From assembly GCA_020444275.1 (NCBI GenBank), contig JAHLLG010000007.1:62001-126000 (forward strand): 64,000 nt of DNA, read 5' to 3'. Source of the stretch: Bacteroidota bacterium (lineage in GTDB: Bacteria > Bacteroidota > Bacteroidia > Bacteroidales > UBA12077). Both the position numbers and the translations under genes were made by a program. This document shows, one piece after another, positions 1 through 64,000 of this stretch. Each line of letters starts with the position of its first letter. Position 1 is the first letter of the stretch. The notes beneath the pieces were generated by a model, which ran no database searches, was not told where the DNA came from, and saw only the letters and a list, made by a program, of their open reading frames with translations.

Positions 1-506
1 AATTTATCTTTAGCAGCTATCGGCATAGGGTCAACCATAACGAGTAATGGAGTAGAGATAACACCATCGGCTAATTTAACAGGCAATAAAGCAACTTCAT
101 TGTCCTTAATAGTAGCAACAGCTCTCATTTCAAGATCACCAGTTCTCATGGCTTCTTTGTACTCGAATTCACCGGCAAATTCAACAGATCCACCAGTTTC
201 AAAACCTATTACCTTATTATTAGCTTCTACACTTTCTCCCTGGTAAGTTTTAGACTCTAACAATTCTTCTCCACCGTCATATTTGTAAGCAGGAGTAAAT
301 TCAACAATTGCTTTTTTGTTGAACCATTCAGCAGGTATATCACCCTTAATTTCGTATTTTACTTTGCCAGCATGCATTTCTAATACTTTTGGCGTAACAC
401 TGTACTGAAGATTAGAAGCTTCTTCTTTCATTTTATCTAATCCACCGCAGCTACTTAGTATTACTGCAGCAAATAAGAAAGATGCTAAATAGTTGATTCT
501 TTTCAT
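1..506 (-). CDS. Outer-envelope lipoprotein, N-terminal part (truncated by window edge)
   Basis: The open frame starts at an ATG on the minus strand at 506 and runs off the left edge with no stop, so only about 168 residues are seen. The N-terminus is a lipoprotein signal peptide: a basic start (MKRIN), a hydrophobic stretch, and a lipobox ending LSSC with the modified Cys near residue 20. The mature part looks like a beta-rich periplasmic domain with repeated V-E-F-x-G type strands. I recall similar N-termini on Bacteroidota envelope proteins that carry TPR or OmpA modules further on, but that part is outside the window, so function is not assigned. It is transcribed leftward, in the same direction as the kinase gene upstream of it. 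Confidence 0.75.
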   Translation of the reverse strand, partial: MKRINYLASFLFAAVILSSCGGLDKMKEEASNLQYSVTPKVLEMHAGKVKYEIKGDIPAEWFNKKAIVEFTPAYKYDGGEELLESKTYQGESVEANNKVIGFETGGSVEFAGEFEYKEAMRTGDLEMRAVATIKDNEVALLPVKLADGVISTPLLVMVDPMPIAAKDK

Positions 507-583
507 AGTTTGATTAAGTTATTTGTTTTTAAAATTGTTACTTTCTACCTTCTGTAAAATACAAACTTAATAATGTTTTAGCT

Positions 584-598
584 AAAAAAAAAAAAAAA
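584..598. repeat. Homopolymer tract A15
   Basis: There are fifteen consecutive A residues (T15 on the minus strand) between the kinase gene and the truncated lipoprotein gene. On the minus strand the tract lies just downstream of the kinase stop, where it could serve as the U-tract of a weak terminator, but only a poor stem (CCT/AGG) precedes it. It may also be a slippage-prone tract. Confidence 0.6.
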
Positions 599-626
599 GG
601 GCCTAAAATATATATTGTATAAGGGG

Positions 627-1262
627 TTATATCGTTATTCTATTAATTCCTACCGGATATTGCCTCTCGAAAATCAGTTCTTTTATTTTAGCATAATCTC
701 TCTGATTTTCAACAAAATCCAACGAATTAGTGTCTATGATCAAATATTTTATATCGTTTTGCTGCCTAAAGAAGTCGAAATAACCATCCTGAACCCGAGC
801 AAGATATTCTTCGCTAATTTCCTTTTCATAATCTCTTCCGCGATTTGAGATATTTCTTTTTAAATTTTTAACATCGACATGCAGGTATACGTACAGATCG
901 GGCTTAGGAATTGATTTATAAATAATATTAAAAATCTGGCGGTACAAATTATATTCATCTTCCTTTAACGTTGCTCGTGCAAAAATTAACGATTTCATAA
1001 AATAGTAATCGGCTAAGGTAAACGGCCGAAATAAATCTCTTGATGTTAACTCCTGGTTAAGCTGCTGGTATCTTTCCGCAAGAAACGAAAGTTCCAGTTG
1101 AAATGAATATTTATCGGGTTCTTTGTAAAATTTTGGTAAGAAAGGATTATCGGCAAATTGCTCCAAAATAAGCTTCGCATTGTATTCTTTGGCAATCATT
1201 TTGGAAAGGGTTGTTTTCCCTGCGCCTATATTTCCCTCTATTACAATATAATTCAAATTCAC
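627..1262 (-). CDS. Deoxynucleoside kinase (dNK/dGK-dCK family)
   Basis: The 211-residue protein phosphorylates deoxynucleosides for dNTP salvage in the cytoplasm (family knowledge). A P-loop GNIGAGKTT lies at residues 10-18, an ERYQQL segment typical of the family's helical core follows near residue 63, and the C-terminal half carries an arginine-rich lid-like NRGRDYE. The length fits the bacterial dNK family. Exact base specificity cannot be read. The start is GTG at 1262; an in-frame stop lies just upstream and no ATG precedes the P-loop, though a TTG at codon 3 is an alternative. A hairpin at 1276-1312 separates it from the peptidase gene upstream. Confidence 0.9.
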   Translation of the reverse strand: MNLNYIVIEGNIGAGKTTLSKMIAKEYNAKLILEQFADNPFLPKFYKEPDKYSFQLELSFLAERYQQLNQELTSRDLFRPFTLADYYFMKSLIFARATLKEDEYNLYRQIFNIIYKSIPKPDLYVYLHVDVKNLKRNISNRGRDYEKEISEEYLARVQDGYFDFFRQQNDIKYLIIDTNSLDFVENQRDYAKIKELIFERQYPVGINRITI

Positions 1263-1275
1263 CGATAATTAAATT

Positions 1276-1312
1276 AAAAACTGCTTCAAAGATAAACTTC
1301 AAAGCAGTTTTT
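1276..1312 (-). terminator. Rho-independent terminator after the prolyl oligopeptidase gene
   Basis: A perfect 11-bp inverted repeat pairs 1276-1286 with 1302-1312, and the outer A/T run gives a U-tract for minus-strand transcription. It sits between the peptidase stop (1353) and the kinase start (1262). Because of its A/T symmetry it could also act on the plus strand. Confidence 0.75.
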
Positions 1313-1352
1313 AATACATAATATTTTAAATTTTTATAAACAATACATTTTA

Positions 1353-3470
1353 TTACTTAGAATATATCGGTTTTACTCCCATGTTATAGAAAGCAAACGC
1401 CCATTTATCAGCTGCTTCTGCAATTCTCATTCTGGTAGGTTTACCGGCACTATGACCTGCTTTTGTTTGTATTCTGATGAGTGTTGGATTTCTTCCATTA
1501 TACTTATCTTGCAATGTTGCGATGTACTTAAATGAATGTGCAGGCACTACCCGATCGTCATGATCGGCTGTAATTACCATTACTGCAGGATAATCCAAGT
1601 CACTACTAATATTATGTAATGGAGAATAATTATATAGATTCTCGAATTGTATTGAATCGTCGCTTGATCCATACTCATCAACCCAGGCCCAACCAATGGT
1701 AAATTTATGAAAACGAAGCATATCCATAACTCCTACTTCGGGAAACGCCACTTTATATAAATCGGGACGTTGGTTAATAACAGCTCCGATTAATAAACCT
1801 CCGTTTGATCCACCTTGTATTGTAAGATGATCTGGATCAGTATACTTCTGATCAATTAAATATTCAGATGCGGCAATAAAATCATCAAATACATTTTGCT
1901 TATTCAAACGCATTCCTGCTCTGTGCCAGTTTTCTCCATACTCACCACCACCTCGTATATTAGCTAATGCGAAAACGCCATTATTTTCCAACCAAACTAA
2001 TCGATCTACCTTAAAATATGGTGTATAGCTTACATTAAAACCTCCATAAGCATATAACAACGTTGGATTTTCGCCATTCAGTTTTAATCCTTTTTTATGT
2101 ACAATAAACATAGGAACTTTTAACCCGTCTTTTCCTTTATAAAACACCTGTTTAGTTTCATATTGCGAAGCATCAAAGTTCAGTTCCGGCTTAAAATAGA
2201 CTTCATTTGTTTTTGTTTTAACATTGTACTTGTACACAGTTGAAGGGACTGTAAACGATTTAAAGGTATAAAATAGCTCGTTACAACTTACCGAACTATT
2301 CATATCACTAACACTTCCAATAGTTGGCAATTCTATCTCATTCAAGAATTCACCTTTAATATCGTATAGTTCAAGTTTTGATTTTACATCAACCATATAC
2401 GATGCAATAATTTTATCCTGTGCAATAGCACATTCTTTTAAAACATCTTTTTTCTCCGGAATTACATCGATCCAGTTTCCAACATCCAGTGAATTAACAT
2501 TAATTCGAACCAGTTTGTATTTTGGAGCATTGAAATTGGTTAATACAAACAAATTATCGCCTACCTGATCGAGCACATCATAATCGTAGTTAAAGCCTGT
2601 AGTAAGTTTAACGAACTCATCATTTTTTTTCAGGTTTTTTACATACAGATTATTTCCACTTGTTGATTCGGTTTCGTATACGAACAGGTACTTTTCATCT
2701 CCTGATACTTCTGCAGAATAATTTCGTAAAGGGTAATCTTTATTTTCAAATACTACCTTATCATTGGCTTCATTATCTCCTAATTTGTGATAGTAAATTT
2801 TGTGAAACTGATTTACATTAGATAATTCATCACCTTCATCAGGTGCAGGATATCGGCTATAAAAAAAACCATCTTTATACCATGCTATTTCGGAGAATTT
2901 AACCCATTTTATGTGATCTTCAAGGTCTTCGCCTGTTTCAATATTTTTTATTAGAATCTCATGCCAGTCTGATCCGCCTCTTGCAATTTGATAGGCCATA
3001 TATTTTCCATCGTTTGAAATGGAAAAGTTTTTACTCATAGCAACTGTTCCATCTTCTGAAAGTTTATTAGGATCAATTAACACAACAGGCTCACTGTCTT
3101 TGTCCTGCATGTATAAAACCGGTTGATCTTGCACACCATCATTTTTAAGAAAGAAATACTTGTCTCCCTTTTTTACGGGTGATTTGATTGTTTCAAAAGC
3201 ATATAACTCAGTCAATCGCTCTTTTATTTTATCCCGGTAAGGAATAGCTGCTAAATAGTTTTGTGTAACTTCATTCTGCGCTTTAACCCATTCTTCCGTT
3301 TCTTCCGATCTGTCATCTTCTAACCAGCGATACGGATCTTCTACTTGTACACCAAAATATTCATCGACCTGATCTACCTTTTTTGTTTCGGGATAATTAA
3401 TACTTGAATTTTTACATGCTGTAAATCCAATTAACATGGCAATTGAAAAGAGTAGTGTCCTTTGTTTCAT
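1353..3470 (-). CDS. Prolyl oligopeptidase family serine peptidase (S9A), probable lipoprotein
   Basis: The 705-residue protein is of typical length for prolyl oligopeptidase, which cuts after proline in short peptides. The N-terminal half has the conserved VDEYFGVQVEDPYRWLED entry to the seven-bladed propeller. The C-terminal alpha/beta-hydrolase half carries the nucleophile motif GGSNGG near residue 555, the acid in DHDDRV near 640 and the histidine in GHSAG near 673, so the triad is intact. The N-terminus MKQRTLLFSIAMLIGFTAC is a signal peptide with a lipobox, so the enzyme is likely anchored in the envelope. It is monocistronic with a terminator at 1276-1312. Confidence 0.95.
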   Translation of the reverse strand: MKQRTLLFSIAMLIGFTACKNSSINYPETKKVDQVDEYFGVQVEDPYRWLEDDRSEETEEWVKAQNEVTQNYLAAIPYRDKIKERLTELYAFETIKSPVKKGDKYFFLKNDGVQDQPVLYMQDKDSEPVVLIDPNKLSEDGTVAMSKNFSISNDGKYMAYQIARGGSDWHEILIKNIETGEDLEDHIKWVKFSEIAWYKDGFFYSRYPAPDEGDELSNVNQFHKIYYHKLGDNEANDKVVFENKDYPLRNYSAEVSGDEKYLFVYETESTSGNNLYVKNLKKNDEFVKLTTGFNYDYDVLDQVGDNLFVLTNFNAPKYKLVRINVNSLDVGNWIDVIPEKKDVLKECAIAQDKIIASYMVDVKSKLELYDIKGEFLNEIELPTIGSVSDMNSSVSCNELFYTFKSFTVPSTVYKYNVKTKTNEVYFKPELNFDASQYETKQVFYKGKDGLKVPMFIVHKKGLKLNGENPTLLYAYGGFNVSYTPYFKVDRLVWLENNGVFALANIRGGGEYGENWHRAGMRLNKQNVFDDFIAASEYLIDQKYTDPDHLTIQGGSNGGLLIGAVINQRPDLYKVAFPEVGVMDMLRFHKFTIGWAWVDEYGSSDDSIQFENLYNYSPLHNISSDLDYPAVMVITADHDDRVVPAHSFKYIATLQDKYNGRNPTLIRIQTKAGHSAGKPTRMRIAEAADKWAFAFYNMGVKPIYSK

Positions 3471-3629
3471 AGGTATAATTTTAAATGTAATTTTATAAAA
3501 CCTCTATTAAATAATCATTTACAAAGACCTTAAAAGCTATAAGCTCCCAAATTTTGTTCCCAGTAAATTTATAAAAGAAATAAATGTTTTCAAAATTAAT
3601 ACATTAGATGAGATAGCAGGACATAAAAA

Positions 3630-3650
3630 AAGCAGAGCTTAACTCTGCTT
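3630..3650 (-). terminator. Terminator of pnp
   Basis: An 8-bp stem (3630-3637 with 3643-3650) with a 5-nt loop is flanked at 3625-3630 by A residues that read as a U-tract on the minus strand. It lies 22 bp past the pnp stop. Confidence 0.85.
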
Positions 3651-3671
3651 TCATATCTTAATTTTTCAATT

Positions 3672-5843
3672 TTATTCTTTTGGTTTCTCCGGATTGTTAG
3701 GTTTATTCTTTCGTTCCGGTCTTGGTAATAAAGCTTTCCTTGACAATTTCAGTTTTCCGTTTCTCTTATCAATTTCAATAACTTTCACTTCAACCTCGTC
3801 ACCTTCTTTAACTACCTCATTTACTTTTTCAACTCTTCTCCATTCTAATTCTGATATATGAAGTAATCCTTCTTTACCAGGCAGAATTTCAACAAAAGCA
3901 CCAAAGTCAACTACCGATTTAACTTTACCGGTATAAACCTTGCCAACTTCAGGAACTTCAGTAATTCCATTTACCATTTTTAAAGCAGCGTCAATCGCTT
4001 CTTTATCTTCAGCAAAAATATCTACAATACCTTCATCACCTTCTTGTGTAATTGTAATTGTAGTTCCTGTTTTCTCCTGGATATCCTGAATTACTTTCCC
4101 ACCAGGACCAATAACTGCACCAATCATATCTTTCGCAATAGTAAGTTGAACTATTCTTGGAGTATGCGGTTTGTATTCAGCTCTTGGTTCAGGCAATGTT
4201 TTAAGCATTTCACCTAAAATATGCATTCTTCCTTCTTTTGCTTGCTCTAAAGCCTGGTTCATTATCTCATACGATAAACCTTCTATTTTAATATCCATCT
4301 GACAAGCAGTAATTCCATCAACAGTTCCTGTTACTTTAAAGTCCATATCACCTAAATGATCTTCATCACCTAAGATATCAGATAATACTGCAAATTTACC
4401 AGAATCTTTATCGGTAATTAAACCCATGGCAATACCAGAAACAGGCTTTTTAAGTTTAACACCAGCATCCATTAATGCAAGTGTTCCTGCACAAACAGTT
4501 GCCATTGATGATGAACCATTCGATTCTAGAATATCAGATACTACTCGAACTGCATATGGATTCTCTTCTCCTTCGGGAACCATTCCTTTTAAGGCTCTGA
4601 ATGCCAAGTTTCCATGACCAATTTCGCGACGACCCACACCTCTATAAGGGCGTGCATCACCTGTTGAAAATGGAGGAAAGTTATAATGTAATACAAATTT
4701 TTCTGTTCCTTGAACTAAAACCTGATCAACTACTTTTTCATCTAATTTGGTTCCCAGCGTAACTGTAGTTAACGATTGTGTTTCTCCACGCGTGAAAATT
4801 GCTGAACCGTGTGTAGCAGGTAAATAATCAACTTCGCACCAGATTGGGCGAATTTCATTTGTTTTTCTGCCATCTAAACGCAGCCCTTCATCTAATATCA
4901 AGTTACGAACCGCTTTCTTTTGTACATCGTGAAAATAACGAGCAACTAACATTTCGTTTACTTCCTCTTCAGAATCTTCTCCTAATTCTGCTTTTAGCTT
5001 TTCAACATAATCTTCTTCTGCTTTTTTGAAAGCTTCTGCTCTGTCGTGCTTCGCTTTTTGTGTTTTTGCTATTTCGTAAACCTGATCATATAAATCCTTA
5101 TGAATTCTTTCGCTTAACGCTTCATCACTGGTTTCGTGAGCATATTCTCGTTTTTCAACATTTAACTCCTCAGCTAATTCTTTTTGCGCAATACACTGCA
5201 TCTTAATAGCTTCGTGCGCAAATTTTATAGCTTGTAACATCTCCTGTTCAGAAACTTCTTCCATTTCACCTTCAACCATCATTACATTATCCATGGTTGC
5301 AGCTACCATAATATCAATATCAGCTCTTTCCAGTTCTTCGAAAGTAGGATTAATCATATAATGACCATCTACACGTGCTACACGTACTTCCGATATTGGT
5401 CCGTGAAAAGGGATATCCGAAATACTTAATGCAGCCGATGCTGCTAATCCTGCTAAAGCATCAGGCATGATATCTTTATCTGCAGAAATCAGTTGAACAT
5501 TTACAAATGTTTCAGCATGATAATCGTCTGGGAATAATGGACGTAAAGCTCTATCGACTAAACGTGATACTAATATTTCATAATCTGAAGGTCTGGCCTC
5601 TCGTTTTAGGAATCCTCCCGGATAGCGACCAAACGATGCGTATTTTTCTTTATACTCTACCGACAAGGGCATAAAATCTACATCTTCTCTTGCTTCTTTA
5701 GCCGACACAACAGTGGCTAATAGCATTGTACGCCCCATTTTAACTACAACCGAACCATCTGCCTGTTTTGCCAGTTTACCTGTTTCAATGGTAATCTCTC
5801 TTCCACCACCTAAGTCGATTGTTTTTTCAATTAATTTATACAT
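3672..5843 (-). CDS. pnp: Polyribonucleotide nucleotidyltransferase (PNPase)
   Basis: The 723-residue protein is the phosphorolytic 3'-5' exoribonuclease of mRNA decay. Domains in order are a first RNase PH-like fold (about 1-145), a helical linker (about 150-310), a second catalytic RNase PH fold (about 315-545, with [11 protein letters not shown]), a KH domain with GPGGK near residue 580, and an S1 domain (about 627-697, [15 protein letters not shown]). The C-terminus ends soon after S1 in a short Lys/Pro-rich tail. It lies downstream of rpsO in the same direction, the order seen in many bacteria. A palindromic hairpin in the 83-bp gap could let the two genes be expressed at different levels. 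Confidence 0.98.
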
Positions 5844-5899
5844 AATCTTCTTTTCAATTTATTATTATTCTATATCAAGCACAATATAGTAAGAAAAAA

Positions 5900-5917
5900 G
5901 GCAATTTTAAAATTGCC
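5900..5917 (-). terminator. Palindromic hairpin between rpsO and pnp
   Basis: A perfect 18-bp palindrome with 9-nt arms lies 9 bp past the rpsO stop, with A-rich sequence on one side and T-rich on the other, so it can form a bidirectional stem with a U-tract. It is probably a partial terminator or RNA-processing site between rpsO and pnp. In Escherichia coli the same intergenic region holds a terminator and an RNase III site; equivalence here is inference. Confidence 0.7.
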
Positions 5918-5926
5918 CTTTTTATT

Positions 5927-6199
5927 TTATTTACGGATATTAAGTTCTTTAATCAGTGCTCGATATTTTTCAATATCTCTATCTTTTAAGTAATCAAGCA
6001 GCCTTCTTCTTTTTCCTACTAATCTTAAAAGTGCCCTTTGTGTACTATAATCTTTTCTGTTGGTTTTCAAATGACCTGTAAGATGTTCAATACGTCGTGT
6101 AAAAAGAGCAATTTGTCCTTCTGTTGAACCAGTATTGGTTTCTGACTTCCCGTACTCCTTAAAAATTTCTTGCTTTTTCTCTGCTGTTAAATAGCTCAT
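5927..6199 (-). CDS. rpsO: 30S ribosomal protein S15
   Basis: The 90-residue protein has the full S15 signature, including TGSTEGQIALFTRRIEHLTGHL (split here as a long helix-loop motif) and RRRLLDYLKDRD near the C-terminus. S15 binds 16S rRNA early in assembly of the small-subunit platform. It is followed by pnp, the usual arrangement. A good promoter lies at 6252-6282 on the minus strand, giving a leader of about 45 nt. Confidence 0.98.
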   Translation of the reverse strand: MSYLTAEKKQEIFKEYGKSETNTGSTEGQIALFTRRIEHLTGHLKTNRKDYSTQRALLRLVGKRRRLLDYLKDRDIEKYRALIKELNIRK

Positions 6200-6251
6200 A
6201 CCTATTACGATTTATTTAATAATTTCTTTTCTATATACACTTTAGAATGCG

Positions 6252-6282
6252 CAAAAATATCTATTTTTTTTCACATAACAAC
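6252..6282 (-). promoter_or_regulatory. Bacteroidota-type promoter of rpsO-pnp
   Basis: The minus strand reads GTTG-N19-TATTTTTG, with the -7 element at 6252-6259 and the -33 element at 6279-6282. This matches the Bacteroidota consensus TTTG-N19-TAnnTTTG with one mismatch in the -33 box. Confidence 0.7.
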
Positions 6283-6455
6283 AAAATTGGATAAAAAAGT
6301 TTGGATTTAACGATTAATTAATGCTTTAGCTGATGTTTTAAAGGGCACTGTGTACAATTAAATATATTTTTAAAAGAACTTAATAATTATTCCGGCATTT
6401 AAAGGCCTAACGAATTTTGATAACCTGTTAGGGTCCATTTATGCATATTTGATAA

Positions 6456-7481
6456 TCAGCTAAACATCACTTTTTTAAGCTTTTTTATCTGTTCCGGGTT
6501 TCCCAGAACAAACAACTGATCGTTTTCTGAAATTTTTACATCAGCTGTTGGATTAACAATATATTTATTATCAGCAGTTTTTAAACCTATAATATTGGCT
6601 CCGGTTGTACTTCTGATAGACCATTCACCAATGGTTTTTTCGGTAAACTCTGATGCCAAATCTTTACATGAAATTTCTTCGATATACATTTCGTCACTTT
6701 CACGCAACATCACGTATTCCAAAAAATCAACAATATCGGGTTGTGCAACCAGCTTTGCCATGCGTTGACCTCCAATTTTATCGGGCATAATAACATTAGT
6801 AGCTCCAGCATTGCGCAGTTTTTTATCCGTTTTAAAATTTGAAGCCCGGCTGATAATCGTAATGTCTGAATTCATAGATCGAGCTGTCAATACCACGAAT
6901 AAATTATCTGCATCGTTAGGTAAAGCAGTAATTAATGCCTTCGCTTTATCAATTCTTGCATCCATAAGGGTTTCATCCATGGTTGCATCACCCTGAATGT
7001 AAAGTAAGCTGGCATCTTCTCGGATAGTTTCCACGATAGCATCGTTGTTATCGATAATAACTACCGGGAATTTATGCCTGCGAAGCTCTTCAATTGCTTG
7101 CTTACCATTGCGGCCATAACCAACCACAATAACATGATTGTTTAACTTTCCGATCCTTGTTTTCACTTTATTATCTTTTAAATAGTTTCTTAATACTCCA
7201 TCAACAATATAGCGGGTAAGTGTTGTAACCGCATATGCAAAAATCCCAAAACTGAATACAATTAAAAATGCGGTAAAAAATTGACCAAATTCCGAAAGCG
7301 GTTTAACTTCTCTGAAACCTACCGTTGATATGGTAATTATGGTCATAAAAAAGGCTTCCGTAAACGAAAAGTCTTCGATTAACATATAGCCCGAAGTACC
7401 AGTAATTACGGTTAGCATTAGCAATCCAATGGCTATATAAAACGATGTAAAATTCTCTTTTCTTAGACGTCCAGGATTCAT
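6456..7481 (-). CDS. Two-TM potassium channel with cytoplasmic RCK (TrkA-N/TrkA-C) domains
   Basis: The 341-residue protein has two membrane helices (about 13-33 and 66-88) flanking a pore helix and filter, then a Rossmann-type RCK domain starting at about 115 with GYGRNGKQA (121-129), and a C-terminal RCK-C domain (about 255-341). This is the architecture of MthK/Kch-type ligand-gated K+ channels. The filter at residues 53-57 reads TVGFR rather than canonical TVGYG: Tyr is Phe and the second Gly is Arg. The surrounding TVGFREVKPLS block looks like a coherent variant filter rather than an error. It sits 1 bp downstream of the DUF2851 gene, so it is almost certainly cotranscribed. No clear terminator is seen after it. 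Confidence 0.92.
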   Translation of the reverse strand: MNPGRLRKENFTSFYIAIGLLMLTVITGTSGYMLIEDFSFTEAFFMTIITISTVGFREVKPLSEFGQFFTAFLIVFSFGIFAYAVTTLTRYIVDGVLRNYLKDNKVKTRIGKLNNHVIVVGYGRNGKQAIEELRRHKFPVVIIDNNDAIVETIREDASLLYIQGDATMDETLMDARIDKAKALITALPNDADNLFVVLTARSMNSDITIISRASNFKTDKKLRNAGATNVIMPDKIGGQRMAKLVAQPDIVDFLEYVMLRESDEMYIEEISCKDLASEFTEKTIGEWSIRSTTGANIIGLKTADNKYIVNPTADVKISENDQLFVLGNPEQIKKLKKVMFS

Positions 7482-7482
7482 A

Positions 7483-8751
7483 TTAGTTTTTCCGAATTAA
7501 AGAATTCCCAATTTGGCAATTTAAGCATTTTTTATGATTACAGTAACGATTTTTTAGCTGAATTAATGCCTGAGTCTCAAAAGCACTTGCCGACTTTATT
7601 CCCAGATTACTCCATTTAGTTATGATAGAATTTTTCTCAGGTTTTATGGCTTCCAAAAATTCAATGGCTCTGTTTTGCAAATCGATTAAACCTTTTGCCT
7701 TGCCATAAACAAATAAAAATGGTATGATCGTATTAATTAATAAGATATCGATCGCCGATTTTCCTAATGATTTCGATTTCTTAACTGACTCCTTGTTAAA
7801 CTGATAATGATTTTCCCAATAATCTGACGGCACTATATAAAACAATGTATAGAATTCCTTAACATTTTCTGTTTGTAACACTTTTGAAAATAGTGCAGCT
7901 GAACGATGAATAAGTTGTGCAAATTGAGCAATTCTTATGGTAGCAAAGTTACCCGGGCGAGAACGCAGAAATTTCCACAAGTGCCTTTCGATGCCTTTTA
8001 AATTAAATTTCTTTTTAAGATAAAGATATTCCTGTTTTAGTTTCTGAAAGTATTCATCGCCTTCATTTTCATCGAGAAATCCTGCCTGGCCAAATAATAA
8101 AGCTTCGATCTGAAATAGATTATCTTTATGTTTTGCCAGATACGTTAAGGGTAAAGATTTTGTTAATTGCTCAAAAGGTTCGGCATTCAATTTAAATCCA
8201 AAATTTCTGGCTAACTGTATATAAAATGCCTCTTCCCAACTGTTATTTGTCTGTTTTAATAGGTCATATATTCGATCCGATTTTTCCTCTAATCGTTCAA
8301 CTGCCAGTTTTTCTATCCAGTTCTGAATGGTAAACGAATCAACTTTATTCAGGTCGTGCTCGCATGGAATCCATGTTTCCTGTTGAATTAGTGTTTCGTA
8401 ATTATCTAATAACTTTTTATCGAAACAAAGTTCAACTGTTGGAATAGTCTCTCCATTTGCTCTTGTAATATCTTTATCGTGAGTATAAACCACTTGCAAA
8501 ACAACATTATTGTAAGCTCCATCATCTTGATGATTGTGCTTGTACCAATCGGATGAATTTATGTGTATTTCAACATTACCTGCCCAAATGGTATCCTCAA
8601 TTTTAATTTTAGCATTAAAAAAATCAGGACCAGAATCGTGATTATGCATTCCAGGTTTGATAATTTGAACCGATTTATTATGAGTAGTTTTTAGCGCAGA
8701 ATTACTAAAAAGTTGGTACTTCCAGATATAGTGTAAAAATTCTTCTTTCAT
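7483..8751 (-). CDS. DUF2851 family protein
   Basis: The 422-residue protein of unknown function belongs to a family common in Bacteroidota. Recognisable features are the N-terminal MHNHDSGPDFFNAKI and GNVEIHINSSDWYKH blocks, which look like a conserved beta-rich enzyme-like core with many His and Asp residues, and a C-terminal cysteine cluster CNHKKCLNCQIG (C-x4-C-x2-C) that may bind metal. No signal peptide is seen. It lies 76 bp downstream of pyrF and 1 bp upstream of the channel gene. The family is recognised with confidence; its function is not known to me. Confidence 0.9.
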   Translation of the reverse strand: MKEEFLHYIWKYQLFSNSALKTTHNKSVQIIKPGMHNHDSGPDFFNAKIKIEDTIWAGNVEIHINSSDWYKHNHQDDGAYNNVVLQVVYTHDKDITRANGETIPTVELCFDKKLLDNYETLIQQETWIPCEHDLNKVDSFTIQNWIEKLAVERLEEKSDRIYDLLKQTNNSWEEAFYIQLARNFGFKLNAEPFEQLTKSLPLTYLAKHKDNLFQIEALLFGQAGFLDENEGDEYFQKLKQEYLYLKKKFNLKGIERHLWKFLRSRPGNFATIRIAQFAQLIHRSAALFSKVLQTENVKEFYTLFYIVPSDYWENHYQFNKESVKKSKSLGKSAIDILLINTIIPFLFVYGKAKGLIDLQNRAIEFLEAIKPEKNSIITKWSNLGIKSASAFETQALIQLKNRYCNHKKCLNCQIGNSLIRKN

Positions 8752-8827
8752 AAAAATTTATATAAATGATGATCACTTATATAAAATTAATAAATATGTT
8801 TTAAGAGAAAAGAATCTGGAAGATAAA

Positions 8828-9658
8828 TTATACGATTCTATGATTTCGGAGTAATTGTGCCATTTCAGATTGTAGTTCATTTGCTTTTTTACTTGCCATT
8901 CGATCAAAATCTGTAGAACTATCAGCATAAATAATTGAACGGGCCGAATTTACAAGCAAACCACAATTTTCGTTCATACCGTTTTCGGCAACTTCTTTAA
9001 GGCTACCACCTTGTGCTCCTACTCCGGGAATCAATAAAAAATGATCGGGAACCAGTTTGCGAATTTCTTTTAAATGATCCGCTTTGGTTGCTCCAACAAC
9101 ATACATTAAATTATTCTTATTACCCCACTCCAACGACTTTTTAAGAACATCTTCGTATAATTTTGTGTCATTCTTTGTTTCGAGCAACTGAAAATCACTG
9201 GCGCTTTGATTTGAAGTTAATGCTAACAAAATAACCCACTTGTTACTAAATTCTAAAAACGGGGAAACGGAATCCTTCCCCATATATGGAGCAACAGTAA
9301 TAGCATCGCAACTTAACTGCTCAAAAAATGCGCGGGCATACATTTTTGACGTATTGCCAATGTCACCTCTTTTGGCATCGGCAATTACAAAAATCTCCTC
9401 GTATATAAGGTTGATATAGTTTATTGTTTTTTCGAGGCTTTTCCATCCCGACACACCATGTGCCTCATAAAAAGCAATATTAGGTTTGTAAGCAACTGCA
9501 TATTGAGCAGTAGCATCAATTATTCGTTTGTTGAACTCAAAAACGGGATCTTCTTCCTTCAATAAAAACGAAGGAATTTTGGTAATATCGGTATCTAAAC
9601 CTACACAAAGAAAACTTCTTTTTCTTTTAATCTGTTCACATAAAGCATCGTAGTTCAT
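8828..9658 (-). CDS. pyrF: Orotidine 5'-phosphate decarboxylase (type 2)
   Basis: The enzyme converts OMP to UMP, the last step of de novo pyrimidine synthesis. The catalytic Asp/Lys block [15 protein letters not shown] lies at about residues 94-108, preceded by [12 protein letters not shown], which marks the longer type 2 form. A longer reading from TTG at 9673 is possible, but the ATG at 9658 ([16 protein letters not shown]) matches the usual family start and is preferred, giving 276 residues. It lies between prfA and DUF2851 in a same-strand run with gaps of 74-90 bp. Confidence 0.96.
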
Positions 9659-9747
9659 AAACTCAGTTTTCAATGTTCAATGACGAATTATCCGATTGCA
9701 AACTTTAAAATAAAACTTCAAACTCCTCTAATTGTTCACTACTTTTA

Positions 9748-10824
9748 TTACTCAACTCCTGCTTCCTTCAATCGTTCAGCATTTTCAGCCATTTGCAACT
9801 GATCTATAATTTCCTGGATATCACCACCTATAATCGCTGGTAAATTATACATAGTTAAGTTAATTCGATGATCAGTAACACGTCCTTGCGGATAATTATA
9901 TGTACGAATTTTTGCCGAACGGTCGCCGGTAGAAACCATTGTTTTTCGTTTCGATGCAATATCGTCAAGATATTTTTGATACTCCAAGTTGTACAATCTT
10001 GTTTTCAGCTCCTTCATCGCCTTATCCAAATTTTTTAGCTTAGATTTCTGATCCTGACAGGTAACTACAATTCCTGAAGGAATGTGTGTTAAGCGAATTG
10101 CTGAATACGTTGTATTCACCGACTGACCACCAGGTCCTGATGAACAATATTCGTCTCTTTTAATATCTTCTTGTTTTAACTCAACATCAAATTCTTCAGC
10201 TTCGGGCAAAACAGCAACTGTTGCAGCAGATGTATGAACGCGTCCTTGTGTTTCTGTTTGTGGTACGCGCTGCACTCGATGCACTCCCGATTCATATTTA
10301 AGTACGCCATACACTCCGTGTCCTGTAACTTTCATTACAATTTCCTTATATCCGCCTACTGTACCTTCACTTATATTGGTAACCTCAATCTTCCATTTCT
10401 TACTTTCGCAAAAATGAGTATACATTTTAAACAGATCACCTGCAAAAATACTTGCCTCATCTCCACCTGTTCCGGCGCGTATCTCCAGAATTGCATTTTT
10501 ATCGTCTTCCGGATCCTTGGGCAAGAGTAAAACTTTAATTTCTTCTTCCAGAGGCTCCACTTTTGCTTCAAGCTCATCTAACTCCATTTTAGCCATTTCG
10601 CGCATCTCCTCGTCTTTCTCTGTGGCTATAATCTCTTTAGCATCCTTAATGTTGCTTAATATATTTTTGTATTCCTCATAAGCTTCTACAAGAGGTTCCA
10701 GATCTTTATATTCTTTATTCAGTTTTACATACCTCTTCATATCATTAATAACTTCCGGGTCGGTTATTAACTGCCCAACTTCTTCAAACCTGAGTTTAAC
10801 CCCTTCTAACTTTTCTAATATCAT
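9748..10824 (-). CDS. prfA: Peptide chain release factor 1
   Basis: The 358-residue protein releases nascent chains at UAA and UAG. The peptidyl-tRNA hydrolysis motif GGQ is in [10 protein letters not shown] near residue 231. The codon-recognition P-x-T tripeptide reads PQT in [13 protein letters not shown] near residue 187; the first and third residues that define RF1 are kept, and the middle Gln is, as far as I recall, common in this phylum. Length and the C-terminal [19 protein letters not shown] block are normal. It lies 50 bp downstream of purM. Confidence 0.97.
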
Positions 10825-10874
10825 ATTGCGTAATTCTTAAAATTCGTTGTAAAATTAATAATTAATTTAATAGG

Positions 10875-12047
10875 TTAATCATAGATAAATTCACCGAACT
10901 CACTTTTTATAGTCAGCTGGTTCTGTTTGGCTTTTTCGCACCTACCAATAATTTTTGCATCAACGTTAAATTGTTTTGATATATTGATAATTTCTTCAGC
11001 ATATTGAGGATTCACATATATCTCCATCCGGTGCCCCATGTTAAATACTTTATACATCTCCTGCCAGGTAGTTCCAGATTCTTTTTGTATTATTCTGAAT
11101 AATTCAGGCAACTCAAACATATTATCTTTAATAACATGCATTTGGTCTACAAAGTGCATCACCTTGGTTTGCGCTCCTCCTGAGCAGTGAACCAATCCAT
11201 GGATATTTGATCTGAACTTTTTAAATATCTCAATCATTATAGGAGCATATGTTCTTGTTGGGGAAAGCACTAATTTTCCTGCATCAACTCCTAACTTTTC
11301 AATTTTATCGGTTAATTTATAACTTCCTGAATATACCACTTCTGAAGGAACAGAAGGATCGAAGCTTTCAGGATATTTACTTGACAAATAGTTGTTAAAT
11401 ACATCATGGCGTGCAGAGGTAAGACCGTTACTTCCCATTCCGCCGTTATATTCGGTTTCATAACTTGCTTTACCAAATGATGATAAACCTACAATTACAT
11501 CGCCATCCTGAATATTACTATTATCAATTACTTCGGAACGTTTCATTCGGCTTGTAACTGTCGAATCAACAATAATGGTACGAACCAAATCGCCCACATC
11601 GGCAGTTTCGCCACCTGTTGAATAAATTGAAATGCCCATCTCACGTAATTCAGCTAATAATTCTTCGGTACCGTTAATAATAGCCGCAATTACTTCGCCC
11701 GGAATCAGATTTTTATTTCGTCCAATGGTGGAGGATAGTAAAATATTTTCTGTCGCTCCTACACATAACAAATCATCAAGGTTCATAACAATAGCATCTT
11801 GTGCTATTCCTTTCCAAACAGACAAATCGCCGGTTTCTTTCCAATACATGTATGCTAATGATGATTTTGTACCAGCACCATCGGCATGCATAATATTACA
11901 AAATGCTTCATCGCCACCAATTATATCGGGAATAATTTTACAGAAAGCTTTAGGATATAATCCTTTATCAATATTTTTTATGGCGTTGTGCACATCTTCT
12001 TTTGATGCGGAAACTCCTCGTAAATTGTACCTTGAATCTTGAGACAT
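10875..12047 (-). CDS. purM: Phosphoribosylformylglycinamidine cyclo-ligase (AIR synthase), Bacteroidota form
   Basis: This is an AIR synthase-type enzyme of de novo purine synthesis (FGAM to AIR, ATP-dependent). It shows the AIRS fold: GGDEAFCNIMHADGAGTKS near the N-terminus, DAIVMNLDDLLCVGA, and a GGETADVGD loop. The divergent form of about 390 residues is the one found in Bacteroidota. A reading from TTG at 12071 exists, but that TTG is the last three bases of a TAnnTTTG promoter element. The ATG at 12047 (MSQDSRYNLRGVSAS) is therefore taken as the start, giving 390 residues. It heads a run with prfA, pyrF, DUF2851 and the channel. Confidence 0.93.
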   Translation of the reverse strand: MSQDSRYNLRGVSASKEDVHNAIKNIDKGLYPKAFCKIIPDIIGGDEAFCNIMHADGAGTKSSLAYMYWKETGDLSVWKGIAQDAIVMNLDDLLCVGATENILLSSTIGRNKNLIPGEVIAAIINGTEELLAELREMGISIYSTGGETADVGDLVRTIIVDSTVTSRMKRSEVIDNSNIQDGDVIVGLSSFGKASYETEYNGGMGSNGLTSARHDVFNNYLSSKYPESFDPSVPSEVVYSGSYKLTDKIEKLGVDAGKLVLSPTRTYAPIMIEIFKKFRSNIHGLVHCSGGAQTKVMHFVDQMHVIKDNMFELPELFRIIQKESGTTWQEMYKVFNMGHRMEIYVNPQYAEEIINISKQFNVDAKIIGRCEKAKQNQLTIKSEFGEFIYD

Positions 12048-12068
12048 TTTTTTACTATTTTGAAACTG

Positions 12069-12099
12069 CAAAATTAATAATAACTATCCGGTTTTGAAA
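12069..12099 (-). promoter_or_regulatory. Promoter of the purM run
   Basis: The minus strand reads TTTC-N19-TAATTTTG, with the -7 element at 12069-12076 and the -33 element at 12096-12099. It leaves a leader of only about 15 nt before the ATG at 12047 and rules out translation from the upstream TTG. Confidence 0.65.
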
Positions 12100-12107
12100 T
12101 AAAAAAA

Positions 12108-12132
12108 GAATTCCCGAAAAAATCGGGAATTC
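12108..12132 (-). terminator. Terminator of the OmpA-family gene
   Basis: A perfect 10-bp stem (12108-12117 with 12123-12132) has a 5-nt loop. Seven A residues at 12101-12107 give the U-tract on the minus strand, 22 bp past the stop at 12154. Confidence 0.88.
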
Positions 12133-12153
12133 TGTTACTATATTTTAATCTTG

Positions 12154-14127
12154 TTACTCTTGCGGTTGAAAGTTCGTAGATATTACCTGGAATTCGGTTC
12201 TACGATTAATCTGATGTGCAATTTCCTGTTGCTCTTCAGATTCTAATCCTTCAATAAAGTCGGTTGTTAACTTTGTACCTTCTACCAAGAAATCATGCTG
12301 CTCGGCAAGTTTCTTATCTACTACTTTCGGCATTGTTGCTGCATATCCTTTAGCTCTTAATCGTGCAGGCTGAATGCCTTTCTCGATAAGATAATTCACA
12401 ACAGACTGAGCTCGTTTTTGTGATAATTCAACATTGGCTAAAGCACTACCTCTGGAATCGGTGTGTGCTCTTAACTCAATTACCACATTTGGATTATCAT
12501 TTAATGTTTCTACTAATTTGTCTAATGCAACCATCGACTCAGGACGTAAGTTCCATTTTGCAAAATCGTAGAAAATATTTGGTAACTCGATTGGCTCAGC
12601 AATTGAGGATAATCTTATTTCTGCACTAAATGTTTGACTTTCGGTAATTCCTTTGGTTGTTTCTTTATCCTTACCTGTTAAGAATCCTTTCTTCGATGCA
12701 ATAAATACATAATCGGTATTCGGACGTAACATAAACTTAAATGCACCCTCATCGTCGGTTTCGTTAGTTAAGGTCATTCCATCGCTACCAACCAGTTTAA
12801 CCGTTGCCTGAGCTAAAGGAGCATCTGTTTTATCGTTAATTACAACACCTTCCACATCAAACTTTAATGGTGGCAGAACAAACGAATAGATATCGTCGTC
12901 ACCATCGCGAGATGAACTAAAGTAACCTCTCTCTTTATCTTTTTCAATAATAATACTAAAATCATCTTTAGTTGAGTTGATAGGATAACGCATATTTTCA
13001 ACCTTCCACGTTCCATTCTCCCTTCTGGCCCTGAAAATATCCAGTCCACCCATTCCTAAATGATAGTCGGAAGAAAAATACAAGGTCCCATCATCATGAA
13101 TAAACGGGAACATTTCATTTCCCGGAGTATTCACAGCTGCACCTAAATTTTCTGGTACACCCCAATCTCCTTCGGGACTTGTTCGTGTTACTTTCCAAAT
13201 ATCTTTTTTCCCTTGTCCGCCTTTCATATCAGACACAAAATACAAAGTAAGCTCATCGTCAGATAATGAAGGATGCGCTACCACTATACTATCATCGAGC
13301 ATTAAAATAGGTTCAGCTTTTCCCCACTCTTCATTTCTGCGTTTTGATTGAAAAACCATACAACCGACTGCATCTTTTTTATGACGCTCACAACGCGTAA
13401 AGAACATGGTATTAAAATCTTTACTCATAGAAACTGCACCTTCTTCAAACTCAGTATTTATGTTCTCCCCTAGTGGCACCGGAGTGCTCCAGTTGCCTTT
13501 CTTATCTTGCTTTGAGGTAAAAATATCTGAGAAGTTGTATCCTGTTCCGCCGTGCACATCATCACCTGTTGCACCATCGCGATTTGAAGTAAAATATACC
13601 TCATCATATTCGGCTTTTGCAAATGCCGGACTGTATTCACTCTCACGAGAGTTAAAAAATTTCATATTAGCTACCTTATACCCATTTGGATTTTCCATCC
13701 ACTTAATGGCCAATTCGCATGATTTTACTCCCGTTTCTCCTCGTGGATCTTCAGGAACCAGCTTCTTATATTCTTTATAATTCTCAATAGCTTCTTCAAA
13801 ATCCTCGTTCATCTTTAAGGCATCTGCATAATACAGATAAATGATTGGGTTTGAATATTTTTTCTGTATTGCTTTCTTATACCACATTTCAGCTTTACGC
13901 GGTTGATTGGTTTTTCGATAACACTCAGCAACCTGAAAAGTTATTTCTGATTTGATATTGTTATCCGTAACTTTACTATAGGCATCTCTTAGCAAATCAA
14001 TGGCCTGATAATACTGACCATTCTCATAATATTCGTTTGCTTTATTGTAAACACTTAACTGTGCTACAGAAATGCCTTGTATAAGCAATACAAAAATGCT
14101 AAAAAGAATTACACTTTTAATTTTCAT
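12154..14127 (-). CDS. TPR / PD40 propeller / carboxypeptidase-regulatory / OmpA envelope protein
   Basis: The 657-residue protein begins with a signal peptide (MKIKSVILFSIFVLLIQGISVAQ) without a lipobox. Domains in order are TPR repeats (about 25-140), a WD40/PD40-like beta-propeller with repeated YF(V/T)S-x-R/D-G blades (about 150-410), a carboxypeptidase regulatory-like beta-sandwich (about 430-510), and an OmpA C-terminal peptidoglycan-binding domain (about 525-650, with IELRAHTDSRG and KRAQSVVNYL). This is the architecture of PorE of the type IX secretion system, but many Bacteroidota paralogues share it and PorE itself is a lipoprotein, so PorE identity is not claimed. It most likely tethers an outer-membrane complex to peptidoglycan. 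It is monocistronic with its own terminator. Confidence 0.9.
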   Translation of the reverse strand: MKIKSVILFSIFVLLIQGISVAQLSVYNKANEYYENGQYYQAIDLLRDAYSKVTDNNIKSEITFQVAECYRKTNQPRKAEMWYKKAIQKKYSNPIIYLYYADALKMNEDFEEAIENYKEYKKLVPEDPRGETGVKSCELAIKWMENPNGYKVANMKFFNSRESEYSPAFAKAEYDEVYFTSNRDGATGDDVHGGTGYNFSDIFTSKQDKKGNWSTPVPLGENINTEFEEGAVSMSKDFNTMFFTRCERHKKDAVGCMVFQSKRRNEEWGKAEPILMLDDSIVVAHPSLSDDELTLYFVSDMKGGQGKKDIWKVTRTSPEGDWGVPENLGAAVNTPGNEMFPFIHDDGTLYFSSDYHLGMGGLDIFRARRENGTWKVENMRYPINSTKDDFSIIIEKDKERGYFSSSRDGDDDIYSFVLPPLKFDVEGVVINDKTDAPLAQATVKLVGSDGMTLTNETDDEGAFKFMLRPNTDYVFIASKKGFLTGKDKETTKGITESQTFSAEIRLSSIAEPIELPNIFYDFAKWNLRPESMVALDKLVETLNDNPNVVIELRAHTDSRGSALANVELSQKRAQSVVNYLIEKGIQPARLRAKGYAATMPKVVDKKLAEQHDFLVEGTKLTTDFIEGLESEEQQEIAHQINRRTEFQVISTNFQPQE

Positions 14128-14252
14128 GCTTTTAAAGATTACATTAGTAGTAAATTGTAAAAGTAAGACTTTTTACATAAAATAAAAAGATGATTATTAT
14201 GGTGTTTATAACATTTATATAATACCATTTGTGTTGCGTTTTAGTATTAAAA

Positions 14253-14281
14253 AACCCGATTATTATTTAAATAACAGGGTT
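14253..14281 (-). terminator. Probable terminator of the glutamine synthetase/small-protein transcript
   Basis: An imperfect stem pairs the AACCC side at 14253-14264 with the GGGTT side at 14270-14281 (two internal mismatches). A residues at 14249-14254 give a U-tract on the minus strand. It lies 65 bp past the stop of the 48-residue small protein. Confidence 0.5.
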
Positions 14282-14345
14282 AGTGCTTTTAAACTCAAGT
14301 TATGTTGATCTGCTTACTTAGTTCTAAAAGAATTGGTAATTGGTA

Positions 14346-14492
14346 TTACCAAAACATTTTACCTTCGATCGGTGCATTAGCTGTAATATCAACCCCCAGG
14401 TTCTTGGCTTGCTTAACTGATTTAGAAAGCAAAGCTGCTTTTTTCTTTACTTTACAGCGTAATTCATCCGCTTTTTTAACTTCACTAATCAT
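14346..14492 (-). CDS. Small basic protein (48 aa) downstream of glutamine synthetase III, function unknown
   Basis: A short minus-strand frame encodes 48 residues starting MISEVKKADELRCKVKKK and ending IEGKMFW. The first 30 residues are Lys-rich and amphipathic (likely one helix) with one Cys; the rest looks like a short extended segment. Support for it being real: the ATG at 14492 is preceded seven bases upstream by a GGAGGAG Shine-Dalgarno, uncommon in this phylum where most genes lack one; it sits 97 bp downstream of the glutamine synthetase stop on the same strand; and a terminator-like stem follows at 14253-14281. I do not recognise the family. A longer 70-residue frame on the opposite strand has no such signals and is discounted. 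Confidence 0.65.
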   Translation of the reverse strand: MISEVKKADELRCKVKKKAALLSKSVKQAKNLGVDITANAPIEGKMFW

Positions 14493-14589
14493 TTTTTTAC
14501 TCCTCCTTTTTTAAAATTCATTTTTATCGTCGTACAATTAAAAAACTACTCGTAACATAAATATAATCTGGATATTAAATCCATGTTAT

Positions 14590-16779
14590 TTACCTTGTAA
14601 AGAGCATCTCTCTATATTTTGGCAAAGGCCATATTTCATCATCGACAATCAGTTCGAGCTTATCAACATGATATCTTATTTTTTCTATAAACGGAACTAC
14701 GTTCTGAGAATATTCAGAAGCTTTATCCCGAATATCTTCTATTTTGTTTGCCTTTTTACGAGCTTCGATCATTTCATCAACTGCCTCCTTAATAATTGAC
14801 ATTCGATCAGATATCTCCGATATTGTTTTTAAGTGTGGCTTAGCCATTTTAGTATAAATTTCTTCAGGATATAAATCCTTTAATCCTTTCACATTATTAA
14901 TTAACGTGTTTTGATACTTGATAAGCGTAGGAATAATGTGATTTCGAATTAAATCGCCCAGAACACGCGCCTCAATCTGTACCTTTTTGGTGTATATTTC
15001 TAAACGGATATCATAACGAGCTTCCAGTTCACGCCCAGAAAGAACCTGCGAATTTTCAAATACAGTTTTTGTATGTTTCGATATAAAAGCTTTCAGAGCT
15101 TCAGGCACATCAGCGATATTAGATAAACCACGTTTAGCTGCTTCTTTAATCCAATCTTCGCTGTATCCGTTGCCTTCAAATCTGATTTTTTTAGAGGCAA
15201 TAATATATTTCTTAAGAACCTGAAAAATCGCTTCATCCTTTTTAACATCCTTCTCAATTAGTGCATCTACATCTTTTTTAAACTGTTTAAGTTGATTTGC
15301 AACAACCGTGTTCAATGTGATCATTGGAGAGGCAACATTGGCTGATGATCCGACAGCTCTGAACTCAAAACGATTTCCGGTAAACGCAAAAGGTGATGTT
15401 CTGTTACGATCTGTATTATCGAGCAGAATTTCAGGAATTTTCCCAACATCAAGCTTTAGTTCCGTTTTTTCGTCGGGAGTCATCTTTTTATTAGTAACTC
15501 TTTTTTCTAACTGATCTAACATATTGGTAAGCTGTGTTCCGATAAATACAGACATGATGGCCGGTGGCGCTTCATGTGCACCCAATCGATGTTCATTACC
15601 AGCCACAGCAACGCTTGCTCTGAGAATATCGGCATAATCATGCACTGCTTTAATGGTATTCACCAAAAAAGTAAGAAACTGCATATTGTTTCTTGGTGTT
15701 TTTCCTGGTGACAATAAGTTTCTTCCAGTGTTGGTTAACATCGACCAATTGTTATGTTTACCCGATCCATTAATTCCTTTAAATGGTTTTTCGTGAAAAA
15801 GCACTCTGAAATCATGCTTTCGAGCTACTTTATCCATTAAGGTCATGATGATTTGGTTATGATCAACGGCCAGGTTAGCTTCTTCGAAAATAGGTGCACA
15901 TTCAAACTGATTTGGAGCTACCTCATTGTGCCTTGTTTTTACAGGTATACCTAACTTATATGCTTCAATCTCGAATTCCACCATGAAATTCTTTACACGA
16001 TCCGAAATTGATCCAAAATAATGATCACTCAACTGCTGATCTTTTGCCGAAGCATGACCAATTAATGTTCGGCCTGTTAAATAAAGATCAGGTCGAGCAT
16101 TAAACAATGCATTATCGATTAAAAAATATTCCTGCTCCCAGCCCAAAGTAACATTTACTTTATCAACATCCTTATCGAAATACTGACACACATCAACTGC
16201 CACCTTATCTAAAAAGTTTAAGGATTTTATTAAAGGTGTTTTATAGTCCAGTGCCTCACCGGTGTACGCAACAAAAATGGTTGGAATACACAAGGTATTT
16301 CCATAAACAAATGCCGGTGATGAAGGATCCCAAGCCGTATAACCGCGTGCTTCAAACGTATTTCTTATTCCTCCGCTAGGAAAACTTGATGCATCAGGTT
16401 CTTGCTGAACCAACATATCTCCCTGAAAATTTTCAATTACTCCTCCGCCATCTGCTGGTTCAAAAAAGGCATCGTGCTTTTCTGCTGTCGATCCGTTTAA
16501 CGGGTGAAACCAGTGTGTATAATGCGTAGCACCTCGATCAACTGCCCAAGCTTTCATTCCTATGGCTACCTGATTAGCAATTTTACGGTCGATTCTGGTT
16601 CCCTGGTTAATTGACTCAATAACATTCTGATATGCCTCTTGCGACAAATACTCCTGCATTTTATAGTTATCAAAAACATTTTCACCAAAGTAATCTGATG
16701 TTTTTGCCGATGGGAGAACAACCTCAACAGGTTTCCTGTTAAGCACCTCCTCAATTGCTTTAAATCGAATTGTAGCCAT
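14590..16779 (-). CDS. glnN: Glutamine synthetase, type III
   Basis: The 729-residue protein is of the length and type of GSIII, the form typical of Bacteroidota. It makes glutamine from glutamate, ammonia and ATP, the entry point of ammonium assimilation. Signatures include WEQEYFLID (metal-binding Glu), NEVAPNQFE, the GINGSGKHNNWSM loop, and NEHRLGAHEAPPAIMS near residue 400. The C-terminal GSIII-specific helical extension is complete. The upstream region carries a TATTTTTG -7 box at 16818-16825. The 48-residue small protein follows it. Confidence 0.97.
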   Translation of the reverse strand: MATIRFKAIEEVLNRKPVEVVLPSAKTSDYFGENVFDNYKMQEYLSQEAYQNVIESINQGTRIDRKIANQVAIGMKAWAVDRGATHYTHWFHPLNGSTAEKHDAFFEPADGGGVIENFQGDMLVQQEPDASSFPSGGIRNTFEARGYTAWDPSSPAFVYGNTLCIPTIFVAYTGEALDYKTPLIKSLNFLDKVAVDVCQYFDKDVDKVNVTLGWEQEYFLIDNALFNARPDLYLTGRTLIGHASAKDQQLSDHYFGSISDRVKNFMVEFEIEAYKLGIPVKTRHNEVAPNQFECAPIFEEANLAVDHNQIIMTLMDKVARKHDFRVLFHEKPFKGINGSGKHNNWSMLTNTGRNLLSPGKTPRNNMQFLTFLVNTIKAVHDYADILRASVAVAGNEHRLGAHEAPPAIMSVFIGTQLTNMLDQLEKRVTNKKMTPDEKTELKLDVGKIPEILLDNTDRNRTSPFAFTGNRFEFRAVGSSANVASPMITLNTVVANQLKQFKKDVDALIEKDVKKDEAIFQVLKKYIIASKKIRFEGNGYSEDWIKEAAKRGLSNIADVPEALKAFISKHTKTVFENSQVLSGRELEARYDIRLEIYTKKVQIEARVLGDLIRNHIIPTLIKYQNTLINNVKGLKDLYPEEIYTKMAKPHLKTISEISDRMSIIKEAVDEMIEARKKANKIEDIRDKASEYSQNVVPFIEKIRYHVDKLELIVDDEIWPLPKYREMLFTR

Positions 16780-16817
16780 AATGATTTGAATTAAGGTTAA
16801 AAATTAAACTAACAATC

Positions 16818-16825
16818 CAAAAATA
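16818..16825 (-). promoter_or_regulatory. -7 promoter element of glutamine synthetase III
   Basis: An exact TAnnTTTG match (TATTTTTG on the minus strand) lies 38 bp upstream of the ATG. No clear TTTG stands at the usual -33 position, so an activator may be needed (inference). Confidence 0.45.
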
Positions 16826-16988
16826 CATTATTTTTTTATTACACCCCTATTTTTGAAGGGTTGTTTTCTATATTTATATCTTTTCTAAATTATATACCCT
16901 TATTTTTTTAATGATCATTCTATTTTTTATGTTTTTTTTATCGCACACCCCCTTCGGAAATTACACCCAAGAATTTAAAATAAAAAAA

Positions 16989-17008
16989 CCCCGACATTTC
17001 TGCCGGGG
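16989..17008 (-). terminator. Terminator of the M20 dipeptidase gene
   Basis: On the minus strand an 8-bp GC-rich stem with one G-U pair closes a GAAA tetraloop. Seven A residues at 16982-16988 read as the U-tract. It lies 22 bp past the stop at 17031. Confidence 0.9.
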
Positions 17009-17030
17009 CCATCAATAAAATATTTATATA

Positions 17031-18404
17031 CTATTTCATTATCTCAGCATAATACTTATAGAAATAAGGAATTGTGTTGATTCCATTATAAAATTGCTCT
17101 AAAGGGAAGTTCTCATTTGGCGAGTGAATTGCATCAGCCTCTAAACCAAATCCCATAAGAACAGATTTTATTCCTAGAATCTTCTCAAATTCTGAAATAA
17201 TTGGAATACTACCTCCACTGCGAACAGGAACCGGAGTTCTGTTATACGTCTCTTCATACGCTTTTTCAGCTGCCTTATAAGCCGGCAAATCGATTGGACA
17301 AACATATGCCTGACCACCGTGTAAAAACTTAACATTTACCTTTACATAATCGGGAGCAATTTTCTCAAAGTGTTCTTTGAAAAGTTTTGCTATCTTTTCG
17401 TTATTCTGATTTGGTACTAATCGTGAAGATATTTTAGCATATGCTTTCGACGGAAGCACTGTTTTTGCTCCTTCGCCGGTATATCCACCCCAAATACCAC
17501 ACACATCGAATGATGGACGGATACCTGTACGTTCGTTGGTAGTATAACCTTTTTCGCCGTACAATTCTTTTACATCAATAGCTTTTTTATATTCTTCTTC
17601 TGAGAATGGTGCTTCGGCCATTTTTGCTCTTTCCTTATCAGAAACCTCGATAACGTCATCATAAAATCCAGGAATAGTGATATGACCATTTTCATCAACC
17701 ATATCCGAAATCATTTTAGCCAATACATTAATTGGATTGGCTACAGCACCACCGAATAATCCTGAGTGAAGATCGCGATTAGGACCAGTCATTTCAACTT
17801 CCCAATATGATAATCCACGTAAACCTGTGGTTATTGATGGAATATCAGGAGCAATCATTCCGGTATCAGAAACCAGAATAACATCTGCCTTAACTAAATC
17901 TTTGTTTTCTTCACACCACTGTGGTAAACTTGGAGATCCAACCTCTTCTTCTCCTTCTAACATAAACTTCACATTACAAGGTAAAGAATCCGTTTTCACC
18001 ATTGATTCAAATGCCTTAATATGCATCATCCCCTGACCTTTATCATCATCGGCACCACGAGCCCAGATTTTACCATCCTTAACAATAGGCTCAAATGGAT
18101 CATCTTGCTCCCATAAATCAACCGGATCAACAGGCATGACGTCGTAGTGTGCATATACCAATACAGTAGGTTTTGCAGGATCTATCATTTTTTCAGCATA
18201 AACCACAGGATTTCCTGTAGAAGGCATTACCTGAGCCTTATCGCAACCTGATGACAACAATAAATCTTTCAGCTTATTTGCCGCCTTTTCCATATCAGGC
18301 TTATGATCTTTTAGTGAACTGATTGAAGGAATACGTATCAATTCGAATAATTCTTCCAAAAATCGATCCTTATTCTCTTCGATGTACTGTTTTACTTTTT
18401 CCAT
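17031..18404 (-). CDS. M20 family dipeptidase
   Basis: The 457-residue zinc peptidase is of the M20 (carnosinase/CNDP-like) family, which cuts dipeptides in the cytoplasm. Metal-binding blocks are intact: AHYDVMP (His 86, Asp 88), RGADDDKGQ at 116-124 and EGEEEVGS at 150-157 (catalytic Glu and metal Glu), then HSPNENFPLEQF near the C-terminus. An insertion (lid/dimerisation) domain spans about 190-330. No signal peptide is seen. It lies 83 bp downstream of the DUF3109 gene on the same strand and ends in a strong terminator. Confidence 0.94.
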   Translation of the reverse strand: MEKVKQYIEENKDRFLEELFELIRIPSISSLKDHKPDMEKAANKLKDLLLSSGCDKAQVMPSTGNPVVYAEKMIDPAKPTVLVYAHYDVMPVDPVDLWEQDDPFEPIVKDGKIWARGADDDKGQGMMHIKAFESMVKTDSLPCNVKFMLEGEEEVGSPSLPQWCEENKDLVKADVILVSDTGMIAPDIPSITTGLRGLSYWEVEMTGPNRDLHSGLFGGAVANPINVLAKMISDMVDENGHITIPGFYDDVIEVSDKERAKMAEAPFSEEEYKKAIDVKELYGEKGYTTNERTGIRPSFDVCGIWGGYTGEGAKTVLPSKAYAKISSRLVPNQNNEKIAKLFKEHFEKIAPDYVKVNVKFLHGGQAYVCPIDLPAYKAAEKAYEETYNRTPVPVRSGGSIPIISEFEKILGIKSVLMGFGLEADAIHSPNENFPLEQFYNGINTIPYFYKYYAEIMK

Positions 18405-18487
18405 TTTATTTTAATTTTAATTAATATATCATTTTAAGCGTGGCTAAAATATAAAAATTGAATTGTTTAAACAATGATGTTTCTGTT

Positions 18488-19102
18488 TTAACAATCCGAA
18501 TCTTTTTCACTTGCCACTATTTCTTTATTGTAGGCCTCAACCACTTCCAGTAATTCTTCGTACCAAGCCTCTCCGTACTTTCGGGTTAGTGCATCTTTTA
18601 AAAACGCATACGCTTTCACTTTTTTCTTACAACCATATTTTCTTGCAGGATCGCACACATGCCAGAAATGATAGTTTAGCGCATCCATTCCATCACCCAG
18701 CTTTTTAATTCGTATGGGATACAGATGACACGAAATAGGTTTTCTGAAAGGAATTTTACCTTTTAGATATGCTTTTTCAATTCCACATTTTGCAATACCG
18801 TGCTCAAAAATCGTATACACACACTCTTTCCCTTTTCGCAATGGAGTTACAGGCTCACCATCGCGCTTATCGATAACGGAGTAACCCAGCTTTTCAATTT
18901 CTGCAATAGCTTCATCGCGCAAATATTTCTTAAATATGGGATAATATTTTTCAATTTCTTCAGCTTCACCCTCCTCAAGTGGAGCACCTGCTTCACCTTC
19001 AACACAGCAGTGCCCTTTACAACTATCGAGGTTACACAAAAAATCTTCTTCGAGCAATTCTGTACCTACAATACAATTGCCCACCTGCATCATATAATTC
19101 AT
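18488..19102 (-). CDS. DUF3109 family cysteine-rich protein
   Basis: The 204-residue protein shows the family's N-terminal cluster CNLDSCKGHCC (Cys 23, 28, 32 and 33), followed by further Cys at YTIFEHGIAKCGIE and SCHLYPIRI, and a late CDPARKYGCKKK. The pattern suggests bound zinc or an iron-sulfur cluster, and the family is distantly like YkgJ-type putative metal-binding proteins. Function is unknown. It starts 11 bp after the gpmI stop, so the two are cotranscribed. Confidence 0.9.
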   Translation of the reverse strand: MNYMMQVGNCIVGTELLEEDFLCNLDSCKGHCCVEGEAGAPLEEGEAEEIEKYYPIFKKYLRDEAIAEIEKLGYSVIDKRDGEPVTPLRKGKECVYTIFEHGIAKCGIEKAYLKGKIPFRKPISCHLYPIRIKKLGDGMDALNYHFWHVCDPARKYGCKKKVKAYAFLKDALTRKYGEAWYEELLEVVEAYNKEIVASEKDSDC

Positions 19103-19113
19103 CTACCTAATTG

Positions 19114-20643
19114 TTATTCTTTTACTAAATTTTTACCGGTCATCTCCTCTGAAGTTTCCAACCCCATTAAATAGAGAATAGTTGGAGCCACATCAGCTAA
19201 TATACCATCCTGAACTGACTTAAAACGATCCGAAACTAAAATAAAAGGAACCGGATTTAAAGAGTGAGCTGTGTTCTCAGAACCATCTTTATTCACTGCA
19301 TTATCTGCATTTCCATGATCAGCAATAATAATTACTTCGTAATCATTTTCTCTTGCAGTTTCTACCACTTCGCTCACACATTCATCTATCGCTTCAACAG
19401 CTTTTGTTATGGCACTATAAACACCGGTATGACCTACCATATCGCCATTCGCAAAATTTAAACACACAAAATCAGTCTCTTGCTTTTTGAGCTCTTTAAC
19501 AATAGCATCTTTAACTTTATAGGCACTCATTTCAGGTTGCAAATCGTACGTAGCAACTTTCGGTGATTGAATTAAAATACGATCTTCCAAATCAAACTCC
19601 TCTTCGCGTCCACCCGAGAAAAAGAACGTTACATGTGCATACTTTTCTGTTTCTGCAATTCGGATTTGCCTTTTTTTGTTTTTTGATAAAATCTCACCTA
19701 ACGTGTTATTTAAGTTTTCCTTATCGTAAGCAATATGAACCCCTTTGAATGATTCATCATACCTTGTCATGGTAACATAATGTAACGGCATGGTTTGCAT
19801 ATCATAATCCGGCATATCCTCTTGCGTAAGTGCAATGGTCATTTCCCGCAAACGATCGGTTCTAAAGTTGAAACAAATAACCACATCATTAGGCTTAATT
19901 TTACCAACAGGATTGCCATCCTCACCCACCTTTACAATTGGTTTAATAAACTCATCAGTTATACCTTCATCATATGAATTCTGCACTGCTTGAACAGGAT
20001 CAGTGGTTGGTTTTCCTTTTCCGTATACAAAAAGCTCATACGCTTCTTTTATTCGCTCCCAGCGTTTATCTCTGTCCATACCGTAATAACGACCAATAAT
20101 ACTGGCAATTTCACCATTCGATCTTTGCAAGTGATCTTGAAGATTTTGAATAAATCCTTTCCCACTTCGAGGGTCCACATCACGACCATCAGTTAAAGCG
20201 TGAATATAAACCTCCTCCAAATTGTAATCTTTTGTTAAATCACATAATTTGTATAAATGCTTATCGGACGAATGCACGCCACCATCAGAAACTAAACCAA
20301 TAAAATGAACTCCGGCATTATTTTCTTTTGCATAGTTAAATGCATTAACCAACGTTTGGTTCGATGCAATACTGTTATCTTCAACTGCTTTATTGATCTT
20401 TACCAAATCCTGATATACTACTCTGCCTGCACCAATGTTTAAGTGTCCTACCTCAGAGTTTCCCATCTGTCCATCGGGTAAACCAACATTAGATCCTGAA
20501 GTTTGTAATTTCGAATTTGGATATTTAGTATATAAACTATCCATATAAGGTGTGTTCGCATTATATATTACATCGGATTTTGATTTATCGCCTATTCCCC
20601 AACCATCGAGAATTAACAATATTACCTTCTTATAATCAGTCAT
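19114..20643 (-). CDS. gpmI: 2,3-bisphosphoglycerate-independent phosphoglycerate mutase
   Basis: The 509-residue glycolytic enzyme interconverts 3- and 2-phosphoglycerate with two Mn ions. It belongs to the alkaline phosphatase superfamily: LLILDGWG near residue 10, the nucleophile Ser 63 in [26 protein letters not shown], and the late metal site [10 protein letters not shown]. Length matches the family (about 510). Its own promoter-like -7 element TAATTTTG lies at 20698-20705, after the terminator of the upstream small RNA, so it need not be read from that RNA. Confidence 0.97.
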
Positions 20644-20697
20644 TTTTTCTCTTTTTTTGTATTATTTTACAACAAGTACTTTTACAAAAAGTTGACA

Positions 20698-20705
20698 CAA
20701 AATTA
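20698..20705 (-). promoter_or_regulatory. -7 promoter element of gpmI
   Basis: An exact TAnnTTTG match (TAATTTTG) on the minus strand lies 54 bp upstream of the gpmI ATG and downstream of the hairpin at 20750-20784. A TTTG stands 14 bp further upstream, closer than the usual 18-19, so the assignment is moderate. Confidence 0.4.
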
Positions 20706-20744
20706 TTCTTTTTTACAGCCAAATAAAATTATTAAGTTTATAAA

Positions 20745-20945
20745 AATGAAAAAGAGAATAACTCTTACCAAGCTATTCTCTTTTCACTAACCCTAAAATT
20801 TACTTACCTTTCTGCCTCTCGGCAGACGAAAAAACTAACCCTAAAAAACTATTAACTAAAATTTCTATTAAACCCTTAATTTTTATGCTTTACAACACCT
20901 TCAACAAGGTGAAGACTAACTAATTAACACCCTAAAACGAGGGTG
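20745..20945 (-). ncRNA. Candidate structured small RNA, about 200 nt, upstream of gpmI
   Basis: A gene-free stretch holds a complete transcription unit on the minus strand. A consensus promoter lies at 20946-20976, and the expected 5' end falls at about 20938-20945. The predicted RNA folds into hairpins with perfect stems at 20928-20945 (6 bp), 20896-20911 (6 bp), 20811-20826 (6 bp, 4-nt loop) and a terminator at 20750-20784 (11 bp, then T5CAT5). Between the hairpins the motif AGGGT recurs four times in AU-rich linkers. No convincing reading frame is present. It is most likely a trans-acting small RNA or, less likely, an attenuated gpmI leader. I cannot match it to a named family. Confidence 0.6.
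20750..20784 (-). terminator. Terminator of the candidate small RNA
   Basis: A perfect 11-bp stem pairs 20750-20760 with 20774-20784 around a 13-nt loop, followed on the minus strand by a T-rich run (T5 C A T5). It separates the RNA unit from the gpmI promoter region. Confidence 0.85.
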
Positions 20946-20976
20946 CAAAAGTAGTCAAGAAAATAATATCTCCAAA
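20946..20976 (-). promoter_or_regulatory. Consensus Bacteroidota promoter of the candidate small RNA
   Basis: The minus strand reads TTTG (20973-20976), exactly 19 bases, then TACTTTTG (20946-20953). Both boxes and the spacing match the TTTG-N19-TAnnTTTG consensus without mismatch, the best promoter in the window. Confidence 0.85.
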
Positions 20977-21083
20977 TATTTTTTTACTTTTTTTTATATG
21001 ATTTACAACACATTTCAAAAACACTGATTAGGTGTGGCTTACAAGAGTATTAAACTTTTCATTTTGGCAAAGGTCCAATGGTT

Positions 21084-21114
21084 GTTGTTTTTAAATTTAA
21101 AAAACTCATATTTG
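21084..21114 (+). promoter_or_regulatory. Promoter of the MFS transporter gene
   Basis: The plus strand reads GTTG-N19-CATATTTG, with one mismatch in each box against TTTG-N19-TAnnTTTG. It leaves a leader of about 20 nt before the ATG at 21143. Confidence 0.55.
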
Positions 21115-21142
21115 TCTTTGAATTTATTTTAACTCAAGTAAG

Positions 21143-22588
21143 ATGTCTGATAAAGTAAGTGTATTTAAAAGGTTTCCGAGAACTTTCTGGTTGGCAAATA
21201 CCATGGAACTGTTTGAACGTTGGGCCTGGTATGGATTCTTCATGCTTTTTGCTAATTATTTAACGCAATCGTCTGAATTAGGAGCACTGGGATTAAGCCA
21301 AACTGAAAAAGGAATAATTATGGGTGTTGGCACCTTTTTATTATATATGTTACCTACAATTACCGGTGCACTGGCAGATAAATATGGATTCAAAAGAATG
21401 TTGTTTATCGCTTTCATGGTGTACACTTCTGCTTTTCTGATTATGCCCTTATGTAAGAGTTTCTCATCAGTATTTATTGCATATATCTATTTGGCTCTAG
21501 GAGCAGCATTATTTAAACCAATTATCTCTGCAACTGTAGCCAAAACAACAGATGACAAAACAGCATCAATTGGTTTTGGAATATTTTATATGATGGTAAA
21601 CATTGGAGCTTTTGTTGGTCCTTTATTTGCTTTATACCTTAAGAAACTATCCTTTCAATCCGTTTTTTATATCTCATCAGCAATCATAGCATTTAATTTT
21701 TTAGTTCTGCTCTTTTATAAGGAACCTGAGTCGGAGAAAAAAGATGAATCATTAGCTCAATCATTAAGAACTATTGCGAACAATATTAAAATTGCCTTTT
21801 CGGATAAGAAATTTGTAATTTTCCTACTCATTATTGCCGGTTTCTGGACAATGTATAATCAGTTATTTTTTATGCTTACTGTTTTTATAGACCAGTGGGT
21901 TGATACATCAAGTATGTATAAATTCTTTGAAATAAACTGGCCCTGGATTATAGAAACTTATGGAACAGAAGGAAATCAAATGCAGGCTGAATTTATAACA
22001 AACTTTGATGCTTTATACATTATTATATTCCAGATTATGGTTTCGGCAGTAGTAATGAGATTAAAGCCTTTAAGCAGCATGATAATCGGCTTTTTAGTTT
22101 GCACCATTGGAATGTCTTTAACTGTATTAACACAAAATCCTATATTCATTTTAGTATCTCTTCTAATTTTTGGTTTAGGTGAAATGGCTGGTTCACCGAA
22201 GATAACCGAATATATTGGGCGAATAGCGCCAAAAGATAAAGTGGGACTATACATGGGGTTTTCTTATATCCCTATGGCTATAGGAAACTTATTGGCAGGC
22301 TTCATCTCTGGTTTTGTTTATCAGAAAATGGCCGATAACATTACAATAGCCCAAAAAGAAGCTAAAATTCAAGGCTTTGACATCCCTGAACTTTCTGATC
22401 AATTTACTAAAAATGACTATCTAAATGCACTCGCATCAAAACTTGATTTAACACAGCAACAACTTACCAATTATTTATGGGAAACTCACCACCCGAACCG
22501 AATCTGGATTGTTTTATTCAGCGTAGGTATTTTTGCAGTTTTTATGTTGTACTTATATGATCGAACACTAATTAGAAAAAAGAAATAA
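21143..22588 (+). CDS. MFS transporter, POT/PTR2-like
   Basis: The 481-residue membrane protein has about 12 helices. The first helix carries ELFERWAWYGF, which resembles the E-x-F-E-R-x-x-Y/W-Y-G block of proton-coupled oligopeptide transporters, and a DKYGFKR loop between helices 2 and 3 matches the MFS motif A region. A soluble insert of about 50 residues lies near 245-290. The substrate cannot be read: the family includes peptide carriers, but Bacteroidota members are poorly characterised. It is convergent with the GH15 gene, 22 bp apart, so a link to trehalose metabolism is only positional. Confidence 0.85.
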   Translation: MSDKVSVFKRFPRTFWLANTMELFERWAWYGFFMLFANYLTQSSELGALGLSQTEKGIIMGVGTFLLYMLPTITGALADKYGFKRMLFIAFMVYTSAFLIMPLCKSFSSVFIAYIYLALGAALFKPIISATVAKTTDDKTASIGFGIFYMMVNIGAFVGPLFALYLKKLSFQSVFYISSAIIAFNFLVLLFYKEPESEKKDESLAQSLRTIANNIKIAFSDKKFVIFLLIIAGFWTMYNQLFFMLTVFIDQWVDTSSMYKFFEINWPWIIETYGTEGNQMQAEFITNFDALYIIIFQIMVSAVVMRLKPLSSMIIGFLVCTIGMSLTVLTQNPIFILVSLLIFGLGEMAGSPKITEYIGRIAPKDKVGLYMGFSYIPMAIGNLLAGFISGFVYQKMADNITIAQKEAKIQGFDIPELSDQFTKNDYLNALASKLDLTQQQLTNYLWETHHPNRIWIVLFSVGIFAVFMLYLYDRTLIRKKK

Positions 22589-22610
22589 TAAAAAATTTAC
22601 AAGGTTCTTC

Positions 22611-24425
22611 TTATCCAGAGTAACGCATTGATTCAATTATTTTTTCTTCTCTGGTAATTCGACCTCCTGAAATATTCATAGCAGTTTCAATTAAAGCAAG
22701 ATGAGAGTAGGCCTGTGGAAAATTTCCCAGCAAACGTTTTGATTTAAAATCAATATCTTCGCTAAACAACCCTAAATGATTGCTATACGAAAGCAACTGT
22801 TTAAACACATTTGTTGCCTGTTCCTTATCTCCAATTTTATATAAACTATTAATCATCCAGAAAGTACAAATGGTAAATGATGAAGAGGGTTGGCCAAAAT
22901 CATCTTTATTTTTATAGCGATACATTAATCCGTTTTTACACAACTGTTTCTGCGTTTCTTTCACGGTACTCATATACCTCGGATCATCAGCTTCGATAAA
23001 ACCATATGGTTCCATAAGTAATGTTGAGGCATCCAAATCGTCTGAATCATACGACTGCGTAAATGCCCCAATCTTTTCGTTCCATGCTTTTAATAAAGTA
23101 TCTTGTTTTATTCTATCAGCAAGCTCACTCCACTCCTTAATATAATTTCTTTTATTCACTAGTTTTGCTATTTTGATAGCTCTGTCGATAGCAACCCAGC
23201 AAAGTACTTTAGAAAAAGTAAAATGTTTATGTTCTGTTCTTATCTCCCAAATACCTCTATCGGGTTTGTCCCAGTTATCTTTTACAATTTTAACAATACT
23301 TCGTACGATAGTCCAAAGTTCTTCACTGTTTTCCAGTGTTGTGTCATATAAGCTAAAATGCTGATAAATAACATCGACCAAAATACCGTAAATATCGTTC
23401 TGTTTTTGCCGATAAGCATCGTTACCAATACGAACAGGCGCTGATTCTTCATAACCTTCCAGATGACTTAGAATTTTTTCGGTTAATTTCTTCTCTCTGT
23501 TAATGCCATACATGATCTGGATTTTCTCATCTTTCTCAGGAATAATATCGATTACAAAATCCAAGTATCTGCGAGCCATATTCTTGTGCCCTAACTCGGT
23601 CATAATTTTTATAACCATCGATGCATCTCGAATCCAGCAAAAACGATAATCCCAGTTTCTGATCTCACCAATAGTTTCCGGCAATGAAGTGGTTATAGCC
23701 GCCAACACAGCTCCTGTTTTGTTGTAACTTAATAATTTTAGCACCAACGCACTTCTTAATACCTCATCGTTATATTTTTTGAAGCGCTTAGTTCGCTCCG
23801 ACCAGTTTAACCAGTACACTTTTGTTCGCTCAAGTTTTAAATAGGCGCGCTCTACATTCTGCTCAAGAATTTTCTGATTGTAACTTAGCAGAAAATATGC
23901 ATCATCTTTAAGTTTTATCTCATCAGATTTTGCAATTTTATTGAGGTCGAGGTTTGAATATAAATAAACCGAATTATACGGACCTTTTTTAGTATAACTT
24001 TTTATATACTCTTTTTGAATAATGGTTTTTGTAGGATAAGCTGCATACTCAAGCTTTGGATCATATTTAACCTTAAAAACAGGAGCCCCGGAAAGATATT
24101 TAATAAAACGAATTATATCGGGTGGGGCATAATATCCGTTGTCTTCGGTTTTGTATCTTGGCATAAAATCAACTACCTCGAATTGATGCTCACCTTGTTT
24201 AAATTTAGTTACCAAAATGTTGGTTTTGTAAATATATGATTGCGAGATCTCATAGTTTTCATCAACAATAATCTCAAAACTCCCGCCAATATTCTTATCC
24301 AGTATTTTCGCAAATACCGAAGTTGAATCGAACTCGGGTAAACAACACCAATCCATAGATCCCGACTGCGATATTAACGCCGCACTTTTACAATTACCTA
24401 TTACTCCGTAGTTTAAATTATTCAT
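22611..24425 (-). CDS. Glycoside hydrolase family 15 protein (glucoamylase/trehalase-like)
   Basis: The 604-residue protein has the standard GH15 layout: an N-terminal beta-sandwich starting at GVIGNCKSAALISQSGSMDW and a C-terminal (alpha/alpha)6 barrel with ETIGEIRNWDYRFCWIRDAS near residue 255, typical of the active-site face. No signal peptide is seen, so it acts in the cytoplasm. Family members are glucoamylases, dextranases or, in mycobacteria, trehalases. Divergent transcription from the trehalose synthesis gene (103 bp apart) makes trehalase activity plausible, but this is inference. Confidence 0.92.
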   Translation of the reverse strand: MNNLNYGVIGNCKSAALISQSGSMDWCCLPEFDSTSVFAKILDKNIGGSFEIIVDENYEISQSYIYKTNILVTKFKQGEHQFEVVDFMPRYKTEDNGYYAPPDIIRFIKYLSGAPVFKVKYDPKLEYAAYPTKTIIQKEYIKSYTKKGPYNSVYLYSNLDLNKIAKSDEIKLKDDAYFLLSYNQKILEQNVERAYLKLERTKVYWLNWSERTKRFKKYNDEVLRSALVLKLLSYNKTGAVLAAITTSLPETIGEIRNWDYRFCWIRDASMVIKIMTELGHKNMARRYLDFVIDIIPEKDEKIQIMYGINREKKLTEKILSHLEGYEESAPVRIGNDAYRQKQNDIYGILVDVIYQHFSLYDTTLENSEELWTIVRSIVKIVKDNWDKPDRGIWEIRTEHKHFTFSKVLCWVAIDRAIKIAKLVNKRNYIKEWSELADRIKQDTLLKAWNEKIGAFTQSYDSDDLDASTLLMEPYGFIEADDPRYMSTVKETQKQLCKNGLMYRYKNKDDFGQPSSSFTICTFWMINSLYKIGDKEQATNVFKQLLSYSNHLGLFSEDIDFKSKRLLGNFPQAYSHLALIETAMNISGGRITREEKIIESMRYSG

Positions 24426-24528
24426 ACATTTAACATTTTAATAACTTTATTGTCATACAAAATTCAGTATTTAATTTGATTTTTAATAAATTTCGCTTAT
24501 ATATCTAGTCTAAAAAAATAATTTTCTT

Positions 24529-26736
24529 ATGAATAAAATAATCATAGTATCCAATAGACTTCCTTTAAACATTAAAATAGAAGATAACGAATTGAACATA
24601 GAACCCAGTGTTGGTGGCCTTGCAACCGGCATGCGCTCGGTTCATAATGCCTATGACAGCAAGTGGATTGGCTGGACAGGATTAGCTGAGGATAATCTTT
24701 CTACTGTGGTTAAGAAAAAAGTAGAATTAGCCATTGATGCTGAAAATTGCATTGGCGTTCCATTAACAAATAAAGATGTTGATTTATATTATTTTGGATT
24801 TAGCAACAAAACCATATGGCCTTTATTCCATTACTTTACCGAATTTGCCGAGTTTAAAAAAGATCATTGGAATGCTTATTACGAAGTAAATCAGAAGTTT
24901 GCTGATGTAATAACCAAGCATTGCAAAAAAGGAGATACCATATGGATTCACGATTACCAGTTACTTTTATTACCTAAGATGATTAAAGATAAATGCCCTG
25001 GTGTTTCCATTGGATTTTTCTTACACATTCCGTTTCCTTCCTACGAGGTTTTTCGAATCTTACCCTGGCGAACAGAGTTAATTGAAGGAATGCTCGGTGC
25101 TGACCTAATTGGTTTTCACACCTACGATTATGAGCGTCACTTTTTTAGTTCGGTTCGAAGACTATTAGGATATGAAATAAACTTTAATAAAATCAATATC
25201 AATACGCGTATTGTTAAGGCAGATTCATTCCCTATGGGAATTGATTACGACAAATTCCACAATGCAGCTATTCAGCATCACAACAAGTCAATTCAAGATA
25301 AATCAGATATCCAGCAGCAATTGGACAAACACATCTTAAACACTCCGGATATCAAATTAATCTTATCGATCGATCGTCTGGATTACACCAAAGGAATTGC
25401 AAAACGACTGCATGCGTTTGAATATTTTTTGGAGAAATATCCTGAATTTCAGGGTAAAGCTTCGTTGGTTATGCTGGCCGTTCCTTCACGTGCTAATGTA
25501 GATCAGTACCAACGGATGAAAAGCGAGATAGATGAGCTTGTGGGTCGAATTAATGGTAAATTCTCAACCATCAACTGGTCTCCGATCTGGTATTTTTATA
25601 GATCATTTCCTTTCGATAACCTGATTGATCTTTACACCTCATGTGAAATTGCTCTGCTAACACCTATTCGTGATGGAATGAACCTGGTAGCAAAAGAATT
25701 TGTGGCTTCGAAAGTTAATAAAAAAGGTGTTCTGATATTGAGTGAAATGGCTGGGGCGGTAAAAGAGATGAGCGAAGCACTGCTTATTAATCCGCAAAAC
25801 TATGAGCAAATTGCAGATACACTAAAAAAGGCAATTCAGATGCCGGAAGAAGAGCAAATTGAACGAAACACCATTATGCAAAAGCGTTTACAGAGGTACA
25901 ATATTGATCGTTGGGCTTCAGATTTCTTAAATTCACTGAACAAAGTACAAGAAGATAAGGCCAAGTATATTGCTAAAAAGATGAATCCTTCCATTGAGAA
26001 AAAAATTAAAACGAATTACGACAAAGCTGAAAAAAGAATTTTATTTCTGGATTATGACGGAACACTGGTTGGATTTAAAGATAAACCGGTTGATGCAGCA
26101 CCAGATAAAGAATTGTATGAAATTCTGGATCAATTGAGTACAAATCCCAGAAACGAAGTTGTCTTAATTAGTGGCCGCGATAAAGAAACCTTTACCAAAT
26201 GGTTTGGCAATAGAAATTACACGTTAATAGTTGAGCATGGTGTTTGGATAAAAAAACCGGACGAAAACTGGCGACTTATTGAGCAAATGAAAATTGACTG
26301 GAAAGAAAATATTAAACCTGTTTTCGAATTTTATGTTGACCGAACACCTGGGTCTTTCATTGAAGAAAAAAATTATTCATTTGTTTGGCATTACCGAAAA
26401 GCAGATCCGGAGTTAGGTAATATCAGAGCCAATGAATTAAAATTTGATTTAAGTGGTTTAATCTCTAATCACAACCTTGAAATACTGGAAGGAAATAAAG
26501 TAATTGAAATAAAAAATAGTGGCATCAATAAAGGTCGTGCAGCATTGCATAAAATTAATAATACCCATTACGATTTTATTTTGGGTATGGGCGACGACTG
26601 GACCGATGAATATCTTTTCCAGGATTTACCGGCAAAAGCTTACACAATTCGTGTTGGATTAAAGAATACATTGGCTAAATATAATGTAAATACTCCCGAG
26701 GATGTTCGAAGATTGTTGAAGAATTTAATAGAGTAA
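24529..26736 (+). CDS. otsA-otsB: Bifunctional trehalose-6-phosphate synthase / trehalose-6-phosphate phosphatase
   Basis: The 735-residue fusion makes trehalose in two steps from UDP-glucose and glucose-6-phosphate. Residues 1 to about 480 are a GT20 synthase with IIVSNRLPLN at the N-terminus, WIHDYQLLLLP near 142, and the DRLDYTKGI phosphate-binding motif near 285. Residues from about 500 form a HAD-type phosphatase with the nucleophile motif FLDYDGTLVGF near 505-515 and the late acidic motif MGDDWTDEYLF. Both sets of catalytic residues are present, so both activities are expected. It faces the GH15 gene across a short divergent promoter region, and a terminator lies at 26816-26841. Confidence 0.96.
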   Translation: MNKIIIVSNRLPLNIKIEDNELNIEPSVGGLATGMRSVHNAYDSKWIGWTGLAEDNLSTVVKKKVELAIDAENCIGVPLTNKDVDLYYFGFSNKTIWPLFHYFTEFAEFKKDHWNAYYEVNQKFADVITKHCKKGDTIWIHDYQLLLLPKMIKDKCPGVSIGFFLHIPFPSYEVFRILPWRTELIEGMLGADLIGFHTYDYERHFFSSVRRLLGYEINFNKININTRIVKADSFPMGIDYDKFHNAAIQHHNKSIQDKSDIQQQLDKHILNTPDIKLILSIDRLDYTKGIAKRLHAFEYFLEKYPEFQGKASLVMLAVPSRANVDQYQRMKSEIDELVGRINGKFSTINWSPIWYFYRSFPFDNLIDLYTSCEIALLTPIRDGMNLVAKEFVASKVNKKGVLILSEMAGAVKEMSEALLINPQNYEQIADTLKKAIQMPEEEQIERNTIMQKRLQRYNIDRWASDFLNSLNKVQEDKAKYIAKKMNPSIEKKIKTNYDKAEKRILFLDYDGTLVGFKDKPVDAAPDKELYEILDQLSTNPRNEVVLISGRDKETFTKWFGNRNYTLIVEHGVWIKKPDENWRLIEQMKIDWKENIKPVFEFYVDRTPGSFIEEKNYSFVWHYRKADPELGNIRANELKFDLSGLISNHNLEILEGNKVIEIKNSGINKGRAALHKINNTHYDFILGMGDDWTDEYLFQDLPAKAYTIRVGLKNTLAKYNVNTPEDVRRLLKNLIE

Positions 26737-26815
26737 GGTTTTAATAGAACGCGGATAACACGGATGATAACGGAACGCTTGAACTATTAGGTGGAGAAGA
26801 AATCCACCAAACACA

Positions 26816-26841
26816 AAAGCCAGCAAAAATTTGCTGGCTTT
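26816..26841. terminator. Bidirectional terminator between the trehalose gene and tRNA-Phe
   Basis: A perfect 12-bp stem pairs 26816-26827 with 26830-26841. Its symmetric A and T ends let it end both the plus-strand trehalose transcript and the minus-strand tRNA-Phe transcript, whose 3' end is at 26845. Confidence 0.85.
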
Positions 26842-26844
26842 GGG

Positions 26845-26917
<73 letters not shown>

Positions 26918-26936
26918 TTGTGCTCGTTAGCGGTTG

Positions 26937-26966
26937 CAAATATAAATGAAAATTTTCGTTTACAAA
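26937..26966 (-). promoter_or_regulatory. Promoter of tRNA-Phe
   Basis: The minus strand reads TTTG-N18-TATATTTG (-7 at 26937-26944, -33 at 26963-26966). The same -7 box and the following leader (TGCA-x-CCGCTAA...AGCACAA) recur before the tRNA-Gly/Leu unit at 37743-37772. Confidence 0.8.
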
Positions 26967-27045
26967 ATATTTTTTCTCAATTTTTAAAAAATCTTAAAAG
27001 ATGTATTTCTTTACACATTTTAGTATTTTGATTGTTAGATTTTTA

Positions 27046-27053
27046 TACTTTTG
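27046..27053 (+). promoter_or_regulatory. -7 promoter element of the M16 peptidase gene
   Basis: An exact TAnnTTTG match (TACTTTTG) lies 19 bp upstream of the ATG at 27073. It falls inside the longer frame that opens at 27001, which argues against that earlier start. A TTG stands 15 bp upstream, closer than usual. Confidence 0.5.
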
Positions 27054-27072
27054 CAGCAGATACAAATTTGTG

Positions 27073-28293
27073 ATGGATTACGAGAGTTATACACTGGAGA
27101 ACGGAATACGAATCATTCATTTACATTCAAATTCAGCAGTCGCGCATTGTGGTTTAATTATTAATGCCGGATCGCGCGATGAGAAAGATCATGAGCATGG
27201 AATGGCTCATTTTATTGAGCATGCTATTTTTAAAGGCACTAAAAAACGTAAGGCTTATCATATTCTGAGCAGAATGGATGATGTAGGTGGAGAAATTAAT
27301 GCATACACTACAAAAGAAGAAACAACCATTCATACTTCGTTTCTCAAAAACGAATATGAACGGGCCATGGAGCTTATCGCTGATATTACGTTTAACTCAA
27401 CTTTTCCGGGTAAAGAGATTACGCGTGAGAAGGAAGTAATAATCGAGGAGATTAATTCATATAAAGATGATCCGGCTGAGTTAATATTTGATGAATTTGA
27501 AGAGCTTATTTTTCAGAATCAACCATTGGGAAAGAATATCTTAGGCAATGTAAAAGACCTGCGCCGTTTTACAAAAAAAGATATTGAAGCATTTATCAGG
27601 GATAATTATCATACCAACGAAATGGTGATATGTTCGGTTGGCGATATCTCCTTTACGAAATTTAAAAAGCTTGCAGAAAAATATTTTGGACACATACCTG
27701 CCAATCCCAGAGTTTTACAACGAACTAAAATTGGAAATTATCTTCCCCAAATAAAAACAATAAAGAAAAAAACATATCAAACGCATTGTATTTTAGGAAA
27801 TATTGCTTACAACTCACACGATAAGCGAAAAGTTGCCATGACCTTACTGGATAATATATTAGGTGGACCCGCTTTAAATTCGCGTTTAAGCCTATTATTG
27901 CGCGAAAAACACGGGTATGCATATCATGTAGAATCAAACTATTCTCCCTATTCTGATATTGGCGTTTTTTCTCTATATTTTGGAACCGATAAGGAAAATT
28001 TCAATAAGTGTTTGAAGCTGATCAAAAAAGAATTTGAATTGTTTAAAACAAAAAAACTGGGAATAGTTCAATTAAAGAAAGCCAAGCGTCAACTATTTGG
28101 ACAAATAGCCATAAATTCTGAGAACAATGCCAATCTAATGCTTGCCATAGGCAAAAGCTTTATGCTTTTTAATAAGGTTGATGATTTGCAAAAAATTAAA
28201 GAAAAAATTGAAGCAGTTACAGTTGAAGAAATACAAGAAATAGCCAACGAAGTGCTGGATTTTGAAAAAATGTCGATGTTGGTTTATCAGTAA
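27073..28293 (+). CDS. M16 family zinc metallopeptidase
   Basis: The protein of 406 residues (start taken at MDYESYTLENGIRI) is a pitrilysin/insulysin-type protease related to mitochondrial processing peptidase beta. The inverted zinc motif HFIEH is at residues 46-50, with the third ligand Glu expected in the EEINSYKDDPAE segment about 75 residues on. A second, inactive M16 half follows (about 200-400), the usual two-domain half-clamshell of about 410 residues. No signal peptide is seen once the start is corrected. It is followed by a palindromic repeat and then by an O-methyltransferase gene. Confidence 0.95.
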   Translation: MDYESYTLENGIRIIHLHSNSAVAHCGLIINAGSRDEKDHEHGMAHFIEHAIFKGTKKRKAYHILSRMDDVGGEINAYTTKEETTIHTSFLKNEYERAMELIADITFNSTFPGKEITREKEVIIEEINSYKDDPAELIFDEFEELIFQNQPLGKNILGNVKDLRRFTKKDIEAFIRDNYHTNEMVICSVGDISFTKFKKLAEKYFGHIPANPRVLQRTKIGNYLPQIKTIKKKTYQTHCILGNIAYNSHDKRKVAMTLLDNILGGPALNSRLSLLLREKHGYAYHVESNYSPYSDIGVFSLYFGTDKENFNKCLKLIKKEFELFKTKKLGIVQLKKAKRQLFGQIAINSENNANLMLAIGKSFMLFNKVDDLQKIKEKIEAVTVEEIQEIANEVLDFEKMSMLVYQ

Positions 28294-28303
28294 AATAACA
28301 GTA

Positions 28304-28366
28304 TGTCATTCCGGGCACAAACCCGGAATCTCATTTTAACAGATCCCCGCTGCCGCGGGGATGACA
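28304..28366. repeat. Double-hairpin palindromic repeat (REP/MITE-like)
   Basis: This 63-bp element starts TGTCAT and ends with the inverse ATGACA. It contains two hairpins: ATTCCGGG (28308-28315) with CCCGGAAT (28322-28329), and ATCCCCGC (28343-28350) with GCGGGGAT (28355-28362). Both stems are perfect 8-mers and far richer in GC than their surroundings. Elements of this type (GTCATTCC...GGGGATGAC) are widespread dispersed intergenic palindromes in bacteria. It lies between the M16 stop and the methyltransferase start and may also act as an RNA-stabilising or terminating hairpin. Confidence 0.8.
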
Positions 28367-28379
28367 CAACGAAAGTTTT

Positions 28380-29021
28380 ATGTCCGATTTTTATTTTAAC
28401 ATAGAAGAATACATATTGCAACACTCAGATGATGAAGATCCCATATTATCTGAGTTAAACAGAGAAACTAACTTAAAAATTCTTCGCCCCAGAATGCTTT
28501 CGGGTCATTTGCAAGGAAAAGTGCTTGAAATGATTAGTAAAATGATTCAACCTGAAAAGATTCTAGAATTAGGAACTTATACCGGATATTCTGCTATTTG
28601 TCTGGCCAAGGGTTTGAAGGAAAATGGCATGCTACATACCATTGAATTGAATGATGAACTGGAAAATTTTATTTTAAAGTATCTGCGTAAAGCCAATCTG
28701 GAATCAAAAGTTAAATTACATTTTGGTGATGCGCGAACCATAATCCCTCAACTAAACGAACAGTTCGATCTTGTTTTTATAGATGCTGACAAGCGGCAAT
28801 ACCTTGATTATTATCATCTTATATTTAATCTCGTTAAACCCGGTGGATTTATTTTAGCTGATAATGTTCTTTGGAGTGGTAAAGTGATAGAATTGGAATC
28901 GCCAGATGATGAATACACCAAAGGAATCTTTGAGTTTAATGAGTTTATTAAAAAAGATGATCGCATTGAAAAGGTAATTTTGCCTTTACGCGACGGTTTA
29001 ACATTAATTCGTAAAAAGTAA
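28380..29021 (+). CDS. SAM-dependent O-methyltransferase (family 3, catechol-type)
   Basis: The 213-residue class I methyltransferase has the SAM-binding motif LELGTYTGYSA at 62-72, the acidic loop HTIELND near 96, and FDLVFIDADK near 130, where Asp residues bind the metal, followed by ADNVLWSGKV. This matches the caffeoyl-CoA/catechol O-methyltransferase family. In Bacteroidota such genes are usually annotated only as O-methyltransferases and the substrate is unknown. It begins 13 bp after the palindromic repeat. Confidence 0.93.
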   Translation: MSDFYFNIEEYILQHSDDEDPILSELNRETNLKILRPRMLSGHLQGKVLEMISKMIQPEKILELGTYTGYSAICLAKGLKENGMLHTIELNDELENFILKYLRKANLESKVKLHFGDARTIIPQLNEQFDLVFIDADKRQYLDYYHLIFNLVKPGGFILADNVLWSGKVIELESPDDEYTKGIFEFNEFIKKDDRIEKVILPLRDGLTLIRKK

Positions 29022-29212
29022 TCGCAAACGGTTTCGATCAGATACTGTGCTGCCTTTACATGCATCAAAATAAGCGTTTATCATCTGTCCGAATGGTAAC
29101 AGAATATCTTTCTCATATTTTTAATCTCCTCATCGGCTAAAATTTATTTGCGTAAAGTTTGCTAAACTAATAATCAATATGTTATTTTACTTTTCCCAAA
29201 ACAATAAGGATT

Positions 29213-30169
29213 ATGCAAAAACTTGCTATTGGCATTGATATTGGCGGAACATCGGTTAAATATGGCGTTGTTCACGAAAACGGAGAAGTAAAACTTAAGG
29301 AATCATTTCCTACGAAAGATTTTTCAGATGTAGATCAATTTGTGAATTATTTATCGGAAAGAATAAAACTTTCTTTAGCAGGATTACAGTCAGATCATGA
29401 ATTGATTGGAGTTGGAATTGGCGCACCCAATGGTAATTATTATAATGGCACCATAGAGCACGCGCCGAATTTAAAATGGAGTGGAATTGTTCCACTTGCT
29501 GACTTACTTACTAAAAAGATTAACATTCCTGTTTATTTAACCAACGATGCCAATGCCGCAGCTATTGGTGAAATGACTTATGGTGGTGCTAAAAACATGA
29601 AGAACTTTATCATGATTACCCTTGGTACAGGATTAGGAAGTGGATTTGTAGCAAACGGACAAATTATTCTGGGTCATGATGGTTTTGCAGGAGAATTTGG
29701 ACACACCACTGTTTTTCATGATGGACGTGAATGTGGCTGTGGAAAAAGAGGATGCCTGGAAACTTATGTTTCGGCTACCGGATTAAAAAGAACAGTAGTA
29801 AAATTGTTATCTAAAGCAAGAATCGATAGTGTTTTGCGAGATTATTCGTACAACAGCATTACATCGGAACAGATATACAAAGCTGCCATGAATGGTGATC
29901 AGCTGGCCATTGATGCGTTTGATTTTACCGGTAAAATATTGGGAATGAAACTTGCTGATGCCATTACCATTGTTAGCCCTGAAGCAATTTTCCTTTTTGG
30001 AGGATTAGCCAATGCAGGGAAACTGATTTTTGAACCTACCAAAAAATATATGGAGGAATACAATTTCCCTATTTACAAAAATAAGGTTAAACTACTATCA
30101 TCATTATTACCCGAAAATGAAGCAGCCATATTAGGAGCTGCAGCCTTGGTTTGGAATACAGAGAAATAA
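29213..30169 (+). CDS. ROK family sugar kinase (probable glucokinase)
   Basis: The 318-residue protein has the ATP-binding start GIDIGGTSVKYG (7-18), a second phosphate motif ITLGTGLGSGF near 140, and the ROK zinc site EFGHTTVFHDGRECGCGKRGCLE (His plus three Cys, given as separate parts of one motif) near 165-187. It is most likely a glucokinase making glucose-6-phosphate, although other ROK kinases act on N-acetylated sugars. It has the family's usual length. It is convergent with the KAS III gene, 8 bp apart. Confidence 0.9.
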   Translation: MQKLAIGIDIGGTSVKYGVVHENGEVKLKESFPTKDFSDVDQFVNYLSERIKLSLAGLQSDHELIGVGIGAPNGNYYNGTIEHAPNLKWSGIVPLADLLTKKINIPVYLTNDANAAAIGEMTYGGAKNMKNFIMITLGTGLGSGFVANGQIILGHDGFAGEFGHTTVFHDGRECGCGKRGCLETYVSATGLKRTVVKLLSKARIDSVLRDYSYNSITSEQIYKAAMNGDQLAIDAFDFTGKILGMKLADAITIVSPEAIFLFGGLANAGKLIFEPTKKYMEEYNFPIYKNKVKLLSSLLPENEAAILGAAALVWNTEK

Positions 30170-30177
30170 AGTTAAGC

Positions 30178-31254
30178 TTACTGCTTATATACAACAGCGT
30201 TAATACTCATTCCAGCTCCAACTGAAGCGAAAATGATAATATCTCCTTCATGTATGGAATGATTCGGAATTTGCCCATTTAAAATCATATCATATAATGT
30301 TGGAACCGTTGCTACAGAACTATTCCCTAATTCGGCAATATTCATTGGCATAACCTCTTTTATATCGGGCTTCATTCCGTATAACCTGAAAAAACGTTTC
30401 ACAATTGCTTCGTCCATTTTCTCGTTTGCCTGGTGAATAATAACTTTCTTGATTGCTTCAATGGGCACTCCTGATTTATCCATGGCTGCTTTTATTGCGT
30501 TTGGCACATTAGAAAGTGAATACTCATAAATTTTCCTTCCATGCATCTTTATATAACGTATATCGGGATCGCTTTCAGGTTTATTGGATTTCCCCAGGTA
30601 CAGGTAAAATGCCTCGTCCTTAGTATGTGTAACGGTAGCAGATGCCAACAAACCCGACTTAACATCCGATTTAACACCTTCAATAATAGCAGCTCCAGCT
30701 CCATCCGAAAAAATCATGGTGTCTCTGTCGTAAATATCTACAACACGCGACAAGGTTTCTGCTCCAATAACCAATACTCTTGATGCTAAACCGGTTTTTA
30801 TAAAGGAATCGGCCTGTATTACTCCCTGAACCCAACCTGGGCAACCAAAAACTAAATCGTATGCAACGCATGCTGGATTAACGATTTCAAGATTATGCTT
30901 AACTCTGGCAGCAATACTTGGCAGAAAATCACTTTGAATAGTACCTTCAATTACGTCTCCAAAATTGGTTGCTACAATAATATGATCGATTGTTTCCGGA
31001 TCAATATCCGCCTTATCAATTGCTTGCTTGGCTGCTCTTGTTGCAATTTCCGAAGCCGTTTGATTTCTTTTAACCCAACGTCGTTCAAAAATACCAGTTA
31101 TATCCTTAAACTTGGAAACAATCTCCTCTCCTGTTCCACTAATAACCGATTGGTCCTTTTCAAAAAAAGTATTTGAAATATATTCTTTGTTCTCAATTTT
31201 ATATTCTGGTATATATGAGCCAGTACTCCTTATAATTGTATTCAAAAATTTCAT
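30178..31254 (-). CDS. 3-oxoacyl-ACP synthase III (KAS III/FabH-like)
   Basis: The 358-residue thiolase-fold enzyme carries the catalytic Cys in the FGCPGWVQG block near residue 140, the His in IIHQANEKMD near 275, and the Asn in ELGNSSVATVP near 310, so the Cys-His-Asn triad is intact. It is longer than typical FabH (about 320) because of an N-terminal insert around KDITGIFERRWV. Bacteroidota often carry such FabH paralogues besides the housekeeping copy, so it may start a specialised lipid. No partner fatty-acid genes are nearby. Confidence 0.88.
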   Translation of the reverse strand: MKFLNTIIRSTGSYIPEYKIENKEYISNTFFEKDQSVISGTGEEIVSKFKDITGIFERRWVKRNQTASEIATRAAKQAIDKADIDPETIDHIIVATNFGDVIEGTIQSDFLPSIAARVKHNLEIVNPACVAYDLVFGCPGWVQGVIQADSFIKTGLASRVLVIGAETLSRVVDIYDRDTMIFSDGAGAAIIEGVKSDVKSGLLASATVTHTKDEAFYLYLGKSNKPESDPDIRYIKMHGRKIYEYSLSNVPNAIKAAMDKSGVPIEAIKKVIIHQANEKMDEAIVKRFFRLYGMKPDIKEVMPMNIAELGNSSVATVPTLYDMILNGQIPNHSIHEGDIIIFASVGAGMSINAVVYKQ

Positions 31255-31345
31255 AACTCAATTTTAAATTTAATGTTGCTAAAATATTTATTTTAAGCTA
31301 TTGTAAAGATTCCTTTTTTTATGTTTCTACGGTACCCAATCTAAC

Positions 31346-31357
31346 GTTGATATCAAC
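31346..31357. other. 12-bp perfect palindrome in the KAS III / M28 divergent region
   Basis: The sequence GTTGATATCAAC lies in the 265-bp divergent intergenic region and extends to an 18-bp near-palindrome with one mismatch pair. It could be a repressor operator. Nothing else is recognisable in this intergenic stretch. Confidence 0.3.
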
Positions 31358-31519
31358 ATTATAAGGCTACATATATCATATAAGATATTAAACTTACTAC
31401 TTCTATCACTCATCCATAAACACTTCGTGTAGGTTTTTATATAAGATTTTCATATCCAACCCTTTAAACCTTTAAACGTAATAAATGTCCAACTAATTAA
31501 TAAATATAATACTTATATC

Positions 31520-33154
31520 ATGAAAAAAATAACTCATCTATTAACATTCGCAATTTTCTTTGTTCTTTCTTTAGCTGTATACAGTCAAGAAGGTCCGGTT
31601 GAAAAAGGTTTAAAGGCAATTAATAAGAAGTCAGTTAAAGCACAGCTCGAGTTCTTAGCTTCGGATTGGATGGAAGGAAGAGCAACTGGGACTCAAGGAG
31701 AATTCCTGGCTGGAGATTATTTAGCAAGCATGCTACAGTTTATGAATATTGACCCTGCCGGAGATGAAGCATGGACAGATGTTTCAAGAGAAGATAGAAG
31801 AAAAGGAATAAGACCGGAAAAATATACGTCATACTTTCAAAACTACTATTTAACCAAACACCTTGAATCTGAATCGAAATTATCAATCATTAATGAAGAA
31901 ACTCAGCAAACCATAACGTTTAATGAACAAACAGATTTTTCTATCGCTGACTATCCGATGAACATAAATATTTCTTCCCCCATAGTATTTGTAGGTTATG
32001 GATTTCAAGATGAAGAATCGGGATACGATGACTTCAAGGGAATTAATGTTAAAAACAAAATTATTTTAAGATTATTTGGGCACCCCGGACATTTGGATAC
32101 CACCTCCGTTGGATATAAGAAATTTCATCAGGAAACCAGGTATTTTAACTACTATCTGGAACAAGATAAAAACACGATTGCTCTTGAAAAAGGAGCCATC
32201 GGTGTAATCAATATTTATCAAAGCGATATCAGAAAATACTGGGCCAAAGAAAATGATTTCCTTGACAAATCAGCTAATGAAACTCCCAAACCAAGTTTAT
32301 ACGACCATAAAATTGAGCTAGTTTCAACTGAAACTCCAGAAAAACTTCTTAATATATATGCATCTAATCAATTCATTAAGAAGATTCTTGATCAGCAGAA
32401 TATAACCCTGGAAAATTTTGAGAAGCAAGTTGCAAATAGTTTAAAATCACAATCCAAAGAATTAAAGGATATTAAAATAAATATTGACTATAATACAAAT
32501 ACAGAACTTATTCATACACGAAATATCTTAGGTATTATTGAAGGCGAGAATCCGAATGAAATTGTTGTTATCGGAGCTCACTACGACCATGTTGGAATGA
32601 ACGACGGTTTCATATGGAACGGTGCAGACGATAACGCATCGGGAACAGTTGGAGTTTGGATGCTGGCAAAAGCCTTTAAAGCGTCTGGAATAAAACCTAA
32701 GAAAACGATCGTTTTTGCGGCTTGGTCAGGTGAAGAGTTAGGTTTATATGGATCGGAATATTTTACAAATCATCCTTATGGTGAAGATGTCAATAAAATT
32801 AAGTTTTACCTGAATTTCGATATGATTAGTAAAGCATACGAGGAAGATTCTTTGAAGAATCGTATCGAAATGATTTACACAGATAATGAACTTCAAATTG
32901 ATGAATTAACTAAACAACATCTTACTGAGTACAATCTTAACCTGGATGTAAACTATACACCTGCAAAATTTGGCCACAACCAGAGTGATCATGCTTCATT
33001 TAAAGATAAAAATATTCCGGTAATGTATTTTTGTGCCGGCTATCCAAGCACTTTGCACACGCCTAAAGATGAAACCAGCGATATAAGATGGAACAAAATG
33101 GTTGAAATTATTCAGTTGAGTTATCTAAATCTTTGGAAGATTATTAATGAATAG
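31520..33154 (+). CDS. Secreted M28 family metallopeptidase
   Basis: The 544-residue protein has a signal peptide (MKKITHLLTFAIFFVLSLAVYSQ). The C-terminal peptidase domain shows the di-zinc ligands in order: GAHYDHVG near 350, NGADDNASGT near 365, GEELGLYGS near 402, FDMIS near 435 and a late His in the YPSTLHTPKDE segment. An inserted PA-like domain (about 130-330) precedes them. It is an aminopeptidase acting in the periplasm or outside the cell (family knowledge). It carries no type IX secretion C-terminal domain that I can see. Confidence 0.93.
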   Translation: MKKITHLLTFAIFFVLSLAVYSQEGPVEKGLKAINKKSVKAQLEFLASDWMEGRATGTQGEFLAGDYLASMLQFMNIDPAGDEAWTDVSREDRRKGIRPEKYTSYFQNYYLTKHLESESKLSIINEETQQTITFNEQTDFSIADYPMNINISSPIVFVGYGFQDEESGYDDFKGINVKNKIILRLFGHPGHLDTTSVGYKKFHQETRYFNYYLEQDKNTIALEKGAIGVINIYQSDIRKYWAKENDFLDKSANETPKPSLYDHKIELVSTETPEKLLNIYASNQFIKKILDQQNITLENFEKQVANSLKSQSKELKDIKINIDYNTNTELIHTRNILGIIEGENPNEIVVIGAHYDHVGMNDGFIWNGADDNASGTVGVWMLAKAFKASGIKPKKTIVFAAWSGEELGLYGSEYFTNHPYGEDVNKIKFYLNFDMISKAYEEDSLKNRIEMIYTDNELQIDELTKQHLTEYNLNLDVNYTPAKFGHNQSDHASFKDKNIPVMYFCAGYPSTLHTPKDETSDIRWNKMVEIIQLSYLNLWKIINE

Positions 33155-33181
33155 TAGATCTTTTGCTATTTTAAATTTAGT

Positions 33182-33607
33182 CTAATTTTCTATTGATACT
33201 ATAAAACAGTTATTAAGCATAATATCCATTAGTTTCCCGGAGCACTCGCCTTTAATAACGGCATTAGCTCCGGGAGTTGCTTCTTTAAGTTCAAACTTCT
33301 CTGTTGCAAGAGAACAATTTATTCCCCCGAAAACATCATTGGTTTCCAGTATAATTGATGTTTGTTCGGAACTTATATTGATCTCTTTAATTTTTCCTTT
33401 TACTTCCAGAACTTTACCTACATACTTTGCATTTGCCACACTTTCGTTTGCATCAAAATCAGCAAATAGCTCACTGGCAGAAATAACATAATCCGGTTTT
33501 ACATTAACCAAACTTTTTGTGGGTTGGAAAACCTTGTAAAAAAACAGTAAAACCAAACTAAAAACAATAAGCGAAATGATTACCAGTAAATATTTTCTTG
33601 ATAACAT
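33182..33607 (-). CDS. Membrane-anchored OB-fold protein (tRNA_anti-like family)
   Basis: The 141-residue protein has one N-terminal membrane anchor (about 7-27) and a soluble domain of the tRNA_anti-like OB fold (about 40-138): YVGKVLEVKGKIKEIN, then SIILETNDVFGGINCSL and CSGKLMDIMLNNC. Two Cys in the domain may pair. In other Bacteroidota this family often lies beside YceI and DUF5777 genes, as here. It is the last gene of a minus-strand set of four with gaps of 5 bp or overlaps, so it works in the envelope with them (inference). The function is unknown. Confidence 0.85.
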   Translation of the reverse strand: MLSRKYLLVIISLIVFSLVLLFFYKVFQPTKSLVNVKPDYVISASELFADFDANESVANAKYVGKVLEVKGKIKEINISSEQTSIILETNDVFGGINCSLATEKFELKEATPGANAVIKGECSGKLMDIMLNNCFIVSIEN

Positions 33608-33612
33608 ATATG

Positions 33613-34167
33613 CTATTTTTTATAGGGTAAATAATCTATGCTAACCTTTACCAGAATTTCCTTTGCTACCCGATGATCGACAAGTTTTGGAACCAGTATA
33701 TTAAAATCCGAAATATTCAGATAAAATTCTGTAGATGCATTAATTTTATTCTTTTCAACAATAAGTTCTGCTTTAGTTTCCAGGTGCTTTTTATTATTTC
33801 TGATTATGATATCTCCAATTATGTTTACTTCATAGCTCCCGGGTTTAGTTAAATCAATATTTTCTAAATCATTTACCTGACCTTTAAACTCTGCTTTTGG
33901 ATATGTACCCGACTCCATATAACTTTCGTTGAAATGCTCTTTGGCTGTAGCTAATGAAAATTCAAAGCTTTTGATAAGTACTGCACACTGTATTTTGCCA
34001 GATTCAATATCGAAAAAACTAACCAACTGATGATTATTGGCATCAATATCAATGGCATCAGTATGCGATAAAAAATAAACATGCCCTGATTTCGAGAAGA
34101 AGACATTTTGAGTAAACCCCGAGAAATAAAGAATAAGTAAAAAGGGTATGATTAAATATTTTTTCAT
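33613..34167 (-). CDS. YceI-like periplasmic lipid-binding protein
   Basis: The 184-residue protein has a signal peptide (MKKYLIIPFLLILYFSGFTQN) followed by a YceI/lipocalin-like beta-barrel: SKSGHVYFLSHTD, FDIESGKIQCAVLIKSFEF, HFNESYMESGTYPKAEFKG. YceI proteins bind isoprenoid-type lipids or quinone-like ligands in the periplasm. It is more divergent than typical YceI but keeps the F-x-S-x-Y-P-x-A-x-F block. It lies between the DUF5777 and OB-fold genes with 5-bp gaps. Confidence 0.85.
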   Translation of the reverse strand: MKKYLIIPFLLILYFSGFTQNVFFSKSGHVYFLSHTDAIDIDANNHQLVSFFDIESGKIQCAVLIKSFEFSLATAKEHFNESYMESGTYPKAEFKGQVNDLENIDLTKPGSYEVNIIGDIIIRNNKKHLETKAELIVEKNKINASTEFYLNISDFNILVPKLVDHRVAKEILVKVSIDYLPYKK

Positions 34168-34172
34168 GCTAT

Positions 34173-35063
34173 TTATTTTCCTAGTGAAAAAACCTGTGAT
34201 ATATTAAAACCAAAACGAATATCGCCATTAAAAAAATCGGAAGATGTTTCACCAATAAATTTATTCTCGGTCATTGCCGCAGCATTCGTTAACATGAGCT
34301 GAAAAACATGGCTTCCAAGCTGAATATCAAAACCAACAGCAAACGGATCATAAAACTCAAATCCATATCTACCTGAGTTATTTAGGTTCCAAAAGTATTC
34401 TACATTAAAGGCAACTCGTTTAACTAGTAAATACCTTCCACCAAAACCTATGGAAAACAGATCATTGTTTTCTTCTATCGATTCAACCAAATTTCGGTGC
34501 ACCAGAGTCGGGGTTATCTGAAAAGAAATTCGTTTAGAAAACTTTCTACTAACTAAAATTTGGAATGTATAATCGAATCGCGATACAAAATCATCATCGC
34601 GTATTTGATCCGAATATTTTTTCGAAGTGTATGCAACTGATGAATTAAAAACAACCGTTACAGGCATCATATTTTTCTCCTGCTGTTGACGAAGGACAGC
34701 ATATTTTAAAAATCCATAATTTGTTTGATTGTAGGTAGCCCTTGCCAAGCCAACATTTAATCTATCAATAATTCCATAATATAATCCAAAATAAGTACTG
34801 GCCTCATCAAAGCCCAGGAAATTGCTTTCATCGGTGTTGAATTCGGCAAATCGATGTGCCACCCTAAGGTCTAATCCTTTTTTGGGCAACAACTCAACCG
34901 ACTGGCCGTTCAATATTCTTGATGTTTTAAATGCAGCTGAAATAAACACCTCTTGTTCAGACAATTGCTGATCCAACAAACTATCCCAGTCATCATCCTG
35001 AGCAAAAGTAACTGCTGTGATACAACTAATGATTAACAATGTATATGCCTTTGTTAATTTCAT
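34173..35063 (-). CDS. DUF5777 family outer-membrane beta-barrel protein
   Basis: The 296-residue protein has a signal peptide (MKLTKAYTLLIISCITAVTFAQ), then a run of alternating amphipathic strands with aromatic girdles (RVAHRFAEF, STYFGLYYGIIDRLNVGLA, VAFNVEYFWNLN) and ends in a short strand, as outer-membrane barrels do. The N-terminal region matches the DUF5777 family. Its start overlaps the stop of the LamG gene upstream by 4 bp (ATGA), showing translational coupling. The role may be transport or anchoring for the YceI and OB-fold partners (inference). Confidence 0.85.
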   Translation of the reverse strand: MKLTKAYTLLIISCITAVTFAQDDDWDSLLDQQLSEQEVFISAAFKTSRILNGQSVELLPKKGLDLRVAHRFAEFNTDESNFLGFDEASTYFGLYYGIIDRLNVGLARATYNQTNYGFLKYAVLRQQQEKNMMPVTVVFNSSVAYTSKKYSDQIRDDDFVSRFDYTFQILVSRKFSKRISFQITPTLVHRNLVESIEENNDLFSIGFGGRYLLVKRVAFNVEYFWNLNNSGRYGFEFYDPFAVGFDIQLGSHVFQLMLTNAAAMTENKFIGETSSDFFNGDIRFGFNISQVFSLGK

Positions 35064-35836
35064 TTTTTAACTCGTTTTGCAGCATTAAAAAGCTCCCCGA
35101 TTTCCTGGTTGGTAAGTGCATAATTGAAAATTTTTATATCATCAATCACGCCATGAAAATATTTCTCGTCGTTTGCATTTTCCTGAACTGATTTACCAAA
35201 AACCAAATTCGAGTTGGCAATATTTAACATAATATTCTTTTGGATATCACCCGCTTTTTCACCATTTACATATATTGCAGGCCTACCACAACTCGTAACA
35301 TAAATATGATACCAGGTAAAATACTGGAAATAGTAATCGGCATTGAGTTCATCCAGATTATTATAAAATGTAGTTACATAAAACGTTGTAGGACCTGAAT
35401 ATCCATCAATATTTGTTTTAATGGCGTTTTTACCATAATCGAATAGTGAAGATAAGCTGCTGCGTCCTGAGCTGCAGTTAAACCAAAATGATACGGACAT
35501 AGAATCCTGATTATTGATATCAATTTCAATATACTGGTCTTCGCCATTAAGATAAAGTGCTTGGTTATCGTCCCAATAACGATCCGCTGTTAAACTTAAG
35601 TCTCCGTGTGTAATAATGGTAAAATCATTTTCACTGATATCCTCTATAGATTCATTAAACGGAATATCTAAAAGCAGAGCCGGTTCAATAGTAATCGTAT
35701 CATTATCGTTATGAGTAGTATCAACAGGTTGATTATTGGGTGTAGAATAATAAAGTTCTTCGGCATTTTCATACTGACATGAATATGCACTTATCATAGT
35801 AATTGCCACAATAATCAAAAATTGAAGTCTAAACAT
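35060..35836 (-). CDS. LamG-like jelly-roll lipoprotein
   Basis: The 258-residue protein has a lipoprotein signal (MFRLQFLIIVAITMISAYSC, Cys near 20), an acidic Asp/Asn-rich linker (about 25-55), and one concanavalin-like LamG domain (about 55-250) with ALYLNGEDQYIEI, SVSFWFNCS, and a late YFHGVIDDIKIFNYALT block that is diagnostic of LamG_3. It probably binds a carbohydrate or protein at the cell surface. It heads the four-gene cluster and overlaps the DUF5777 gene by 4 bp. Confidence 0.87.
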   Translation of the reverse strand: MFRLQFLIIVAITMISAYSCQYENAEELYYSTPNNQPVDTTHNDNDTITIEPALLLDIPFNESIEDISENDFTIITHGDLSLTADRYWDDNQALYLNGEDQYIEIDINNQDSMSVSFWFNCSSGRSSLSSLFDYGKNAIKTNIDGYSGPTTFYVTTFYNNLDELNADYYFQYFTWYHIYVTSCGRPAIYVNGEKAGDIQKNIMLNIANSNLVFGKSVQENANDEKYFHGVIDDIKIFNYALTNQEIGELFNAAKRVKK

Positions 35837-35938
35837 AATTTTACTTCATTAAAACAAAATTTCTGACCCAATTTAATGAAATATTAGAGAACAAAAAAGT
35901 GCAAGAAGAATCTTATTTTATTAAACCAATCCAAATAT

Positions 35939-37126
35939 TTATTTATCAATCCAAAAATCAGGTTTGGTATTTTCTCCACCCGCTAAAGTGCACTTTACGC
36001 AGTATTCAAATCTCAGTAAAGCATATCCAAAAGAGTTATCGTAAGGAACTAAATAAAAGGGTGGGGATTCATTAACTATTAGAAAATCAATCAAATCAGG
36101 TTCTGTTACAAGAGTGCATTTATCATAATGAAAACCTGGGACTTCCGGTTTATCAACAAATATTCTGCTTTTAGTTACAGAGGCTACGGTAAAATAGCCT
36201 TTAACCAGATCATTCGGATTCTCACTATTATATATATTGCCAATTATATTAGCCGGTTGACTTGTAACCAAGAAATTTTGATCAGTAAATTGCTTTTCAA
36301 TACTATTCCAATAGTTATAAGCACTTTGATTTATACTATACTGTTTAACCAATAAACTATACCGATGAGTAAGTTTCTTACTGTCTGTTCCGACAAATAG
36401 CAAAGGGTGATTTACAATCTGAGAAATCGCTAATCCAGTTGTTTTCCCTGTATATATATAATTTATACCATCTGATCTCCAACATCTAAAATAATTGTTC
36501 TTGTAATCATTTACAATAGGGATTCGAATTAATTCATTAGTATCCAAACGGAGATCTCCAAAAATTATATCCTTCAAATCAAAGTCAACTGTATATTCAT
36601 AAGTTTCCTCCATCTTCCACATCAGATATGTATCAGGTTCATCAATCGTTTCAGTACTAATATAAAATTGATAGCCTGGCAATCCTGATGGATAATCCTG
36701 CGTATTTCTGTTCTCTAATTCTGCTTGCACACCTTGAATCGCAACAGGTGCTTTTAATTCCTGGAAATTTGAAACATATTCTTTTCCTTCTGGTGTTTTT
36801 ATGGAAAGCATATAACTGTTTCCAACTTTTCCTTGTATACCATCCTGATCTGTGATATATACTCCCGGTTTTACTTCTTTAAGAATTTCAGAATGCCCGT
36901 GGTTATCGCTTATGGTAACCACACATTGTTCAATCGGTATAAGCTCATAGTTATTAACCGGCGATGACTCGGTAATTTCAATTTTATATGGCCCGGGTTC
37001 ATTAGTCAGTGTTCCATCTACTACTAAATCTGCTTTATATAATGAGTTATTTAGTAAGAACTCTTCTTTACATCCAAAAACATAGAATAAAGCAATTAGA
37101 ATACAAGTGGTTAATTTTAATTTCAT
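35939..37126 (-). CDS. DUF4249 domain lipoprotein
   Basis: The 395-residue protein has a lipoprotein signal (MKLKLTTCILIALFYVFGC) followed by the DUF4249 pattern: LVVDGTLTNEPGPYKIEIT, VTISDNHGHSEIL, a YMLSIKTPEGKEY strand pair and a C-terminal CVKCTLAGGENTKPDFW. DUF4249 genes usually lie next to a TonB-dependent receptor; none is adjacent here. It is an outer-membrane-associated accessory protein of unknown role. It lies 102 bp upstream of the LamG gene and could belong to the same transcript. Confidence 0.87.
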   Translation of the reverse strand: MKLKLTTCILIALFYVFGCKEEFLLNNSLYKADLVVDGTLTNEPGPYKIEITESSPVNNYELIPIEQCVVTISDNHGHSEILKEVKPGVYITDQDGIQGKVGNSYMLSIKTPEGKEYVSNFQELKAPVAIQGVQAELENRNTQDYPSGLPGYQFYISTETIDEPDTYLMWKMEETYEYTVDFDLKDIIFGDLRLDTNELIRIPIVNDYKNNYFRCWRSDGINYIYTGKTTGLAISQIVNHPLLFVGTDSKKLTHRYSLLVKQYSINQSAYNYWNSIEKQFTDQNFLVTSQPANIIGNIYNSENPNDLVKGYFTVASVTKSRIFVDKPEVPGFHYDKCTLVTEPDLIDFLIVNESPPFYLVPYDNSFGYALLRFEYCVKCTLAGGENTKPDFWIDK

Positions 37127-37351
37127 ACATTTTCATTTAAAATGCTAAATATGAACCACACAGTCATAATTAACGTAATTGCAAAATAGTATTTTGATTC
37201 GGAAGTTAATAAAAATTATGCAAGTATTCTGCCAGCAGCCTAAATAATCTATCAATAACAATAATTGTTAGACTTTTGAAGAAACTGATTTGTTCTTTAT
37301 TAGGGTATTAAAATTTACAAAATATTAAAAAAAGTGATGGGCTCTAATAAA

Positions 37352-37379
37352 AAAAGCCGAAGATTTCTCTTCGGCTTTT
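37352..37379 (-). terminator. Terminator of the tRNA-Gly/tRNA-Leu unit
   Basis: A perfect 11-bp stem pairs 37352-37362 with 37369-37379. A residues to its left give the U-tract on the minus strand. It begins 2 bp past the tRNA-Leu 3' end. Confidence 0.9.
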
Positions 37380-37380
37380 G

Positions 37381-37465
37381 TACCCAGAGCGGGACTTGAA
37401 CCCGCACAGCCATAATGGCCACTGGATTTTAAGTCCAGCGCGTCTACCAATTCCGCCATCTGGGC
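37381..37465 (-). tRNA. tRNA-Leu (TAA)
   Basis: The 85-nt class II tRNA has acceptor stem GCCCAGA/TCTGGGT (first pair G-U), anticodon stem CTGGA/TCCAG around loop CTTAAAA (anticodon TAA), a long variable arm (GGCCATTATGGCT) and T-arm TGCGGG-TTCAAGT-CCCGC. Discriminator A; CCA is not encoded. It is transcribed after tRNA-Gly. Confidence 0.98.
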
Positions 37466-37472
37466 AGCTTGG

Positions 37473-37545
<73 letters not shown>

Positions 37546-37589
37546 CTATTTTATATTAGTGCAATATAGTTTTTTTAAACTATCTACTC

Positions 37590-37700
37590 TGCTCTACCAA
37601 TCCCGAAATTTATAAAATTTTATTTTAGCTAAATTTCGAGGACTCTCGAAAAACAATGAAATCAAAGATTTCAGGCTTTTCGGAGCTGAGCTATTTTCGC
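37590..37700 (-). pseudogene. Partial tRNA-Gly copy interrupted by an 85-bp double-hairpin insert
   Basis: On the minus strand, 37686-37700 repeats exactly the first 15 bases of the tRNA-Gly gene, and 37590-37600 repeats the next stretch (TTGGTAGAGCA, 11 bases). Between them lies an 85-bp segment (37601-37685). That segment holds one hairpin with a perfect 9-bp stem (CGAAATTTA/TAAATTTCG) and a second with CTC-CGAAAA-type arms and an inner GAAATC/GATTTC stem. Nothing after the D-arm is kept, so it is not a functional tRNA. The promoter at 37743-37772 reads into it before reaching the intact tRNA-Gly. Confidence 0.75.
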
Positions 37701-37742
37701 ATTATTTTTATGAACTTGTGCTATACTTGCGTTTAGCGGATG

Positions 37743-37772
37743 CAAATATATCTATTTTTTTTGTTCTTCAAA
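37743..37772 (-). promoter_or_regulatory. Promoter of the tRNA-Gly/tRNA-Leu unit
   Basis: The minus strand reads TTTG-N18-TATATTTG (-7 at 37743-37750, -33 at 37769-37772), identical in boxes and spacing to the tRNA-Phe promoter. A weaker TATATTGCA, one T short of the same box, stands between the partial copy and the intact tRNA-Gly. Confidence 0.8.
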
Positions 37773-37805
37773 AAATATCAAGAAAAAATCTTGAATATTT
37801 TTTTA

Positions 37806-40424
37806 TTATTTTAATCCAATATGACGCTTTATCTCATTTAGCTTATTCAACGCTTCAACAGGTGTTAGATTATTAATATCTAAATTGGCAATCTCATCTC
37901 TAATCTGTTTTAGCACAGGATCATCTAACTGAAAAATAGTTGTTTGCATTCCTTCCCGATGTTCGGCAATTTCACCGACAGGTTTTGATAATCCATCCTT
38001 TTTTTCTGACTTCTCTAAATCCTTTAAAATATCGTTAGCCCTGTTCACAACACTTTTTGGCATCCCTGCCATTTGTGCCACATGAATACCAAAACTGTGT
38101 TCACTACCTCCTCGTTTTAGTTTTCTCAGGAAAATCACTTTATCGTCCAACTCTTTCACCGAAATATTATAATTTTTAATACGGTTAAAAGACTTCTCCA
38201 TCTCGTTCAATTCATGGTAATGCGTTGCAAATAGTGTTTTTGCTTTTGCTGTTGGATGCTCATGAATATATTCTGCCATTGCCCATGCTATGGAAATTCC
38301 GTCGTACGTACTTGTTCCTCTGCCAATTTCATCAAGGAGAATCAAGCTACGTGAAGAAATATTATTTAAAATACTGGCCGCTTCGTGCATTTCAACCATA
38401 AACGTTGATTCGCCAAGTGAGATATTATCCGATGCACCTACACGTGTAAAAATCTTATCTACAATTCCAATTTTTGCAGCTTTAGCCGGAACAAAACTTC
38501 CTATCTGAGCTAAGAGCACAATTAATGCTGTTTGTCTCAAAAGAGCCGACTTACCCGACATATTAGGACCCGTAATTACGATAATTTGTTGCAGATCATT
38601 ATCTAAATAAACATCATTGGAAATATAAGATTCATCAATAGGAAGCATTTTCTCAATTACCGGATGTCGGCCTTCTTTAATATCTATGGTATTTGAATCG
38701 TTAATCTCCGGACGTACATATTTATTCTCCTCTGCAACAAAAGTAAAAGATAACAAGCAATCTAACTTGGCAATTAATGATGCATTTAATTGTATGGATG
38801 ATATGTACTCTTCAAGACTCGATACCAGTTCTAAGAATAGTTTCTGCTCTAATTCCAACGATTTTTCTTCAGCACCCAATATCTTTACCTCATACTCCTT
38901 CAATTCTTCGGTGATATATCTTTCGGCACTAACCAGTGTCTGCTTTCTAATCCACTCTTCCGGAACTTTATCTTTATGTGTATTGCGAACTTCGATATAA
39001 TATCCGAATACATTGTTAAAACTAATTTTTAATGAGGTAATACCTGTTCGTTCTATTTCGCGTTGTTGAAGCTGCAACAAGTAATCTTTGCCTGAGTAAG
39101 CTAACTTTCTGTATTCATCAAGATCGTCAGAAACACCGTCGGCAATATAATTTCCTTTACTTAACAAGGCCGGAGGATCAGGAAAGATCTCTTTTTCTAT
39201 GCGATCTCTTATCGTTACGCAAGGATTGAGCTGATCACCAATCTTTTTCAACGCTTCATTATCAGACTCCAGGCAAGCTTTTTTTATAGGTTCAATAGCT
39301 AATAGCGCATTCTTTAACTGGACTACCTCACGAGGATTAACACGACCAGTTGCTACCTTTGAGATTATACGCTCCAGATCACCAATCTCTTTGATATGCT
39401 CTGCCAGTAACTCTTTAAAATCGGCATTGGAAAGTAGAAAATCGATGACATCATGACGTTCCTTTATAGGATTCTCATCTTTTAGAGGTAGCGCAACCCA
39501 ACGTTTTAGCAACCTTGCACCCATAGGTGAAATGGTTCTATCAATCACATCAACCAATGTTTTGGCTCCTTCGTTTATGGAAAAGAATAATTCAAGATTC
39601 CGTATCGTGAATTTATCCAACCAAACATAACGATCTTCTTCTATTCTTGATAATGTAGAAACATGTTGCAATTTCTCGTGCTGAGTAATTTCCAGGTACT
39701 GTAATATGGATCCGGCAGCGATTATACCACTCTGTAGGCTTTGCACTCCAAACCCTTTTAAAGACGATGTTTGAAAGCGTTTCAGTAATTTGTCCGTTGC
39801 ATTTTCTTCAGTATAAACCCAATCGTCTAGTTTGTAGGTGTAAAACTTATCTCCAAATAGCTCCTTAAATCGTTGCTGTTTGCTTCGTTCAAATAGTACC
39901 TCTTTCGGCTGAAAGCTATTTAATAGTTTGTCTATATAATCAAACCCTCCCTCAGCTGTTAGAAACTCTCCAGTTGAGATATCTAAAAACGCTACACCAG
40001 CATGACTTTTTTCAATGTGTACCGAGGCTAAGAAATTATTTTCGCGATTTTCCAGAACATTATCATTTAAGGAAACCCCAGGTGTTACCATTTCGGTAAC
40101 ACCACGCTTTACTATTTTTTTGGTTTTCTTGGGATCTTCCAGCTGCTCACAAATAGCTACGCGTTGTCCTGCTCTAACAAGTTTTGGCAAGTATGTATCC
40201 AAAGCATGATATGGAACTCCTGCCAATTCTACAAATGAAGCTGCTCCATTTGCTCGTTTCGTTAAGGTAATACCTAAAATTTCGGCTGCTTTTATGGCAT
40301 CTTCTCCAAATGTTTCATAAAAATCGCCCACTCTAAATAAAAGTATTGCATCAGGATGTTTACTTTTAACCTGGTAATACTGCTTCATTAAAGGAGTTTC
40401 TGCGTATTTCTTTTTCTCAGCCAA
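37806..40424 (-). CDS. mutS: DNA mismatch repair protein MutS
   Basis: The 872-residue protein recognises mismatches. In order: the mismatch-binding domain with [14 protein letters not shown] (Phe-x-Glu motif) near residue 29, connector and lever/clamp domains, and the ATPase with Walker [14 protein letters not shown] near 620 and [14 protein letters not shown] near 700. Length is normal for MutS1. The start appears to be TTG at 40424 ([17 protein letters not shown]): the frame from there matches the usual N-terminus, the next ATG would cut conserved residues, and the promoter at 40453-40483 leaves a leader of about 22 nt. It is monocistronic. Confidence 0.97.
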
Positions 40425-40452
40425 AATTTTTAGTGTTTATTTAGTAGTCCGA

Positions 40453-40483
40453 CAAAATTAAAACTAATCGAGTACATTTCAAT
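40453..40483 (-). promoter_or_regulatory. Promoter of mutS
   Basis: The minus strand reads ATTG-N19-TAATTTTG, with -7 at 40453-40460 and -33 at 40480-40483. One mismatch to the consensus lies in the -33 box. Confidence 0.65.
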
Positions 40484-40589
40484 AAATAAGGAATTTGATT
40501 TATTAACAGATTATGAGATTCAAATTATTGCATACCCCATATAAATTTCATTTGCTAATTTGATGGTCAGATTACTCTTAAAGTCTGAA

Positions 40590-40667
40590 TAAAAAAATAG
40601 TCCTTGCTTTTACAAGGACTAATAAATTCAACATTTAAGGTAAATTTTTAGGGGTTAATTTTTTCGC
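40590..40667 (-). ncRNA. Candidate short RNA (about 80 nt) between mutS and the saccharopine dehydrogenase-like gene
   Basis: A near-consensus promoter (TTTG-N18-TATTTTAG, -7 at 40673-40680, -33 at 40699-40702) points leftward, and a perfect 8-bp terminator stem (40599-40606 with 40613-40620) with a T7 tail follows about 60 nt later. The predicted RNA begins at CGAAAAAATTAACCCC. An 18-codon frame (MLNLLVLVKAR...) overlaps the terminator stem but has no Shine-Dalgarno, so coding is not assumed. The last base of the -7 box region deviates from consensus, so confidence is limited. Confidence 0.35.
40599..40620 (-). terminator. Terminator hairpin upstream of mutS
   Basis: A perfect 8-bp stem (AGTCCTTG with CAAGGACT) has a 6-nt loop, and seven A residues at 40591-40597 read as a U-tract on the minus strand. 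It lies upstream of the mutS promoter, so it must end some other minus-strand transcript, the candidate short RNA. Confidence 0.8.
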
Positions 40668-40705
40668 TGAGGCTAAAATAGCAACTTTTTCTTAAAAACA
40701 AAAAA

Positions 40706-40780
40706 CAGATCAAAAAAAATTTAAATATTGATTACCTTGTGCTACCTATTTAATAAGGTAGGCAGCTTTTTTTTGATCTG
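40706..40780. repeat. Long inverted repeat with 14-bp perfect arms
   Basis: CAGATC-A8 at 40706-40719 is the exact inverse of T8-GATCTG at 40767-40780. Inside, TACCTT (40733-40738) and AAGGTA (40755-40760) form a second pair. The A8/T8 runs let it act as a terminator in both directions, or as a cruciform/regulatory site just upstream of the short RNA promoter. No gene lies in the surrounding 484-bp gap. Confidence 0.6.
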
Positions 40781-40908
40781 ATTTAAAAGACTGTTTTCAT
40801 AAAAAAACCTGAATCTTTGAATCTTTTTTCAAAAACTGTCAAAAACCATTTTTCTTATTCAATTATAATTTTACATTAGCACCATCATTTAAAATTAAAT
40901 TTCTTTTT

Positions 40909-42246
40909 ATGAAAAAAATATTAATACTTGGAGCAGGACTATCATCATCAAGTTTGATAAAATATTTATTAGATCACTCAACAGAGCACAACTGGAAAGT
41001 TAGAGTTGGTGATATGTCGTTAGATATAGCAAAAAAGAAAATCGACAACCACGAAAATGGTGAAGCCCTAGAATTTAATGTGTTTAATGAGCAGCAACGA
41101 ATTGAGGAAATTAAAAACACGGATGTTGTAATTTCGATGTTACCCGCGCGTTTTCATCATTTAGTTGCTGAAAAATGTATTGAGTTTGGAAAACATATGG
41201 TTACTGCTTCATATGTTTCGCCTGAGGTTAAATCTCTAGATAAAGAAGCGAAAGAGAAAGGCTTATTATTGCTAAATGAAATAGGTGTTGACCCGGGGAT
41301 TGATCACATGTCTGCCATGAAAGTTATCGATGAAATTAAAGCCAAAGGTGGCGAAATGGTAGCTTTCAAATCGAGTACAGGCGGACTGGTTGCACCTGAA
41401 TATGATAATAACCCGTGGAATTACAAATTTACATGGAATCCAAGAAACGTTGTTGTAGCTGGTCAGTCGGTTGCACAATATATTGATCATGGAAAGTATA
41501 AGTTTGTTCCTTATCATCAGCTATTTAGACGTATTGAAAAATTATCAATTCTTGATGTTGGTGAATTTGAAATGTATCCTAACCGGGATTCATTAAGCTA
41601 CAGAAAAACTTACGGATTGGAAGATATCCCTACTCTTTTAAGAGGAACATTGCGACGCCCCGGATATTCTAAAGCATGGAATGTTTTCGTTCAGCTGGGA
41701 GTTACCGATGATTCTTTTGTTATTGAAAACTCGGAAGATCTTACCTACAGGGATTTTATAAACTTATTTCTTCCTTACAATACAAAGGATTCTATTGAGC
41801 AGAAATTGTGTGATTATGTCGGTATTGATATAGAATCTGAAATGATGAGTCGTTTAAAATGGCTGGGAATTTTTGAAGAAAATAAAATTGGATTAGCCAA
41901 TGCCACTCCAGCACAAATATTACAAAAGTTACTTGAAGAAAAATGGGCACTTGGTCCTGAAGACAAAGATATGATTGCCATGCAACATCAATTTGATTAT
42001 AAATTGAATGGCAAAACAAAACGTATTTTATCATCGTTAGTTGTAAGAGGGAAAGATCAGGTGCACACAGCCATGTCGATAACTGTAGGAATACCTGTTG
42101 CCATAGCAACTAAACTTTTCTTAACAGGTGTTATTAAAAAAGCAGGAGTTATTGTTCCTACTATGAAAGATGTTTATGAACCTGTTCTTAATGAATTAGA
42201 AGAATATGGTATTGTATTTATTGAAGAAGAAATGGATTTAGATTAA
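40909..42246 (+). CDS. Saccharopine dehydrogenase family protein (LYS9-like)
   Basis: The 445-residue protein has an N-terminal Rossmann fold starting MKKILILGAGLSSSSL, the NEIGVDPGIDHMSAM block near residue 125, and the C-terminal saccharopine dehydrogenase domain with a long insert (about 130-370). Family members reduce or oxidise saccharopine and related imine adducts of lysine metabolism with NAD(P). In Bacteroidota the exact substrate is not established for this form. It is monocistronic, ending in a strong terminator at 42282-42305. Confidence 0.9.
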   Translation: MKKILILGAGLSSSSLIKYLLDHSTEHNWKVRVGDMSLDIAKKKIDNHENGEALEFNVFNEQQRIEEIKNTDVVISMLPARFHHLVAEKCIEFGKHMVTASYVSPEVKSLDKEAKEKGLLLLNEIGVDPGIDHMSAMKVIDEIKAKGGEMVAFKSSTGGLVAPEYDNNPWNYKFTWNPRNVVVAGQSVAQYIDHGKYKFVPYHQLFRRIEKLSILDVGEFEMYPNRDSLSYRKTYGLEDIPTLLRGTLRRPGYSKAWNVFVQLGVTDDSFVIENSEDLTYRDFINLFLPYNTKDSIEQKLCDYVGIDIESEMMSRLKWLGIFEENKIGLANATPAQILQKLLEEKWALGPEDKDMIAMQHQFDYKLNGKTKRILSSLVVRGKDQVHTAMSITVGIPVAIATKLFLTGVIKKAGVIVPTMKDVYEPVLNELEEYGIVFIEEEMDLD

Positions 42247-42281
42247 TATAGGACCAAAGTCCAACCTTTTTATTCTGATTT

Positions 42282-42305
42282 AACCCCGGGCTTAAACCCG
42301 GGGTT
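42282..42305 (+). terminator. Terminator of the saccharopine dehydrogenase-like gene
   Basis: A perfect 9-bp GC-rich stem (42282-42290 with 42297-42305) has a 6-nt loop and is followed by TTACTTTTTT on the plus strand. Confidence 0.9.
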
Positions 42306-42343
42306 TACTTTTTTCAGATCTAAGAGCTTTAACCCAAAAGATT

Positions 42344-43057
42344 CTAAAATGCTAAATAGAAATCTTTAGTTAGGCTTTTATAGGCTTCAGAATATTCGTG
42401 CCGTTTGTTGAGTTCAATAATTATTTCTTGTTCATCAAGCGGCTTTTTTGTTTGCTGAAACTCCAGGAGTAATCGTTTAGGATCGCGACCAGGTTTTGGT
42501 AATATTTTGGTTTGGCGCACACAATAAAACCCCGCTTCTGAGGCTTTTAAAATAAACATGTTACCTTCCAGATAGGGTAAAATAATACTTAATGTACCCT
42601 GTTCACTTAAAAGTTTTTTTGCTCCGCTAATCAAATCTTCCAGCTTTAAGTTTGAATTATGACGAGCATCCGTTCTTTTGCTATCGGGGGCAAACATAGA
42701 GTTCTGAAAATATGGAGGATTAGATACAATTAAATCATATGGGTCATTCTCTAACTTTACAAAGTCCTGAAAAGACTTGTTCGCAACGTTTACTCTTTCT
42801 GCCCAAGGAGATTTGTTCACATTTTCAACGGCTTGTTCTGTAGCTTGTCTATCAATTTCAATGGCATCAATCATGGCATTTGAACGCTGCGCTATCATTA
42901 AAGCAATAAGTCCTGTTCCTGTGCCAATATCTAATACTTTTTCTGCCTTTTCGCAATCAGTCCATGCACCAAGCAAAACTCCATCTGTGCCAACCTTCAT
43001 GGCACATCTGTTCTGATAAATTGTGAATTGTTTGAATTTAAAATAATTGTTTGACAT
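42344..43057 (-). CDS. tRNA1(Val) (adenine37-N6)-methyltransferase-like (TrmN6/YfiC family)
   Basis: The 237-residue class I methyltransferase has KVGTDGVLLGAW near residue 21, the SAM loop VLDIGTGTGLIAL at 41-53, and the N6-adenine catalytic motif NPPYF at 113-117. This set is typical of the YfiC/TrmN6 group, which methylates A37 of tRNA-Val. It is the last gene of a tight five-gene operon (tatA, antiporter, ABC ATPase, TIGR02757, this gene) with gaps of 2-18 bp. Confidence 0.92.
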   Translation of the reverse strand: MSNNYFKFKQFTIYQNRCAMKVGTDGVLLGAWTDCEKAEKVLDIGTGTGLIALMIAQRSNAMIDAIEIDRQATEQAVENVNKSPWAERVNVANKSFQDFVKLENDPYDLIVSNPPYFQNSMFAPDSKRTDARHNSNLKLEDLISGAKKLLSEQGTLSIILPYLEGNMFILKASEAGFYCVRQTKILPKPGRDPKRLLLEFQQTKKPLDEQEIIIELNKRHEYSEAYKSLTKDFYLAF

Positions 43058-43059
43058 CG

Positions 43060-43839
43060 CTAAAATTTTTCAAAAATACCTAAACCAAAAAGTGCAAAAT
43101 CGTATTTAACTGGATCCAACGGATCGAAACTTCTTAAAACATTTGTGATTTCTTCTACAGCTTTCCAGTCGTTTTGTTTTCGTTTAAGCAAACCCAATTT
43201 TCTGGCTACATTACCCGTATGAACATCCAAAGGCAAATATAACGAAGATGCAGGAATTTTATTCCATAGACCGAAATCAACTCCCTGATGATCTTTCCTG
43301 ATCATCCACCTGAAATACATATTCAACCTCTTTGCCGATGCCCCTTTAAGCACATTCGAAAAATGTTTCTGTGTTCTTGCTGGATATTCGATCTCAAAAA
43401 ATATCTTTCGAAACTCAACTAACACATTAAAAATGTTTTTCTCTTCAAGATATATTTTCTGGATTAAATCCCCTAATCCATTATAATTTACGTATATATT
43501 TTTAAGTGATTGAATAAAAAACTTACCATCCTCTCCATTGAATGTTCTGTGCTTAAAATGTGAAAATCTCTCCAGGTCCTTATTTGAGAAATTCATGATA
43601 AACTCATAAGGAGCATGATCCATAAGCGCAATTAACCGCTGCATATTTTTAATAATTGTAACTCGTTGCCCCCAGGCAATTGTTGCAGTTAGGAATCCGG
43701 CAATTTCTATATCATGAATATCTGTAAACTGATGAGGAATCTGAACAGGATCAGTACTTATAAAATCCGGATGATTATACTTTTCAGCCTTTTCATCCAG
43801 AAACTCCTTTATTCCACTTAATTCTTTGGGGAAAATCAT
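43060..43839 (-). CDS. TIGR02757 (DUF2400) family protein
   Basis: The 259-residue protein is helix-rich, with no signal peptide or membrane segment. It matches the TIGR02757 family, widespread in Bacteroidota: DPVQIPHQFTDIHDIEIAGF, ATIAWGQR, RTFNGEDGKFFIQSL, and LPLDVHTGNVARKLGLL followed by a DPVKYDFALFGLG end. The C-terminal part recalls helix-hairpin-helix DNA glycosylases in pattern, which is my inference only. The function is unknown. It lies 2-3 bp from its neighbours. Confidence 0.9.
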   Translation of the reverse strand: MIFPKELSGIKEFLDEKAEKYNHPDFISTDPVQIPHQFTDIHDIEIAGFLTATIAWGQRVTIIKNMQRLIALMDHAPYEFIMNFSNKDLERFSHFKHRTFNGEDGKFFIQSLKNIYVNYNGLGDLIQKIYLEEKNIFNVLVEFRKIFFEIEYPARTQKHFSNVLKGASAKRLNMYFRWMIRKDHQGVDFGLWNKIPASSLYLPLDVHTGNVARKLGLLKRKQNDWKAVEEITNVLRSFDPLDPVKYDFALFGLGIFEKF

Positions 43840-43842
43840 ATT

Positions 43843-44496
43843 CTACGAAAGAAATAAACCATCCTTCATGGTTAGCTTTCTGTCGGCCATATTAGCCAGT
43901 TCATTATCGTGAGTAACAATTACTATGGATGGATTGTACTTATCGCGCAACGAGAAAAATAGCTCGTGCAATTCATTTCTATTTTCTGTGTCGAGATTTC
44001 CTGATGGTTCATCGGCAAAAATAACCGATGGTTCGTTTATCAAAGCTCTTGCTACTGCAACTCGCTGCTGCTCACCACCTGATAATTCTTTCGGTTTATG
44101 GTCTATTCTATGATCAAGTTTTAAAAATGAAAGAATTTCCTTAGCCTTTTTTTCTGCCTGATCCTTTGGAATGTTTCCAATAAAAGCTGGTATACAAACA
44201 TTCTCCAATGCAGTAAATTCCGGTAACAAATGGTGAAACTGAAAAACGAAACCAATGTTATTATTTCTAAATGCAGCAAGCTGCTTATCTTTAAACTTAC
44301 TTACATTCTTATCGTCGTATAATATCTGACCTGAATCGGGCCTGCTTAATGTTCCAAGGATTTGCAAAAACGTAGTTTTCCCCGCACCGCTAGGTCCTAC
44401 AATTGAAATTATCTCTCCCTTTTTGATTTCTAAATCAATCCCCTTGAGAACTTTTACATCACCATACGATTTTGTAATATTTTTTGCTTTAATCAT
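43843..44496 (-). CDS. ABC transporter ATP-binding protein (LolD/MacB-type)
   Basis: The 217-residue ATPase has Walker [10 protein letters not shown] at 34-42, a Q-loop in [18 protein letters not shown], signature [15 protein letters not shown] near 138-152, Walker [13 protein letters not shown], and the H-loop VIVTHD. The pattern is that of lipoprotein-release or MacB-type exporters. No permease is beside it; a MacB-type permease without an ATPase lies at 51932-53302. It is third in the tatA operon, 11 bp after the antiporter gene. Confidence 0.93.
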
Positions 44497-44507
44497 TTCA
44501 TTGTGAT

Positions 44508-45452
44508 TTAGATTTGACCCGTTGAAAAAGCCAAATAGATATACAATAGATAAATGCTAACAAAAATCAATCCTTTCCAACGAGTAACCACTGCTTTTCT
44601 GATTGGTAATATAAATAGAAAAAGTAACAAAGCAATTCCCAACATCCAGAAAAAATCAAATTTTAATACCATCGGGTGTATGTCAATTGATTTTACCATA
44701 CTCGTAATACCCAAAATAGCTAGAATATTAAAGATGTTTGATCCAATGATGTTACCAATAAAGATATCCAACTCTTTTCGCAGTGCAGCAGCAACCGATG
44801 TTGCCAGCTCAGGCAAACTAGTCCCTAAAGCTATTACCGTAACAGAAATTATTCTCTCTTCAACACCTAACTTTAAGGCAATATTAGATGCTCCCCGAAC
44901 TAAAAACTCTGCACCATAAATTAATCCTAATGCAGATATCGAAACCAATAAAATGGATACGAACATATTGTGTTTAGGAGGAATGGATTCCTCCAGAGAT
45001 TGTAACTTTTCTTTCCTTGATTTATGAATTGACCTGAAAATAAATGCACCAAGAATGACTACAAAAATCAGCCCTTCGATAAATTGCAACGTTAAGTTTA
45101 AGCAAAAAATATAAAACAGCAGGCTAACGAGCATCATAATCGACCAATCGAAATGGATAGCCCTTTTTTTTACTTTAACTGGAAGAATAATGGCCGTAAG
45201 ACCTAATACTAATGCAATGTTTGCAATATTTGATCCGATAACATTTCCAATTGCAATATCCGGATGTCCGCCAATAGCGGCATCTAAACTCACAACTAAT
45301 TCGGGTGCTGAAGTGCCGAATGAAACTAAAACGACACCAATAACCAATTTAGAAACTTTAAAATGCCCTGCCAGTGAAACACTCCCTCTAACCAGAAAGT
45401 CTCCTGCCAGTGCTAATAAAACCAAACCAAGTAGTAGAAATAATACATCCAT
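44508..45452 (-). CDS. Calcium/sodium antiporter (YrbG-type, CaCA superfamily)
   Basis: The 314-residue membrane protein has about ten helices in two inverted halves. The alpha repeats are both intact: [12 protein letters not shown] at 44-55 and [17 protein letters not shown] near 207, each followed by a [11 protein letters not shown] or [11 protein letters not shown] block. It exchanges Na+ for Ca2+ across the inner membrane. It lies 18 bp downstream of tatA. Confidence 0.94.
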
Positions 45453-45470
45453 AAACTGATGTGCAGTTAA

Positions 45471-45716
45471 TTATCCTTTCAAGTCGTCCTTTGTTTCTTT
45501 AATTTCCTTATCCATCTCCTCCAGATCCTTTTTAATATCTCCTGTATGATCGTTCATTTCTCTTTTAATATCGTCTGCAGCTTTTCTAAACTCTCGCATA
45601 CCTTTCCCCAAACCTTTTGCTATTTCAGGAATTTTATTGGCTCCAAACAATACCAAAACTACCAAAAGGATAACAAATATTTCCTGTCCGCTTATAAAAA
45701 TAAAATGCGTAGTCAT
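45471..45716 (-). CDS. tatA: Sec-independent protein translocase subunit TatA/TatE
   Basis: The 81-residue protein has a short periplasmic N-terminus, one membrane helix (about 8-24), the hinge [20 protein letters not shown] and an amphipathic helix, then an acidic/basic charged tail. It forms the pore of the twin-arginine pathway with TatC, which is not in this window. It is the first gene of a five-gene operon. Confidence 0.95.
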
Positions 45717-45757
45717 ATTATTCGTTTGTACAAATATACATTATATTGAATAATAAA

Positions 45758-45784
45758 AAAGGCTCCTTGAATTAAGGAGCCTTT
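45758..45784 (-). terminator. Terminator of secDF
   Basis: A perfect 11-bp stem pairs 45758-45768 with 45774-45784 around a 5-nt loop. A residues at 45754-45760 give the U-tract on the minus strand. It separates secDF from the tatA operon. Confidence 0.9.
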
Positions 45785-45804
45785 AAAATTTATATCTTGA
45801 AAGA

Positions 45805-48800
45805 TTAATTTTTCTTTCCTTTTATTTTCTTTTCATCTTTTTTGTGAACTGTATCGAACACAACCGGAGTAGCTATAAATAGCGATGAATATGTACCTAC
45901 TACTACACCAACAAGCAATGCAAATACAAATCCACGAATTACTTCGCCACCAAAGATGAAAATGGTTAATAATACAACAAACGTACTTAACGATGTACTG
46001 AATGTACGGCTTAATGTACTATTTAATGCATCATTTAGAATTGTTTTTCGTTCACGTTTTGGATATAATGTAACGTACTCTCTGATACGGTCGAATACAA
46101 CCACGGTATCGTTAATAGAGTAACCTACAACCGTTAATATTGCCGCAATAAATGCCTGGTCAATCTCCAACGAGAACGGTAAAATACCCCAGGTTAATGA
46201 GAATATTCCTAAAATGATTAGAACATCGTGCATCAATGCAACAATAGCACCTAAACCATATTGCCAGTTTCTAAATCGAATAAATATGTAAACGAACATT
46301 AACACAATAGCAAGTACAATAACTACTAATGATTTGTATAAAATATCATCGGCAATTGTTGCTCCTACTTTGTGTGAGCTCTTAACTCCATATACATGTT
46401 CTAAGTCTGAAGTACCAGCTTCTTTAATCTGATTATCCTGCTCAACAACAAATCCTTTTAAGAAATTTTCTTTCGACAAATTATCCAGACCAAAATATGG
46501 TTTTAATCCATCAAATAATTTTGTTTCTACGTCATTATCAACTTCAACATCATCTTCATCTACTCTGTACTGAGTAGTGATCTTAACCTGATTATCATCT
46601 CCAAATATTTTTACTTCAGGTGCTTCTCCATATACTCCTTCAAGAGATTTTGCCACATCAAGCGTATTTACAGTTTCCTGGAAACGAACAACGTATGTTC
46701 TACCACCAGTAAAGTCAACACCTTTATTAAGACCTCTTGTAAATAAAGAGCCTAAACTAACTAAAATTACGATTGCAGATATTACATAGAAAATTTTACG
46801 TTTTTCTAAGAATTTAATAGCTGTATTTTTAAATGCACCTTGGGTAAGTTTAGTTGCATATGTAATTTCTTTATTACGTTTTAAGTACCATTCAAATATT
46901 AATCGGGTTAAGAAAATTGCAGTAAATAATGAAGTTAAGATACCAATTAACAATGTGGTTGCAAAACCTTTAATCGGACCAGTACCAAACACATAAAGAA
47001 TGATCGCCGTTAACAATGTTGTTACGTTGGCATCAATAATTGCTGAATATGCATGCTTATAACCATCTTTAACCGCTAATTTTACACCTTTACCAGCTGC
47101 CAGCTCTTCACGAATACGCTCATAAATAAGCACGTTTGCATCAACCGACATACCAATTGTTAACACAATACCGGCAATACCAGGTAAGGTAAGTACAGCA
47201 CCAAGCGATGCTAAAACTCCCATGATAAAGAACATATTTGCAATTAATGCTAAGTCGGCAACTAAACCTGCTTTACGGCTATAGTAGAAAATCATATAAA
47301 CCATAACTACTATAAAGGCAATAAAGAAAGAGTTTAAACCGGCATTAATTGCTTCCTGACCAAGCGATGGACCTACAACTTCTTCCTGAATAATTCTTGC
47401 TGGTGCTGGTAATTTACCAGATTTTAATATGTTGGCTAAGTCTTTTGCTTCGTTTACTGTAAAGTCTCCTGAAATAGATGAACGACCACCAGTAATTTCC
47501 TGGTTAACTCTTGGCGCTGAGTATACATAATCGTCAAGAACAATTGCAATAAAGTTTCCTACATTATTTTTGGTTAAACGTGCCCAGGTTTTTGCACCGT
47601 CGGCATTCATGCTCATAGAAACTTCCGCATTACCTGTATTTTGATCAAATTCTGATCTTGCGTCAGTAACTACATCGCCGTCAAGTGGTGCTTTACCATC
47701 ACGACCAGTTACTTTAATTGCGTGTAACTCATAAAAACTTTCTGTATCGTCATATTTGTAAGGCTTCACGTGCCATTTAAATACCATATCACGAGGGAAC
47801 ACATTTTTAACCTGTTCCATGTTGAGGTAATCATTTACTTTTGAAGTGTCGGCATAATGCGCCATTCCAATTACCGATCCCTCCATTGGTTGTCCGGATT
47901 GTGGGTTGATACTTGGACGCAACACTGAAAATAACGGATACCTTTCAGCAATCTGATTCTTGCTTAAGTCAGCTGAATCCTGCATTGTTGAGTCTGACTC
48001 GATCTGATCAATTAATGATAATTCACTTTCTTCTTCTCCTTCAGCCTTTGCAACCTCATCTACTTTCTCTTTATCAGCTTTTTCCGATTTTTCAAGTTGC
48101 TTTTGAGCTTGCTCCATATTGTAAATTACCTCGTTAGCTTGTAGAAGGTAATTGTACACCTGTGTATTATTGTATGTTTCCCAGAATTCAAGATTTGCTG
48201 TACCTTGCAGTAGATCACGAACACGTTCCTGATCTTTAACCCCTGGCAACTCAACCATAATTCTACCGGCACTACCTTCTATTCTTTGAATATTAGGCTG
48301 AACAACACCGAAACGGTCGATACGAGTATTTAAAATATTAAATGAATTATCGATCGCATCTTTCGATTCTTCACGAATAACCTTTAATACTTCCTCGTTT
48401 GTTGAGTTAAAATCAACCTTATCTTTTAATTCGATGGTATTAAAAATAGCCGCTAATTTTGCATTTGGATCAATTTCGTTAAATGCTCTTCCAAACAATG
48501 TTACGTAATCTTCACGACTATCTTTACTATACTCTCTTGCTAATGTTAATGCCTTTTGGAAAGTAGTATCTTTATTATTATTCGACATCGCCTTGATAAT
48601 ATCTTCAACCGATATCTCAAGAATTACGTTCATACCACCTTTAAGGTCAAGACCTAGGTTAATTTCTCTCTCCTGACATTCTCTAAATGTATATTTTCTA
48701 AATCCCAGGTTGTATACTTCTTCACTCGAAATTGAATCAAGATATTCATATTCAAGATCTGAAACTGCTACTTGTTCTTCAGGATGATTTTCTACATACT

Positions 48801-48921
48801 GCTCTGCATATTTTTCCGCATCCTTGTAAATCCCTGTAGTTACCCAGGTAAATGATAAGTAATAAATACATATCACAGCCAACATGATGGCCAAAAATCT
48901 AATAGCTCCTTTAATCTGCAT
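45805..48921 (-). CDS. secDF: Protein translocase subunit SecDF (fused)
   Basis: The 1038-residue membrane protein fuses SecD and SecF, the proton-driven helpers of Sec export. The SecD part (about 1-660) has [14 protein letters not shown] near residue 90, a large periplasmic P1 region with a charged low-complexity insert (about 270-320, Glu/Lys-rich), and the six-helix block with [26 protein letters not shown]. The SecF part (about 700-1030) has [14 protein letters not shown] and [16 protein letters not shown]. The fusion is common in Bacteroidota. A leader of about 160 nt precedes it. Confidence 0.97.
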   Translation of the reverse strand: [1038 protein letters not shown]

Positions 48922-49031
48922 TTGTTAAACTATTTTATTGATATTATTAATATATTTTCTTATTCATCCATACCGACAATGAAATTAATATCGTACTGTG
49001 TACTCCTTAATCTCTATATCGGCATTAACCA

Positions 49032-49072
49032 TTGTAATATTTTTAATTGTTCATTATAATTAAAAATTACAA
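49032..49072 (-). promoter_or_regulatory. Long hairpin in the secDF leader
   Basis: TTGTAATATTTTTAATT at 49032-49048 pairs with AATTAAAAATTACAA at 49058-49072 (15 bp with a 2-nt bulge). It lies about 20-60 nt into the predicted secDF leader and 110 bp before the ATG. A -7 element TATCTTTG is at 49090-49097 on the minus strand, without a clear TTTG at -33. Apart from these, the 305-bp gap before secDF holds nothing I can recognise. Confidence 0.45.
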
Positions 49073-49226
49073 TAAGTTAAATTGTCGTGCAAAGATAAAA
49101 TTATTTTTTAGAAACACACTTTTTCAACGGATTAAGATTGAAAAGATTGACTTACGGATATTAACTTTTTATTTTTCTTTAACTAATCGGGTAAGGATGT
49201 TCTCTTTCAGACTCTGATTGAATAAG

Positions 49227-50702
49227 TTATTCAATTAGTTTTTCATAATCTGTATTCAGTGGTTGATCTGCAACAAAATCGTATAACGTAATTTTTCTTA
49301 AGTTGTAGTAGTTCGACCAATATTTGCGCAGTGCAGCAATATAATTACTCTTTGCTGCATCTTTCTCAGATAAAGCTACATTTAAATCCAATACATCAAC
49401 CTTACCGATAAGGAAACGCTGTTTGGTCATATCATAACGCTTTTGAGCAATCGTATCCGATTTTGCTGCAATCAGCAACTGATCATCTTGTAAGTTAAAC
49501 TGCATCACATTCAGGTAAACATTTTGCACAAAGTCTGTTCTGGCCTGATCAACAGTAGTTTTTATCACTTCCTGACTAGACTGAGCCATTTTATAACGCC
49601 CTCTGCCTAATCCCCAATCCAATAAAGGTATTTCTAAACCTACTGTTAATGTTTGCTGATTTTGAGGATCGATATACACATCGGAAAGTTCATCGGCCTG
49701 TTGGGTATAACCAACACTTGCAAACAAATCTGCCTGCAAACCTTTCTGCGACCTGGCTTTAGCTACATCACGCTCTGCCTCGATCAACTGACGCTCATAT
49801 GCAATAATATCCGGATTATTTGCACGGGCAATTTCCAGTGCCTGATCAACATCAACCGTTAACTCAGGAATATCTTTAGGAATTATTAATTTAAGATCTA
49901 CTTTTTCGTTAAAACCTAAAAACGAGCGAAGGCGAAACTTTTTAATCTCCAGGTCAACTTTTGCCGAATTCATCGAAGAGCCTGCATTAAGCAGACTAAG
50001 TTCCATCTGCATTAATTCATTTTCGGCTATGGTTCCAATATTATACCTGCCTGTGGCAATCTGATACAAGGTATCGGCATTTGAATAATTTATTTCAGCA
50101 ACCTGCAAATTTTGTTGTGCCAGTGCTAAATCAAAAAAGTAACCAACAGCTTTTAACGAAACATCTTCCAATGATGAGATATATTCTCTTTTGGCTTCTT
50201 CGTATTTTAACGGCTCTATTTTCTTTTGCCATTTAAACTCGTTGTAAAAGAGAACCGGCTGCGAATAGGTTATTGAAAATGGTGTTGAGCTGTACGAATA
50301 TTCATCAGATTCTAAATTATCGAGGCGCGACAGATCTGTTCTCAGCGATAACTGCCCACCGGTAAACGGTACGTTCTGAACGATATCAACGTTCAGATGT
50401 GTTGTGTTTTTATTTAACTTCACATAATATGAACCTGTTGAATCGGAAAACTCATTATAGCTTCTGTTCAAATTAGGAAATGTTGAATAAAACTTTACAC
50501 CCGGTCTGAATTCAGCTCTATAGGTTCTAAACTGCCAGTAGTTTGCTCTGTATCTGTGCTTTGCCATAATCGCATCGGGCGATTGCTCACGGGCTAACTG
50601 AATTACCTGCTCAAAGGTTAACTCTTCCAAAACTCCTTGCTGAGCCTTCAGTTGTAAACTTATGATAACAAATATTATCCAGAGTACTCCTATTTTTTTC
50701 AT
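49227..50702 (-). CDS. TolC family outer-membrane efflux protein
   Basis: The 491-residue protein has a signal peptide (MKKIGVLWIIFVIISLQLKAQ) and two OEP repeats, each of long helices and two beta strands: LTFEQVIQLAREQSPD near 28 and the second repeat starting near 285 with VDQALEIARANNPDIIAYE. It forms the outer-membrane channel of a tripartite exporter. It is the last gene of the run glmM, adaptor, permease, AAA ATPase, TolC, 15 bp after the AAA ATPase gene. Confidence 0.93.
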   Translation of the reverse strand: MKKIGVLWIIFVIISLQLKAQQGVLEELTFEQVIQLAREQSPDAIMAKHRYRANYWQFRTYRAEFRPGVKFYSTFPNLNRSYNEFSDSTGSYYVKLNKNTTHLNVDIVQNVPFTGGQLSLRTDLSRLDNLESDEYSYSSTPFSITYSQPVLFYNEFKWQKKIEPLKYEEAKREYISSLEDVSLKAVGYFFDLALAQQNLQVAEINYSNADTLYQIATGRYNIGTIAENELMQMELSLLNAGSSMNSAKVDLEIKKFRLRSFLGFNEKVDLKLIIPKDIPELTVDVDQALEIARANNPDIIAYERQLIEAERDVAKARSQKGLQADLFASVGYTQQADELSDVYIDPQNQQTLTVGLEIPLLDWGLGRGRYKMAQSSQEVIKTTVDQARTDFVQNVYLNVMQFNLQDDQLLIAAKSDTIAQKRYDMTKQRFLIGKVDVLDLNVALSEKDAAKSNYIAALRKYWSNYYNLRKITLYDFVADQPLNTDYEKLIE

Positions 50703-50717
50703 CTAATCAATAACTAT

Positions 50718-51845
50718 TTAATTATTCAATACAAAATGCTCGAAATTTTCTTTATTAATTATATTTATTTCGGGATTATAAGCTTTGATAAATGTTTTGG
50801 ATATTTTGGGTTTCTTTTTGGCATTCCATTTAAATTCAAAAGCAAAAATTTTACCTTCTTTTTCTTCTATATAATCAATTTCCTGCTGTTGTGTAGTACG
50901 CCAAAAATATGCATTAGCCTGCTCCTGGTTATTTAGCAAATATTTTTTCCGCTCGGTTATTAAAAAGTTTTCCCATAAAGCACCAATATCTTCTCGCATG
51001 CTTAGCGGATTATAATTTGATATCAATGCATTTCGAATTCCATTATCATAAAAATAGATTTTCCTATTTGTACTAATTTCATTTCGAATATTTCTACTAA
51101 ATGGTTCTAATCGAAAAATAATAAAAGCTTTCTCCAATAAATCAATATATGTTGCCACAGTATCTTTACTAACCTTTAATAAACTTGACAACTCATTGTT
51201 AGATACTTCATTTCCCAATTGCAAGGCCAGTGCTCTCAGCAATTTTGGCAATAAATCCGGTTTGCGTACAGACTTAATAGCCAACAAATCTTTATACAAA
51301 TAGCTATTGCTTAACTGTTTTAATACCTCTTTCTCATCGCCCGGATGATTGATTACATCAGGATACATTCCATATATTAACCGTTGTTCAAGTTGCTGTA
51401 AAGATTTCAAATAACCATAATGATTATGCAATTCTTGCCAACTAATAGGTAATAATAAGTATTCCCATTTTCTGCCGGTTAAAGGTTCATTTATTTCAGT
51501 GGCCAATTCTAATGCTGATGAACCACTTACAAGCAAGAGTACATCTTTTATTCGATCAGTAATAATTTTAAGACTTAAACCAATATTTTTTACGCGTTGT
51601 GCTTCATCAATAAATATTATTTTGTGTTTACCAATGAGTTGCTTTAAGTTTTCAAGATTTGCATTTTCTAATTTTTCTCTTACAAGTATTTCATCACAAT
51701 CTAACAATAAAAAATCTCCTGTTTCGGATGCAACTTTGGTCAATAACGTAGTTTTACCAGTTTGCCGAGGACCAACTAGTATTAAAGCCTTTTCCTTGCT
51801 TTGAATACGTTTTTTTATTATTTCTTCTAATGTTCGGTTAATCAT
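50718..51845 (-). CDS. AAA ATPase with DUF4143 domain
   Basis: The 375-residue protein has an N-terminal P-loop ATPase (Walker A LVGPRQTGKTTLL at 22-34, Walker B KIIFIDEAQ near 82, sensor LLVSGSSA near 105), a winged-helix-like segment (about 205-245) and a C-terminal DUF4143 domain. The C-terminal block QQEIDYIEEKEGKIFAFEFKW keeps the E/D...E-x-K pattern of PD-(D/E)xK nuclease folds. Such genes are scattered as stand-alone units in Bacteroidota and archaea and their role is unknown. It sits where an exporter operon would be expected to hold its ABC ATPase, but it is not an ABC protein. An inverted repeat precedes it. Confidence 0.9.
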   Translation of the reverse strand: MINRTLEEIIKKRIQSKEKALILVGPRQTGKTTLLTKVASETGDFLLLDCDEILVREKLENANLENLKQLIGKHKIIFIDEAQRVKNIGLSLKIITDRIKDVLLLVSGSSALELATEINEPLTGRKWEYLLLPISWQELHNHYGYLKSLQQLEQRLIYGMYPDVINHPGDEKEVLKQLSNSYLYKDLLAIKSVRKPDLLPKLLRALALQLGNEVSNNELSSLLKVSKDTVATYIDLLEKAFIIFRLEPFSRNIRNEISTNRKIYFYDNGIRNALISNYNPLSMREDIGALWENFLITERKKYLLNNQEQANAYFWRTTQQQEIDYIEEKEGKIFAFEFKWNAKKKPKISKTFIKAYNPEINIINKENFEHFVLNN

Positions 51846-51854
51846 ATATGGTAT

Positions 51855-51894
51855 ATGTATTAGTTAAAAAACATAATATTTAGCTAATATACAT
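51855..51894. promoter_or_regulatory. Imperfect inverted repeat upstream of the AAA ATPase gene
   Basis: ATGTAT-TAGTTAAA (51855-51868) is the inverse of TTTAGCTAATATACAT (51879-51894) apart from one substitution and a 2-base gap. It fills the 86-bp gap between the permease and the AAA ATPase gene and may be an operator or a scar of insertion. Confidence 0.35.
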
Positions 51895-51931
51895 GCAAAT
51901 TTAACAACAATCAAACAACCTGGCCAGAAAA

Positions 51932-53302
51932 TTATTCATAACGTAATGATTCTATCGGATCTTTTTCAGCAGCTCTTTTAGCCGGCGAAATTCCAAATAT
52001 CACACCAATAATTGCACTAACGCTAAAGGCGACGATAATTGATCCCGGAGAAATAATCGTAAGTATACCCGCAAATTTCATGATCATTTTAGAAAAAGCG
52101 ATACCTAAAAATACCCCTATTAAACCACCAGATACACTTATTAAAATTGCCTCTGCCAGGAACTGTGCTATAATATCGGCTTTTTTTGCTCCCAGGGCCA
52201 AACGAATACCAATTTCCTTTATACGCTCCATAACAGTGGCAAACATAATATTCATAATTCCTATACCACCAACGATTAGAGAAATTCCGGCAATAGCACC
52301 CAACACAAAATTGAATATATCTTTTGTTCTCTGCTGTTGTTTGAGCAATAACTCAGGAACCGTAATTTCAAAATCTTTTACATTCATATGCCTGCGTAAA
52401 AGCATTCGACTTAAAATTTCGGTTGTGGTTGTTAACTGCTCTGTTTCTTCAACCTGAACTATAATTTTATCCAGTTGATGATAATTTGCTAATGCTGACT
52501 TTTGGTTACTTCCTGAAAATGAAAAAAACCACCCCCCGTAAAAGCTATTTCCACTGCTTAAACTTTTAGAGTTAACCAACGCTCTGTTTTGATATCTTAA
52601 AAGCATGGTTTCTACCGGTATAAAAACATTATCGTTGACAACATTAACACCGGCATTATCAGCTGCAGAAAGGTTTACATCCGTTTTTTCCAGTACACCA
52701 ATTACTTTTAACCAAACATGACCAAATTTCAAGTATTGATTTATAGGATCGGTATCGCTGAATACTTTTGAACTAATATTTGCTCCAATAACACAAACCG
52801 GAATTCCATTTTCTACCTGGTAATCGTTAAAAAAAAGTCCCTTTTCTAACTGAACATTATAGAGATCGAAGTAATCATTATCTACGCCAATTACTTTTGC
52901 AGCAACACGCCGGCCATTTTGAACCACATACGAGTTTGCAACCACCTCAGGTGTAATCTTTTTTACCGAAGGAACAATTATTTTTATGGCTTCAACATCT
53001 TTCATGGTAAGACCAGGTGAAAATTTTTCCTGGCTTTTTTCTCCTCCATTATCACCGGAACCTTCACTCTCGTCATTGCCATTGCCGGTTAAGTCCTGAA
53101 CCGGAGCAATTACAATGTTATTAACACCAACCATTTTAATCTGATCGAGAATCTCTTGCTGTGCTCCATTACCAATAGCCAGCATACTGATTACAGCAGC
53201 TGTACCAAAAATAATTCCTAAAGCCGTTAAAATTGATTTTAGCTTATTACCAAGCAACGATTCTATGGCAATTTCAATATCATGAAAATATCGACTAAAC
53301 AT
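51932..53302 (-). CDS. ABC transporter permease (MacB/FtsX type)
   Basis: The 456-residue protein has one N-terminal membrane helix (about 22-44), a large periplasmic MacB core domain (about 45-325), and three C-terminal helices of the FtsX domain (about 330-450) with ERIKEIGIRLALGAKK, the coupling-helix region. It has no ATPase domain, unlike MacB itself. An Asp/Gly/Glu-rich low-complexity insert lies near 75-95. It starts 9 bp after the adaptor gene. The missing ATPase must come from elsewhere, for example the LolD-type gene at 43843-44496 (inference). Confidence 0.93.
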   Translation of the reverse strand: MFSRYFHDIEIAIESLLGNKLKSILTALGIIFGTAAVISMLAIGNGAQQEILDQIKMVGVNNIVIAPVQDLTGNGNDESEGSGDNGGEKSQEKFSPGLTMKDVEAIKIIVPSVKKITPEVVANSYVVQNGRRVAAKVIGVDNDYFDLYNVQLEKGLFFNDYQVENGIPVCVIGANISSKVFSDTDPINQYLKFGHVWLKVIGVLEKTDVNLSAADNAGVNVVNDNVFIPVETMLLRYQNRALVNSKSLSSGNSFYGGWFFSFSGSNQKSALANYHQLDKIIVQVEETEQLTTTTEILSRMLLRRHMNVKDFEITVPELLLKQQQRTKDIFNFVLGAIAGISLIVGGIGIMNIMFATVMERIKEIGIRLALGAKKADIIAQFLAEAILISVSGGLIGVFLGIAFSKMIMKFAGILTIISPGSIIVAFSVSAIIGVIFGISPAKRAAEKDPIESLRYE

Positions 53303-53311
53303 AATAAGATA

Positions 53312-54685
53312 TTAATTTGACCCCTGCTTTCGCCAGTTTTCATTAGGACGCTTTTCTCGTCTCACCTGATTATTTTGCAACTCTTGCCTCCTCTGCTCCT
53401 CTAATTTCTTTTTCGCTTCCCGATCTTTCAGAACAACAATCAACTCTTTACCGGAAAGTTTAAATTTTTCCTCATTTTCCGGAATCGATAGATAAAGCTC
53501 CTGCCCCTCTTCCAATCCTTGTTCAATAATCATATAATTCTCATTGGTTTCGCCCGGAACAATAATTTGTTTTTTACCATTTTTGGTATAAACAAAACTT
53601 AAACTATCGTCATTATGAACAGCCTCAAGCGGAATAAAAAGTACATCTTCATAAACATTGGTTATGATCTGATTGCTGGTTGTCATTGCCGGACGCATAA
53701 TACTATCCGATTGATCGACCCGAATAAGCACCTCAAAAACCTTGGCATCGGTATTTTGTAGTTGCTCACCAATATTTGCTACCTCAACTACCTCTCCGGT
53801 ATATTTCTTTTCGGGAAATGCATCAACTCCTATTCTCACCTCCTGTCCCTGTTTAACCTTGCTTATATCAATCTCGTTTACATACGTTTTCGAGTTCATA
53901 ACCGAAAGATCGGGCAATGTAGCAACAGTTAAATCCCACGGACTAATTGTTGATCCAACTTTTCTTTTTTGCCCGCTCCACTCCTTCTTATAAATTACCA
54001 TTCCTGCCTGCGGTGCATAAATTGTAAATTTATTGATCACAGATTTGATTTTTGCAACCTTACGTTTATGTTGATTCAGGTTAATAGAATCTTGTCGCAT
54101 ACTTGCCTGGGCTTGCTGCACTTTTAAAGAATAATTATCTCGTGCCTGCTCATAAGCCCGTTGTGCTTTTTCCAAATCAATCTTGGCTTGACGAATTGTT
54201 GCCGGGGGTTCATATTTACTCTGATCAAGAACAATCTTCGTCTCTTCCATGGTAAATTTCAGATTCACAAGCTGGTCGCGAAGTTCTCTAAGCTGCATGG
54301 TAGTATCCAACTGCGTTTTCAGGTATTGTGATTCTGCCGATTCTACTTCATCTTCCAAATCTTTCTGGCTTGTACTTAACTCTGTTTTATCTAGTGTACC
54401 TACATAATCACCGGAATCGACCAATGTGCCTTCCGGGACCAAATCCTGAATTTTTATCTCACGTATTCTCAGCTCTCTACTGTTTCTTAATTCTGATGGG
54501 CCGTTTATATCCACTGAACTAATTGCCTGCAATTCGCCTGTTGTTGTAACCAGAATCTCAAACTCACCCCGTTCTACTTTAGTCATTAATTTAGCTTCCG
54601 ATTCTGTTTTTCCTGATCGAAAAATCAGAATTAAAATAATTATTGCAAGTACTGAGGCTATTGCAATGTAATGTTTCCTTTTCAT
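53312..54685 (-). CDS. Periplasmic adaptor (HlyD/MacA-type membrane fusion protein)
   Basis: The 457-residue protein has one N-terminal membrane anchor (about 7-24), a split lipoyl/barrel-sandwich domain (about 60-100 and 215-245) around a long coiled-coil hairpin rich in Gln/Lys/Leu (about 105-210), then beta-barrel and membrane-proximal domains with RPAMTTSNQIITNVYEDVLFIP. The tail is Arg/Gln/Asn-rich. It links the permease to TolC. It starts 5 bp after glmM, so the exporter genes share a transcript with the cell-wall precursor enzyme. Confidence 0.92.
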   Translation of the reverse strand: MKRKHYIAIASVLAIIILILIFRSGKTESEAKLMTKVERGEFEILVTTTGELQAISSVDINGPSELRNSRELRIREIKIQDLVPEGTLVDSGDYVGTLDKTELSTSQKDLEDEVESAESQYLKTQLDTTMQLRELRDQLVNLKFTMEETKIVLDQSKYEPPATIRQAKIDLEKAQRAYEQARDNYSLKVQQAQASMRQDSINLNQHKRKVAKIKSVINKFTIYAPQAGMVIYKKEWSGQKRKVGSTISPWDLTVATLPDLSVMNSKTYVNEIDISKVKQGQEVRIGVDAFPEKKYTGEVVEVANIGEQLQNTDAKVFEVLIRVDQSDSIMRPAMTTSNQIITNVYEDVLFIPLEAVHNDDSLSFVYTKNGKKQIIVPGETNENYMIIEQGLEEGQELYLSIPENEEKFKLSGKELIVVLKDREAKKKLEEQRRQELQNNQVRREKRPNENWRKQGSN

Positions 54686-54690
54686 ATTAC

Positions 54691-56079
54691 TTATGATAAT
54701 ACTGATTTTATCTCATCTATAATTTGATCTGCCAATTGGTTTGCACTGTTTAAGTCGCGGCTTTCAGCATAAATCCGAATTATAGGTTCGGTATTCGATT
54801 TTCGCAAATGTACCCACCCGTGATCAAATTCAATTTTAACGCCATCAATATCAATAATTTCTTTATTCTGAAATTTATTTTTGATTGATTCAAGTACCTT
54901 ATCTACATCTATTTCAGGTGTTAACTGCATCTTTTTCTTGGCAATGGTATACTCCGGAAACCTGGATCTTAACACAGAACATTTTATTTTCGACTGTGCC
55001 AGTTTGGTTAAGAACAAGGCTATTCCAACCAATGCATCTCTTCCATAATGTAATTCGGGATAAATTACTCCTCCATTACCTTCGCCACCAATAACAGCCT
55101 GGTTAGCTTTCATGCTTTCCACAACATTTACTTCACCAACAGCCGCTGCAAAATAATTTCCACCATAATTTAAGGTAACATCCCTTAATGCTCTTGAGGA
55201 AGATAAATTCGACACCGTATTTCCGATCTTATTTTGTAATATATAATCGGCAACAGCAACTAAAGTATACTCTTCGCCAAACATGGTACCATCTTCGTTA
55301 ACTATTGCCAAACGATCAACATCAGGATCAACTACAAATCCTAAATCGGCATTTTCCTGTTGTACAATTCTTGAAATCTCTGTAAGATGCTCAGGCAATG
55401 GTTCCGGATTATGCGGAAAAATGCCATTGGGTTCGCAGTATAATTCAATTACCTCATCAACACCAAGCGCTTTGAGCAATTTAGGAATTGCTATTCCACC
55501 TACAGAATTTACTGCATCTACTGCGATTTTAAACTTGGCACTTTGAATAACCTCTTTATTAACCAAAGGTAAATCCAGAATTTGCTGAATATGAATATCC
55601 AGGTAATCATTTCGAGTACTTACATTTCCTAAATCATCAACTTCGGCATATGTAAAATCTTCTTTTTCTGCTATTTCAAGTATTTTAGCACCTTCATCTG
55701 CAGACAAAAACTCACCCTTTTCATTTAGTAATTTAAGTGCATTCCATTGTTTTGGATTGTGGCTGGCAGTTAATATAATACCACCCTGAGCATTTTCCTT
55801 AGGTACTGCAATTTCAGTTGTTGGAGTAGTTGCTAAACCAATATTCACCACATCAATTCCCATTCCCATTAAGGTTCCAACTACAATTTGATTCACCATT
55901 TCGCCCGAAATGCGCGCATCACGGCCAACAACAACTTTTGCTTTTTTTACATCGCTTCGATCTTTAACCCACTGACCATAGGCTGAAACGAACTTAACTG
56001 TATCTAACGGACTTAAACCGTCTCCAGCTTTTCCTCCTATGGTTCCTCTTATACCTGAAATTGATTTAATTAATGTCAT
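54691..56079 (-). CDS. glmM: Phosphoglucosamine mutase (phosphohexomutase family)
   Basis: The 462-residue protein has four alpha-D-phosphohexomutase domains: the start IKSISGIRGTIGG, the phosphoserine loop LTASHNPKQWN (Ser 106), the metal loop DPDVDRLA near 253-260, the sugar loop GGEGNGG near 335, and the phosphate-binding RKSNTEPIIRIYAES near 430. Bacteroidota GlmM has this form and length; a phosphomannomutase role cannot be excluded from sequence. GlmM makes glucosamine-1-phosphate for peptidoglycan and LPS. It heads the exporter run. Confidence 0.92.
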   Translation of the reverse strand: MTLIKSISGIRGTIGGKAGDGLSPLDTVKFVSAYGQWVKDRSDVKKAKVVVGRDARISGEMVNQIVVGTLMGMGIDVVNIGLATTPTTEIAVPKENAQGGIILTASHNPKQWNALKLLNEKGEFLSADEGAKILEIAEKEDFTYAEVDDLGNVSTRNDYLDIHIQQILDLPLVNKEVIQSAKFKIAVDAVNSVGGIAIPKLLKALGVDEVIELYCEPNGIFPHNPEPLPEHLTEISRIVQQENADLGFVVDPDVDRLAIVNEDGTMFGEEYTLVAVADYILQNKIGNTVSNLSSSRALRDVTLNYGGNYFAAAVGEVNVVESMKANQAVIGGEGNGGVIYPELHYGRDALVGIALFLTKLAQSKIKCSVLRSRFPEYTIAKKKMQLTPEIDVDKVLESIKNKFQNKEIIDIDGVKIEFDHGWVHLRKSNTEPIIRIYAESRDLNSANQLADQIIDEIKSVLS

Positions 56080-56212
56080 ATCACTAAGACTTATTTTGAA
56101 TTTATTGGTTTAAAAATCGAATAAAGATATATAAATCCGTTCATTTGAAATATGATTTTTGATTTTTTAACAGTTATCATCTGATAATATCATGACACAA
56201 GAATTAATGTAT

Positions 56213-56220
56213 TACCTTTG
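56213..56220 (+). promoter_or_regulatory. -7 promoter element of the pseudouridine synthase gene
   Basis: An exact TAnnTTTG match (TACCTTTG) lies 31 bp upstream of the ATG at 56252. No TTTG is seen at -33. Confidence 0.45.
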
Positions 56221-56251
56221 CATCAGATATTTTAATTAAAAGAAAGTTAGC

Positions 56252-57082
56252 ATGGAGCGAGAGAAAAAAACAGGAAAAAAGCAAGGTTCTTCAAAGGGGA
56301 AGCCATCATTTAAGAAAAAAGAACGGGTAAAAGGAGAATTTAAACCTGAAATTGCAAAATGGAACGAACCATTACGGCTAAATAAATATATAGCGAATGC
56401 CGGTATTTGCTCTCGACGTGAGGCTGACAATTTAATTAAAGCAGGTGATATATCCGTTAACGGAGAAATTGTGCGCGAACTTGGTGTAAAAGTATCACCC
56501 AAAGATGATATCCGATATAAAGGAAAAAAAATAAGCAGAGAAAAGAATGTTTATATTCTGTTAAATAAACCAAAGGATTATGTTACAACTGTTAAGGATC
56601 GACATGCTGATAAAACAGTTATAGATATCGTAAAAAATGCATGTCCTGAGCGCGTTTATCCTGTAGGCAGGCTCGATAAAAATACAACCGGTGTATTGCT
56701 GCTAACTAATGATGGTGAACTTACCAAACAGCTAACTCACCCCAGTTATAATAAGAAGAAAATATATCACGTACAGTTAGATAAAGACCTGATTAAAGGT
56801 GATATGCTTAAAATAATTGAAGGACTTAAGTTAGATGAAGATTACATCCAGGTAGATGGAATCAGTTATATTGAGGAAGAAGATAAAACACAAATCGGAA
56901 TTGAAATTCACTCAGGGCAAAACAGGATAGTGCGCAGAATTTTTGAATCGCTGGGATATAAAATTAAAAAGCTTGACCGCGTATACTTTGCCGGATTAAC
57001 CAAAAAGAATTTACCACGGGGTAAATGGCGGTTTTTAACACCACAAGAAATTTCTATTTTGAAAAGGAAATCGTTTAAATAA
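56252..57082 (+). CDS. Pseudouridine synthase (RsuA/RluB/RluE/RluF family)
   Basis: The 276-residue protein has a Lys-rich N-terminal tail (1-30), an S4 RNA-binding domain LRLNKYIANAGICSRREAD (about 32-80), and a catalytic domain with YPVGRLDKNTTGVLLLTNDG near 136-155, where the Asp in GRLD is catalytic, then the late SGQNRIVRRIFESLGY. It most resembles RluB/RluE-type enzymes that modify 23S rRNA. The basic tail is common in Bacteroidota and Firmicutes members. It is divergent from glmM. Confidence 0.93.
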   Translation: MEREKKTGKKQGSSKGKPSFKKKERVKGEFKPEIAKWNEPLRLNKYIANAGICSRREADNLIKAGDISVNGEIVRELGVKVSPKDDIRYKGKKISREKNVYILLNKPKDYVTTVKDRHADKTVIDIVKNACPERVYPVGRLDKNTTGVLLLTNDGELTKQLTHPSYNKKKIYHVQLDKDLIKGDMLKIIEGLKLDEDYIQVDGISYIEEEDKTQIGIEIHSGQNRIVRRIFESLGYKIKKLDRVYFAGLTKKNLPRGKWRFLTPQEISILKRKSFK

Positions 57083-57289
57083 ACTATCTATTGTTGAGAT
57101 AAACCCTTATCTACCCCTCCACTAAAACCTTAGCAGTTTATCATTAAAATAATAATATTTTATAACTGCTTTAAGCAACCTATCTTTCGCTAAGCTTGCT
57201 TGATGTATTAATTATTACTATCTTTATTTGATTATAAAGGGATTGAAAGGCTTTACTAATCACCTAACGAACTTTTCTTAACATCCATT

Positions 57290-60200
57290 ATGAAAAAAAA
57301 GAACTCCAGTTTAAAGGAATTTGAATGGTTAATAGACAAAACAGACGCATCTACGGAATTTAAGACTCCAAAATATAAGCCTGAGTATGAAAACGTAACA
57401 AAGTTCAACACAGAAAGGACAATCATTGATAATGTAGATCCAAAAACATTAAATGCCCTTTCAGATGACATTATGGAATTGCTCGACACCTCCATTGCTG
57501 TTTACGAAAAAAATGGAGATTATGCTTTTGGCAGATTCGATTCAACCTGGTGCCGACTAATGGATAGTTCATCTTTCAAATTATGTAATACAAAGGATGC
57601 AAAAGAGGCACTGAATTGTGGCAAATGGTTGTGTCATGAAAACTGCTGGCATGATTCAGCAAAGCAAGCTATGAAAACAGGAAAACCAACAGACATAGAG
57701 TGTGTTGGTGGAATTCACCTTTATGGAGAACCTATAAGAGCAGAAGGCAAAGTTATTGGATGCATTAACATGGGCTATGGAAATCCTCCACAAGATGACA
57801 AGACCTTAGCTGAACTTGCAGAAAAATATCATATTGACAAGAAGGAAATACTCAAACGTGCCAAAGAATACAAGCCACGTCCTGCTTTTATTATAGAAAA
57901 TGCGAAAAAAAGATTAAAATCAGTGGCTTTATTAATCGGGCAAATTGTTGAAAATTCCAATGCCAAAAAGAAATTACAAAAAAGCGAAGAGCTGTTAAAT
58001 GCAACCGGCTCTATGGCTAAAGTGGGAGGTTGGGAAATTAATTTAGAAGACAATACCGTTGAATGGACCAAAGCTACACGACAAATTCATGAGGTACCAG
58101 ACGATTACATTCCAACCTTGGAAGAAGCCATAAATTTCTTTCCTGGAGAATCCAAAAATAAAATTGAAAATGCAGTTCAACAGGCAATAGAAAAGGGAGT
58201 TCCATATAATATGGTAGTTCCATTTAAAACCGCCAAAGGGAAAAAACTTTGGACACAGACTAATGGAAAACCTGTACATAAAGATGGGAAATGTGTTCGC
58301 TTAAACGGAACATTCCAGGACATAACAGATCAGTATAACGCAGAATTAAAATTAAAAGAGCAACAACTGGTTTTTAAAAGAACCGAAGAAATTGCTCATG
58401 TAGGAAGCTGGGAGTGGGACATAGCCACAGATAAGGTTACCTGGTCGGATGAACTTTTTAGAATATTCAAGCAAGACCCAAAAAAAGGAGCTGTTTCATA
58501 TGCTGACCACCCAAAAGTATATACTCCTGAAAGCATGAAAAAGTTAGATGAGGTAGTGCAAAAAGCAATTGAAAAAGGAGAATCCTATGATCTTGATGTG
58601 GATATTGTCCGACCCGATGGTGAAATAAGACATTGCGTAGCACGCGGATATGCAAAAAAAGATGTGAAAGGTAAAGTAGTAAAATTATACGGATCTTTTC
58701 AGGATATAACCCAAAGAAAACAGATAGAAAATGCTATAAAACAAAAGGAACTTGAATCCAGCGAAATGTTGGATAAAATGTTGAATGCATTTGTACTATT
58801 TGAATCCGTTTTTGATGAAAACGGCCAATTTATAAGTTATCGATTTTTATCTATTAATAAAGCCTATGAAGAAATTACAGGTGTAAAAAACGAAGAAGTA
58901 AAAGGAAAAACGGTTCACGATGTTTGGCCGGAAACAGAACCTGAATGGATTAAAAGATATGGTGAAGTTGCCGTTTCAGGCAAAAGCCAGGAATTTGAAT
59001 TGTATCATGATCCCACAAAGAAATTGTATCATTGCCAGGTATACAGGCCTTTTAATACGAAACAAAAATTCTGTGTAATATTCGAAGATATCACTGATAA
59101 AAAACAAGCAGAACAAGAATTAAAGCAACTTAACGAAGAACTTGCAGCACAAAATGAAGAATATGTGTCTGTAAATGAAGAGTTGCAGCAAACCGTTAGT
59201 GAACTCGAAATTACGAAAGAAAATATTCGAGAAAGCGAAGAACGATTTAAAGCATTGCATAATGCGTCGTTTGGTGGTATTACAATACATGATAAAGGAA
59301 TCATTTTGGAATGCAACCAGGGTTTATCTAAGATTACAGGCTATACTTATGATGAATTAATTGGAATGGATGGATTATTGCTTATTGCTGAAGAAACAAG
59401 AGAGAAAGTAATGAATAATATTCTTGCTGAATATGAAGAACCATATGAAGCTCTTGGACAAAGAAAAAACGGAGAAATATACCCTGTACGTTTAGAAGCA
59501 CGTATGATACCCTACAAAGGTAAAAGAGTTCGGGTGGTTGAATTCAGAGATATTACCTTGCAGAAAAAACACGAATTAACTATTCAAAAAATCAACGAGG
59601 AGCTCACAACTCAAAACGAGGAGTATGAAAACCTCAATGAGGAATTACGACAAACTGTAGAGGAGCTGCAACGAGCCAAAGATAAAGCCGAAGAAAGCGA
59701 CCGTTTAAAGTCGGCATTTTTAGCCAATATGAGTCATGAAATTCGCACTCCCATGAATGGTATACTAGGTTTTACCGATCTTTTAAAGAAACCAAATTTG
59801 AACAATGAGAAACAACAAAAATATATTAGTGTAATCCAGCAAAGTGGCAATCGAATGCTGGAAACCATTAACGATATTGTTGAAATTTCAAAAATTGAAA
59901 CAGGAGACATTGCTCCTATAAAAGACAATATAAATATTAATGAGCAACTTGAATATCTTTATGAGTTTTTTAAACCAGAAGCAGATAAAAAAGAAATAGA
60001 ATTAAATTATAAAACAGATCTTTCCCATCAAAAATCAAGTTTTACTACCGACAAATCCATGTTTAATTCCATTCTTACAAACCTGATTAAAAATGCAATA
60101 AAATTTACAGAAACCGGAAGCATTGAATTTGGTTATTCGCTGCAAAGCAAAGGTGAAATAAAATTTTATGTAAAAGATACCGGAATGGGAATCCCCAAAA

Positions 60201-60808
60201 GTAAGCAAGATGTAATATTTGATCGATTCATGCAGGCTGATCTTAGTGATTCAAGAGCAAAGCAAGGATCAGGACTTGGACTTGCAATTACCAAAGCATA
60301 TATTGAGATCCTCGGGGGAAAAATATGGCTCGAATCTGAAGAAGAAAAAGGAAGCACCTTCTACTTTAAACTTCCTTATTCAAATCATCAAGCTAGTAAA
60401 CCGGAAAATAAAAACAATCAAAAAATTGAACCAACCCGGGGAACAAAAAAACTTAAAATACTAATCGTAGAAGATGACGAAACTTCGGATATGCATCTTT
60501 CTATTCTTACAGAGCATATCGCACAAGAAATTTTACACGTAAAAGATGGTAAGAATGCGGTTGAACTTTGCAAAAAAAGAGACGATTTTGATCTGATACT
60601 CATGGATATTAAATTACCTGGATTAAACGGCTATATTGCCACCGAAGAAATCAGAAAATTTAATAAAGATGTTATTATAATAGCCGAAACAGCTTATGCC
60701 ATGAAAGGCGATCGTGAAAAGGCCCTTGAAGCCGGATGTAACGATTACATTACAAAACCAATCGATTCACAAGAATTACAACACGTGATTTCTAAATATT
60801 TTAAATAG
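57290..60808 (+). CDS. Hybrid sensor histidine kinase/response regulator with PocR and PAS domains
   Basis: The 1172-residue protein has no membrane segment, so it senses a cytoplasmic signal. In order: a PocR domain (about 50-220, with the Cys cluster LNCGKWLCHENCWHD), four PAS/PAC units (about 235-350, 360-475, 490-605, 650-765) linked by Glu/Gln-rich coiled coils with a repeated QNEEY-x-x-x-NEELRQTV segment, HisKA with SHEIRTPMNG (phospho-His near 814), HATPase (about 905-1025, DTGMGIPKSKQD and GSGLGLAI), and a receiver domain (about 1055-1172, IVEDDE, phospho-Asp in LMDIKLPG near 1105, KPID). No output regulator lies nearby. PocR is predicted to sense small hydrocarbon derivatives; the ligand here is unknown. 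Confidence 0.94.
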   Translation: MKKKNSSLKEFEWLIDKTDASTEFKTPKYKPEYENVTKFNTERTIIDNVDPKTLNALSDDIMELLDTSIAVYEKNGDYAFGRFDSTWCRLMDSSSFKLCNTKDAKEALNCGKWLCHENCWHDSAKQAMKTGKPTDIECVGGIHLYGEPIRAEGKVIGCINMGYGNPPQDDKTLAELAEKYHIDKKEILKRAKEYKPRPAFIIENAKKRLKSVALLIGQIVENSNAKKKLQKSEELLNATGSMAKVGGWEINLEDNTVEWTKATRQIHEVPDDYIPTLEEAINFFPGESKNKIENAVQQAIEKGVPYNMVVPFKTAKGKKLWTQTNGKPVHKDGKCVRLNGTFQDITDQYNAELKLKEQQLVFKRTEEIAHVGSWEWDIATDKVTWSDELFRIFKQDPKKGAVSYADHPKVYTPESMKKLDEVVQKAIEKGESYDLDVDIVRPDGEIRHCVARGYAKKDVKGKVVKLYGSFQDITQRKQIENAIKQKELESSEMLDKMLNAFVLFESVFDENGQFISYRFLSINKAYEEITGVKNEEVKGKTVHDVWPETEPEWIKRYGEVAVSGKSQEFELYHDPTKKLYHCQVYRPFNTKQKFCVIFEDITDKKQAEQELKQLNEELAAQNEEYVSVNEELQQTVSELEITKENIRESEERFKALHNASFGGITIHDKGIILECNQGLSKITGYTYDELIGMDGLLLIAEETREKVMNNILAEYEEPYEALGQRKNGEIYPVRLEARMIPYKGKRVRVVEFRDITLQKKHELTIQKINEELTTQNEEYENLNEELRQTVEELQRAKDKAEESDRLKSAFLANMSHEIRTPMNGILGFTDLLKKPNLNNEKQQKYISVIQQSGNRMLETINDIVEISKIETGDIAPIKDNININEQLEYLYEFFKPEADKKEIELNYKTDLSHQKSSFTTDKSMFNSILTNLIKNAIKFTETGSIEFGYSLQSKGEIKFYVKDTGMGIPKSKQDVIFDRFMQADLSDSRAKQGSGLGLAITKAYIEILGGKIWLESEEEKGSTFYFKLPYSNHQASKPENKNNQKIEPTRGTKKLKILIVEDDETSDMHLSILTEHIAQEILHVKDGKNAVELCKKRDDFDLILMDIKLPGLNGYIATEEIRKFNKDVIIIAETAYAMKGDREKALEAGCNDYITKPIDSQELQHVISKYFK

Positions 60809-60890
60809 TAATGAATACTTGCTCTGGATTACATTTATCACCCTGTTAAATAACAAAAACATATTGAGGGGTTTTAGCCAAAATTTCTCT

Positions 60891-60898
60891 TATCTTTG
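60891..60898 (+). promoter_or_regulatory. -7 promoter element of era
   Basis: An exact TAnnTTTG match (TATCTTTG) lies 26 bp upstream of the era ATG. The -33 box is weak (TTG at a slightly long spacing). Confidence 0.5.
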
Positions 60899-60924
60899 CA
60901 AGAAATTTCAAGATCACAATATCA

Positions 60925-61806
60925 ATGTCACACAAATCAGGTTTTGTAAATATTATTGGTAATCCAAATGTTGGAAAATCAACGATCATGAATGCAATGG
61001 TAGGTGAGAAACTCTCTATCATTACATCTAAATCGCAAACTACGCGTCATCGAATAATGGGCATAGTAAATGAAGACAATTATCAAATTGTATATTCTGA
61101 TACTCCCGGTATTTTAAAGCCCAACTACAAACTCCAGGAAAAAATGATGGGATTTGTGAGTACGGCTTTAGAAGATGCTGACATTATTCTTTACATTACC
61201 GATGTGGTAGAAACTATGGATAAGAACCAACAGTACATTGAGCGCCTTTCCAAAACAGATGCCCCCATTGTATTGATTATAAATAAGATTGATTTATCAA
61301 ACCAGCAAAAACTGGAAGAGTTAGTTGACATTTGGAAAAAACTATTACCAAAAGCTGAAATTATTCCGGTTTCTGCAATAAATAATTTTAACCTCGATCA
61401 GGTATTTAAACGAATTCTTGATCTTTTGCCTGAAGGACCACCTTATTTCCCAAAAGATTCATTAACCGATAAAACAGAACGCTTTTTTGTTTCGGAGATC
61501 ATTCGGGAAAAAGTCTTACTGAATTATCAAAAAGAGATTCCGTATTCGGTTGAAATAGAAGTTGAAGAGTTTAAAGACACCGACAAACTGTTGCGAATCA
61601 GAGCTACCATTCACGTTGTTCGTTCGTCGCAAAAAGGAATAATTATTGGCCATAAAGGACAGGCCCTAAAGAAATTAGGAACCGAGGCCCGAAAAGATAT
61701 TGAAGATTTTTTTGGCAAGAAAGTATTTCTGGAATTGTATGTTAAAGTAACTAAAGATTGGCGCGATAAAGACCGTCAATTAAGAGGTTTTGGATATAAC
61801 GTTTAA
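60925..61806 (+). CDS. era: GTPase Era
   Basis: The 293-residue protein has a GTPase domain with G1 GNPNVGKST (12-20), G3 DTPG near 57, G4 NKID near 118 and G5 SAI near 150, followed by a type II KH domain (about 205-290) with GIIIGHKGQALKKLG. Era binds the 3' end of 16S rRNA in late small-subunit assembly. It heads a plus-strand set with an IVP-like protein and der. Confidence 0.98.
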   Translation: MSHKSGFVNIIGNPNVGKSTIMNAMVGEKLSIITSKSQTTRHRIMGIVNEDNYQIVYSDTPGILKPNYKLQEKMMGFVSTALEDADIILYITDVVETMDKNQQYIERLSKTDAPIVLIINKIDLSNQQKLEELVDIWKKLLPKAEIIPVSAINNFNLDQVFKRILDLLPEGPPYFPKDSLTDKTERFFVSEIIREKVLLNYQKEIPYSVEIEVEEFKDTDKLLRIRATIHVVRSSQKGIIIGHKGQALKKLGTEARKDIEDFFGKKVFLELYVKVTKDWRDKDRQLRGFGYNV

Positions 61807-61874
61807 ATTATAACAAAGAGTAAAATAAGAGCATAGTAATTTGGAATCTGAAAGTTGTAACTGAAATAAAAAGA

Positions 61875-62216
61875 ATGAAAGAATTAGAAGTACAAACATA
61901 TAATTTTTCTGTAGATGGAATCGGGCTTGTAAAAAGTCTTGAGAAGGAATATCCGGATTTGGTTAATTCAGAATTAAAACAAACGATCGGGAATGTTTCC
62001 TTAAAATTTATGGATGCTGTTTCGGCAAAAGAAAACGAAGATTTTGCAAATAACTTAAGAGTTTGTTTATCAGAAACCAAAAAAGCAGTTAAATTGCTTC
62101 GTGCAATTGAAGGAATTCAAAACGAGCAAATTGTAACGCAGAAAGAAAAAATGATTCGTGAATCACAAATCATTATGGAGAAGCTTGAAAATATTATAAG
62201 TAAGTTAATTTATTAA
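61875..62216 (+). CDS. Four-helix-bundle protein (23S rRNA intervening-sequence protein-like)
   Basis: The 113-residue, almost wholly helical protein starts MKELEVQTYNFSVDGIGLVKSLEKEY and shows the four-helix pattern of the S23/IVP family: IGNVSLKFMDAVSAKENEDFANNLRVCLSETKKAVKLLRA. Family members were first found in intervening sequences of 23S rRNA genes and form pentameric bundles. Here it lies between era and der, 68 bp after the first and 10 bp before the second, so it is part of a ribosome-assembly operon. The function is unknown. Confidence 0.82.
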   Translation: MKELEVQTYNFSVDGIGLVKSLEKEYPDLVNSELKQTIGNVSLKFMDAVSAKENEDFANNLRVCLSETKKAVKLLRAIEGIQNEQIVTQKEKMIRESQIIMEKLENIISKLIY

Positions 62217-62226
62217 ACCATAAACC

Positions 62227-63525
62227 ATGATTGTAGCAATAGTAGGAAGACCGAATGTAGGGAAATCGACGCTTTTTAATCGATTAACAGAATCGAAACA
62301 GGCAATTGTAGACGAAACCAGCGGTGTAACAAGAGATAGATTATATGGGAAATCAGACTGGTCGGGCAAAGAGTTTTCTGTTATTGACACAGGAGGATAT
62401 ATTCGAAACTCAGATGATATTTTCGAAGAAGAAATTAGAAAGCAGGTAAAAATTGCTATCGACGAAGCAAATCTTATTCTATTTGTTGTTGATGTAACCA
62501 GCGGAATAACCGACCTGGATGAGTCAGTAGCACAAATGTTGCGAAAAGCAAATAAAGATGTAGTACTGGTGGTAAATAAAGTCGATAATAATCAGCGGAT
62601 ACTAGATTCACACGTATTCTATAAGTTTGGATTAGGAGAACCCTTATGTATATCATCAATAAACGGAAGCGGAACAGGCGAACTGCTGGATAAAATCGTA
62701 ACGTTCATAAAAGACGATAAAGCCGAGGATGAGTTAGATATTCCTAAATATACGGTTGTAGGTCGCCCAAATGTTGGAAAATCATCGCTAATAAATGCAC
62801 TTATTGGAGAAGATAGAAATATTGTAACACCAATATCGGGTACAACAAGAGACTCTATTTATACACGATACAACAAGTTTGATCACGATTTTTACCTTGT
62901 GGATACCGCGGGAATCCGAAAAAAAGGAAAGGTAACCGAGAATCTTGAATTTTATTCGGTACTGCGTTCTATTCGATCGTTAGAAAAAGCCGATGTATGT
63001 TTGCTTTTGATTGATGCAACACAAGGTATGGAATCACAGGATTTGAATATCATCAAGCTAATCCAGAAAAATAAAAAAGGACTTGTTATTTTAGTCAACA
63101 AATGGGATTTGATTGAAAAAGAGACGAATACTTCCAAAGATTACACAAAAACCATACAAGATAAAATTGCACCATTTGTTGATGTACCTATCATATTTAC
63201 TTCGGTTATAAATAAACAGCGTATTCATAAAGTGCTCGAAGAAGCGAAAAATGTTTACGAAAACCGAATACGAAGAATTACAACTGCCAAGCTGAATGAG
63301 GTGATGCAGGAAGCTATTGCTGCCTATCCTCCACCATCGGTAAAAGGAAAATTTGTTAAAATTAAATATGTTACACAGCTAAATACCTTTTATCCTTCTT
63401 TTGCATTTTTCTGCAACTTACCGCAGTATGTTAAAGAACCATATAAAAGATATCTGGAAAACAAATTACGTGATCATTTTAATTTTACGGGTACGCCTAT
63501 TCAGATCTATATGAGAAAAAAATAA
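62227..63525 (+). CDS. der: GTPase Der (EngA)
   Basis: The 432-residue protein has two GTPase domains in tandem, with G1 motifs GRPNVGKST (7-15) and GRPNVGKSS near 179-187, G3 motifs DTGG and DTAG, and G4 motifs NKVD and NKWD, followed by a KH-like domain (about 345-430) ending in [13 protein letters not shown]. Der is needed for 50S assembly. It lies 10 bp after the IVP-like gene and 4 bp before the lipoprotein gene. Confidence 0.98.
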
Positions 63526-63529
63526 CAAG

Positions 63530-64000
63530 GTGAAAAAAATATTTCTGCCCATAATATCAATACTATTTCTTTTTTCATGCGAAAAAGTGGAAGATTATCC
63601 GGAAACACCGGAAATTGATTTTCGTGCGTTTGAAGTGTTACCCGGAGATGGTGAATATATTGTTTCAGAAGGTGTGTTAACTTTCGATTTTATTGATGGC
63701 GACGGAAACATTGGATACGTTGAAAACACTGACCCTGACACATCGAATAATGTTATCGATTTTGTTTATACAGAGTATTATAAAAAAGATGGCGTATTTG
63801 TAGAAAAGGAAGGTAACCCGTTTTATTTACCTTATTTTCAAGAAGGAGTTTACAGAAAAAGCCTTAAAGGAAAAATTGATATCTATCTGCCACGAACTAT
63901 TTTATCGCCCGATACCGTTTATTACGAATTTTATATTATTGATCGGGATGCGAATAAAAGCAACGTGGAAACTACACCAGAAATAGTATACTCAGAGTTA
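63530..64000 (+). CDS. Lipoprotein, N-terminal part (truncated by window edge)
   Basis: An open frame runs from a GTG at 63530 to the window end (157 codons, no stop). It starts MKKIFLPIISILFLFSC, a lipoprotein signal with the Cys at residue 17, followed by an acidic stretch and the block FDFIDGDGNIGYVENTDPDT, a Ca-binding-like DGDGN loop seen in many Bacteroidota surface lipoproteins. No ATG fits the signal peptide, so GTG is taken as the start. It lies 4 bp after der and is probably cotranscribed. Function is not known. Confidence 0.8.
   Translation, partial: MKKIFLPIISILFLFSCEKVEDYPETPEIDFRAFEVLPGDGEYIVSEGVLTFDFIDGDGNIGYVENTDPDTSNNVIDFVYTEYYKKDGVFVEKEGNPFYLPYFQEGVYRKSLKGKIDIYLPRTILSPDTVYYEFYIIDRDANKSNVETTPEIVYSEL

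Follow-up and report, generated by a model that had tools for sequence, protein, structure and literature searches.

The gap between gpmI (phosphoglycerate mutase) and a divergently transcribed MFS transporter gene contains, on the minus strand, a compact unit designated sRNA A, composed of a promoter-like element, a predicted transcript and an intrinsic terminator. Features of this unit within the window (i.e. the whole stretch of 64,000 nt that was analyzed), of its neighbours and of two related units are summarized in Table 1. The 5′ end of sRNA A was estimated from the position of the promoter, and three-frame translation of the unit of about 195 nt revealed no long open frame. A 206-nt stretch at this locus folds at −54.1 kcal/mol, compared with −38.0 ± 3.8 kcal/mol in 200 shuffled sequences (z = −4.2), all of which it beats. 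Elsewhere in the window, a long open frame (24529-26736) resembles what we take to be a fused trehalose-6-phosphate synthase/phosphatase, and a gene near it (22611-24425) is presumably glucoamylase-like.

Table 1. Positions of sRNA A, its elements, its neighbours and the related units B and A' (window coordinates unless a locus is named)
Feature	Position	Strand	Basis or remark
Promoter of sRNA A, TTTG-N19-TACTTTTG	20946..20976	-	Sequence and promoter scan
Promoter elements: TTTG, 19-nt spacer, TACTTTTG	TTTG 20976-20973; TACTTTTG 20953-20946	-	Sequence
Predicted transcribed unit, sRNA A, about 195 nt	20746..20942	-	In 19 of 20 genus genomes
Hairpin 1, CACCCT/AGGGTG (doubtful)	20928..20945	-	5′ arm abuts −7 box; 48% of alignment cells paired, 10 long homologues
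Hairpin 2, CACCTT/AAGGTG	20896..20911	-	Pairs in 77% of alignment cells (10 homologues); two-sided changes at 3 of its 6 pairs
Partial motif AGGGT inside TTAAGGGTTTAA	20872..20876	-	Sequence; no conserved column block in alignment A1
Inner seed TTTTTTAGGGTTAGTTTTTT	20829..20848	-	Exact complement of HU leader over 14 nt (ACUAACCCUAAAAA)
Hairpin 3, TCTGCC/GGCAGA	20811..20826	-	Insertion private to window genome (homologue comparison)
Outer seed TAAATTTTAGGGTTAG, directly before terminator	20787..20802	-	Exact complement of unit B over 16 nt
Intrinsic terminator, stem and U run	20746..20785	-	Two-sided changes at 6 of 15 pairs; pairing in 97.4% of alignment cells
gpmI (phosphoglycerate mutase), neighbour outside unit	19114..20643	-	Pfam iPGM_N, Metalloenzyme
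−7-like box of gpmI, TAATTTTG, below sRNA A terminator	20698..20705	-	Sequence; no TTTG at usual distance
MFS transporter, divergent neighbour	21143..22588	+	Pfam MFS_1; PTR2/POT weaker
sRNA-like unit B	L130:1468-1556; G000 contig C3 around 20051	+	Adjoins Kdo-transferase gene (Pfam Glycos_transf_N)
Unit A'	G000:C3 about 207848-207915 (L132 / L117)	-	Own −7-like box, GACAAT/ATTGTC hairpin

The promoter of sRNA A follows the form TTTG-N19-TACTTTTG, which we take to be that of Bacteroidota promoters. The original prediction, made from the sequence of the window, had ranked it as the best promoter there, with no mismatch. The exact form is indeed present and occurs once, but 0.8 occurrences are expected per Markov-shuffled window (n = 30), so it is not exceptional and by itself proves nothing. 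A TAnnTTTGC box is found in all 16 rows of alignment A1, the rows having been extracted using a pattern for such a box. The promoter-like element that gpmI was expected to possess beyond the terminator was found as the TAATTTTG box. Visual inspection showed this box in most of the gpmI leaders examined from the genus.

Searches with a covariance model (R1) identified sRNA A in 19 of the 20 genomes of the genus, with scores of 64-91 bits; since R1 was built from the same 19 sequences, which had first been gathered by DNA search, position relative to gpmI and motif pattern, these matches arise by construction. The exception is genome G004 (given as 86% complete), whose best R1 score of 41.8 falls at a gene end and which is also without a gpmI match. 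The homologues are approximately 90 to 200 nt long, and even the shortest have a promoter box and a terminator, together with a short 5′ arm and two or three AGGGTAAATTTTTT-type repeats. When the search was extended to 295 genomes of the order, 57 gave matches at E ≤ 0.01, four of them from the genus. Outside the genus the best score was 47 bits, compared with 64-91 inside, and no convincing homologue was found among the candidates (15 scored per genome, so that diverged homologues could be missed and absence is weakly tested). The 16 non-genus loci inspected (L100-L115) look by eye like gene-end terminators. The unit was found in none of the five gpmI leaders examined outside the genus, out of 12 gpmI loci there, and a search of viral contigs with three patterns returned no match. 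A literature search, with most subscription journals outside its scope, yielded no description of sRNA A or of the HU leader element presented below.

Three perfect 6-bp hairpins had been described in the unit, and all of them are present in the sequence, but this three-hairpin anatomy is mostly not conserved. Hairpin 3 is missing from the other 18 homologues. Hairpin 1 begins right at the −7 box, and part of its 5′ arm is therefore probably untranscribed; three of its pairs show two-sided changes among the 10 long homologues (out of 19) that underlie the pairing statistics of hairpins 1 and 2. Considered together, these two hairpins pair in 62.5% of alignment cells versus 57.5% in shuffled alignments, with none of 500 shuffles reaching 62.5%. 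With the partner shifted by 2 or 3 columns, 51-53% of cells still pair, so the conservation of hairpins 1 and 2 gives modest support. Covariation of the stems, proposed as a check on the structure, was clearest in the terminator: neither its share of paired cells nor its number of two-sided changes was reached in any of 500 shuffles. The strong terminator that had been predicted is present in the sequence. The anatomy that first drew attention to the locus is partly private to the window genome, and its important part is the repeated motif.

No Rfam family matches the interval at its cut-off. The best candidate is HrrF, which scores 32.2 bits (E = 3.5e-4) where its cut-off demands 77; this match draws on the terminator and the A+T-rich linkers and was attributed to chance. 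Only three tRNAs, located elsewhere in the window, reach an Rfam cut-off, so that no model of 6S RNA, tmRNA or SRP RNA matches at its cut-off. In the original prediction, too, the unit was not recognized as tmRNA or SRP RNA, and its hairpins did not form the long rod expected of 6S RNA.

The position of the unit, on the same strand as gpmI and directly upstream of it in most genus genomes that carry both on one contig, would also suit a gpmI 5′ leader or attenuator, whose terminator would stop transcription subject to conditional read-through. However, in genome G015 the unit adjoins the transporter gene and is separated by about 13 kb from gpmI, which is on the same contig and has another leader, so that the unit is there independent of gpmI (one case, in a draft genome). 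In addition, the TAATTTTG box lies below the terminator, and the gpmI start region ranks 441st of 629 in co-folding with sRNA A. We therefore regard a leader role as highly improbable. Genus-wide conservation, terminator covariation, the TAATTTTG box and the G015 arrangement all bear out the prediction of an independent unit. Comparative sequence data thus support the reading of sRNA A as an independent sRNA outside Rfam, and the locus is very probably a genuine sRNA gene.

Judging from the aligned homologues, the part of sRNA A that is kept is UUUUAGGGUUAG, the last copy of which stands directly before the terminator. The conserved motif TTTAGGGTTAG usually occurs in two copies, an inner one in U-rich surroundings and an outer one abutting the terminator stem; the core of the outer copy is invariant or nearly so in the 19 sequences. 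Four AGGGT copies had been placed in single-stranded linkers, and four copies do exist, but the one at 20933-20929 belongs to hairpin 1, as its 3′ arm. Folding predictions for the window RNA give the two full motif copies mean unpaired probabilities of 0.15 and 0.49, i.e. the seeds would be only partly unpaired, which speaks against a pairing function. The homologue in G009 (L018) carries the same G-to-T change in both seed copies (AGTGTTAG), which suggests that the seed copies within sRNA A evolve together.

The motif is not over-represented in these genomes. TTTAGGGTWA occurs 39 times in the window's own genome (G000), versus 61 times for a reversed control, and TTTAGGGTTAG occurs 104 times in 19 genomes, versus 130 for its control. 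Given this lack of enrichment, the case for a pairing function rests on placement and conservation of the motif, not on its number.

The exact complement of the seed, CUAACCCUAAA, lies 10-12 nt upstream of the start codon in the gene encoding the nucleoid protein HU in 14 of the 15 close genus orthologues (87-100% identity); the remaining one, in G015, is one base off (CTAACCCGAAA). Four of 19 genomes are without an HU gene at this level of identity. Outside sRNA A, 77 TTTAGGGTTAG sites were found in 18 other genus genomes, and 21 of these put CTAACCCTAAA, antisense to the motif, 10-12 nt upstream of the ATG that opens a reading frame of 60 aa or more, whereas none of the 77 does so in the sense direction. 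These 21 sites precede genes for HU (13), frr (ribosome recycling factor; 4), cytochrome bd subunit I (2), acyl-CoA dehydrogenase (1) and a product without Pfam match (1), one example of each family having been confirmed by Pfam. Collapsed to gene families, the comparison becomes five antisense versus no sense placements, a small number. Four sense-direction copies lie near gene starts in G000 (L135, L141, L153 and L158), with no counterpart 10-12 nt before an ATG among the 77 sites of the other genomes. When the pattern CTAACNCTAAA-N7-13-ATG was searched in 19 genomes with its N left free, this letter was C at 35 sites, A at 7, T at 7 and G at 1; the C sites include 14 at HU and four that read A or A' on the opposite strand. 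The frr leader element is exact in four species, reads TAACCCTAAA in G000 and is degenerate in several others.

No compensatory change of seed and target was found in the sites compared (G009 and G015). In G009 both seeds read AGUGUUAG, unit B keeps CCCUAACCCUAAA, the frr leader shows no compensation and a close HU orthologue was not detected; in G015 the altered HU leader is not accompanied by a matching seed change. Genome G011 carries sRNA A, and its nearest HU gene (66% identity) is without the element. A conserved seed complementary to conserved mRNA sites is nevertheless what would mark a trans-acting base-pairing sRNA, and sRNA A presents this pattern at the level of sequence.

The strength of the predicted pairing was assessed on start regions from the window together with 800 kb of its genome, in which simple longest-frame calling yielded 635 gene calls. 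For both the inner and the outer seed, HU ranks first of 630 start regions, and frr ranks seventh for the inner and third for the outer seed. In full co-folding of sRNA A with 100-nt start regions, HU ranks 5th of 629, frr 31st and the neighbouring transporter gene 582nd. The co-folding gain of sRNA A with HU is −22.0, versus −10.3 ± 3.4 for shuffled sequences, none of 60 of which reached it, and the gain with frr likewise exceeds all 60 shuffles. Plain duplex energies take no account of internal structure and are less decisive than co-folding: of 100 shuffles, 8 reached the value for HU and 4 that for frr. Start regions pairing at ≤ −14 kcal/mol numbered 7 for the inner seed, versus 1 and 4 in two control regions, and 8 for the outer seed, versus 3 and 7. 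There is no clear surplus of further strong sites in the sampled start regions, i.e. few targets beyond HU and frr.

We consider it somewhat probable, at slightly better than even, that sRNA A is a trans-acting base-pairing RNA with repeated seeds. It would be transcribed independently and act in trans, its repeated U-rich seeds UUUUAGGGUUAG pairing with CUAACCCUAAA just upstream of start codons. The foremost target would be the HU mRNA, together with the frr leaders of several species, and pairing would probably block translation initiation. The original prediction had left a choice between a protein-sequestering and a multi-target RNA, and the latter fits better, given that complements of the motif stand at a fixed place in mRNA leaders.

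Further units bear the seed or its complement. Unit B, with the exact motif, was found in 11 of 19 genus genomes, where it has a TTTTAG-type −7 box and a terminator, from which its strand was inferred. In the alignment of the 11 genomes, AUACCCUAACCCUAAAAUUU occupies invariant columns inside a longer, nearly invariant block, UUGAUACCCUAACCCUAAAAUUUAAACCC; an 11-mer within this block is exact by selection, and the rest of the block is not. B is complementary to the outer seed of sRNA A over 16 nt, and to unit A' over 21 nt in G007, 19 nt in G000 and 14 nt in G018. Unit A' was aligned in four genomes and carries the same outer seed copy before its own terminator. Two gene ends of G000 have AAATTTTAGGG just before their terminators: L126 (about 1490-1560), which follows a Peptidase_M16_C gene, and L116 (about 1785-1875), which follows an 88-codon gene weakly similar to TM1266 (below the Pfam cut-off). 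These are possibly 3′-UTR-derived sRNAs. A further TTTTTTAGGGTTAG site, L200 (G003:C7:70489-70499), precedes a GGTAATG stretch and a hairpin resembling a terminator, and may be another unit of the family.

The complementarity between these units could be read with the roles reversed: B would then be the main regulator and sRNA A a multi-site sponge which, with A', mops it up. Consistent with this, sRNA A has two complete sites complementary to B, which in turn contains a long conserved block, and the co-folding gains of A:B (−22.4 versus −11.0 ± 3.3) and A':B (−25.7 versus −8.1 ± 2.5) surpass all 60 shuffles. The gain of A':HU does so as well, and that of A':frr exceeds 59 of 60; plain duplex energies were reached by 2 (A:B), 1 (A':B), 14 (A':HU) and 32 (A':frr) of 100 shuffles. 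However, the mRNA leaders carry B's own sequence (21 antisense versus 0 sense sites at 10-12 nt), so that B would be without such mRNA targets through its conserved block, and we consider the reversed roles distinctly unlikely. B carries the mRNA element itself and not its complement, which is most simply explained by a decoy role. B is probably a target mimic that titrates sRNA A and A', the latter sharing the terminator-proximal seed.

The HU leader element is spread far more widely than sRNA A, which was seen only in the genus. A scan of one genome per species, in which the motif was fixed so that the counts refer to element-bearing leaders and not to a share of all HU genes, revealed 65 stretches with CTAACCCTAAA 9-13 nt upstream of HU-type starts. 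We assigned 13 of them, by inference, to the genus and 52 outside it, including Odoribacter and Perlabentimonas (L347-L411). The spacing is 10-12 nt in 62 of the 65 stretches, and HU-size open frames follow in 64 (51 of the 52 outside the genus). The 25 nt upstream of the element comprise 50 distinct 25-mers with a mean identity of 39%.

Beyond the genus the HU element may have another reader, as its distribution suggests. Such a reader, a ribosome or a protein, might serve the element throughout, the match to sRNA A being a by-product; the 52 stretches outside the genus, set beside an sRNA found only within it, argue for this. On the other hand, the order-wide search, with its 15 candidates per genome, could miss diverged homologues, and three distinct units of the genus (A, A' and B) bear the seed or its complement. 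We consider it unlikely that the match is a by-product. If the whole circuit proposed below holds, the spread of the element over the order implies that other Bacteroidales would have such sRNAs of their own, as yet unseen.

The closest known system is that of the FopS/GibS sRNAs. FopS/GibS of B. thetaiotaomicron is reported to have a single-stranded seed 5′ of the intrinsic terminator and to pair near start codons; FopS has 14 paralogues sharing the seed, one of them 3′-UTR-derived, and its partner is the RRM protein RbpB (PMC11697453). FopS/GibS and sRNA A have in common a seed before the terminator and, as far as predictions go, possibly also seed-sharing paralogues and targets near start codons. 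Membership in the FopS family (RF04319, BTncRNA_FopS) was rejected at 17.0 bits (cut-off 56; E = 2.1). The conserved FopS seed of the Rfam consensus, UUAAGGUUAA, does not occur in sRNA A, which has UUUUAGGGUUAG at the same place; in register, UAGAU-UUAAGGUUAA.. of FopS faces UAAAUuUUAGGGUUAG.. of sRNA A. Thus sRNA A differs from FopS in the letters of its seed, in the repetition of the seed within one RNA of approximately 90-200 nt, and in its predicted targets, HU and frr as opposed to susC. The G000 units with a seed before the terminator, namely A, A' and the two gene ends, are far fewer than the 14 of FopS. By analogy, sRNA A may work like FopS/GibS, of which it is not a demonstrated member.

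RNAs of the CsrB/RsmZ type titrate a protein by means of a short motif repeated in their linkers, with GGA in hairpin loops. A repeated linker motif is common to these RNAs and sRNA A, whose motif is, however, AGGGUUAG, and whose complement is found in mRNA leaders. No CsrA was detected in 19 genomes (11 from the genus, 8 from elsewhere in the order), in a search that recovered the positive controls from E. coli, B. subtilis and T. maritima, and CsrB-like titration was dropped. The UUUUAGGGU repeats might instead titrate another RNA-binding protein, such as an RRM protein, in the way CsrB does CsrA. The short repeated motif with U-rich flanks fits this, as does the presence of RRM_1 proteins: a search of 19 genomes found them in 13, among which are 9 of the 11 from the genus and the genome of the window itself. 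The FopS sRNAs of Bacteroides are reported to bind RbpB (PMC11697453). Besides the missing CsrA, genome G007 (given as 100% complete) has sRNA A and no RRM_1 match, so that sRNA A may have an RRM partner but need not, and it is the complement, not the motif, that is placed before start codons. Protein titration is for these reasons very unlikely.

Two further systems invite comparison. Unit B, found by sequence complementarity, would resemble the RNA sponge for RoxS in B. subtilis (PMC8216469) as a small RNA imitating the target of an sRNA. Rfp18 of Flavobacterium psychrophilum, whose predicted targets are metalloprotease mRNAs bound via its third stem-loop (PMC9723704), resembles sRNA A, as described, as a structured, genus-wide Bacteroidota sRNA thought to act by pairing. 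The Bacteroidota sRNAs FopS, GibS and Rfp18 are reported to act on glycan-use or protease genes (PMC11697453, PMC9723704).

Assembled from these parts, the whole circuit is a tentative and, in its entirety, rather doubtful proposal: the multi-seed sRNAs A and A' would control HU and ribosome recycling through an old CUAACCCUAAA element, and B would titrate them. If true, a repeated-seed RNA aimed at HU and ribosome recycling, with a built-in decoy, would connect RNA control with the packaging of the chromosome and the capacity for translation in a large bacterial order. The HU leader element provides a concrete, testable handle in cultured species such as Odoribacter laneus.
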